From Acidimicrobiaceae bacterium (GTDB taxonomy: Bacteria; Actinomycetota; Acidimicrobiia; Acidimicrobiales; Bog-793), in assembly GCA_003136185.1 (NCBI GenBank), contig PLDN01000026.1, positions 1 through 34,589 on the forward strand: a stretch of DNA of 34,589 bases. The letters run 5' to 3'. Numbering within the stretch: position 1 is the stretch's first letter; each line of letters starts with the position of its first letter. The position numbers and the translations under genes are program-made. Shown here piece after piece: positions 1 to 34,589 of this stretch. Below the pieces are notes generated by a model. The model made no database searches. It had not been told where the DNA came from and saw only the letters and a program-made list of their open reading frames with translations.

Positions 1-1
1 G

Positions 2-691
2 CCGATCATCGATGTTGTCAACAACGAGGTCGTGGCCGTCGAGGCGCTGGCACGCTTTGATGTCACCCCCTACCGGTCGCCGGAGGTGTGGTTCAGCGAA
101 GCTCACGAGAACGGTTGTGGAGTCGAGCTGGAGCTGCTGGCGGTCAACCGCGCGCTCGCCGAGCTACCCATGTTGCCCGACGGCGTGGCCCTCAGCATCA
201 ACGCCGGGCCAAAGACCGTCACGGCTCCGGGGTTCCACGAGGCGATTCTTGGTGTCCCCGCCCAGAGAGTCATCGTCGAGCTCACCGAACACAACGCCAT
301 CGACGATTACCCCGGACTTGTGGACTCCCTACAGACAATTCGCCAGAGGGGGACCTGCATCAGCATCGATGACACCGGCTCCGGCTACTCCAGCCTCGCC
401 CATATCCTGAAGCTTGCACCTGACTTCATCAAGCTCGATCGTGACCTCGTCAGTGGAATCGACGTGGACCCGGTGCGCCGTGCCCTCGCGGCCTGCCTCG
501 TCGCCTTCGCGGCCGAGACCGGAGCCCAGATCGTCGCTGAGGGAGTCGAGACCGAAGACGAGCTCGTGGTGCTCCGACAACTCGGTCTGCGTTATGCCCA
601 GGGCTACTATCTCGGCCGTCCCGCGAGTCTTGAGACTCTGGCAATCGCGCAACGGCAGCCGGCATCGCTGACGGCGCCGGGGTGCTCCTGA
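2..691 (+). CDS. EAL domain cyclic-di-GMP phosphodiesterase, 5'-truncated
   Basis: This is the C-terminal part of an EAL domain protein, the family that hydrolyses cyclic di-GMP to linear pGpG. The frame is open from base 2, and the residues before the GTG at 32 (PIIDVVNNEVVAVEALARF) already match the start of the domain, so the gene begins outside the window. The diagnostic elements follow in order: EALAR, the Asn of SINAG, the Glu of VELTEH, the paired Asp of DDTGSGYSS, the Lys of KLDRD, AEGVET and QGYYLGRP. All residues expected of an active enzyme appear present. What lies upstream (GGDEF, PAS or other sensor) cannot be seen. Nothing downstream looks co-transcribed in an obvious operon. 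Confidence 0.93.
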   Translation, partial: PIIDVVNNEVVAVEALARFDVTPYRSPEVWFSEAHENGCGVELELLAVNRALAELPMLPDGVALSINAGPKTVTAPGFHEAILGVPAQRVIVELTEHNAIDDYPGLVDSLQTIRQRGTCISIDDTGSGYSSLAHILKLAPDFIKLDRDLVSGIDVDPVRRALAACLVAFAAETGAQIVAEGVETEDELVVLRQLGLRYAQGYYLGRPASLETLAIAQRQPASLTAPGCS

Positions 692-1063
692 AGGGTGCCA
701 GATAAGCCTCCGCGTCCGGGCTAGGGCCGGGCGTTGGGCGCCGGACTCCAACTCGCGAAGCCTTGGCCATGACAGTCCGGTGATTTCGGTTGGCAATGAC
801 GCTTGGCCTCGGCGCCGAGTACGAAGGCGGCGAGGATCTAGGCGGCGTGGCGAACGTGATCGTCATGTGTGACTGAGAAGACGGAACGGCGCCCGCTGCA
901 CGCACTCGAGAAGAGCGCACCATCGCCGGTGTGGAGACTCGGCTCCTTAATCTGTGGAGACTCGGCCGGGACAAACCCTGGGCCGCCGGTCCTCGAAACT
1001 TTGCCTCCAGGCCTTTCAAACTCCGCGCTCAAGTCGCGCCAGCGCGATGCCGATACACCTTTC
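692..1063. other. Gene-free stretch of about 370 bp
   Basis: No convincing gene is visible between the EAL protein and the zinc-ribbon protein. An open frame does continue upstream from the latter to a GTG at 869, but its translation looks non-coding. The only structure I see is a 14-bp direct repeat at 930-943 and 953-966. No strong terminator hairpin with a T run follows the EAL stop codon. Confidence 0.5.
930..966. repeat. 14-bp perfect direct repeat, 23-bp period
   Basis: The sequence tgtggagactcggc occurs at 930-943 and again at 953-966. A 23-bp period is about two helical turns, so two copies would lie on the same face of DNA. It sits about 100 bp upstream of the zinc-ribbon gene start. 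A regulator site is possible, chance duplication is equally possible. Confidence 0.5.
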
Positions 1064-1972
1064 ATGTCCACTGTCCGGGCGCTCGAAACGAACCCGAACC
1101 GGAGCCTTCAGGTGTGCGCCGTATGCGACGCCGACGTGCTGTTCCTCACGACGTGCCCGGCCTGCGGAACGCCAACCGGGAGCACGGTGGCACCCGCGAG
1201 GACGACCGGGCAGACGGGTCAGGTGCTGAGTTACGCCGAGGCCGCCCGCGCACGTTCGCGCACCCCGCTGCCTGACGAGCTGACCCGCGCGTGGCAAGCT
1301 CCCGCGCCGCGCACCCGACCGGCCACCAAATCGGACGATTGGACGGCGTCGGGATCTGGTCGTAAGCGCACGCTTCGTCGCGCCCGCCCGCTCGCAGCGA
1401 TTGGTGCTCTTCTCGTCGTGGCGCTCGGCATTTCCGTCGCCGTCACTCAGCTGGCTGATCACCACAGCAACAGCTTGCTCAGCCCTCCGGCACTGACCCC
1501 ACCACAGCGTTATGTGACAAGCGGCCTGCCGTTCGAAGCGACCTTCCCAGCGACGCCGGTCGTCAGTCACGACCAGCTTTTCCTACTCAAGCTCCCGTAC
1601 ACCGCAACCGTGTACTCGGCCACGACCGGCAGCTCGACAGTGTCGATCGGGGTCTACCCGCTGCCCCTCGGCAAGCCGGGGCACTTCAACGTGCGAGACT
1701 TCGTTCGTAGCTTCCTCGCCGCCAGCAACTCGACGCCAGCAGGCACGACGTTGAAGGCGGAGGGGATAACCAAGGTGCACGGCATGGCGGAAGTCTCACT
1801 CGCTACGACGACCAATGGCGGACGCTCCGCCGGCTTCGGCACGCTCGTGCTCGACGGTCACATCGCTTACGAGATCCTTGCGATCGGGCCTGCTTCGACC
1901 GTCGACTCGACGTTCCAGCAAGTGATGCGGCACTTCCGGATCGTCAATCCCGCTCTCGGCACCACTTTCTGA
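1064..1972 (+). CDS. Zinc-ribbon, single-pass membrane protein of unknown function
   Basis: I do not recognise a named family. From the ATG at 1064 the product is 302 residues. A zinc-ribbon sits at the N-terminus (CAVC at 18-21 and CPAC at 31-34, a CxxC-N9-CxxC pattern), followed by a linker rich in Ala, Arg, Pro and Thr. One membrane segment follows at about 109-130, preceded by Arg-rich residues, so the zinc-ribbon should be cytoplasmic and the C-terminal 170 residues extracytoplasmic. That outer domain (FEATFPATPVV, then alternating strands and a late Phe-rich segment) resembles the PsbP/DUF1795-like lipoprotein domains by pattern only. The open frame reaches back to GTG 869, but that extension has no domain-like character and contains the direct repeat, so I prefer 1064. 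Confidence 0.7.
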   Translation: MSTVRALETNPNRSLQVCAVCDADVLFLTTCPACGTPTGSTVAPARTTGQTGQVLSYAEAARARSRTPLPDELTRAWQAPAPRTRPATKSDDWTASGSGRKRTLRRARPLAAIGALLVVALGISVAVTQLADHHSNSLLSPPALTPPQRYVTSGLPFEATFPATPVVSHDQLFLLKLPYTATVYSATTGSSTVSIGVYPLPLGKPGHFNVRDFVRSFLAASNSTPAGTTLKAEGITKVHGMAEVSLATTTNGGRSAGFGTLVLDGHIAYEILAIGPASTVDSTFQQVMRHFRIVNPALGTTF

Positions 1973-1993
1973 GCCTCACTCGGGGCTGCGAGC

Positions 1994-2548
1994 TCAGTCC
2001 CGGTCGTCGTCTAAACGTATGCCGCTCGTGGTCAACCCGTACGGCGTCTCTTCGTAGGTGGTGAGAACGGTGAGCGGCGGCGAGTAGGCGTGGATGCTCA
2101 CCGCAGGCCTGCCCGACCGGTGAGCCATGTCGTGCACGTGCGCCGGTCCGAAACACCCAGACTCCCCCGCCTCCAGCCGCCGCTCACGCAGGTCCGCACC
2201 TGCCCTCGCCCGGTACCGCTCCTCGAGCGATCCATCGACGACGAGGTAGCCGCCCGACGACCCTCCGTGATCGTGCCAATCAGAGGTCTGGTCGATCTCC
2301 CAGGACAGCAACCTCACCTCGTAGTTCGCAGTCCGGTGGAGCACGATCCACCACCGACGATCGGGGCTGTCCACGACGAGGTCGCGCCAAAGACCCGGCT
2401 GAGCAGCAACTTCGACCGCAACGTGTTCCAGCTGCGCCGGTGTGAGGCGCTCGTCACGAATCTCGAGGGAGCTGAGCAGCGCACGAAGCGCCGCCGCCTG
2501 TTCTGGCGGAGCCTCGCTCGCTATTGAGAGAGTTCGTCCTAATACCAT
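1994..2548 (-). CDS. Cysteine dioxygenase-like cupin
   Basis: This 184-residue cupin belongs to the cysteine dioxygenase type I family, non-haem Fe(II) enzymes that oxidise a thiol such as cysteine to its sulfinic acid. Iron ligands are visible as the HxH pair H92 and H94 (DWHDHGGSSGG) and the later His of GPAHVHDMAH (probably H139). The family hallmark SIHAYSPPL follows, and its Tyr155 matches the catalytic Tyr of the family. The exact thiol substrate (cysteine or 3-mercaptopropionate) cannot be told by eye. I chose the ATG at 2548 because a TACTAT box ends 7 nt before it, which fits a leaderless mRNA. The alternative ATG at 2557 lies inside that box. The gene diverges from glutamine synthetase and has no operon partner. 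Confidence 0.85.
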   Translation of the reverse strand: MVLGRTLSIASEAPPEQAAALRALLSSLEIRDERLTPAQLEHVAVEVAAQPGLWRDLVVDSPDRRWWIVLHRTANYEVRLLSWEIDQTSDWHDHGGSSGGYLVVDGSLEERYRARAGADLRERRLEAGESGCFGPAHVHDMAHRSGRPAVSIHAYSPPLTVLTTYEETPYGLTTSGIRLDDDRD

Positions 2549-2555
2549 AAAGACC

Positions 2556-2561
2556 ATAGTA
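2556..2561 (-). promoter_or_regulatory. -10 box of leaderless cysteine dioxygenase transcript
   Basis: TACTAT on the minus strand is followed by 7 nt and then ATG (2548). This matches the TANNNT plus 6-8 nt geometry seen at seven other starts in the window. Confidence 0.5.
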
Positions 2562-2757
2562 ATACTCGCGAATGGCCAGCGGGTGGCAGCCCGGTTCTCC
2601 CGTGCGGACTTCATGCAGCGTTCACAGCCCGGCGACGCTTGCGACACAGTGGGTTGAGACGATGTTGAGCGGCAACGAGCTCCCAGTCACGGGGGGCCAC
2701 CAGCGCCAGACCAGCCACAACACCACTAGAGCGACTATTACGGAGGTTCGGAGTCGA

Positions 2758-3780
2758 ATGGGCTATCAAGCCGAGTACATCTGGATTGACGGGACCGCGC
2801 CGTCCCCTCTGATCCGCAGCAAGACACGGATCGTTGCCGATGGCAAGAAGCCCGGCATCTGGGGCTTCGACGGCTCGAGCACCAACCAGGCATCCGGTGA
2901 CAACTCGGACTGTGTGTTGCAGCCCGTATTCAGTTGTCCGGACCCGCTGCGCGGCCCGAAGGACGTCCTCGTCATGTGTGAGGTGTTGCTGACCGACTTC
3001 ACCCCGCACCCGTCCAACACTCGAGCGGCCTGCGCCGCCGCGGCGGAGCGATTCGCGGAGCAGGAGCCTTGGTTCGGCTTAGAGCAGGAATACACCTTCA
3101 TGCGAGGCGGGCGACCGTTCGGATGGCCGGCCGAGGGGTTTCCGGCACCGCAAGGTCCGTACTACTGCGGGGTCGGCGGCGACAAGATGCCCGGCCGCGA
3201 CATCGTCGAGCGCCACACGCTCGCCTGCATGAACGCGGGTTTGGCGATCGAAGGGACGAACGCCGAAGTGATGATGGGACAGTGGGAGTTCCAAGTCGGA
3301 GTCCTTCCTGCGCCCGCCATCGGCGACCAACTGTGGGTCGCGCGTTGGCTGCTCTTCCGGATCGCGGAGGACTTCGGCGTATTCGCCACGCTCGAGCCGA
3401 AGCCGGTATTCGGTGACTGGAACGGCGCTGGTTGCCACACGAATTTCTCGACGAAGGCCATGCGGGAAGACGGTGGCTGGGACGCGATAATCGCCGGTTG
3501 CGAGGCTCTAGGGACGAAGGTTGAAGAGCATGTACAGAACTATGGCGTAGGAATCGCTGACCGCTTGACCGGGGCTCACGAGACAGCCCACTGGTCCGAG
3601 TTCAGCTACGGCACGTCTGACCGCGGCGCGTCGATCCGCATCCCGTGGGGCACTGCCAAGGAGCAGAAGGGCTGGCTGGAAGACCGGCGACCCAACGCCA
3701 ACATGGATCCTTACCTGGTTAGCCGACTCATGATGACGACGGTTTGCGAAGCCGCTGTCGAAAGCCTCGCACTCGCCTGA
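2758..3780 (+). CDS. glnII: Type II glutamine synthetase (GlnII)
   Basis: This 340-residue protein is a GSII-type (eukaryote-like) glutamine synthetase, making glutamine from glutamate, ammonia and ATP. Its length and motifs fit GSII and not the ~470-residue GSI. Visible motifs are WGFDGSST (35-42), the metal-binding GLEQEYTF (107-114), NAEVMMGQWEFQ (168-179), NGAGCHTNFST (222-232) and DRGASIRIP (288-296), with DRRPNANMDPY near the end. The ATG at 2758 has GGAGG at 2742-2746. The open frame extends to 2572 but that part is not GS-like. GSII lacks the adenylylation loop of GSI, so GlnE control is not expected. The related sensor GlnD is encoded at 10884. No T-box, glutamine riboswitch or clear promoter was recognised in the 209-bp gap shared with the divergent dioxygenase gene. 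Confidence 0.96.
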   Translation: MGYQAEYIWIDGTAPSPLIRSKTRIVADGKKPGIWGFDGSSTNQASGDNSDCVLQPVFSCPDPLRGPKDVLVMCEVLLTDFTPHPSNTRAACAAAAERFAEQEPWFGLEQEYTFMRGGRPFGWPAEGFPAPQGPYYCGVGGDKMPGRDIVERHTLACMNAGLAIEGTNAEVMMGQWEFQVGVLPAPAIGDQLWVARWLLFRIAEDFGVFATLEPKPVFGDWNGAGCHTNFSTKAMREDGGWDAIIAGCEALGTKVEEHVQNYGVGIADRLTGAHETAHWSEFSYGTSDRGASIRIPWGTAKEQKGWLEDRRPNANMDPYLVSRLMMTTVCEAAVESLALA

Positions 3781-3873
3781 CTCGGCGCTCTCGATCCCGC
3801 TGGTCGCGTCGGAGCACCCTGAGGAGTACGGAGAACCGCTCGAGGACGTCGAGACCGAGGACAGCTGAGCTCT

Positions 3874-4809
3874 TTATCCAGGCGTCGGCTCCGGCGCGGC
3901 GATGACGGCGGCCGGGCGCGACCTCGCAGCGACGAGAACGCCGCCACAGACAAGAGCGGCGCCAACGAGCTGGAGCGTCGTCGGCCGTTGCGAGAGCACG
4001 ATCGCGGCCAGCACCAGGGATGCCGCCGGCTGAAGAAGTAGGAGCAATGACGAGATGGCCGCCGGCAGTCGCGGCAACGACGAGGTAATAAGGAGCCAGC
4101 CGAGCGTCTGACTCGTCAGCGCCAGTACGAGAAGCCAGCCGAGCGCGGCGAGCGGTGGGTCGAGACTGAGCTGGCCGAATGCCAGTCCGGATACAACAGA
4201 CGCGAGGAGGGCGCCGGCCGTCGCGTCAGCGAGGGGCCCGGCGATATGAGGCGCCTGCGTAGCGCTCGTCCGAAGGATCACGATGAAGGCCGCGTAGCTG
4301 ACCGACGTGCCCAGCCCGTATAGGACACCGGCCACGGGGTGGTAGTTGGAGCTCGAATTCCCGGCGATGCCCGCAACGAGCACCACGCCGATCATGACGA
4401 CCGGCAGAGCCAGCAGGAACTGTCGGCGAGGACGCTCACGGAACCACAACCATGCGATGAACGTCACGAAGAACACCTGTAGGTTGCCGAGGACAGTGGC
4501 TATCCCGGCGCCAACGTCGTAGATCGCATGGGTCCACAAGAGCAGGTCGACGCCGAGGAACATGCCCGCGACGCCGGCGCGTACGCGGGTCCGAAGAGGT
4601 CGGGTCCCACGTCGTCGCTGCTCGAGCACCGCCAAACCGATCAGGCCCGGAAGAGCAAGGCCGCAGCGGAAGAGGGCGGTCGTACCAGCTCCGACGTGCG
4701 CCAGGTCTACGAGGATCGCCGACGAGGAGATGCAGGCCGCACCGAGCAGCGCCGGCAATACGGGATCGACTCGCCGTTGCTCAGAGACGGGCGTACTCCT
4801 CGATGTCAC
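3874..4809 (-). CDS. DMT/EamA-family transporter
   Basis: The 311-residue product is an integral inner-membrane protein with about ten hydrophobic helices arranged as two EamA repeats, typical of the drug/metabolite transporter superfamily. Signature-like segments are TTALFRCGLALPGL in the first repeat, TVLGNLQVFFV at the end of the helix 4 region, and LLQPAASLVLAAIVLSQRP in the second repeat. The substrate cannot be assigned; family members export amino acids, nucleosides or drugs. It starts at a GTG (4809) inside the 3' end of the GNAT-AAA+ gene, overlapping it by 29 bp, with GAGGAG about ten bases upstream. The two are therefore probably translationally coupled and co-transcribed. It converges on glutamine synthetase, with 93 bp between the stops. 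Confidence 0.88.
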   Translation of the reverse strand: MTSRSTPVSEQRRVDPVLPALLGAACISSSAILVDLAHVGAGTTALFRCGLALPGLIGLAVLEQRRRGTRPLRTRVRAGVAGMFLGVDLLLWTHAIYDVGAGIATVLGNLQVFFVTFIAWLWFRERPRRQFLLALPVVMIGVVLVAGIAGNSSSNYHPVAGVLYGLGTSVSYAAFIVILRTSATQAPHIAGPLADATAGALLASVVSGLAFGQLSLDPPLAALGWLLVLALTSQTLGWLLITSSLPRLPAAISSLLLLLQPAASLVLAAIVLSQRPTTLQLVGAALVCGGVLVAARSRPAAVIAAPEPTPG

Positions 4810-6064
4810 CCTCGAACTCCTCGATCATCCGGGGGGTGAGCGTCGGTCGCGTCGTCGCGATGCACTCGAGCACCACCTCTGTCGTCGCTGCTGCATCAGG
4901 CTCTCCTGCGACCGAGCGCTCGAAGACGACCTGGGCGGCGCGGCGAGCTGCGAACTCGATGTCCGCCGGCGTGAGCATCTCCGACCGGCTCACGATCGCC
5001 CCGAGGTCGAGGCCCTCATGGGGAACCTCGGCGAGGTAGCGGTCCCAAATAGCGCTGCGAGCCTCCGCGTCAGGCGGGCCCACCGGAATCACGTAGTCGA
5101 AGCGCCCGTGCCTGAGAAACGCAGCATCGAGCGCCCGCACCGAGTTCGTCGCACACACGAGCAACCGGCCGTCCCGCTCACGAAACGTCGGGATCAGTTT
5201 CAGCATCTCGTTCGTCACGCCCTGGGTAGTGGAGGACGCAGATTGGCCGCGGAGCGAGGCGATCTCTTCGACCTCGTCGATAAACAAGACAACTGTGTCG
5301 AGCTCGGAGACCTGTGTGAAGGCCTCCCGCAGGGCAGCCGCCAGGCCAGCGGGCGACTCCCCCGCGAGGCGCGAGGGAAACAGCTCAACGAAAGGCCAGC
5401 TGAGCCTCGATGCGACAGCCTTTGCGAAGGTCGTCTTCCCGGTGCCCGGCGGCCCGAACAGGACGATGGCCCGTGGTGGAAGCAACCCGGCGCGCGCTGC
5501 CATCTCCGGGTAAGCGAGCGGCAGGACGACCCGCTGTTCGATCAGCTCCTTCTCTCGAGCCATGCCCCGCAACGAGTCCCATAGATCAGGACGAAGAAGC
5601 CTTCCGCCCAGCTGGCCGAGGAGGCCGCGGTCTGTGGGCGCGACCCTTTCGAGTTTCTCGAAGAAGACGACACCGGACCTCGAGCGGTAACCCTGGTGCT
5701 CGAGCGCCTCGGACCCGACCTCCGAACCTGAAGACAGCAGGCAGCTGATCCGTTGAACTCCCGCCGCGAGCATGCGCTCCTCGAGGCCGCTCAGGAGCGC
5801 ACTGCCGATGCCTCGGTGACGCCAGTCGGGCGACAAGCTGAGGCGCAGGAGCCACGCACGGTCCTTGTCGAGCTCCGCCACGGCGCAGGCGACGACTTCG
5901 TCCCCGACGGTGGCCACGACTGCCGGCTCATTGGACCGGACCGCCGCTACGAGCTCTGAGAGCGTGAAGACGGGCTCGCTGTCACCTGCGTTCGGGTCGT
6001 CCCAGAGGCGGATCACCGCATCGAGGTCGTCGTCATGAAAGTCGCGGACCCTCCACATGGCCAT
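4781..6064 (-). CDS. GNAT acetyltransferase fused to AAA+ ATPase
   Basis: This 427-residue protein joins two domains. Residues ~4-140 are a GNAT N-acetyltransferase, with the acetyl-CoA loop RHRGIGSALL at 82-91. Residues ~165-385 are an AAA+ ATPase of FtsH/CDC48-like type: Walker A GPPGTGKT (204-211), Walker B VVLFIDEVEE (258-267), sensor 1 Asn in CATN (304-307), arginine-finger region FLRHGRFD (316-323) and sensor 2 helix LTPADIEFAARRAA (364-377). The aromatic pore-loop residue of unfoldases is not evident (LAGESPAG occupies that place), so threading of proteins is uncertain. The frame is open to 6196, but the upstream part encodes a 16-bp inverted repeat and no GNAT sequence. ATG 6064 (or 6058) puts the start right at the GNAT fold. 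Function is unknown; it probably forms an operon with the overlapping DMT transporter. Confidence 0.85.
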   Translation of the reverse strand: MAMWRVRDFHDDDLDAVIRLWDDPNAGDSEPVFTLSELVAAVRSNEPAVVATVGDEVVACAVAELDKDRAWLLRLSLSPDWRHRGIGSALLSGLEERMLAAGVQRISCLLSSGSEVGSEALEHQGYRSRSGVVFFEKLERVAPTDRGLLGQLGGRLLRPDLWDSLRGMAREKELIEQRVVLPLAYPEMAARAGLLPPRAIVLFGPPGTGKTTFAKAVASRLSWPFVELFPSRLAGESPAGLAAALREAFTQVSELDTVVLFIDEVEEIASLRGQSASSTTQGVTNEMLKLIPTFRERDGRLLVCATNSVRALDAAFLRHGRFDYVIPVGPPDAEARSAIWDRYLAEVPHEGLDLGAIVSRSEMLTPADIEFAARRAAQVVFERSVAGEPDAAATTEVVLECIATTRPTLTPRMIEEFEGDIEEYARL

Positions 6065-6124
6065 GCCCGAGTCTTGCCGATAGGAGACACAGGCGCAGAC
6101 GAAGCTCGGACTGGATTGGGCGGA

Positions 6125-6169
6125 CTGGACGCAGATCGTGTCCATACGCCGAGCACGATCTGCGTCCAG
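6125..6169. repeat. Perfect 16-bp inverted repeat, 13-nt loop
   Basis: CTGGACGCAGATCGTG at 6125-6140 is followed by its exact reverse complement at 6154-6169, with a 13-nt spacer. It lies in the divergent gap between the GNAT-AAA+ gene (start 6064, minus) and the MarR gene (start 6235, plus). There is no T run on either side, and no gene ends here, so a terminator is unlikely. An operator for a dimeric protein or a hairpin in the 5' leader of the GNAT-AAA+ mRNA are the best readings. Confidence 0.9.
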
Positions 6170-6221
6170 CACTTGTAACCCGACGGCGACCAGCAAAGGC
6201 TCGACGGTGGCGGAAGATTAG

Positions 6222-6242
6222 ATACTCTAAGTATGTGAGTAT
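6222..6242 (+). promoter_or_regulatory. MarR promoter and probable autoregulatory operator
   Basis: Three 5-bp half-sites are spaced by 3 nt each: ATACT (6222-6226), AGTAT (6230-6234) and AGTAT (6238-6242). The first two form a perfect inverted repeat. A TACTCT -10 box (6223-6228) is embedded in it and is followed by 6 nt and the GTG start at 6235, suggesting a leaderless transcript. Binding of the encoded MarR here would block the promoter and the start codon. Confidence 0.6.
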
Positions 6243-6714
6243 CGAACGAGACCATCCCAAGCTGGGCGGCGAGCATCGGCTGTCCATTGCGCGGATCACT
6301 GCCTGGCTCGGCCGACAGGCGGAACTGGCTCTCGCAGAGAGCGACCTGTCGCTGCCCCAATACCGAGTACTCAGCTTGCTCGCCGATGGGATCGCGCTGC
6401 CGTCCTCGATGGCTGACAGCCTGGACGTCCGCCGCCCGAGCATCACCGCCGTGGTCGACGGCCTGGTCGCTCGTGGGTTCGTGGTGAGAGAGCACGACGC
6501 TGAGGACCGGCGCAAGGTCACGCACTCAATCACGAAGGAGGGACGGCGCCTCCTGCACGCGGCCGACCACGCGGTCGAGGACCGCCTCTCAGCGATCGCC
6601 GGCACGCTGGCGGACGAGGACCTAGTAGCCGGGGCGATCGACGGCCTCGCTCGGTGGGGCCCGGCGCTCGTCGAGTGGCGCAATCTGAAGCGGCACCAGC
6701 CGGTGACCTCATGA
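6235..6714 (+). CDS. MarR-family regulator of the ABC exporter
   Basis: The 159-residue protein is a winged-helix MarR regulator. The helix-turn-helix covers about residues 55-82, with the recognition helix RRPSITAVVDGLVARGF, and the wing is DAEDRRKVTHSIT (88-100), whose Asp and Arg residues are conserved in the family. The start is GTG 6235, immediately after a TACTCT box and operator-like repeat. Its stop overlaps the start of the first ABC gene by 4 bp (ATGA), so regulator and exporter form one operon. MarR proteins usually repress their own operon and release DNA when a small ligand binds, so I infer drug- or metabolite-inducible expression of the exporter. The ligand is not predictable. 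Confidence 0.93.
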   Translation: MSIERDHPKLGGEHRLSIARITAWLGRQAELALAESDLSLPQYRVLSLLADGIALPSSMADSLDVRRPSITAVVDGLVARGFVVREHDAEDRRKVTHSITKEGRRLLHAADHAVEDRLSAIAGTLADEDLVAGAIDGLARWGPALVEWRNLKRHQPVTS

Positions 6715-8615
6715 GCCGTCTGGCCACCCGCAGACACGATCACGCCCACACCCGCCCCGCCGCCGAGCTCGAGACGGATCCCTTCGTCCCGATCGCGGAG
6801 GCATCGCGCTACGCGCCGCCGCGTGCGACGATCGATTCAGACACCTCCAAGTCGTGGCTCCGCCGAGCGATGCCCATCGTAAAGGCCCACCGAGGCGGCT
6901 TTCTAACGGCGCTCTCGCTCTCGTTCTTCGGGCTGATCCTGCAGGTGCAGATCCCGAACCTGTTGAACAAGGCGATCAACAACTCGATCGTCTTCCACAC
7001 AGTCCCGATCCACTTCTATGTCGAGTGGATCCTCGCCCTCGGACTGACCGGCGGCGTGGCGGGTTACATCTCGCGCCTCGCCATCTACAAGACCGCTTAC
7101 AGCATCGAGTTCGACCTTCGGAACATCATCTACGAGCACCTCACCAAGATGTCGTTCTCGTTCTACGACAAGGTGCAATCGGGTCAGCTGATCTCGCGGG
7201 CCAACTCCGACATCCGCTCGGTCCAGATGTACATGACGTTCGCACCGCTCATCTTGCTGCAGTGCGCGATCGTGTTCGTCGCGTTCGGGTTCATGCTTTC
7301 GATCAGCGTGCCCCTTGCGTTCATCGCCCTCGTCACTATGCCGTTCGTCTACTTCGTGAGCGTGCAGATGAGGAAGTCGATGTTCCCGGTCTCCTGGCTA
7401 ATCCAGGCCCGCCTGGCCGAAGTGGCGACGATCGTGGACGAGAACGTGAACGGCGTGCGGGTCGTTAAGTCCTTCGCCGCTGAGGACCAGCAGCTGAAGG
7501 ACCTCGCGCGAGCGGCCACCGGCGTCGAGTGGGCCTACATCAAGGACGCAGACCTGCGCGCACGGTTCACTCCTGCGGTCCAGAACCTCCCCCAGCTCGG
7601 GCTCGTGCTCGTGCTGCTCTTCGGCGGCTGGATGGTTCTGCAAGGACACCTAGGCCTCGGTGCCATCGTGGCGTTCAACTCCTACTTGCTCATGATGCAG
7701 ATCCCCTTCACGATGCTCGGGATGCTCATCATGATGGGCCAGCGGGCAGCCGCTTCGGCCGAGCGCATCTACGAGATCCTCGACGAGCGCTCCGAGATCG
7801 TCGACAAGCCCGGTGCGATCGACTTGATCAACTGCAAGGGAGACGTGCAGTTCGATCATGTCGACTTCGGGTATCCGGGAGGTGACCGACCACGCGTGCT
7901 CGAGAACTTCGACCTCCGCCTCCGACGGGGAGAGACCGTCGCACTCGTCGGAAGAACCGGATCGGGCAAGTCGACGGTGGCGCGGCTGCTGACACGTTTC
8001 TATGACGTCACCGGCGGATCGGTCAAGGTCGACGACCACGACGTGCGAGATCTGACGGTCGCGAGCCTTCGCGCGAACATAGGCATAGTTCTCGACGAAC
8101 CTTTCCTGTTCTCGGTCTCGATCCGCGAGAACATCGCGTACGGCAAGCCGACGGCGACGCTCGAAGAGATCGAGGCGGCCGCTCAGGCAGCCAATGCCGC
8201 CAAGTTCATAGAGGAGCTGCCGCAGGGCTACGACACGGTCGTCGGCGAGCGCGGCTACACCCTCTCCGGTGGCCAGCGCCAGCGCATCGCGATTGCCCGG
8301 ACACTCCTCGTCAATCCTCCAATCCTCGTGCTCGACGACGCCACGAGCGCAATCGACGTCCACGTCGAGCAACAGATCCACCGCTCCCTCAGCACCCTGA
8401 TGCAGGGGCGCACGACGCTGATCGTCGCCCACCGGCTGTCCACGATCAGCCTGGCGGATCGCGTCGTCCTGCTCGACGACGGCAAGATCGTCGCCGACGG
8501 GCGGCACTCAGAGCTGCTCGAGAGCTCTCCTCTCTATGCAGAGGTACTCGCGAGGGCGGCCGAGGAAGACGGGACCGAGCTGTCACGCCCGCCGATCAGT
8601 GGGGGGGCTGCCTGA
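6711..8615 (+). CDS. ABC exporter half-transporter, degenerate-site subunit
   Basis: This 634-residue protein has six membrane helices (about 65-350) followed by a nucleotide-binding domain, as in MsbA/LmrA-type exporters. Motifs are Walker A GRTGSGKST (414-422), signature LSGGQ (518-522), Walker B ILVLDD (538-543) and switch His574. Two positions deviate: the catalytic Glu after Walker B is Asp (D543), and the Q-loop reads IVLDEP, with Asp462 in place of Gln. Its Walker site should therefore be catalytically weak, while its signature motif is canonical. The next gene has the mirror image, so the two should form an asymmetric heterodimer. The ATG at 6711 overlaps the MarR stop codon. The open frame upstream to 6654 lies inside marR and is not used. 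Substrate is unknown; multidrug efflux is likely. Confidence 0.94.
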   Translation: MSRLATRRHDHAHTRPAAELETDPFVPIAEASRYAPPRATIDSDTSKSWLRRAMPIVKAHRGGFLTALSLSFFGLILQVQIPNLLNKAINNSIVFHTVPIHFYVEWILALGLTGGVAGYISRLAIYKTAYSIEFDLRNIIYEHLTKMSFSFYDKVQSGQLISRANSDIRSVQMYMTFAPLILLQCAIVFVAFGFMLSISVPLAFIALVTMPFVYFVSVQMRKSMFPVSWLIQARLAEVATIVDENVNGVRVVKSFAAEDQQLKDLARAATGVEWAYIKDADLRARFTPAVQNLPQLGLVLVLLFGGWMVLQGHLGLGAIVAFNSYLLMMQIPFTMLGMLIMMGQRAAASAERIYEILDERSEIVDKPGAIDLINCKGDVQFDHVDFGYPGGDRPRVLENFDLRLRRGETVALVGRTGSGKSTVARLLTRFYDVTGGSVKVDDHDVRDLTVASLRANIGIVLDEPFLFSVSIRENIAYGKPTATLEEIEAAAQAANAAKFIEELPQGYDTVVGERGYTLSGGQRQRIAIARTLLVNPPILVLDDATSAIDVHVEQQIHRSLSTLMQGRTTLIVAHRLSTISLADRVVLLDDGKIVADGRHSELLESSPLYAEVLARAAEEDGTELSRPPISGGAA

Positions 8616-10567
8616 TGGCCTGGGGCGGAGGCGGAGCGCCGATGTTCGGAGGCGGTGCACGTCCGGGAGCTCCCGGCGCTCCCGGTCTTCCCTTCGGCGG
8701 GATCCCGACCGAGCTGCAAGACGGCGTCGACAGGTTGCTCAAGACCGAGCCCGAGCACGGCGATCCCACCGTCAATTTCACTCAGCGGCCCACAGCGCAA
8801 GAGACCCGACGGCTGACCTTGTGGAGCCTGCTCACGCGCTACCCACGACTGCTCTGGGTCTCAGCCATCTTGATCGTCCTGATGAGCGTCACCATGCAGG
8901 CGGGCCCGTTCCTCACCGAGAAGGCGATCGACCACGGAATGGTGCCTGGCCACCATTCCCTCACCGTCATCGGGGTCTGCGCCGCCGCCTACCTCGTCCT
9001 AGCCGTCACGACGGCGCTCGCCCAGCGCTCGCAAGTGAAAGTGACCGGGCGTCTGGCCGCGGGGGTAATGAACGACCTACGGGTCAAGGTCTTCGCACAT
9101 TTGCAGCGCCTTTCGCTCGACTTCTTCACCGACGAGAAGGCCGGCGTCCTCATGAGCAGGATGACGAGCGACATCGAGAACCTCCAGCAGCTGCTGCAGG
9201 ACGGCCTCGCACAGTTCGCCATCCAAGGGCTCACGATGGTCGTCATCACGATCGTGCTCTTCACGATGAACGTCCGCCTCGCGATCATCACCGTTCTACT
9301 CATCATCCCCGTCCTCACGGCCGCATCCCTCTGGTTCCGTGTCGCGTCCGGACGGGGCTACGACCGTGTCCGGGACGGCATCGCCAACGTGCTGGCCGAT
9401 CTTTCCGAGAGCCTGCACGGCGTCCGGATAGTGACCTCTCACAACCGCCAGCGTCACAACGTCATCCATCACCGCAACGTGGTCGGTGAGTACCGGGACG
9501 CCAACAATTACACGGCCCAGATCAATGCTGTCTACGGGCCGGGCACCCAGATGCTCGGCGTGCTCGGCCAGGCGGCATTGGTCGGTATCGGCGGGGACAT
9601 GGTCATCCATCACACGCTCACGATCGGAGCGCTTGTCGCTTTCTTTTTGTACTTGAACCGCTTCCTGCAGCCGATCCAGCTGCTCGTGCAGCAATACAAC
9701 ACCTACCAGCAGGGCCAGGCTTCGGTCTTCAAGCTCCGCGGCCTTCTCGAGACCGCGCCCGCCGTCGACGAGGGACCCGAGTCAACCGAGCTCCCGCCGA
9801 TCAACGGTCGCATCACCTTCGAGCACGTGTCGTTCGGCTACGACCCGGCTAATCCCGTGATCCACGACGTCGACATCACGATCGAGCCGGGCGAGACGGT
9901 GGCGTTTGTGGGTCCGACGGGAGCGGGGAAGTCGACTTTGGCGAAGCTGATCACGCGTTTCTATGACCCGACGGCGGGACGCGTTCTTATCGACGGCCAC
10001 GACCTTAGGCAGGTGACCTTCGCTTCGCTGCGGCGCCAGCTAGGCGTCGTGCCGCAGGAGCCGTTCTTGTTCGCCGGGTCCATCCGGGACAACATCGCCT
10101 TTGCACGCCAGGGTGCAACCGACGCGGAGGTGAACGAGGCCGTCCGGGCAGTCGGCCTTGAGGACATGATCGAGCGCATGCCGGACGGGCGCGACACCAT
10201 CGTGCATGAGCGCGGCCAGTCGCTCTCTTCGGGAGAGCGCCAGTTGATCGCACTCGCCCGCGCCTTCCTCGCCCATCCGAGGGTCCTCGTCTTGGACGAG
10301 GCAACTTCTAATCTCGACCTCCAGTCCGAGACGAAGATCGAAGCTGCTCTCGACGTGCTGCTCGAGGCGCGCACGGCCGTCCTCATCGCGCACCGGCTGT
10401 CGACTGCGATGAAGGCGGACCGGATCGTCGTCATCTACGACGGCGAGGTGGTCGAGTCCGGCTCGCACAGCGAGCTCGTCGCGGCGGGCGGCAAGTACGC
10501 CGCCATGTACGAGACCTGGATCAGCCAGGCCGAGACGGAATCAGCAGGCGCGGGCGCCGTCCACTGA
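8615..10567 (+). CDS. ABC exporter half-transporter, consensus-Walker subunit
   Basis: This 650-residue partner exporter has an unusual Gly/Pro-rich N-terminus (residues 1-28, repeated Gly runs and GAPGAPG), six membrane helices (about 75-350) and a nucleotide-binding domain. Walker A is GPTGAGKST (433-441), the Q-loop has Gln481, Walker B is VLVLDE with catalytic Glu562, and the switch His is 593. The signature motif is LSSGE (537-541) and not LSGGQ. Combined with subunit one, the site built from its Walker motifs and the partner's LSGGQ is fully canonical, and the opposite site is degenerate in both halves. The ATG overlaps the previous stop by one base (TGATG), which indicates translational coupling and equal expression. 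Confidence 0.94.
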   Translation: MAWGGGGAPMFGGGARPGAPGAPGLPFGGIPTELQDGVDRLLKTEPEHGDPTVNFTQRPTAQETRRLTLWSLLTRYPRLLWVSAILIVLMSVTMQAGPFLTEKAIDHGMVPGHHSLTVIGVCAAAYLVLAVTTALAQRSQVKVTGRLAAGVMNDLRVKVFAHLQRLSLDFFTDEKAGVLMSRMTSDIENLQQLLQDGLAQFAIQGLTMVVITIVLFTMNVRLAIITVLLIIPVLTAASLWFRVASGRGYDRVRDGIANVLADLSESLHGVRIVTSHNRQRHNVIHHRNVVGEYRDANNYTAQINAVYGPGTQMLGVLGQAALVGIGGDMVIHHTLTIGALVAFFLYLNRFLQPIQLLVQQYNTYQQGQASVFKLRGLLETAPAVDEGPESTELPPINGRITFEHVSFGYDPANPVIHDVDITIEPGETVAFVGPTGAGKSTLAKLITRFYDPTAGRVLIDGHDLRQVTFASLRRQLGVVPQEPFLFAGSIRDNIAFARQGATDAEVNEAVRAVGLEDMIERMPDGRDTIVHERGQSLSSGERQLIALARAFLAHPRVLVLDEATSNLDLQSETKIEAALDVLLEARTAVLIAHRLSTAMKADRIVVIYDGEVVESGSHSELVAAGGKYAAMYETWISQAETESAGAGAVH

Positions 10568-10572
10568 GACCA

Positions 10573-10588
10573 CGCCGGCTAATCGGCG
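10573..10588. terminator. Short hairpin between convergent genes
   Basis: CGCCG (10573-10577) and CGGCG (10584-10588) flank a 6-nt loop in the 28-bp gap between the stops of the second ABC gene and the small membrane protein. It is small and has no T run, so terminator function is only a suggestion. Confidence 0.3.
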
Positions 10589-10595
10589 CGGACGG

Positions 10596-10814
10596 CTATC
10601 GACTGCGACGTGCGATTCGCGTGACCAGCCAGAAGGCCGCCACTATGACTGCGACGACCACGGCGATCTTGACGATCTCAACGACAATGCCCACGACGAA
10701 GGAGAAAACAGCAAAGGCGACGACGACTGCCACGATCGCGACGGCAGCCACGACCATGTAATGGCCGACCCTCATCACTCCGCCGCCCCCGCTCTTGCCT
10801 TGTGGTTCGATCAT
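10596..10814 (-). CDS. Small two-helix membrane protein, unknown function
   Basis: The 72-residue product is nearly all Val, Ala and Ile. Two hydrophobic stretches (about 20-45 and 50-65) are separated by a short polar EIVK segment, and the protein ends in a basic tail (RIARRSR). A perfect AGGAGG lies 4 nt before the ATG at 10814, which is strong evidence that it is translated. The N-terminal 13 residues carry a Gly run. I recognise no family. It is divergent from GlnD and convergent with the ABC exporter operon, so it is probably its own transcription unit. It could be a stress-related or complex-associated small membrane protein. Confidence 0.7.
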   Translation of the reverse strand: MIEPQGKSGGGGVMRVGHYMVVAAVAIVAVVVAFAVFSFVVGIVVEIVKIAVVVAVIVAAFWLVTRIARRSR

Positions 10815-10870
10815 TTTTCCTCCTGCATCGACGCTAGCCGGGCCTGCATACCGAGTGCAGTCACTGCCTC

Positions 10871-10876
10871 TAGGGT
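10871..10876 (+). promoter_or_regulatory. -10 box of leaderless glnD transcript
   Basis: TAGGGT is followed by 7 nt and the GTG at 10884. No good -35 hexamer is visible. The box defines the GlnD start better than the longer open frame to 10761, which would overlap the divergent small gene. Confidence 0.5.
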
Positions 10877-10883
10877 TGCGTAC

Positions 10884-13301
10884 GTGCAGGCGGCACCGGG
10901 AACATCGGGAACACCGGGAACCAGTCCGGATCGAGCGCCCTCCCCCCTGCGGAGCGCTCGCGACACGCTGTCGGCCGAGGTTCTGAGCGGCGAGCTCGCG
11001 CCCCTCGAGTTGCCGCCTCGGTTCGCCAAGACGGCCGACGACTATCTAGCCGGTCTCCTCGACCAAGCCACGTCTTCGAAGCCAGCCGGGTATGCCCTCG
11101 TGGCCGTAGGCGGTTACGGCCGTGCCGAGCTCTGCCCCGGGAGCGACCTCGACGTCGTCCTGCTACACGACAAGCGACGCAACTTCGCCCAGGTCGCCAA
11201 CGCGATCTGGTACCAGGTCTGGGATACCGGCGTGCGCCTCGACCACAGCGTCCGGACGCCGAAGGAGATGCTCTCGGTCGCCGGAGAGGACCTGCGCGCA
11301 CTCCTCGGCCTCCTCGACGGCCGGGTGATCAGTGGGGACCGCGCTTTCGCCGAAGGCGTGCTCTCGAAGATCGCCGAGCTCTGGCGAGCACACCACCGCA
11401 AGTGGCTGCCCGAGCTCGCACGGGCCACTCGCGAGAGGCACCGGTCTTTCGGGGAGTTGCCTTACCTCCTCGAGCCCGACTTGAAGGAATCGGCCGGCGG
11501 GCTTCGCGACCTCGAGGTCATGTCGCTCACAGCTAGGGCGTTGCCCGCACTGGCGGACGTAATCCACCCCCCCTCCCTCGATGGGGCCCACGACTTGTTG
11601 CTCGGCTCCCGCGTTGCCCTCCAGGCCCGCACGGGCAACCAATCGGACCGGCTTCGCCTGCAGGAGCAGGACGAGGTGGCCGCCGTCCTCGGCTACGCCG
11701 ACGCCGACGCGTTCGCGGCAGTGCTCGCCGAGGCGAGCAGGGAGGTCATGTGGGCTTCGGCTGACGGCTGGCGGCGCATCGAGTCCGTCCTCCGGGGACC
11801 CCCCGGGCGATCAGCCGGCCGGGAGACCGAAGTCGGCCGCCAGATATTGCTCCGGGACGGCGAGATCGCCCTCGGCCCGGACGCCGACCCTGCGACCGAT
11901 CCAGCCCTCGTACTGCGGGCCGCTGCTGCGGCGGCTCGCCATGAAGTGCCGATGGCGGTCTCTTGCCTCGACCGGCTCGAGCGCGAGAGGCCCGAGCTCA
12001 CTGTCCCCTGGCCCGACGGCATGCGGGACGCCCTCGTCTCGCTCCTCGAGTACGGCCATGCCGCCACGCCCGTGATCGAGACCCTCGATCGGCGGCGGCT
12101 GTTCGAATGGTTGCTCCCGGAGTGGAGCGTCGTGCGTCACCGCCCGCAGCGCAACGCCTACCACCGCTTCACGGTCGACCGTCACCTGCTCGAGGCTGTA
12201 GCCGAAGCCGCCTCGCTGCTCCGTAACGTCGAACGCCCCGACTTATTGCTGATCGGCGCCTTGCTGCACGACATCGGCAAGGGCCGTCCCGGCGACCACA
12301 GCGAGGTCGGTCGCGAGCTCGCGACCGGAATCGCCCGACGGATGGGTTACCAGTCGAGAGATGTCGCGGTAATCGAGCGACTCGTGAAGCGCCATCTGCT
12401 CTTGGCCGATACCGCTACGCGGCGAGATCTCGACGACCCAGAGACGATCGAGCTCGTGGCCGAAGCCGTCGGCGACCGCCTCACGCTCGAGCTTCTCGCT
12501 GCGCTTACCGAAGCCGACTCGATCGCGACCGGCCCGGCCGCCTGGGGAGGCTGGAAGGCGTCCCTCGTCTACGCCCTCGTTGAGAACGTCCGTGCGCTGT
12601 TCGAGGGCCGCCCAGCCGACAGCTCAGCCACCCGCCAGGTGAGCCCGCAGATCATCGCCCTCGTAGCGATCGGCGAGCTGGCGGTGCATGTCGATGAGTC
12701 GACGGTGGCGGTGGTCGCGCCAGACCGGCCGGGACTGTTCGCACTTGTGGCGGGCACGCTCGCGATGCACCGCCTCGACATCCGCCGAGCCTCCGCCCTC
12801 GGGCTCGCCGCCGACATGGCCGAGCACGAGCGCCCGGCGATGGCCGTCGAAGTGTTCGAGGTCGACCGGGACCCCGAGCGGCCGATCGACGAGACACGCC
12901 TCCTCGCCGATCTGGAGCGGGCGCTGTCGGGCGACCTCCCGATCGAGGCGCACCTTCGAACCGTAGAGGAGGCCTACGCGCGCTACCGCCGGCCGACGAC
13001 CGCACGCGGCCCCGAGGTCGTAGTACTCGTAGACGAGTCGGCCTCGTCAGGCGCCGCTGTCGTCGAGGTCCGTGCGCCAGACTCGAGCGGCCTCTTGCAC
13101 CGGCTCGCTTGGACGCTCGCCGAAGCAGGTCTCGATGTGGTGTCGGCCCGGATCGCGACGCTTGGGCATGAGGTCGTGGACAGTTTCTATGTGAGAGAGC
13201 AACAGACCGGCGAGCGGCCTACAGCCGAGCGCCTCGATCAGCTCCGTCCTGCCCTCTTCAACGCGGCCCGAAGCGGGCCGCAAACGCCTTCCACAACCTG
13301 A
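10884..13301 (+). CDS. glnD: [Protein-PII] uridylyltransferase / uridylyl-removing enzyme
   Basis: GlnD senses glutamine and modifies the PII signalling protein with a nucleotidyl group. The 805-residue product shows the nucleotidyltransferase motif GGYGRAEL then SDLD (76-90), a GlnD-type linker region (PYLLEPDLKESAGGLRDLE), an HD phosphohydrolase domain with LLHDIGKGRPGDHSEVG (about 455-475), and two C-terminal ACT domains (about 608-690 and 725-800; APDRPGLFALVAGTLA and APDSSGLLHRLAWTLA). All expected domains are present in the normal order and length. The start is GTG 10884, after a TAGGGT box. In many actinobacteria glnD sits with amtB and glnB; here neither is adjacent, although glutamine synthetase is 7 kb away. 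In actinobacteria the enzyme may adenylylate rather than uridylylate PII. Confidence 0.95.
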   Translation: MQAAPGTSGTPGTSPDRAPSPLRSARDTLSAEVLSGELAPLELPPRFAKTADDYLAGLLDQATSSKPAGYALVAVGGYGRAELCPGSDLDVVLLHDKRRNFAQVANAIWYQVWDTGVRLDHSVRTPKEMLSVAGEDLRALLGLLDGRVISGDRAFAEGVLSKIAELWRAHHRKWLPELARATRERHRSFGELPYLLEPDLKESAGGLRDLEVMSLTARALPALADVIHPPSLDGAHDLLLGSRVALQARTGNQSDRLRLQEQDEVAAVLGYADADAFAAVLAEASREVMWASADGWRRIESVLRGPPGRSAGRETEVGRQILLRDGEIALGPDADPATDPALVLRAAAAAARHEVPMAVSCLDRLERERPELTVPWPDGMRDALVSLLEYGHAATPVIETLDRRRLFEWLLPEWSVVRHRPQRNAYHRFTVDRHLLEAVAEAASLLRNVERPDLLLIGALLHDIGKGRPGDHSEVGRELATGIARRMGYQSRDVAVIERLVKRHLLLADTATRRDLDDPETIELVAEAVGDRLTLELLAALTEADSIATGPAAWGGWKASLVYALVENVRALFEGRPADSSATRQVSPQIIALVAIGELAVHVDESTVAVVAPDRPGLFALVAGTLAMHRLDIRRASALGLAADMAEHERPAMAVEVFEVDRDPERPIDETRLLADLERALSGDLPIEAHLRTVEEAYARYRRPTTARGPEVVVLVDESASSGAAVVEVRAPDSSGLLHRLAWTLAEAGLDVVSARIATLGHEVVDSFYVREQQTGERPTAERLDQLRPALFNAARSGPQTPSTT
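13263..13281 (+). terminator. Hairpin inside the 3' end of glnD
   Basis: GCGGCCCG (13263-13270) and CGGGCCGC (13274-13281) pair perfectly around a 3-nt AAG loop, ending 18 bases before the stop codon. It is a strong GC stem but without a T run, and might act as a rho-independent-like stop or an mRNA end-protecting structure. Confidence 0.3.
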
Positions 13302-13334
13302 CGAGGGCGCGTCTTGGGTCACCCCGAAACGGGT

Positions 13335-13340
13335 TACAAT
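13335..13340 (+). promoter_or_regulatory. Probable -10 box for the L,D-transpeptidase gene
   Basis: TACAAT is close to the sigma-70 consensus, with a weak TTGGGT 15 bp upstream (13314-13319). If used, the transcript would begin near 13347 and carry the 24-bp palindrome in an 80-nt leader. Confidence 0.45.
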
Positions 13341-13361
13341 TTGCGACGTTCCGGCGTTAGC

Positions 13362-13385
13362 CGACCCCCGCGATCGCGGGGGTCG
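13362..13385. repeat. 24-bp perfect palindrome upstream of L,D-transpeptidase gene
   Basis: The two 12-base halves are exact reverse complements: the left half is CGACCCCCGCGA and the right half mirrors it, centred at 13373/13374. As RNA it could fold into a 10-bp G/C stem with a GATC tetraloop about 40 nt before the ATG. A second possible pairing joins AGCCGAC (13359-13365) with GTCGGCT shortly downstream. It could be an operator, a leader hairpin or an attenuator. Confidence 0.9.
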
Positions 13386-13426
13386 ATGCTCACAGCGAGG
13401 CGTCGGCTCTCCGAGGTAGGGCCACG

Positions 13427-14752
13427 ATGGGCAACAACTCCGATAGCCAGAGTTCCGGAGCAAGAGGTGTCCTTGGCGTGCCCACACTCGCGATCTCGTG
13501 CGCCGTTGTGATGGCACTCATGATCGGTGGTGCCATCATCGCCAGCCACAGCTCAGCCAGTGGGACGCCGAGCACGACCGTAACCGCCACCTCGCAGCGG
13601 GGCTCGACAAAGCCGCACGATTCCAAGCACCGCGATTCTCGCCCGCCTGCACCCCTCAGAGTCGCTTCTGTCGTTCCCTTTCCGGGCGCCTCGTCGGTCG
13701 GATGGCGCTCGGACGTGACCGTTCGCTACAACGAGCCGATCACCGCTGCCTCGCTGATGCCGATGATCCGGCCGGCCGTGGCGGGGAGCTGGGACCGCGT
13801 CGGACCCGAGACCGTCGTGTTCCGCCCGACCACGCAATGGGTGCCTTTCGTGCAGGAGACGGTCATCGTCCCAAAGGACTCCCGCAGCACGGACGGCACC
13901 ACGCTCGGTCAGTCGTCCATCTCGACCTTCACAGTCGCAGGCGCCTCCGCCCTCCGCCTGCAGGAGCTCCTGGCAGAGCTCGGGTACCTGCCGGTCGCGT
14001 TCACGCCCAAGGGCGGGGCTGTGCCGGCGCCGGTGACGGGGGTACGCACGAGACCGACGCCCCCGTTCACGCACCCATCCTCCGCCCCGGCGAGCACCGC
14101 CACGACTGCCGTCGCTGCTCCGGGCCCGGGAACCACGAGAGACATCGAGCCATCGGTGCCTGGCGACATCCCCCGCGAAGCGTTGGCCGGAAGGTTCGCC
14201 TGGCGATTCACGAACATCCCCACTTCGCTCGCCGACGAGTGGACCGCCGGCAGTTCGAACGAGGTCACGACCGGTGCGGTGATGGCATTCGAGTCCGCCA
14301 ACGGTCTTCCTGACGATGGAGTCGCCGGACCCGCCGTTTGGCAGGCGCTGCTGCAAGCGGCCGCCTCCCGCAAGATCACCGCTGCCCCCTACGACTACGT
14401 CTACGTCTCCGAGGGCTCGCCGGAGTACGTCACTATCTGGCGCGACGGGGTCAACGTCTTCACGACGCTCGCCAACACCGGGATCCCGCAGGCCCCGACG
14501 GTCGCCGGCACCTGGCCCGTCTACGTCCGCTACACCGTCACCACTATGAGCGGGACCAACCCGGATGGCTCGACCTACAGCGACCCGGGCATCCCCTGGG
14601 TGAGCTACTTCCACGGCGGAGACGCGCTGCACGGTTATCTCCGCTCTCAGTACGGCTTCCCGCAGAGCCTCGGCTGTGTCGAGATGCCGTACAGCTCCGC
14701 AGACACGGTCTTCCCCTACACGCCGATCGGCACGCTCGTCACGGTCGAGTAG
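13427..14752 (+). CDS. L,D-transpeptidase with Ig-like and peptidoglycan-binding-like regions
   Basis: The 441-residue protein is anchored by one N-terminal membrane segment (about 18-40) and acts outside the membrane on peptidoglycan, making 3-3 cross-links or attaching proteins. After a Ser/Thr linker comes an Ig-like domain (about 78-170; Big_5-like pattern). A peptidoglycan-binding-like half (RLQELLAELGYLPV, 177-190) is separated by a Pro/Thr-rich linker from its second half (AVMAFESANGLPDDGVAGPAVWQAL, cut here at 284-308). The YkuD catalytic domain spans about 323-440, with HGGDALHG (396-403) and catalytic Cys417 in SLGCVEM. The usual SHGC-x-R motif has Leu for His and Glu for Arg. AGGTAGGG just upstream serves as a weak ribosome site for ATG 13427. 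Confidence 0.92.
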   Translation: MGNNSDSQSSGARGVLGVPTLAISCAVVMALMIGGAIIASHSSASGTPSTTVTATSQRGSTKPHDSKHRDSRPPAPLRVASVVPFPGASSVGWRSDVTVRYNEPITAASLMPMIRPAVAGSWDRVGPETVVFRPTTQWVPFVQETVIVPKDSRSTDGTTLGQSSISTFTVAGASALRLQELLAELGYLPVAFTPKGGAVPAPVTGVRTRPTPPFTHPSSAPASTATTAVAAPGPGTTRDIEPSVPGDIPREALAGRFAWRFTNIPTSLADEWTAGSSNEVTTGAVMAFESANGLPDDGVAGPAVWQALLQAAASRKITAAPYDYVYVSEGSPEYVTIWRDGVNVFTTLANTGIPQAPTVAGTWPVYVRYTVTTMSGTNPDGSTYSDPGIPWVSYFHGGDALHGYLRSQYGFPQSLGCVEMPYSSADTVFPYTPIGTLVTVE

Positions 14753-14782
14753 GCGGACGCCGGGCTCGCAAGGCTCCCGACC

Positions 14783-15766
14783 TCACCAGCCGGATGCCGT
14801 TAGCCGCCAGCTGCCGTTCCAGGTCGTGTGGTCCGATCCCGCTGGCCCGAGAACAGCGAGGCTGTCCCCGTTGCGCAACGCGTTCGGCGGACAGCTCATC
14901 GGCTCGACTGCGACCGCCCGCCGTCGGTCCCATCCGCCTAGGGTGTCGGCGGTGAAGCACATCACGTAGGGGAACTCTATGCCGGCTGAGAGGACGACCA
15001 GCCGGCCGTCACCCCGCTCGAGGCTCACCGACCACGCGGTGCCGTCGGCCGCTCGGCTCGACTCGAACCCGAAGAAACAATCATCCAACTGCGTCCCACC
15101 GAGTGACCTCCCACGCGAGAAGTCGTACTCGCTCCCAGCGACATCGGTAGCTCCCGTAGGCAGTCCGCGCTCGTCGGCGAGGATGCGCCGCTCGGCTGCG
15201 AACGAAAGTCGGCATGTGTCGACGCCTCTCTCGCCGGCGTACAGATAAGGATGGAAGCCGATCCCGAAGGGCGCCTCGCTGTCGCCGTTGTTGGTCACCG
15301 TCGTCGTTACCCTCAACTCGCGCGCTGATGTCAGCGCGTAGGTGACCTCAAGCGTGAGCCGCCATGGGTATCCCGGCTGCGGCGGCAGCTCGACGGCCGT
15401 CGTCAATGAGCTCCCTGAATGCTCGACGACCTGCCAGTTCATCCATCGCACGAGGCCGTGTATCGCATTCGAGTGTGCCGGTTCGTCAAGGCCAGCCGCA
15501 CCAGAAACGCCTCGCCAGGTGTAAGAGCCATCTTGCAAGCGATTCGGCCAAGGAGCGAGAACCTGCCCTTTGCCACCGGAGCAGATCTGGTCCGCCGGGT
15601 ATCCGAGAAGGACTGGCTCGCCGTCGATCTCGAACGAGCGCAGGCTGCCGCCAACCTCGGTGACGACGGCGACAGCCGATCGGTTCGCGATCTCGAACTG
15701 CCGCCCGGAGGGCGCGCGAGCCGGATCGGCCGGGGCGGACTGACCGGACTCCAGATAGGCGGGCAC
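14783..15766 (-). CDS. Aldose 1-epimerase family protein
   Basis: This 327-residue protein belongs to the galactose mutarotase-like superfamily, which interconverts alpha and beta anomers of sugars such as glucose or galactose. Visible active-site elements are PWPNR (72-76, substrate-binding Arg76), His103 in NAIHGLVR, catalytic His172 in GFHPYLY, and the catalytic base Glu288 in VAVEPMSCP. The GTG at 15766 is chosen because a TACCAT box lies 8 nt upstream on the minus strand. The frame also permits GTG 15802, but that would overlap the divergent SurE gene and its promoter. It is probably monocistronic. Its physiological sugar is not predictable, and related members act on phosphorylated sugars. 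Confidence 0.9.
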   Translation of the reverse strand: MPAYLESGQSAPADPARAPSGRQFEIANRSAVAVVTEVGGSLRSFEIDGEPVLLGYPADQICSGGKGQVLAPWPNRLQDGSYTWRGVSGAAGLDEPAHSNAIHGLVRWMNWQVVEHSGSSLTTAVELPPQPGYPWRLTLEVTYALTSARELRVTTTVTNNGDSEAPFGIGFHPYLYAGERGVDTCRLSFAAERRILADERGLPTGATDVAGSEYDFSRGRSLGGTQLDDCFFGFESSRAADGTAWSVSLERGDGRLVVLSAGIEFPYVMCFTADTLGGWDRRRAVAVEPMSCPPNALRNGDSLAVLGPAGSDHTTWNGSWRLTASGW

Positions 15767-15773
15767 GTCTCGA

Positions 15774-15780
15774 TATGGTA
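15774..15780. promoter_or_regulatory. Shared -10 box for divergent epimerase and SurE genes
   Basis: TATGGT (15774-15779) on the plus strand is followed by 6 nt and the SurE GTG at 15786. The overlapping bases 15775-15780 read TACCAT on the minus strand, followed by 8 nt and the epimerase GTG at 15766. The same 7 bp thus appear to be the -10 element in both directions, with only 19 bp between the two start codons. Confidence 0.5.
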
Positions 15781-15785
15781 GTGAC

Positions 15786-16646
15786 GTGCGGGTTCTGGTC
15801 ACGAATGACGACGGCGTAGACGCGACAGGGCTTGCTGTCCTTGCCCGGGCCCTTCACGACGCTGGGCTCGAGGTACTGGTGGCAGCTCCCCTTCACGAGG
15901 CAAGCGGAGCTGGAGCGGGCGTCGGGCCCCTTCACACAATGAACGACGGCATCGAGGTCGAGGTGCTCGAGCTTCCTGGCCTCGAGGGCATCGAGACCCT
16001 CGGAGTCGAGGCGCTCCCCGCCCTCATCGTCATCGCCGGGTGCCTCGGCGCCTACGGGCCGCCCCCCGACCTGATCGTGGCTGGGATCAACCCCGGACGT
16101 AATGTTGGGCGGGCGGTCCTCCACTCCGGGACGATCGGCGCAGCCCTCACTTCGGTCCACTTCAACAAGCGCGGCCTTGCCATGAGCATTCAGTCTGGGC
16201 CCTTCTCCTCCTTCGAATCCGACGAGGGAGACCGCATCCACTTCGAGACCGCAGCGGCCATCGCGGCGGAACTTGCCCCAAGAGTGGCGGCGGCTCCGCC
16301 GAGAACCGTCGTGAGTTGCAACGTGCCCAACCTCCCGATCGATCAGCTGCTCGGTCTCAGGTGGGCCAAGCTCGCCCGCAGCGGTCTGATAAGGGCAGCC
16401 CTCGTCGATGTCACTCTCGGGTCGAAGATGTTGCTCGAGCTCGGTTTTGCAGATCCCCCGCCTGGCGACGAGAGTGACGAGACCCTGACCGCCCTCGGCT
16501 ATGCGACCCTCACCCCCCTCGCGAGCGTGGCGGAGGAGCAGCGGCCCGAGGTGCGAAGCGCCTTAGCGATCGCCCTCGACGACGTCGGCGCCGCTCTCGG
16601 TATCGACACGGACGCGAGCAAGCAGGCGGACGGGCCGGCCGCGTAA
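15786..16646 (+). CDS. surE: 5'-nucleotidase SurE
   Basis: SurE is a metal-dependent phosphatase that removes phosphate from nucleoside 5'-monophosphates and sometimes polyphosphate. The 286-residue product begins with the family signature MRVLVTNDDG, giving metal ligands Asp8 and Asp9. Ser40 (EASGAG) and Asn102 (GINPGRN, 100-106) complete the metal site, and HSGT (113-116) matches the conserved loop. The start is GTG 15786, immediately downstream of the TATGGT box, so the mRNA is probably leaderless. The length is in the normal range, with a slightly longer C-terminus. In other bacteria surE often neighbours pcm or nlpD; here it stands alone, divergent from the epimerase. Confidence 0.95.
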   Translation: MRVLVTNDDGVDATGLAVLARALHDAGLEVLVAAPLHEASGAGAGVGPLHTMNDGIEVEVLELPGLEGIETLGVEALPALIVIAGCLGAYGPPPDLIVAGINPGRNVGRAVLHSGTIGAALTSVHFNKRGLAMSIQSGPFSSFESDEGDRIHFETAAAIAAELAPRVAAAPPRTVVSCNVPNLPIDQLLGLRWAKLARSGLIRAALVDVTLGSKMLLELGFADPPPGDESDETLTALGYATLTPLASVAEEQRPEVRSALAIALDDVGAALGIDTDASKQADGPAA

Positions 16647-17280
16647 CCACCAGATCGCTCGGGGCCTAAGGGTGTGGGGCCTAAGGGTGTGGGACCAGAG
16701 GGTGGGACCCGCCCGATATGGCGCTCGCGTGACGACACCAGCTTGGGCCTGCGGTTTATCACTGAGAGTGGTCGTTTAGGACCGGGTTGAGCTCGACTAC
16801 CCCGCCTAGACTTATACTTTTCGCAAAACATCTCTTCTGCCAGCACGTTCGCGTGGCAGGCCCTGGTCAGGGAGGTGCCTTTGACCACCCTGAGTGGTAG
16901 AGTCAGTTGCCCTGCCTTAATCTGCTCGCTAAAGTAAGCAACACAAACGTCATCGACGGATGGTGTCGCAACTTCCTGGTGGGTGGGGATCCCGGGGAGT
17001 GGGCCTCAACTTGGGCCCGTGTTTGGCACGTCTGAATCGCAAGACTTGCTTGCCGAGCCTGCGCCCGCCCGTCCCGACCAGTCCACAGGACCCAAAGGAG
17101 TCGCGCCACTACCAGCACACAGGGCCATACCCGTCTGCACCTCGCACGGGCGCCAACGCGCCCGGCACGACTCGCCCTTCCGGCACCGTGCCACGAGCCG
17201 GATGCATGAAAGACGGGCCGCCCGCATCAGAGCACCCACCTGGAGCCCACCGGGTTTCCGAACTCCCAAGGAGGAGCACG
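16647..17280 (+). other. 630-bp gene-free stretch with structured Rpf leader
   Basis: No gene is evident here. It holds a 15-bp tandem repeat (16661-16690), a good TATACT -10 box (16813-16818; TTGAGC at 16787-16792 is too distant at 20 bp), and several hairpins: CTGC/GCAG plus CACG/CGTG around a TTCG loop (16837-16859), CAGGG-A-GGT pairing with ACC-A-CCCTG (16868-16892), and GGGCC/GGCCC (17001-17018). If transcription starts at that box the leader is about 450 nt, unusually long. The reading frame of the next gene is open back to 16960 but lacks signal-peptide or domain character there. I could not match a known riboswitch. Confidence 0.55.
16661..16690. repeat. Tandem 15-bp repeat, two perfect copies
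   Basis: The unit ggggcctaagggtgt is present at 16661-16675 and 16676-16690, followed by a decayed third copy (gggaccagagggtgg, from 16691). It lies just after the surE stop. Slippage during replication is the simplest origin. Confidence 0.85.
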
Positions 17281-17919
17281 ATGCGCAAGCACCCCCTGAT
17301 CGCGCTGACCGCGTTCACGGCGCTCGGAGCGAGCGCCATCGCCGGCACCAATACCGGCTCAATCAATTCAGTACTTACAAGCGCCACAAGTGCTGGCCAT
17401 CACAGCAGTAGCTCGTACGCCGCCCTTAACCCGGCAACCACGCGTGCCGAGTACCAGGCTCTCGTCCCTCATCCAAAGCTGTCACTCAGCGGAAGTCTGG
17501 ACGTCATCGTGGGAGTCCGCGATGCACATCTCGCCGACCGATTGAGAGTCGTTGCAGGACCGGGGATTACATCAGTATCTGCACCGAAGAGTGTGGTCGT
17601 CATGAAGACTGCAGCCGTGGCTCCAACGCCGCCCGCTGCGCCGGTCGTCGCGACGCCTGCGCCCGTACCCGCCGCCCCAGCCGGTGGCGCCTGGTACGAG
17701 CTCCGGAGTTGTGAGTCTGGCGGCAACTACGCCGACGACACCGGAAACGGTTACTACGGCGCGTACCAGTTCGCTTTGTCGACCTGGTACGGCCTCGGCT
17801 ACTCGGGACTTCCGAGTGAGGCGTCGCCGGCTGTACAGGACCAAGCCGCAGCAGAGCTGCAGGCTCGTTCCGGCTGGGGCCAGTGGCCTCAGTGTGCGGC
17901 TGAACTCGGCTTGTACTGA
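17281..17919 (+). CDS. Secreted Rpf-like transglycosylase
   Basis: The 212-residue product is a secreted resuscitation-promoting-factor-type protein, a lysozyme-like muralytic domain that cleaves peptidoglycan glycan strands and can stimulate regrowth of dormant actinobacteria. Residues 1-22 form a signal peptide. A poorly conserved middle and an Ala/Pro/Val-rich linker (about 112-135) precede the Rpf domain (137-212): WYELRSCESGGNY with catalytic Glu145, TGNGYYGAYQF, QDQAA and SGWGQWPQC. Cys144 and Cys205 match the conserved disulfide. ATG 17281 has an AAGGAGGAG ribosome site. There are no LysM or G5 domains, so it is a short Rpf form. Expression may be controlled through the long leader. 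Confidence 0.94.
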   Translation: MRKHPLIALTAFTALGASAIAGTNTGSINSVLTSATSAGHHSSSSYAALNPATTRAEYQALVPHPKLSLSGSLDVIVGVRDAHLADRLRVVAGPGITSVSAPKSVVVMKTAAVAPTPPAAPVVATPAPVPAAPAGGAWYELRSCESGGNYADDTGNGYYGAYQFALSTWYGLGYSGLPSEASPAVQDQAAAELQARSGWGQWPQCAAELGLY

Positions 17920-17975
17920 GCCAGACGCAACAGGCAGTGCAGCAGTAGAGGAGCAGTACCAGTCAGCACTTTGGG

Positions 17976-18006
17976 AACAGCCGGGCGCCGCGAGCGCCCG
18001 GCTGTT
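17976..18006 (+). terminator. Perfect 13-bp hairpin after the Rpf gene
   Basis: AACAGCCGGGCGC (17976-17988) pairs with its exact complement at 17994-18006 around a 5-nt CGCGA loop, 57 bp after the Rpf stop codon. No T run follows, which is common for actinobacterial terminators. Confidence 0.75.
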
Positions 18007-18050
18007 GCGCGTGCAGTGCAAATCGGGCGTCCGGGCCGAACCTGCAAGCT

Positions 18051-18073
18051 AGGACGGGCCCCGGGCGTCCTTT
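18051..18073 (+). terminator. Second hairpin with short T run
   Basis: AGGACG (18051-18056) pairs with CGTCCT (18066-18071) around a G/C-rich 9-nt loop, and the 3' arm runs into TTT. It may back up the stronger hairpin 45 bp earlier. Confidence 0.45.
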
Positions 18074-18117
18074 ACACATGACTGGTCACACGTAATCAGA
18101 ACCCAGGAGCAGGCGGC

Positions 18118-19341
18118 TTGCGAAGCGACGCAATAGGACACGAGGTTCTCGCTGATCCCCACGCCCCGCGCTCGCTCGCGCGTCGCTCGACGCTCATTTC
18201 TCTCCTCGTGGCCGCAACCGTGATCGCAGCGGGTATCACCGTCGTCGCATTCCGCGTCTCACGGACGGTCGCGCCCATCGGCCCTCATGCGACGGTCCCG
18301 ACTTTGCTCCCGCCGTGTCGCACTCCTACGACCGCATCGTCAGCTGCCACTCCGACAGCCCTCGGGTCATGGCCCTATCACGTGACATTGCACGGTGACT
18401 TCGAGATGATCGCCGCCGCCAATGGTTCACTGTTCGCTCTCGAAGCCTGCGGGGCCGAGGAGTCGTCGCTCCGTGTCGTCGAGATGAAAGCGGGCAACGG
18501 CGCCGCGATCGCCTCGCAGTCCTTCGAGCGCGCGGCGCCGATCGCGAGCGCAATCGGCGTGACGGGCAACGATGTGTTCTTCGGAGAGAGCCGCCTCGCT
18601 CTCGGCGGATCAGCCGACCGGCCTCCGTACAGGTTGAGTCTGGTGGAGCTCGACCCACGGACGCTCGACGTAGCAAAGACGATCGGCCTCGGCCGCGGAT
18701 ACGGCTTGAGCCTCCTCCCCGGCCGGGATGGTTCGCTGCTGGTGGCGACCGGGCGGTCACTGGTCGAGGTCACCTCGACAGGCGAGGTCCGCCGGATCGC
18801 TTCGTTCGGAGGAGTCGTCCTGCAACACACGGCACTCGTGCCAGGGACCGACGAGGCGCTCGTCACTCTCTTCACACCGAGTGTCGTCGCGCCAGCGCCG
18901 TCGACCGAGCTAGCTCTCGTCGACCTCGCCACAGGCTCGATCGTCTCTCATCTCGAACTACCTGCGGGCGACGAGGTCCTGTCGCTTGCCGCGGTCGAGA
19001 CCTCTGCCCTCGTAGCAGTGAGCGACGGCGAGAGCACCGAGGTCGAGCGCTACACCGACGAGGACCCCGAGCGGCGCCTGAAGGCACTCGGGCACGCTCG
19101 CGTTCTCCCGACAACGCTTGCGCCGGTATCGCTTCTCGCCTCTGGGCAGGCAATTTTCGCGGCCGGGCTGAGCACGTTGACGTGCACAAATGCCTCCAAC
19201 GGTGATGCCGAGGCCTCGACGAGCCCGAAAGGCGCGGCGGAGGTCATGACCGGTATTGCCCAGCTTGGCTCGAGCACCTATGCGGTCACGGCTGCAGGCC
19301 TCGGCCTGCTCCGCCTACCCGCGGCGTGCACACGCATCTGA
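18118..19341 (+). CDS. Membrane-anchored extracytoplasmic protein, possible beta-propeller
   Basis: I do not recognise a specific family. The 407-residue product has a basic N-terminus, one membrane helix (about 24-45), a Thr/Ser/Ala linker, and about 310 extracytoplasmic residues. That part shows repeated short strand-like blocks separated by Gly/Asp turns (for example YGLSLLPGRDGSLLVATGRSL and QHTALVPGTDEALVTLF), suggesting a beta-propeller of the WD40/YVTN kind with weakly conserved repeats. It also has four Cys residues after the helix, which could form disulfides. The start is TTG 18118, with AGGAG at 18105-18109, 8 nt upstream. Hairpins separate it from the Rpf gene, and a weak TTTACA-N16-TAATCA promoter (18071-18098) may drive it. 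Confidence 0.72.
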   Translation: MRSDAIGHEVLADPHAPRSLARRSTLISLLVAATVIAAGITVVAFRVSRTVAPIGPHATVPTLLPPCRTPTTASSAATPTALGSWPYHVTLHGDFEMIAAANGSLFALEACGAEESSLRVVEMKAGNGAAIASQSFERAAPIASAIGVTGNDVFFGESRLALGGSADRPPYRLSLVELDPRTLDVAKTIGLGRGYGLSLLPGRDGSLLVATGRSLVEVTSTGEVRRIASFGGVVLQHTALVPGTDEALVTLFTPSVVAPAPSTELALVDLATGSIVSHLELPAGDEVLSLAAVETSALVAVSDGESTEVERYTDEDPERRLKALGHARVLPTTLAPVSLLASGQAIFAAGLSTLTCTNASNGDAEASTSPKGAAEVMTGIAQLGSSTYAVTAAGLGLLRLPAACTRI

Positions 19342-19429
19342 GGCACGACCGGCGCCTGGGTCCCCGGAGGCCAACGGAGTTGCGCAGCGCTCGAACCGAG
19401 AGCCCTCGCGGATCAGGTAGTAAAGGGTC

Positions 19430-20338
19430 ATGCGTATTGGGATCTGGATCGCGACCGAGCGGCCATTCGACGACCTCCTCGCCTCGGCGCTCGAGGCCGA
19501 GCGGGTCGGCTTCGACGCCGTGTACATCGCCGACCACTTCATGCCACAAGAGAGCCCAGCCGACCAGCCTCGCCTCGAGGCATGGACGACACTCGGTGCG
19601 CTCGCTGCCCGGACCGAACGGGTCCGGCTCGGCGTCCTTGTCACTGGGAACACCTACCGGCACCCGGCCGTGCTCGCCAACATGGCAGCGACAGCTGATC
19701 GCATCAGCAATGGGCGGGTAGTGCTCGGGCTCGGTGCCGGGTGGCAGCGCAACGAGCACGTAGCGTACGGCATCGACCTGCCTGAGGTGCCCGAGCTGCT
19801 CGGTCGCCTCGACGAGGCCTGCCAGGTCGTCCGCACCTTGCTCGACAACGATCGGTCCAGCTTCGATGGCCGCTGGTACCACCTGGCCGACGCTCCGTGT
19901 GAGCCCAAACCGGTGCAAGACCACCTCCCGTTGCTCGTCGGGGTCTCGGGCGAGCAGATCGCGATGGGCATCGCTGCACGCCACGCCGACATCTGGAACT
20001 ACTGGGGGACGCCGGACGGGATCGCCCACAAGATCGAGGTGCTCGACCGGCACTGCGAGGCGGAAGGTCGAGATCCCGCAACCCTCGAGCGCTCGACCCA
20101 AGCCCTCGTCCGAATGAGCGAAGACTCCGCACAGCTCGCGGCGTGGGCGTCCGAGGCAACCCGTCAACCTTCGATCACCGGCACGCAGGCTCAGATAACC
20201 GAGGAGCTCGGGCGCTACGACTCTCTCGGAGTAGACGAGTTCGTCCTCTCGGATCGCACGCTCGGTGCGAGCAGGGCCGAGCGATTCGAGGCAATGGCAC
20301 GTTTTGCCGGGGAGGTCGCCGCTCCGTTCAGACCGTGA
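19430..20338 (+). CDS. LLM-class, probably F420-dependent oxidoreductase
   Basis: The 302-residue protein is a luciferase-like TIM-barrel oxidoreductase of the type that in actinobacteria uses cofactor F420. Family elements are the N-terminal strand MRIGIWIAT, GFDAVYIADHF (26-36), TERVRLGVLVTGNTYRHPAVLAN and NGRVVLGLGAGWQRNEH. Substrate cannot be told; the family includes F420-dependent glucose-6-phosphate dehydrogenase, monooxygenases and many orphans. The use of F420 instead of FMN is inferred from the actinobacterial setting, not proven from sequence. The ATG at 19430 follows an AAAGGG run. The next gene begins about 20 bp after its stop, suggesting co-transcription with the GNAT gene. Confidence 0.9.
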   Translation: MRIGIWIATERPFDDLLASALEAERVGFDAVYIADHFMPQESPADQPRLEAWTTLGALAARTERVRLGVLVTGNTYRHPAVLANMAATADRISNGRVVLGLGAGWQRNEHVAYGIDLPEVPELLGRLDEACQVVRTLLDNDRSSFDGRWYHLADAPCEPKPVQDHLPLLVGVSGEQIAMGIAARHADIWNYWGTPDGIAHKIEVLDRHCEAEGRDPATLERSTQALVRMSEDSAQLAAWASEATRQPSITGTQAQITEELGRYDSLGVDEFVLSDRTLGASRAERFEAMARFAGEVAAPFRP

Positions 20339-20360
20339 GCCAGCCGTGCAAGACTTTCTC

Positions 20361-21017
20361 ATGGCCCACCCTTACTGGCCGCTGTTCGACCTCGTCGTTC
20401 GAACGCCTCGCCTCGAGTTGCGCCCGATCGACGACGGTCTCGCCATGGAGCTCGCCGGTGTGGCCGACCTCTCGATGTTCGAACGCCGCGAGTCGGAGTT
20501 CCTCTCGGACTGGGTGACGGTCCCGTCTCCCGAGCGCGAGAGAAGAAGTCTCCAGTTCTGGTGGCGCAACCGGGCGGAGTTCTCAGCAGATCAGTGGATC
20601 CTCAACCTCGCCGTCATCGTCGACGGCCGCGCGGCCGGAGTGCAGGACGTCCAGGCGACCGCCTTCCCCCTCCGCCGCCAGGTGACGACCGGCTCGTGGC
20701 TCGCGCAGCCCTTCCAGGCAAAGGGGCTCGGCACGGAGATGCGCCAGGCTGTTCTCCACTTCGCGTTCGATGGTCTCGGTGCTCTCGAGGCGATGTCGGC
20801 CGCATTCGACACAAACCGGCGCTCGATAGCAGTCTCGCGGCGCGCCGGCTACGAGGAGAACGGCCGGGAGTTGAATCTGCGCGGCGGGCGCAAGCTTGGG
20901 ACAAAGGTCATGTTCCGTATGACGGCCGAGCGCTTTGCCCGCTTCCGCCGTCACGACGTCGTCATCGAAGGCCTCGAGCCCTGTCTCGACCTGCTCGGTC
21001 TCACCGGCTCGAAATAG
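20361..21017 (+). CDS. GNAT-family N-acetyltransferase
   Basis: The 218-residue protein is a GNAT acetyltransferase of the RimJ/RimL-like group, which transfers acetyl from acetyl-CoA to an amine. TPRLELRPID opens the fold, and the acetyl-CoA loop is AKGLGTEMRQAVLHFAF, where RQAVLHFAFDGLGA continues as the next helix. The later strand-helix AFDTNRRSIAVSRRAGYEENGR is typical of the family. The substrate is unknown. ATG 20361 is the first start next to the domain; GTG 20346 in the same frame would add five residues and neither has a clear ribosome site. It is probably co-transcribed with the LLM oxidoreductase; a separate box precedes TyrRS downstream. Confidence 0.88.
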   Translation: MAHPYWPLFDLVVRTPRLELRPIDDGLAMELAGVADLSMFERRESEFLSDWVTVPSPERERRSLQFWWRNRAEFSADQWILNLAVIVDGRAAGVQDVQATAFPLRRQVTTGSWLAQPFQAKGLGTEMRQAVLHFAFDGLGALEAMSAAFDTNRRSIAVSRRAGYEENGRELNLRGGRKLGTKVMFRMTAERFARFRRHDVVIEGLEPCLDLLGLTGSK

Positions 21018-21064
21018 GCGGCATCGGGCCGAACGGCTCACCTGGACTGCGTGCAAGGGTCCAT

Positions 21065-21070
21065 TAGGCT
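21065..21070 (+). promoter_or_regulatory. -10 box before tyrS
   Basis: TAGGCT is followed by 8 nt and ATG 21079, so the transcript would have no leader or one or two bases. No T-box or other leader RNA can fit between this box and the start. Confidence 0.45.
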
Positions 21071-21078
21071 CGATAACC

Positions 21079-22290
21079 ATGCCCGGCACGACCGAAGACC
21101 TCCTCGACTCGTTCGCCCGCACGACCGACGAGGTCGTGACGCTCGAGGAGTTCAAGGAAAAGCTCAGCTCCGGTCGCAAACTTCGCATCAAGTACGGCGT
21201 CGACGTCACGGCGCCGCTCTTGCACATCGGTCACGGCGTCAACCTCTGGATGATGCGGGAGATGCAAGACGCAGGTCACACGGTGGTGTTCCTCATCGGT
21301 GACTTCACGACCCGGGTAGGAGATCCGACTGGGAAGTCTCAGACCCGCCCCGTCATCTCGCGAGACGAAATCGAGAGAAACGCCGAAGAGTTCATCACCC
21401 AGGTCTCCGTCATCTTGCGAACCGAGCCTGAGGTGTTCGAGGTCCGGCGCAACTCCGAATGGTGGGACACCATGTCGCTCGACGAGTTCATGTCGCTTCT
21501 CTCGATGGTGAACCACGGCCGGCTGATCGCGCGTGACATGTTCCAGCGCCGCATCGAAGAGGGCAGCGAGATCCACATGCACGAGTTCTTGTACCCAGTG
21601 CTGCAGGGCTACGACTCGTTCGCTTTGGAATCGGACCTCACGATCGTCGGCACGGATCAGCTTTTCAACGAGATGATGGGGCGCTTTTACCAGTCGAGGT
21701 TGGGCCAAGAGCCCCAGATAGTCATCACCACGAAGATCACGGCCGGCATCGACGGCGGCGAGAAGATGAGCAAGAGCCTCGGTAACTTCATCTCGATCGC
21801 CCACAGCCCACGAGACATGTTCGGGCGCACGATGTCGATCCCCGACGAGCTGATCGTCCCCTATCTCGAGGTGTACACGCGCGTTCCGACCGGAACGGTG
21901 GACGACATGCGCAGCGGCCTCGCCGAGAAGAGCGCACATCCGATGGACGCGAAGCGTTTTCTCGCCCAGCAGATCGTCGCCCGCTACTACGGCGACGACG
22001 CTGCCAAGGACGAGAGCGAATGGTTCACGCGCACCTTCTCTCAACGCGAGCTTCCGACCGACGTGCCGACGGTGACTGTTGCGCCCGGAACAGGGCTGTT
22101 CGACCTGCTGGAAGCTGCCCTGACCGGGACGAGCCGCAAGGAGATCCGGCGGCTGCTGGCAGCGTCAAGCGTCTCGATCGATGGGGTGAAGGAATCGGAC
22201 CCGGACTTCGTGGCGCCCGAGGGTTCCCTCCTGCGGGTCGGCAAGCGCCGATTCTTCCAGGTGGCCCACGACAGCGAGCGCGCTGAGTAG
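21079..22290 (+). CDS. tyrS: Tyrosyl-tRNA synthetase
   Basis: This 403-residue class I synthetase charges tRNA-Tyr. The HIGH motif is LHIGHG (48-53) and the KMSKS motif is at 229-233 (GEKMSKSLGN). FLIGDFTTRVGDPTGKS (71-87) and LQGYDSFALESDLTIVGTDQLFN (about 175-197) form the tyrosine pocket region; in the second, DLTIVGTDQLFN matches the family. A C-terminal S4 RNA-binding domain covers about 335-400 (SRKEIRRLLAASSVSIDG). Length and motifs suggest the TyrZ-like subgroup. All catalytic motifs are intact. Glycerate kinase follows 19 bp after the stop and may be co-transcribed. Confidence 0.95.
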   Translation: MPGTTEDLLDSFARTTDEVVTLEEFKEKLSSGRKLRIKYGVDVTAPLLHIGHGVNLWMMREMQDAGHTVVFLIGDFTTRVGDPTGKSQTRPVISRDEIERNAEEFITQVSVILRTEPEVFEVRRNSEWWDTMSLDEFMSLLSMVNHGRLIARDMFQRRIEEGSEIHMHEFLYPVLQGYDSFALESDLTIVGTDQLFNEMMGRFYQSRLGQEPQIVITTKITAGIDGGEKMSKSLGNFISIAHSPRDMFGRTMSIPDELIVPYLEVYTRVPTGTVDDMRSGLAEKSAHPMDAKRFLAQQIVARYYGDDAAKDESEWFTRTFSQRELPTDVPTVTVAPGTGLFDLLEAALTGTSRKEIRRLLAASSVSIDGVKESDPDFVAPEGSLLRVGKRRFFQVAHDSERAE

Positions 22291-22309
22291 AACGGGCGCG
22301 GCTCCCGCT

Positions 22310-23365
22310 TTGACCCCTCCCCGCCTGCTCCTCGTCCCGGACAAGTTCCGGGACTCCATCACCGCAGCGGAATTCTGCGAAGCGGCCTCGGCCGCCGCAG
22401 CTGCGAGCGGTTGGGCGGCCGACGGCGTTGAGGTGTCAGACGGCGGCGAAGGTTTTGCTCGGATCGTCGCCCCGGAAGGCGAGGTGCGCGAGGAGAAGGT
22501 CGCCGGGCCTCTCGGAGACGAGGTGCGAGCACAGTGGCGGCTGGCCGAATCCGCCGGGCGGCGGGTGGCCGTGATCGAAGCCGCCGCCGCGTGCGGGCTG
22601 CAGTTGGCGGGGGGATCCCCGGGCAACGACGCAGTCCGAGCGACGACTCGAGGCGTCGGCGAGCTGATCGCCGCTGGGCTGGCGGCAGGCGCCGATCAGA
22701 TCATCGTCGGGTGCGGCGGATCTGCCTCGACCGACGGAGGAAGGGGTGCGCTAGAGGCACTCGGCGCGTTCCCACCGCCTGGGGTTGGTCCTCTCGGAGG
22801 CGCCGAGCTCGTCGTCGCGTACGACGTGGGGACTATGTTCCGCGACGCTGCGGCTCGCTTCGGCCCCCAGAAGGGCGCCTCATCAGAACAGGTGCTCGAG
22901 CTCGAGCGCCGGTTGGAGGATCTCGCGGCGCTCTATGAATCCTCCACCGGTCGTGATTCGTCTCGGGTCGCAGGCACGGGGTCGGCCGGGGGGCTCGCCG
23001 GGGGGCTCGCCTCGATTGGCGGCCGGTTGCGACCCGGCTTCGAGATCGTGGCCGAGGCCGTCGGCCTCAGTCAGCGCCTGGCGGCCTGCGACGCCGTCGT
23101 CACTGGGGAGGGGTGCCTAGACGAAGGCTCCTTCGACGGAAAGGTCGTGGGCGGCGTGATCGACGCCTGTGCGCGACCACCGAGTCGCCCCGCCGTGCTC
23201 TGTGTCGTCGGGCGCGCGACGCCCGGGGCAAAGCGAGCGGCGCGGGGCGCGGGCGCAGCAGTCGTCGTCCTGTCGGAACGCTTCGGCGAGGATTCGAGCT
23301 TCCGCCACGCGTCCGCACTCGTCCGGGACGTCGTTACGGAGTGGCTGACGTCCCTTGCGCGGTAG
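22310..23365 (+). CDS. Glycerate kinase
   Basis: This 351-residue protein belongs to the glycerate kinase type 1 (GarK/GlxK) family, which phosphorylates D-glycerate with ATP, feeding glyoxylate or serine breakdown products into glycolysis. Hallmarks are VPDKFRDSITAAEF near the N-terminus, VSDGGEGF (43-50), the glycine loop VGCGGSASTDGG, FGPQKGAS and the C-terminal VVTGEGCLDEGSFDGKVVGGV (start VVTGEG). The start is a TTG at 22310, 19 bp after the tyrS stop; no strong ribosome site is visible. Its last 32 bp overlap the convergent aroA gene tail to tail. Confidence 0.93.
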   Translation: MTPPRLLLVPDKFRDSITAAEFCEAASAAAAASGWAADGVEVSDGGEGFARIVAPEGEVREEKVAGPLGDEVRAQWRLAESAGRRVAVIEAAAACGLQLAGGSPGNDAVRATTRGVGELIAAGLAAGADQIIVGCGGSASTDGGRGALEALGAFPPPGVGPLGGAELVVAYDVGTMFRDAAARFGPQKGASSEQVLELERRLEDLAALYESSTGRDSSRVAGTGSAGGLAGGLASIGGRLRPGFEIVAEAVGLSQRLAACDAVVTGEGCLDEGSFDGKVVGGVIDACARPPSRPAVLCVVGRATPGAKRAARGAGAAVVVLSERFGEDSSFRHASALVRDVVTEWLTSLAR

Positions 23366-24674
23366 GGGGCGGCCTGACGCCGACCCCGAGCGACGCCAGA
23401 TCGGCCCACCAACCCGGGTAGGTCTTCGCGACACAACCTGGCGACGCGATGCTCACACCGGGAACGACCGCTCCGAGCACTGAGAAAGCCATCGCCATCC
23501 GGTGGTCGTCGTAGGTCTCGACCACGCCACCATGAAGAGGTCGGCCACCTCGGATCACCATGGCCTCCGCCGAAGTCTCGACGTCGGCGCCCAGCTTGGC
23601 GAGCTCTGACGCCACTGCCTCGACGCGGTCCGTCTCGTGCCCCCTCGCAACGCTCAGACCTCTCAGGCTGGTAACACCCGACGCGAGCGCAGCGAGCACA
23701 GCGACGCTCGGAAGCTGATCGGGCGTCTTGCTCAGGTCTGCCGACACTGGGCGCAACTGACCCTGACCGGCCCGCACCGTCGTGCCCCCGCCCGGCGCCT
23801 GCGTCACCTCGGCACCCATCTGCCCGAACAGCTCGACGATCGACGCGTCCGGCTGCAGCGTCGCGGCGGCATTGCTCACTGTCACCTCTCCCCCAGTCGC
23901 GAGTGCCAGTGAGAACAGGTGTGCCGCCGCGCTGGCGTCGTACTCCACTACCTCGTCATGGGGCCGGTAATGCGCGCCGGCCGTTACGGCGAATCGATCG
24001 TCGCCCCGTCGCTCAACCGCGGCTCCGAAGCGGCTCATCGAGTCCAGCGTCATCTCGACGTACCCACCGGCGCCCAGATTCTCGACAGCGAGCTCGACGT
24101 CGTGATGGGCGTAAGGCGCGACGAGCAAGAGCGCCGTCGCGAACTGCGAGCTGGCGCGAGCATCGACGACGAGGCGGCCGCCCGCAAAGCCCGCGGCTTT
24201 GATCACCACCGGGGCGTGGCCATCGGCACTGTGCACCTCGGCACCCGCCTCGAGCAGAACATCCAGCAACGGCCCGAGTGGTCGCCGCCGGAGCGGCGCC
24301 TCGCCGTCGAGCGTCACAGGCCCGGGAGCAAGCAGGCTCAAAGCCGCCAAGAAACGCATCGTCGTCCCCGACAAACCCGCCCCCACCACTCCCGACGGCC
24401 GCTCGAGGACACCGCCGGTGCCCGCGACCGAGGCGGCCTCTGCTGACAGGTCGATCCGCACACCGAACAAGCGCAGTCCAGCTGCCATCGCGAGCGTGTC
24501 GTCGCTCAGGAGCGGCCGCCCCAGCCTGCTCGTCCCCGTCGCGAGGGCGGCGATGACGAGAAGCCGGTTCGTGACGCTCTTGCTCGCCGGAGCGACCACG
24601 GTCCCGCTCACGGGCCCGGCCGGCTCGATCGCGAGAGCGGACCCACCGGGATCGATCGGTCTGCCCGGCAACAT
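23334..24674 (-). CDS. aroA: 3-phosphoshikimate 1-carboxyvinyltransferase (EPSP synthase)
   Basis: The 446-residue enzyme joins shikimate 3-phosphate and phosphoenolpyruvate in the shikimate pathway to aromatic amino acids. Motifs in order are the substrate-binding ASKSVTNR (29-36), LSGTTMRFLAAL (class I-like GTxMR loop), SSQFATALLL, DLSKTPDQLPSVAVLAA with the catalytic Asp, RGHETDRVEA with the catalytic Glu, DDHRMAMAF and CVAKTYPGWW. Where E. coli has MRP the sequence is MRF, as in other non-proteobacterial forms. The ATG at 24674 follows a TAGCAT box by 7 nt on the minus strand. Other shikimate genes are not nearby. Its 3' end overlaps glycerate kinase by 32 bp. Confidence 0.95.
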   Translation of the reverse strand: MLPGRPIDPGGSALAIEPAGPVSGTVVAPASKSVTNRLLVIAALATGTSRLGRPLLSDDTLAMAAGLRLFGVRIDLSAEAASVAGTGGVLERPSGVVGAGLSGTTMRFLAALSLLAPGPVTLDGEAPLRRRPLGPLLDVLLEAGAEVHSADGHAPVVIKAAGFAGGRLVVDARASSQFATALLLVAPYAHHDVELAVENLGAGGYVEMTLDSMSRFGAAVERRGDDRFAVTAGAHYRPHDEVVEYDASAAAHLFSLALATGGEVTVSNAAATLQPDASIVELFGQMGAEVTQAPGGGTTVRAGQGQLRPVSADLSKTPDQLPSVAVLAALASGVTSLRGLSVARGHETDRVEAVASELAKLGADVETSAEAMVIRGGRPLHGGVVETYDDHRMAMAFSVLGAVVPGVSIASPGCVAKTYPGWWADLASLGVGVRPPPTAQGTSATP

Positions 24675-24681
24675 GGCCCCG

Positions 24682-24687
24682 ATGCTA
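24682..24687 (-). promoter_or_regulatory. -10 box of leaderless aroA transcript
   Basis: TAGCAT on the minus strand lies 7 nt before the aroA ATG at 24674, inside the 62-bp gap after the channel-like gene. It suggests aroA has its own start point. Confidence 0.5.
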
Positions 24688-24736
24688 CGTGGGCGCCCGC
24701 CTCACCCTGCGGAGGAGGCCAGGTCGCCGGGCCGGG

Positions 24737-25864
24737 TCATTCCGAAGGGCGGAATCGGGTCTCGTCGGTGGTGCCCCCGCCCGGCGAACGGTGCGGTGGG
24801 CGGTTCGGCAACATCAGTTCCTCAGACAGGTGGCGGCGGTCTCCCGACCAGGGGGCTCGAGGGGCCACTACGCGGTCAGCAAGGCGGTACGCGAGCGACT
24901 CGTAGTTCACGCGCCAGCCCTGGAAGTGCGGCCAGGCTTCCTCGGCGGTGCGTTCGAGCGGAATGCCGGCGTTCGAGATGAGGTCGACGGCATAGGCGAA
25001 CTCCTCGTAGGTGAGCTGGAGACCGGAGTCCGGGTGCGGGTCGGGGTCGAATGTCCAGCCGAGGACCTGCGCGATCCGGCGCAGGGCGGTGAAGCCCATA
25101 CGGAGGCAGAACCTCGCTTCGGTTGGCGCGCTCGTCGGCATGAGCGCGAGCTGTAGTGCCGCCGCATCGAGGACTGCCAACAAAGCAAGCACGAAGGAAT
25201 ACCCCGGCTCTGGCGAGCGGAAGTACAACAGGATTGGGTAGCTCACATGGCTCTCCGCGAGGTCAGCGGACCACGTCTCCCAGTCGCGATAAAGGCTCGG
25301 AAGCACGTCGAGGCTCGCCACGAGCTGATGCCGGACGAGCAGCTCGGGTCCCCAGGCCGGTATTCCGGCGCGGCTCTCCATCAACGTCACGAGCGATTCG
25401 CGCCGGTTGAACGCCTGATAGATCGCGGGCAGATAGCCGATCTGGAGCGCGATCGTGACGGCTCCCGTCACCGCCGCGAGGACCTCGAGGGCCGAGTTGC
25501 CGGGCCCCCCCACATGGGCGAGCCCGGCTGTGAACAGCTGGCTGGCTGAGAGCTTGAGCGCCCCGCCAAAGGAGCTGGTGTAGCCCCAGAGCGCGATCGC
25601 GTAGCCGACGAGGAACATCCCGAGGAAGACCGCCAGCTGCCCGAGCAGCGCGACAGGCGCCATCGTCGCGAGCACAGCGTCCTTGCGCTTGTAACTCCGG
25701 ATCGGTCGCGCTATCGCGACACACACCAGCCTTACCGAGCGGTTGACGAGAATCGCCACCCTCAGACCCCACGAGTTGCCGCGTGGCGTCACGAGGGTCG
25801 CCGTCACGCTGCCGGCTGTGACGAGCACTATCGCCATGCCGGCGATGACTTTCAACGCTGTCAT
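24737..25864 (-). CDS. Channel-like integral membrane protein, no selectivity filter seen
   Basis: The 375-residue product starts with a membrane helix (about 5-25), a basic loop, further helices (about 67-92 and 125-145) and ends in a long cytoplasmic region with a late hydrophobic patch (YSFVLALLAVLDAAALQLAL) and a charged C-terminus. The segment running from SSFGGALKLSASQLFTAG to IGYLPAIYQAFNRRE looks like the pore loop and second helix of actinobacterial two-TM potassium-channel-like proteins, which carry a TLGxGD-type filter. Here that position reads FTAGLAHVGGPGN, so a normal potassium filter is missing. The likeness is recalled, not computed. Function is unknown; it may be a degenerate channel or a sensor. 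It precedes aroA by 62 bp. Confidence 0.65.
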   Translation of the reverse strand: MTALKVIAGMAIVLVTAGSVTATLVTPRGNSWGLRVAILVNRSVRLVCVAIARPIRSYKRKDAVLATMAPVALLGQLAVFLGMFLVGYAIALWGYTSSFGGALKLSASQLFTAGLAHVGGPGNSALEVLAAVTGAVTIALQIGYLPAIYQAFNRRESLVTLMESRAGIPAWGPELLVRHQLVASLDVLPSLYRDWETWSADLAESHVSYPILLYFRSPEPGYSFVLALLAVLDAAALQLALMPTSAPTEARFCLRMGFTALRRIAQVLGWTFDPDPHPDSGLQLTYEEFAYAVDLISNAGIPLERTAEEAWPHFQGWRVNYESLAYRLADRVVAPRAPWSGDRRHLSEELMLPNRPPHRSPGGGTTDETRFRPSE

Positions 25865-25931
25865 GATCGCCTGATCTTTACAGGGCAGCGGGACTCACCG
25901 GTCTCATGGTCGGTCATCGTTCGTCTCCCCC

Positions 25932-25937
25932 TACGCT
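25932..25937 (+). promoter_or_regulatory. -10 box of leaderless PIG-L transcript
   Basis: TACGCT is followed by 6 nt and ATG 25944, the same geometry as at marR and surE. Confidence 0.5.
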
Positions 25938-25943
25938 GCTCCG

Positions 25944-26771
25944 ATGCCCGACCGTTCCGGCCTCACCCTCATGGCAGTGCACGCCCATCCCGACGACGAG
26001 GCCTCGTCGACAGGCGGGATCTTGTGCAAGTACTCGAGCGAAGGGGTGCGGACCGTTCTCGTCGTTTGCACGAAAGGCGAGCTGGGCGACTTGAGCGGAG
26101 GGATCAAGCCCGATGATCCCGCCCACGACGCGACGGCCGTCGTCGCCCAGCGCCAGCGCGAGCTCGAGGACAGTTGTGAGATCTTGCAGGTGAGCGACCT
26201 CGAGCTTCTCGGCTATCGCGACTCGGGGATGATGGGTTGGCCGCAGAACGATGCTCCTGACGCGTTTTGGAACACCTCGGTCGAAGTTGCCGCTGATCGG
26301 CTTGCCGAGCTCATGGAACGTTACCGGCCACAGGTCGTTGTGACCTATGACGAGAATGGTTTCTATGGGCATCCGGACCACATACAGGCGAACCGCATCA
26401 CGTTGGCCGCGTTCGACAAGACCGGAATCGCGTCCAAGCTCTACTACCCGGTGATTCCGAGGTCGGAGCTGCCGCGTTTTGCCGAGGTGCTGCGGACCGC
26501 AGGCTTCGAACCGCCGCCCGAGGCTGCCGAGGCGCTCGACTTCGGGGTACCGGACGAAATGATCGCTGCCCGCATGGACTGCACCGAGTTCGCCGAGCGG
26601 AAGTTCCGGGCGCTCGAGGCTCATGGGAGCCAGGCTGACAACGCTTTCTTCTTGCGACTCGGCCTCGAGGTCTTCGCGCAAGTGTTCGGGACCGAGTCGT
26701 TCGTGCGAGCCCGCGACGTGACGGGCGCCCCTGTTCCCGAAGCGGACCTGTTCGATGGAGTGGCGATCTGA
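25944..26771 (+). CDS. PIG-L family zinc deacetylase (MshB/Mca-like)
   Basis: This 275-residue protein belongs to the PIG-L/LmbE deacetylase family. The zinc site is seen in AHPDDE (14-19: His15, Asp18) and YGHPDH (141-146, ligand probably His146), with Asp17 as likely general base. Sequence such as VTYDENGFYGHPDHIQANR (from about 133) resembles mycothiol enzymes: MshB, which deacetylates GlcNAc-inositol, and Mca, which cleaves mycothiol conjugates. I cannot separate these two by eye, and no other mycothiol gene is in the window. The downstream MFS efflux pump would suit a detoxification role (Mca-like), but that is inference. A leaderless start at ATG 25944 is likely. Confidence 0.9.
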   Translation: MPDRSGLTLMAVHAHPDDEASSTGGILCKYSSEGVRTVLVVCTKGELGDLSGGIKPDDPAHDATAVVAQRQRELEDSCEILQVSDLELLGYRDSGMMGWPQNDAPDAFWNTSVEVAADRLAELMERYRPQVVVTYDENGFYGHPDHIQANRITLAAFDKTGIASKLYYPVIPRSELPRFAEVLRTAGFEPPPEAAEALDFGVPDEMIAARMDCTEFAERKFRALEAHGSQADNAFFLRLGLEVFAQVFGTESFVRARDVTGAPVPEADLFDGVAI

Positions 26772-26782
26772 TTCGGAATGAA

Positions 26783-26800
26783 AACCACCGTTCGGCGGTT
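26783..26800 (+). terminator. Weak hairpin after the PIG-L gene
   Basis: AACCACC and GGCGGTT pair with one A-C mismatch around a GTTC loop, 11 bp after the stop codon. It is too weak to call firmly. Confidence 0.3.
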
Positions 26801-26872
26801 CATATGCGCGACGCTGGGTATTGAGGTACCTGGCCAAAAGTGGCGGTCCTGAAGGAGGTAGTCATCCCGGTC

Positions 26873-26929
26873 ATGCACGCTGTCGGCCTTGACGATCCGA
26901 TCGAGCCTGGCGCAGGGGTGACCCGGTGA
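26873..26929 (+). CDS. Possible 18-residue leader peptide of the MFS gene
   Basis: An ATG at 26873 opens an 18-codon frame (MHAVGLDDPIEPGAGVTR) whose TGA overlaps the MFS GTG start (GTGA at 26926-26929). An excellent AAGGAGG lies at 26852-26858, though 14 nt away, which is longer than usual. The same frame could begin at GTG 26840, giving 29 residues. The strong ribosome site otherwise has no gene to serve. Translation of the small frame could couple to or regulate the efflux gene. Chance is a real alternative. Confidence 0.3.
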   Translation: MHAVGLDDPIEPGAGVTR

Positions 26930-28572
26930 GTAAGGCGCGCACCGTCAGTCTGAGTAAGGGCACGGGCCGCCCGCGTCTTTCCCTCGCAACGTTGTCGCTC
27001 GTACTCTTTTTGACCTTCCTCGACAACACGATCGTGAGCGTGACGCTCTCGAACGTGCAGTCGACGCTCCATACGGGCGTGAGTGGCCTGCAATGGGTTG
27101 TGAGCGCCTACGCCCTCGTCTTCGCAAGCCTCATGCTCCCCGCGGGGACGGTGAGCGACCTTCTCGGCCGGAAGAAGGTCATGCTGGCTGGAGTCGGAGT
27201 GTTCTGCGCAGGCTCGGTGCTCGGCGCTCTCGCGCCCAACATCGACGTGCTTTGGGCCGCAAGGGCGATCATGGGCCTCGGGGCGGCGGCTTCTGAGCCG
27301 GGGACTTTGTCGATGATCCGGCATCTCTATACCGACCGGCGGGACCGGGCGCAAGCGCTCGGGGTCTGGGCGGCCGTCTCGGGTCTCGCGCTCGCGGCCG
27401 GTCCGGTCATCGGTGGTGCTCTCGTCGGCGTGTGGAACTGGCGCGCGGTCTTCTGGTTCAACCTCTTCTTCGGCATCGTCGCCTTCGTCGGTGCAGCTTT
27501 GGTGCTGCCGGAGAACTCCGACCCACAAGTCGGCAGGCACTTCGACTTCCGCGGCTTCATCCTTGGCGTCGGCGCGCTCGCGTCCGCGACGTTCGCCACC
27601 ATCGCCGGCGAGACCGCCGGCTACCGCGCTTGGTGGATCGTGACGCTGTTCGCGATCGCCGGCGTGGCCATCGTGCTGTTCGTGCTAGTCGAACGGCGGG
27701 CCGAGAATCCGATACTCGACGTGGCCTACTTCCGCCGGCCGGCATTCGCCGGGTCGACGTTCGTCGCGTTTGCGACCTACTTCGGCGTGTTCTCGATCTT
27801 CTTCTTCGTAGCCCTCTACCTCGAAGTAGTCGGCGCCGAGTCGGGGTACAAGATCGCGCTCGACTTCCTCCCGATGGCTGGGTCGATGGTGATCGCAAGC
27901 GCGTTCACCGGTCGCTGGGTAGCAGAGATGGGGCCCCGGATCCCGATGACGTTCGGGTGCATCCTCGCCACTGTCGGAATCGTTCTCACGGCGGTCTACC
28001 TGACACCGCAGAGCGGTCTCAGCCTCCTCGGTTGGACGCTCCCACTGGCGGGGATCGGGTTCGGAGTGGCAGTCGTGCCCGTGACCTCGACGGCTCTCGG
28101 CGTGATCCCGCCAGAACACTCGGGCATGGCGGCCTCTGCGACGAATACGAGCCGAGAGCTAGGCGCGGTCGCAGGTGTGGCGATACTCGGGTCGGTCGTG
28201 AACGGTCAGCTGACCGTTCAGCTCGCCAAGCAGCTGACGCACCTCTGTCTCGTTAAGTCGAAGGCCATTTGCGTGCTCAAGGCGACGGCCTTCAAGGCGA
28301 CCATCATCAGTGCAGTCACCACCGGGTCGATCTCTGCTCAAGCCCAGCAAGAGGAGAAAGGCAACCCCGGACTGAAGGCGATCATCAACAAGGTCACGGA
28401 CGCCGCCTACGGGGCGTTCTCGCACGGGCTCGACCTCTCTCTCGCCATCGCGGCTGGATTGATGCTGCTCTCTGCCGTGATCGCGGCGACGACAATCCGC
28501 GGTCTCACCAGCCACCTGGACCAAGACGATGAGGAAGAGCCGGGCGAGGAAGCGATCGGCTCGATGGGCTGA
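26926..28572 (+). CDS. DHA2-family (14-TM) MFS drug efflux transporter
   Basis: The 548-residue protein is an EmrB/QacA-type major facilitator, exporting compounds by proton antiport. It has about 14 hydrophobic helices. Motif A is DLLGRKKVMLAG (about 78-90) and the motif C region is GLALAAGPVIGGALVG (about 154-169), typical of antiporters. FLDNTIVSVTLSNVQ in helix 1 carries the Asp expected of DHA2 members. A charged tail (DQDDEEEPGEEA) ends the protein. The start is GTG 26926, overlapping a possible leader peptide. Substrate is unknown. The upstream PIG-L gene is 154 bp away. No regulator gene is adjacent. Confidence 0.92.
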   Translation: MSKARTVSLSKGTGRPRLSLATLSLVLFLTFLDNTIVSVTLSNVQSTLHTGVSGLQWVVSAYALVFASLMLPAGTVSDLLGRKKVMLAGVGVFCAGSVLGALAPNIDVLWAARAIMGLGAAASEPGTLSMIRHLYTDRRDRAQALGVWAAVSGLALAAGPVIGGALVGVWNWRAVFWFNLFFGIVAFVGAALVLPENSDPQVGRHFDFRGFILGVGALASATFATIAGETAGYRAWWIVTLFAIAGVAIVLFVLVERRAENPILDVAYFRRPAFAGSTFVAFATYFGVFSIFFFVALYLEVVGAESGYKIALDFLPMAGSMVIASAFTGRWVAEMGPRIPMTFGCILATVGIVLTAVYLTPQSGLSLLGWTLPLAGIGFGVAVVPVTSTALGVIPPEHSGMAASATNTSRELGAVAGVAILGSVVNGQLTVQLAKQLTHLCLVKSKAICVLKATAFKATIISAVTTGSISAQAQQEEKGNPGLKAIINKVTDAAYGAFSHGLDLSLAIAAGLMLLSAVIAATTIRGLTSHLDQDDEEEPGEEAIGSMG

Positions 28573-28591
28573 GGACGGCCCGGGTCCTCAG
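28569..28591. terminator. Bidirectional hairpin between MFS and fdhD
   Basis: CTGAGGAC (28569-28576) and GTCCTCAG (28584-28591) pair perfectly with a 7-nt loop, right at the MFS stop codon and 7 bp from the convergent fdhD stop. Position between tail-to-tail genes supports a shared terminator. Confidence 0.65.
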
Positions 28592-28597
28592 GCGTGA

Positions 28598-29494
28598 CTA
28601 AGAGGACTTCAGTCGCGCGGGATGCGAGTAGACAGTGCAGCTCGCGCCCCGCACGAAACCCAGCAGAGTCAGCCCATGCTCGTCCGCTAGGCGCGCCGCC
28701 AGGCTGCTGGCGGCCGAGACCGCTGCCACGACCGGGATCCCGACGCCGAGGGCCTTCTGGACGATCTCGAACGAGGTGCGGCCGCTAACGACCAAGCCGG
28801 TGGTGTCGAGCGGAAGAGACATCCGACCCTCGAGCGACTCGAGGACGGCCCAACCGACGACCTTGTCGACGGCGTTGTGGCGACCGATGTCCTCGCGCGC
28901 CACGAGCAACTCACCAGTGGCTGAGACGAGACCGGCGGCATGAAGTCCCCCGGTCGCAGCAAAGCCCGCCTGGCCGTGTGTCCGAAGGAGCTCGGGCCAT
29001 TTGAGCACGTCTTCGAGAGCGAACTGGATCGAGCTCGAGATCCCCCGGAACCCCCGAGCCGAGAGAGCTTCAATGGAGGCGGTACCGCACACGCCGCACG
29101 AGCTCGACGTGACCGCCAGTCGGCTGGGAGACCCGCCGGCTGCGTCCAGCCGGGCCGCGGCATCCGGGGTGAGATCGACCGTGACGACGTTGAATCGCTG
29201 CTCGCCGTCGAGGCTCGGATCCGTGCAATACCGGACGGCGCCGGCGTCTTCTGGCGAGAGTATGACGCCTTCGGAGAGCAGCCACCCGAGGGCGAGCTCA
29301 AAGTCGTGTCCAGGCGTGCGCATCGTCACCGTCAGCACGTTGCGCGTCTCCGCCGCATCGCTCAGCCTGATCTCGAGCGGTTCCTCCACCGCCAGCTCAT
29401 CGGGACGGCGAGCCAGGCGACCCTCCTTCGGCTCCCACACGAGGCGCGAGGCTGTCGGGACGCCGCGAGATTGCCGGTCGCTCGTCCTTGCCAT
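28598..29494 (-). CDS. fdhD: Formate dehydrogenase accessory sulfurtransferase FdhD
   Basis: FdhD passes sulfur from a cysteine desulfurase to the molybdenum cofactor so that formate dehydrogenase becomes active. The 298-residue product shows VEEPLEIRL, RTPGHDFELALGWLLSEG (59-76), the sulfur-carrying SSCGVCGTASIE with Cys133 and Cys136, GFAATGGLHAAGL, REDIGRHNAVDKVVGWAV and SGRTSFEIVQKA. All are standard family features. The ATG overlaps the TetR stop codon (TAATG), so it is translated from the tetR mRNA. No formate dehydrogenase or molybdenum cofactor gene is in the window, and pairing with a TetR gene is unusual. Confidence 0.95.
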   Translation of the reverse strand: MARTSDRQSRGVPTASRLVWEPKEGRLARRPDELAVEEPLEIRLSDAAETRNVLTVTMRTPGHDFELALGWLLSEGVILSPEDAGAVRYCTDPSLDGEQRFNVVTVDLTPDAAARLDAAGGSPSRLAVTSSSCGVCGTASIEALSARGFRGISSSIQFALEDVLKWPELLRTHGQAGFAATGGLHAAGLVSATGELLVAREDIGRHNAVDKVVGWAVLESLEGRMSLPLDTTGLVVSGRTSFEIVQKALGVGIPVVAAVSAASSLAARLADEHGLTLLGFVRGASCTVYSHPARLKSS

Positions 29495-30108
29495 TACTGC
29501 AGTTGTATCGGGACCGCTGCTCCGGTGAGGCCGTGAGCCACGAGATCGACGAGGTCAGTCACGAGCTGGGCGCGGGACTCGTCCGGTTGACGAGCCCAAC
29601 GAGCGCCGGCGAGATGGACCATGCCGACCACACCGTGGGCCCACGTCGTCGCAGGGCGGCTGTCGAGGCCGAGGGAGTCGAAGGTGTCCCGCATGACCCG
29701 CGCGATCAGCCCCGCGACCCGCTCGACGACGGCAACGAGCGCCTGGCTCCCGGGCGCGGCTTGCTGGGTCAAGAAACCGTAGAGAGCAGGGTCCTCTTCG
29801 ATGAAGCTGACGTAGCTCTCGATGGCCGCCCGGATGAGGGTCTCGGGGTCATCGCCCGCGGCGCTTGTGAGCGCCCCTTCGAGCCGCTCTACGAGCACCT
29901 CGGAAAAACGGTCGGCCACCGCTGCGAACAGCCCGTCCCGGTCGCCGAAGTACCGGTAGAGCACTGGCTTAGTAATCCCCGCCTCGGCCGCCATCTCGTC
30001 CATCGATGCGCCCGGTCCGACTCGGCGGATCACATCGACAGCGGCGGCAAGCAGCTCATCTCGTCTCCCCGGCGGCCGGCGGCTCGGCCGATCGATCGCG
30101 TTCGTCAC
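29494..30108 (-). CDS. TetR-family regulator
   Basis: The 204-residue protein has an N-terminal helix-turn-helix (about 18-63) of classic form: RRDELLAAAVDVIRRVG, MDEMAAEAGITKPVLYRYFG, then DRDGLFAAV. The C-terminal ligand-binding part (about 70-190) is helical and divergent, so the ligand is unknown. The start is GTG 30108, with GGAG just upstream. It is divergent from the AurF-like oxygenase gene, and two operator-like repeats lie in between, making autoregulation and control of the oxygenase likely. Its stop overlaps the fdhD start. Family members regulate efflux or catabolic genes. Confidence 0.92.
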   Translation of the reverse strand: MTNAIDRPSRRPPGRRDELLAAAVDVIRRVGPGASMDEMAAEAGITKPVLYRYFGDRDGLFAAVADRFSEVLVERLEGALTSAAGDDPETLIRAAIESYVSFIEEDPALYGFLTQQAAPGSQALVAVVERVAGLIARVMRDTFDSLGLDSRPATTWAHGVVGMVHLAGARWARQPDESRAQLVTDLVDLVAHGLTGAAVPIQLQ

Positions 30109-30138
30109 TGCTCCATCCTCGCAAAATCAACGACGGTG

Positions 30139-30192
30139 TTGACACAAGTGTTACCTACAGTAATATTACTCTCCGTAATACTCACCTAGCAA
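30139..30192. promoter_or_regulatory. Divergent promoter pair for tetR and the diiron oxygenase
   Basis: Plus strand: TTGACA (30139-30144), 16-bp spacer, TAATAT (30161-30166). Minus strand: TTGCTA (30187-30192 reversed), 18-bp spacer, TAATAT (30163-30168 reversed). The two -10 boxes overlap inside the palindrome AGTAATATTACT (30159-30170). This is the best sigma-70-like promoter in the window. Confidence 0.65.
30151..30178. promoter_or_regulatory. Two tandem TTAC-N5-GTAA operators
   Basis: TTAC-CTACA-GTAA (30151-30163) and TTAC-TCTCC-GTAA (30166-30178) are two inverted repeats of identical design separated by 2 bp, so centre-to-centre distance is 15 bp. They cover the -10 boxes in both directions. 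A TetR dimer pair bound here would shut off both genes. Confidence 0.65.
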
Positions 30193-30203
30193 AGAGGGCG
30201 GTG

Positions 30204-31133
30204 GTGGCTGTCACGACTGTCGAACAAAGGGTCGGCCGCCTCACGAACGCGGCTGCCCGCAGGGTGATCGAACCGGACGAGGAAGTGCCTGGCGAAGTCG
30301 GGACCGGTCAACTCCTCCCCGATGAGCTGCTCAGCATCGCCGGTCTCGATCTCCCTCTCTCCGACGAGGAACGGATCATCCTCTCGAGAGAGGAGATCGC
30401 GTCGATCACCCAGGCGGGGATCCGTTTCGAAGCCGTTCTCGAAGCGGGCTTCGCGATACAGCTCGCGACCGCCGAGGATCTGACCGATCCGCGCCTCACC
30501 TTCATCCTGCACGAAGTCGGCGAAGAGACGCGGCACCAACGCCTCTTTCAACGCCTCGTCAGCCAGTTGCAGCCGAAGGCTCGCTCCCCTATCCCGTTCC
30601 GCCTCCTCCGCCTCGGTTACCGGCTCGCGATCGACATCGCCTCCAGCAACCCGGCTCTGTTCTACGTATTGGTGCTGGCGGGCGAGGAGATACCGGACCT
30701 GTTCCAGAAGCTCGCCTCGGAACATCTAGAGACCGACGATTTCATCCGGTCGGTCAACAAGTACCACCGCATCGAAGAAGCCCGCCACCTCTCCTTTGCC
30801 CGCACTGTGTTCCCCGAGATCCTCGCGAAGGCCACAATTGTGGATCGGCTCCTCGTGCGTGAGCTCGCGCCGCGGATGATCTCGGGCATGTTCTCCGACC
30901 TCGTCCATCCCGGCGTTTACGCCGTGATCGGCCTCCCGGCGTTCAAGACCTGGAGGCAGGCGAACTCGACCCCCGAGCGCCGGCAGCTTCGCTACGACTC
31001 AACCCGGCCGGTGCTCGACGTGCTCGGTGACGCCGGCGCCCTTCACCGGGGCAGGATCCCGGCCGCATGGCAACGGCTCTGTGGTGTCGACCGCGAAGGC
31101 AACCGCGTCGACCGCATGCCCAAGTTTTCCTAA
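30204..31133 (+). CDS. AurF-like diiron oxygenase
   Basis: The 309-residue protein is a ferritin-fold diiron protein of the AurF (p-aminobenzoate N-oxygenase) type. Metal-ligand patterns visible are HEVGEETRHQRLF (103-115, ExxRH), LVLAGEEIPD (156-165), and HRIEEARHLSFAR (188-200, ExxRH). AurF itself oxidises an aromatic amine to a nitro group; most relatives have no known substrate, so the reaction here is open. GTG 30204 follows AAAGAGGG (30191-30198); GTG 30201 is the alternative. The open frame to 30006 crosses the promoter and tetR and is not used. No biosynthetic gene cluster surrounds it. Regulation by the divergent TetR is likely. Confidence 0.85.
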   Translation: MAVTTVEQRVGRLTNAAARRVIEPDEEVPGEVGTGQLLPDELLSIAGLDLPLSDEERIILSREEIASITQAGIRFEAVLEAGFAIQLATAEDLTDPRLTFILHEVGEETRHQRLFQRLVSQLQPKARSPIPFRLLRLGYRLAIDIASSNPALFYVLVLAGEEIPDLFQKLASEHLETDDFIRSVNKYHRIEEARHLSFARTVFPEILAKATIVDRLLVRELAPRMISGMFSDLVHPGVYAVIGLPAFKTWRQANSTPERRQLRYDSTRPVLDVLGDAGALHRGRIPAAWQRLCGVDREGNRVDRMPKFS

Positions 31134-31145
31134 CCCGCCGCTAGC

Positions 31146-32447
31146 TCAGTCGCCCTCTGCGGCTAGGTCGAGAGCGATCACCGACGGCTCAGAGCCCGCA
31201 GTCACGCGGTCAGCATGGCCTTTCGCGCCGAGCATCCCGAGCTTGCTCATGGCCACCAGCCCTAGGCCTGCAGCGACGAAGCACGACACACCGCCGACTG
31301 CCAACCCGACTCGCGCGCTCGCAACGGCGACGATCCACCCAATGAGCGGGCCTCCGACCGGCGTCGAGCCGAGGAAGGCAACGGCCCACAAGGCCATCAC
31401 CCGGCCGCGCATGGACGGATCTGCCTCCAGCTGGAGCGTCGAGTTCCCGGTCGCGAGGAACGTCACGCTCCCCCATCCGACCGCCCCGAGCGCGACGAAC
31501 TCGAGGGCGAGCACCGGCGCCACCGAAGCAACGAGGATCGCGATCCCGAACATCGCGCCGGCCAGCGTGAGCGTCCGCAAACCGGTGCGCCCCCGCGTGG
31601 CGGTCACGAGGCCGCCGACCACCGCGCCAATGCCCATGGAGGCCGTCAAAAAGCCGTAGGTCGCCGCCCCGCCGTGGAAGGTCTGCTTAGCGACAACGGG
31701 CAACGTGACCTGGAACTCGTAAGCGAGCGTCCCGACAATTCCCATCATGAGAAGCGGCACCCCGAGCCGGGGCGTGCGCGCGACGTAGCGCAATCCCTCG
31801 CGCAACTGGCCTTTTGCCCGCTCGGTCGGCTTGCTCGGCTTGAGCGCCGACTCGTCCATCGAGACGAGCGAATAGACGACCGCGATGAAGCTGACAGAGT
31901 TGACGAGGAAGCAGACGCCCACGCCGACGGTTGCGATCAGCAGTCCCGCGACCGCCGGGCCAACCGCGCGTGCGGCGTTCACCATCGTCGAGTTGAGGCT
32001 GACGGCGTTGCGCACCTCGTCAGGACCGACCATCTCGAGCACGAACGACTGGCGAGAGGGGTTCTCGAAAGTGTTGTTGAGCCCGAGCACAACAGCTAGG
32101 ACGCACACCTCCCAGAAACGCACGACGTGCGTCACGGCCAGCACCCCGAGCACCAACGCCTGCACGCCCATGAACGACTGGAGCACGATCATCAGGTGCC
32201 GCTTGTCGACCCGGTCTGCGATCACGCCTGCATACGGACCGAGGATCAGCACGGGCAGGGTCTGAAGCGCGAGGACGCCCCCGATCGCAGTGCTCGAGTG
32301 CGTGATCGTGAAGACCAGCCACGACTGCGCGACGGACTGCATCCACGTCCCGACGAGCGAGGTGGTCTGCCCGTAGAAGTAACGCCGGAAGTTTGGGATC
32401 GACAAGGCGGAGAAGGTGCGGCGCGCTACTCCCATCACGCGGCTCAT
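31146..32447 (-). CDS. MFS exporter (EntS/MFS_3-like)
   Basis: This 433-residue, 12-helix major facilitator resembles the EntS-like exporters. NFRRYFYGQTTSLVGTWMQS at the N-terminus is a hallmark of that group, followed by GPYAGVIADRVDKRHLM (motif A, about 70-86) and NTFENPSRQSFVLEMV. The later halves have SMRGRVMALW and PVGGPLIGW. Family members export siderophores or drugs; the cargo here is unknown. Its ATG overlaps the stop of the upstream MarR gene by 4 bp (ATGA), so regulator and pump form one operon, mirroring the MarR-ABC operon at 6.2 kb. Twelve bases separate its stop from the convergent diiron oxygenase gene. Confidence 0.92.
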   Translation of the reverse strand: MSRVMGVARRTFSALSIPNFRRYFYGQTTSLVGTWMQSVAQSWLVFTITHSSTAIGGVLALQTLPVLILGPYAGVIADRVDKRHLMIVLQSFMGVQALVLGVLAVTHVVRFWEVCVLAVVLGLNNTFENPSRQSFVLEMVGPDEVRNAVSLNSTMVNAARAVGPAVAGLLIATVGVGVCFLVNSVSFIAVVYSLVSMDESALKPSKPTERAKGQLREGLRYVARTPRLGVPLLMMGIVGTLAYEFQVTLPVVAKQTFHGGAATYGFLTASMGIGAVVGGLVTATRGRTGLRTLTLAGAMFGIAILVASVAPVLALEFVALGAVGWGSVTFLATGNSTLQLEADPSMRGRVMALWAVAFLGSTPVGGPLIGWIVAVASARVGLAVGGVSCFVAAGLGLVAMSKLGMLGAKGHADRVTAGSEPSVIALDLAAEGD

Positions 32448-32953
32448 CGCTTGGCCCCGTTCGCAGGCGGGGGTGTGGGCCTTAGCAGCAGCTCCGCCAG
32501 CTCTTCGAGGACTGGCACTGCCGCCGCCAGCGCCTCCCGCTGCGTGGAGTCGAGCTCCGACAGTCGTCTTGAAAGGGAATCGTTGCGCTCCGAGCGGACC
32601 CGTTCGAGCAGCCGATGCCCCTTCCCGGTTGCCTCGACCCGGCAGACCCGGCGATCCGCGCCGGCCGCCAGACGGCGAATCAGGCCGGCCGCCTCGAGCT
32701 TTGGCACGAGGCGCGACAACATCGTCGGGTTGAGGCCAGTAAAACCCGCCAGATCGGAGAGGCGGACAGGGCCCTGCCGCTCGGCGGCCACAAGGACGTC
32801 CACCTCAGTCGCCGTAAGAGCGCCCGCGGCCGCCGTCGGCCGCAGGCGGCGCGACAGTCTTGAGACCGCGGTGCGAAGGCGTGCGGCATTCACCTCGCCT
32901 GCCTCCACCGTCGGAGTCGACTCTTCTGCGCTCATCCAGCCATCCGTCCCCAT
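32444..32953 (-). CDS. MarR-family regulator of the MFS exporter
   Basis: From ATG 32953 the protein is 169 residues. The winged helix is at about 50-112: ATEVDVLVAAERQGPVRLSDLAGFTG, cut here as LSDLAGFTGLNPTMLSRLVP for the HTH, then LEAAGLIRRLAAGADRRVCRVE for the wing. The frame is open to a TTG at 32971, but the TATGAT box on the minus strand at 32974-32979 would place the RNA start downstream of it, so 32953 (or 32935) is preferred. A 16-bp palindrome spans the predicted transcription start. Autorepression together with the overlapping MFS gene is likely. The inducer is unknown. Confidence 0.9.
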   Translation of the reverse strand: MGTDGWMSAEESTPTVEAGEVNAARLRTAVSRLSRRLRPTAAAGALTATEVDVLVAAERQGPVRLSDLAGFTGLNPTMLSRLVPKLEAAGLIRRLAAGADRRVCRVEATGKGHRLLERVRSERNDSLSRRLSELDSTQREALAAAVPVLEELAELLLRPTPPPANGAKR

Positions 32954-32958
32954 GTACT

Positions 32959-32979
32959 TGCTTGCCGGCAAGCATCATA
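32959..32979 (-). promoter_or_regulatory. MarR-MFS promoter with 16-bp palindromic operator
   Basis: TGCTTGCCGGCAAGCA (32959-32974) is a perfect 16-bp palindrome. It begins at the last base of a TATGAT -10 box (32974-32979 on the minus strand) and covers the expected RNA start, the classic place for a MarR repressor. Confidence 0.65.
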
Positions 32980-32987
32980 CCGGCACA

Positions 32988-33002
32988 GCGTACGAGGTAC
33001 GC
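32988..33002. promoter_or_regulatory. Inverted repeat at the shared -35 region
   Basis: GCGTAC-GAG-GTACGC is a 6+3+6 inverted repeat. It covers the expected -35 positions of both the MarR promoter and the divergent malic enzyme promoter, so one protein bound here could affect both. Confidence 0.5.
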
Positions 33003-33013
33003 CGCGCGCCTTT

Positions 33014-33019
33014 TAAGGT
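33014..33019 (+). promoter_or_regulatory. -10 box of leaderless malic enzyme transcript
   Basis: TAAGGT is followed by 7 nt and the GTG at 33027. Confidence 0.5.
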
Positions 33020-33026
33020 TGTCGGA

Positions 33027-34589
33027 GTGAAAAGGTCAGAAGACAACGCACTCGAGACGACTCGCCGAGGACGGGAGGTGCTGTCAGATCCGCGACTCAG
33101 CCGGGGCACTGCGTTCACCGAGGCCGAACGGGAGGCGCTCGGCCTAATCGGCCTTTTACCGCCAGGCGTGTCCACCATCGAAGAGCAAGCACACCGGGCC
33201 TACGCGCAGTTCTCCCGCCAGGGCACCGACCTCGGTAAGAACGTCTTCCTCTCGCTCCTGTCGGACCGCAACGAGGTGCTCTTCTACCGTCTCTTGCAGG
33301 AACACCTCACCGAGATGCTGCCGATCGTCTACACCCCCACCGTCGGAGAGGCGATCGAGCATTACTCGAGCGAGTACCGGCGCCCTCGCGGCGTCTACCT
33401 CTCGGTCGACCGGCCCGAGGACATCGAGCGCTCGCTTCGCGCACCCGGACTGAGCGCGGAGGACGTCGACCTGGTCGTCGCAACCGACGGCGAGGCGATC
33501 CTTGGGATCGGCGACTGGGGCGTGGGCGGCATAGCCATCTCGTCCGGCAAGCTCGCCGTCTACACCGCCGCGGCCGGCATAGACCCCGCCCGAACCCTGC
33601 CCATCGTGCTCGACGTCGGCACGAACCGGGAGAGCCTCCTCGGGGACCCGCTCTATCTCGGGAACCGCCATCTACGTGTCGACGAGTCGACCTACGACGA
33701 GTTCGTCGACGCCTACGTGCGCACCGCCAGCAGACTGTTCCCGAATGCCTTGTTGCACTGGGAGGACCTCGGTGCCGCCAACGCCCGGCGAATCCTCGAC
33801 CGGTACAAGGACCACTACTTCACCTTCAACGACGACATCCAGGGAACAGGAGCAGTGACGCTCGCCGCCTGCTTCTCAGGTCTGCGCGCGAGCGGCCGTC
33901 ACCTCGCAGACCAACGCATCGTCATCCACGGCGCCGGCACCGCCGGCATCGGCATAGCCGAGCAGCTGCAGGACGCAATGGAGACTGAGGGCGTCGTCGA
34001 CGCCCGGGCACGGTTCTGGGCGCTTTCGAGCCGGGGCCTCGTCGTCGCATCCGACTCGCGCCTTCGTGACTTCCAGCGCCCGTTCGCGAGGACCGACGAG
34101 GAGGCGGCCAGCTTCGCCCACGACCGAGACGGCCGCATCGGCCTCCTCGAGGTCGTGGCCCGAGTACACCCGACGATCCTCGTCGGGACCTCAGGCCAGC
34201 CAGGAGCCTTCTCCGAAGAGGTCGTCCGCGCCATGGCCGAGCACTGCGATCGTCCCTTGATCATGCCGATGTCGAACCCGACCTCGCTCTCGGAGGCCCA
34301 TCCGTCGGACCTGTTGTCGTGGACCGACGGCCGCGCCCTCGTCGCGACCGGCAGCCCATTCAATCCGGTCACCCTCGGCAACAAGGTGTTCGTCATCGCC
34401 CAGGCGAACAACGCTCTCGTCTTCCCGGGCCTCGGGCTCGGCGCGATCCTCGTGCAGGCCTCTCAGATCACGGCGCGCATGATCCGGGCGGCAGCCGACG
34501 CGGTCGCTTCAGCCGTCGACTCCGACCCTCCCGGCGCCCCCCTCCTCCCCCAGGTGGAGGCGCTGCGGGAGACATCGGTCGCTGTCGCG
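33027..34589 (+). CDS. NAD-type malic enzyme, 3'-truncated
   Basis: The frame is open from GTG 33027 to the right edge, giving 521 residues, close to the ~540-570 expected, so only a short C-terminal part is missing. It is a large-subunit, eukaryote/SfcA-like malic enzyme converting malate to pyruvate and CO2. Motifs are IVYTPTVGEA with catalytic Tyr102, the YRRPRGVYLS loop, GDWGVGGIAISSGKLAVY with Lys175, the metal-binding FNDDIQGTGA, the Rossmann loop HGAGTAGIGIAEQL (from His301), and PMSNPTSLSE. NAD versus NADP preference is inferred from family resemblance only. The gene diverges from the MarR-MFS operon across a 73-bp control region with two symmetric elements. Confidence 0.95.
   Translation, partial: MKRSEDNALETTRRGREVLSDPRLSRGTAFTEAEREALGLIGLLPPGVSTIEEQAHRAYAQFSRQGTDLGKNVFLSLLSDRNEVLFYRLLQEHLTEMLPIVYTPTVGEAIEHYSSEYRRPRGVYLSVDRPEDIERSLRAPGLSAEDVDLVVATDGEAILGIGDWGVGGIAISSGKLAVYTAAAGIDPARTLPIVLDVGTNRESLLGDPLYLGNRHLRVDESTYDEFVDAYVRTASRLFPNALLHWEDLGAANARRILDRYKDHYFTFNDDIQGTGAVTLAACFSGLRASGRHLADQRIVIHGAGTAGIGIAEQLQDAMETEGVVDARARFWALSSRGLVVASDSRLRDFQRPFARTDEEAASFAHDRDGRIGLLEVVARVHPTILVGTSGQPGAFSEEVVRAMAEHCDRPLIMPMSNPTSLSEAHPSDLLSWTDGRALVATGSPFNPVTLGNKVFVIAQANNALVFPGLGLGAILVQASQITARMIRAAADAVASAVDSDPPGAPLLPQVEALRETSVAVA

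Follow-up and report, generated by a model that had tools for sequence, protein, structure and literature searches.

A compact gap between divergent aldose 1-epimerase and surE genes of an Acidimicrobiaceae bacterium as a candidate two-way promoter with one symmetric -10 box

The window analysed here, a stretch of 34,589 nucleotides (contig PLDN01000026.1), derives from a 3.8-Mb draft genome in 193 contigs which is 90% complete and most closely related to genomes of uncultured actinobacteria. Along the window, glnD is followed by ykuD on the plus strand, an aldose 1-epimerase gene on the minus strand and surE and an rpf-like gene, both on the plus strand. The aldose 1-epimerase gene (14783-15766; PF01263, E=9.8e-41) starts with GTG at 15766-15764, a start choice derived from relatives and the gene caller, and the gene for a 5'/3'-nucleotidase of the SurE family (15786-16646; PF01975, E=1.8e-37) starts in the opposite direction with GTG at 15786-15788, its product beginning with MRVLVTNDDGVD upon translation from 15786. 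The flanking genes for an L,D-transpeptidase (YkuD; 13427-14752, plus strand) and, downstream, for an Rpf-like product with a transglycosylase domain (16960-17919, plus strand), both recognized by domain search and synteny, are conserved neighbours, with ykuD serving as a marker for gene loss at the same locus.

Only 19 bp (15767-15785) separate the two start codons, as had been stated in the initial annotation and as can be read directly from the letters of 15764-15788, CAC GTCTCGA TATGGTA GTGAC GTG. The heptamer TATGGTA (15774-15780) in this gap has the symmetric form TAnnnTA, which reads TAnnnT on both strands, the feature by which a -10 box of a bidirectional promoter is recognized; conservation of such a box between divergent genes, a supporting rather than strictly defining feature, is equally observed (see below). 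On the plus strand the putative surE -10 box TATGGT (15774-15779) ends 6 nt from the start codon, while on the minus strand the putative epimerase -10 box TACCAT (15775-15780) ends 8 nt from the start codon. These readings and their leaderless distances, proposed by the initial annotation, agree with the genome-wide peak of TAnnnT ahead of start codons. A second TAnnnT on either strand and a purine-rich Shine-Dalgarno sequence were searched for within the 19-bp gap and not found, such that both genes show the combination of a -10 box at 6-8 nt and a missing Shine-Dalgarno sequence that characterizes leaderless genes. From the position of the box, transcription of surE is predicted to start at the first base of its GTG (15786, plus strand), 7 nt past the last T of TATGGT, and transcription of the epimerase gene at 15768 on the minus strand, 2 nt ahead of its GTG, which places the two predicted start sites 18 bp apart; bidirectional promoters are expected to have one start site per strand, separated by about 18 (10-23) bp. 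By position, the -35 regions lie inside the opposite gene, as had been noted, with no conserved -35 consensus on either side, as TTGACA-like hexamers were not clearly enriched at any spacer in either direction among 40 aligned boxes. The hexamer GTGACC, located 16 bp upstream when read toward the epimerase gene, was considered as a -35 element and discarded, since its sequence is imposed by the conserved LVTN codons of SurE.

How common such arrangements are was assessed in a genome sample of 602 kb, consisting of the window and about 568 kb drawn from 40 contigs, in which 523 genes were called. Ahead of 1653 candidate starts TAnnnT occurs 45 times at 6 nt, 21 times at 7 nt and 18 times at 8 nt, compared to about 3-4 times at unrelated distances from the same starts, which indicates that leaderless starts are normal in the source genome. 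The chance that a random 19-bp gap contains a symmetric TAnnnTA with both spacers of 6-8 nt is about 0.0025-0.003 (approximately 0.3%). Ten of 81 sampled divergent pairs of the source genome look doubly leaderless, nine of them with separate boxes in gaps of 29-159 bp; a box is shared only between the epimerase gene and surE. Another divergent pair of this genome (L221:19403-19433, contig C11 of G000) with a 29-bp gap carries a TAnnnT 6 nt from the start on each side, with TACGCT and TAGCCT as separate boxes. Searching the whole 3.8-Mb genome with the pattern CAY-N5-7-TAnnnTA-N5-7-RTG gave four matches, fewer than the backward control, and two clear genes flank only one of them, the epimerase-surE gap. 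Shared boxes as a genome-wide habit were thus dismissed, and the shared box is a feature of this single locus. Equally, the seventh A was not convincingly more frequent ahead of divergent genes in general (7/47) than ahead of tandem genes (3/38).

Relatives were compared using 52 distinct epimerase-surE pairs in divergent orientation, almost all of which belong to the same order. TA(T/A/G)SGTA is found between the genes in 40 of these pairs, with the form TATSGTA, that is TATGGTA or TATCGTA, in 36 of the 52. In the 40 aligned boxes a G two bases ahead of the box is kept in 38 and conservation runs 3-5 bases to the left, while other clear conservation within 45 bp on either side, including the -35 positions, is not observed. 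The window has CGA at 15771-15773 (plus strand), which fits the CGN motif that extends mycobacterial -10 boxes (PMC3898074), and the conserved left CG/CGG extension corresponds to the CGN extended -10 of Mycobacterium tuberculosis, in the surE direction (PMC3898074).

The position of the box stays while the start codons shift relative to it. In most of the window's family and in family f45, the epimerase start is located 6-10 nt from the box while a leader of roughly 25-100 nt, frequently with a Shine-Dalgarno sequence, precedes surE; in family f23 and some others, surE starts 7-10 nt from the box and the epimerase gene has a leader. Both starts near the box, with the 19-bp gap, are seen only in the source genome and in G008, a member of another genus of the same family, in which 17 of the 19 gap bases are identical although only 47% of the surE third codon positions are. 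Since most relatives combine a leaderless start on one side with a leader on the other, often with a Shine-Dalgarno sequence, double leaderlessness is a condition confined locally to two genera. Some pairs fall outside these layouts, because the epimerase start codon is not assignable or such a box is missing, and the box in G042 is asymmetric, which was counted against a shared promoter. The initial annotation had named two features of relatives, another spacing and a missing shared box, that together would speak against its proposal; the spacing indeed differs, but the box is present. In the SurE branching of the closest relatives, where G008 is represented by a fragment, the inner order is not firm. 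In family f23 (L186, L188, L195, L196 and L199), a second element, the symmetric TAACTTA, recurs about 14 bp ahead of the surE box and may be the epimerase gene's own -10 box in those genomes. In L092, which contains surE of G034, the alignment crosses one internal TGA, which reflects either gene disruption or an error in sequencing.

The fate of the seventh base was compared between genomes with and without the partner gene, as TAnnnT suffices for one direction and the seventh base A matters only for the opposite direction. With the box at leaderless distance on the epimerase side, 22 of 24 paired and 1 of 11 unpaired genes have A as the seventh base (Fisher p 3.7e-6), and on the surE side 14 of 18 paired and 3 of 31 unpaired genes do (p 2.2e-6); shared ancestry is ignored in both tests and, given the kinship among the genomes, independent events are fewer than the counts. 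Within the window's family, all 14 paired genomes with a leaderless-distance epimerase box, from nine genera, have the seventh A. In seven genomes with no detectable surE, which belong to four genera, the box at 6 nt from the epimerase start is TACCAT or TACGAT, and the next base is G or C. Genome searches did not find surE in these surE-less genomes of the family, and the neighbours ykuD, glnD or rpf are retained in six of six that were checked. The synteny ykuD-epimerase-surE-rpf shows that several of the unpaired genes lost their partner at this very locus. The epimerase gene is kept with surE not detectable in G009, G012, G015, G016, G024, G027 and G033, at the same locus in most checked cases. 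In the reverse situation, four close relatives with no epimerase gene at the locus have TATCGTG, TATCGTT, TAACGTA and TAACCTA before surE, so that the symmetry is gone in two of the four; TAACGTA and TAACCTA retain the A despite the loss of the epimerase gene and were counted against a shared promoter. Also counted against it is G010 (L146:1085-1120), where surE keeps TATCGTA with no adjoining epimerase gene and a small divergent open frame resembling a membrane protein is located instead. Overall, the paired and unpaired pattern read from these sequences fits what selection for bidirectional use predicts.

Alternative readings of the gap need to be weighed against this pattern. As one base turns any TAnnnT into TAnnnTA, the box might serve one direction only, with the match on the other strand as a by-product of near-symmetry; the CG/CGG extension favouring the surE direction and the better conserved spacing to the epimerase start in the window's family can each be cited for such a one-sided box. 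On the other hand, the seventh A is kept in paired but not in unpaired genes on both sides, the gap offers no alternative -10 box and G008 keeps the box exactly, which makes this explanation unlikely. That the conserved ACCGGTATSGTA is primarily the operator of a regulator and not mainly a promoter box would account for conservation reaching 3-5 bases to the left, but the left extension agrees with the mycobacterial CGN extended -10, the distances to the start codons follow the genome-wide leaderless -10 rule and symmetry is lost along with the partner gene, leaving an operator distinctly improbable. Least probable of all, and rejected here, is an epimerase start at the upstream GTG 15802 inside surE, by which the genes would overlap and the box would not be the epimerase promoter: although the frame is open as far as this second in-frame GTG, relatives have an ATG at the equivalent of 15766, 6-10 nt from the box, the coding-score gene caller chooses 15766 and similarity beyond this position reflects the surE coding sequence on the opposite strand.

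The initial annotation went further and considered the two genes mutually exclusive by design, that is, the shared box would exist to bar joint expression of surE and the epimerase gene. Its premise that polymerase must bind in either one direction or the other holds geometrically, as the two -10 hexamers overlap and cannot be bound simultaneously, in line with the principle described for bidirectional promoters (PMC12825309). However, basal competition was negligible at all five Escherichia coli bidirectional promoters tested (PMC12825309), where interference required strong activation of one direction. The divergent leaderless genes prpD/Rv1129c of M. tuberculosis, with start sites 120 bp apart, are induced together (PMC3898074). 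Moreover, start codons and leaders shift freely among relatives, neither a regulator site nor a strong -35 element that would allow competing activity is conserved, and nine of the ten doubly leaderless-looking pairs of the source genome use separate boxes. With interference in E. coli restricted to strong activation, and with neither room for an operator nor a good -35 element at this locus, 'mutually exclusive by design' exceeds the evidence, and we regard such a switch as improbable.

We consider it probable, judging from the sequence comparisons, that the gap constitutes one bidirectional housekeeping promoter with TATGGTA read in both directions, with both mRNAs leaderless or nearly so and with little competition between the directions. 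A single symmetric -10 box serving both divergent genes is well supported by its conservation and by the loss of symmetry along with a partner, and leaderless starts on both sides, with 0 nt ahead of surE and about 2 nt ahead of the epimerase gene, are likely. RNA polymerase with the main sigma factor would bind TATGGTA in either orientation, because each strand of TAnnnTA has a T at -12, an A at -11 and a T at -7, and initiation seven bases past the -7T would yield the start sites 15786 (plus) and 15768 (minus). The surE mRNA would then begin with the first base of its GTG and the epimerase mRNA 2 nt ahead of its GTG, so that both would be translated in a leaderless or nearly leaderless fashion. 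Such a promoter would be widespread in the order, with the start codons having moved relative to it; as geometry sets a floor of 17 bp between two leaderless start codons, the 19-bp gap is close to the minimum. Expression would most likely be low and constitutive with at most weak competition, as low unregulated transcription in both directions is expected where the non-coding sequence is too short to accommodate an operator and a good -35 element is lacking on either side. On balance, though with less assurance, we favour the broader reading that an order-wide promoter couples two housekeeping genes, that its symmetric base is selected only while both genes are present and that two genera have arrived at a minimal 19-bp divergon with both mRNAs leaderless.

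The epimerase-surE gap would appear to be an extremely compact case of a known two-way promoter type. In the bidirectional promoters mapped by Warman, Grainger and colleagues, one -10 box is read on both strands with -7T and -11A reciprocally paired, and 18 bp, the distance also predicted here, is the most common distance between start sites (PMC12825309, PMC10268837). In contrast to those promoters, the start sites discussed here are predicted from the boxes, both mRNAs are predicted to be leaderless, such that the promoter would fill nearly the whole gap, and conservation of the symmetric base together with both partners extends across an order. The leaderless promoters of M. tuberculosis resemble the locus in their TANNNT -10 box, the CGN extension, the lack of a conserved -35 element and a start codon at or near +1 (PMC3898074). 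Unlike here, the start sites of prpD/Rv1129c are located at 1254630 and 1254510, a distance at which the box is not shared (PMC3898074). The divergent M. tuberculosis genes lysG/lysE equally have overlapping -10/-35 regions and, in part, a leaderless transcript, but their 108-bp intergenic region contains a regulator-bound inverted repeat (PMC5648196), whereas the 19 bp here have no visible operator.

The locus represents an evolutionary natural experiment, in which genomes carry both genes, one gene or the box at varied distances from the starts. Should start-site mapping bear out the predictions, the locus would show that promoter symmetry can be selected rather than being incidental, and the gap would approach the lower size limit for a divergent pair, which is 17 bp for two leaderless genes with one shared -10 box.
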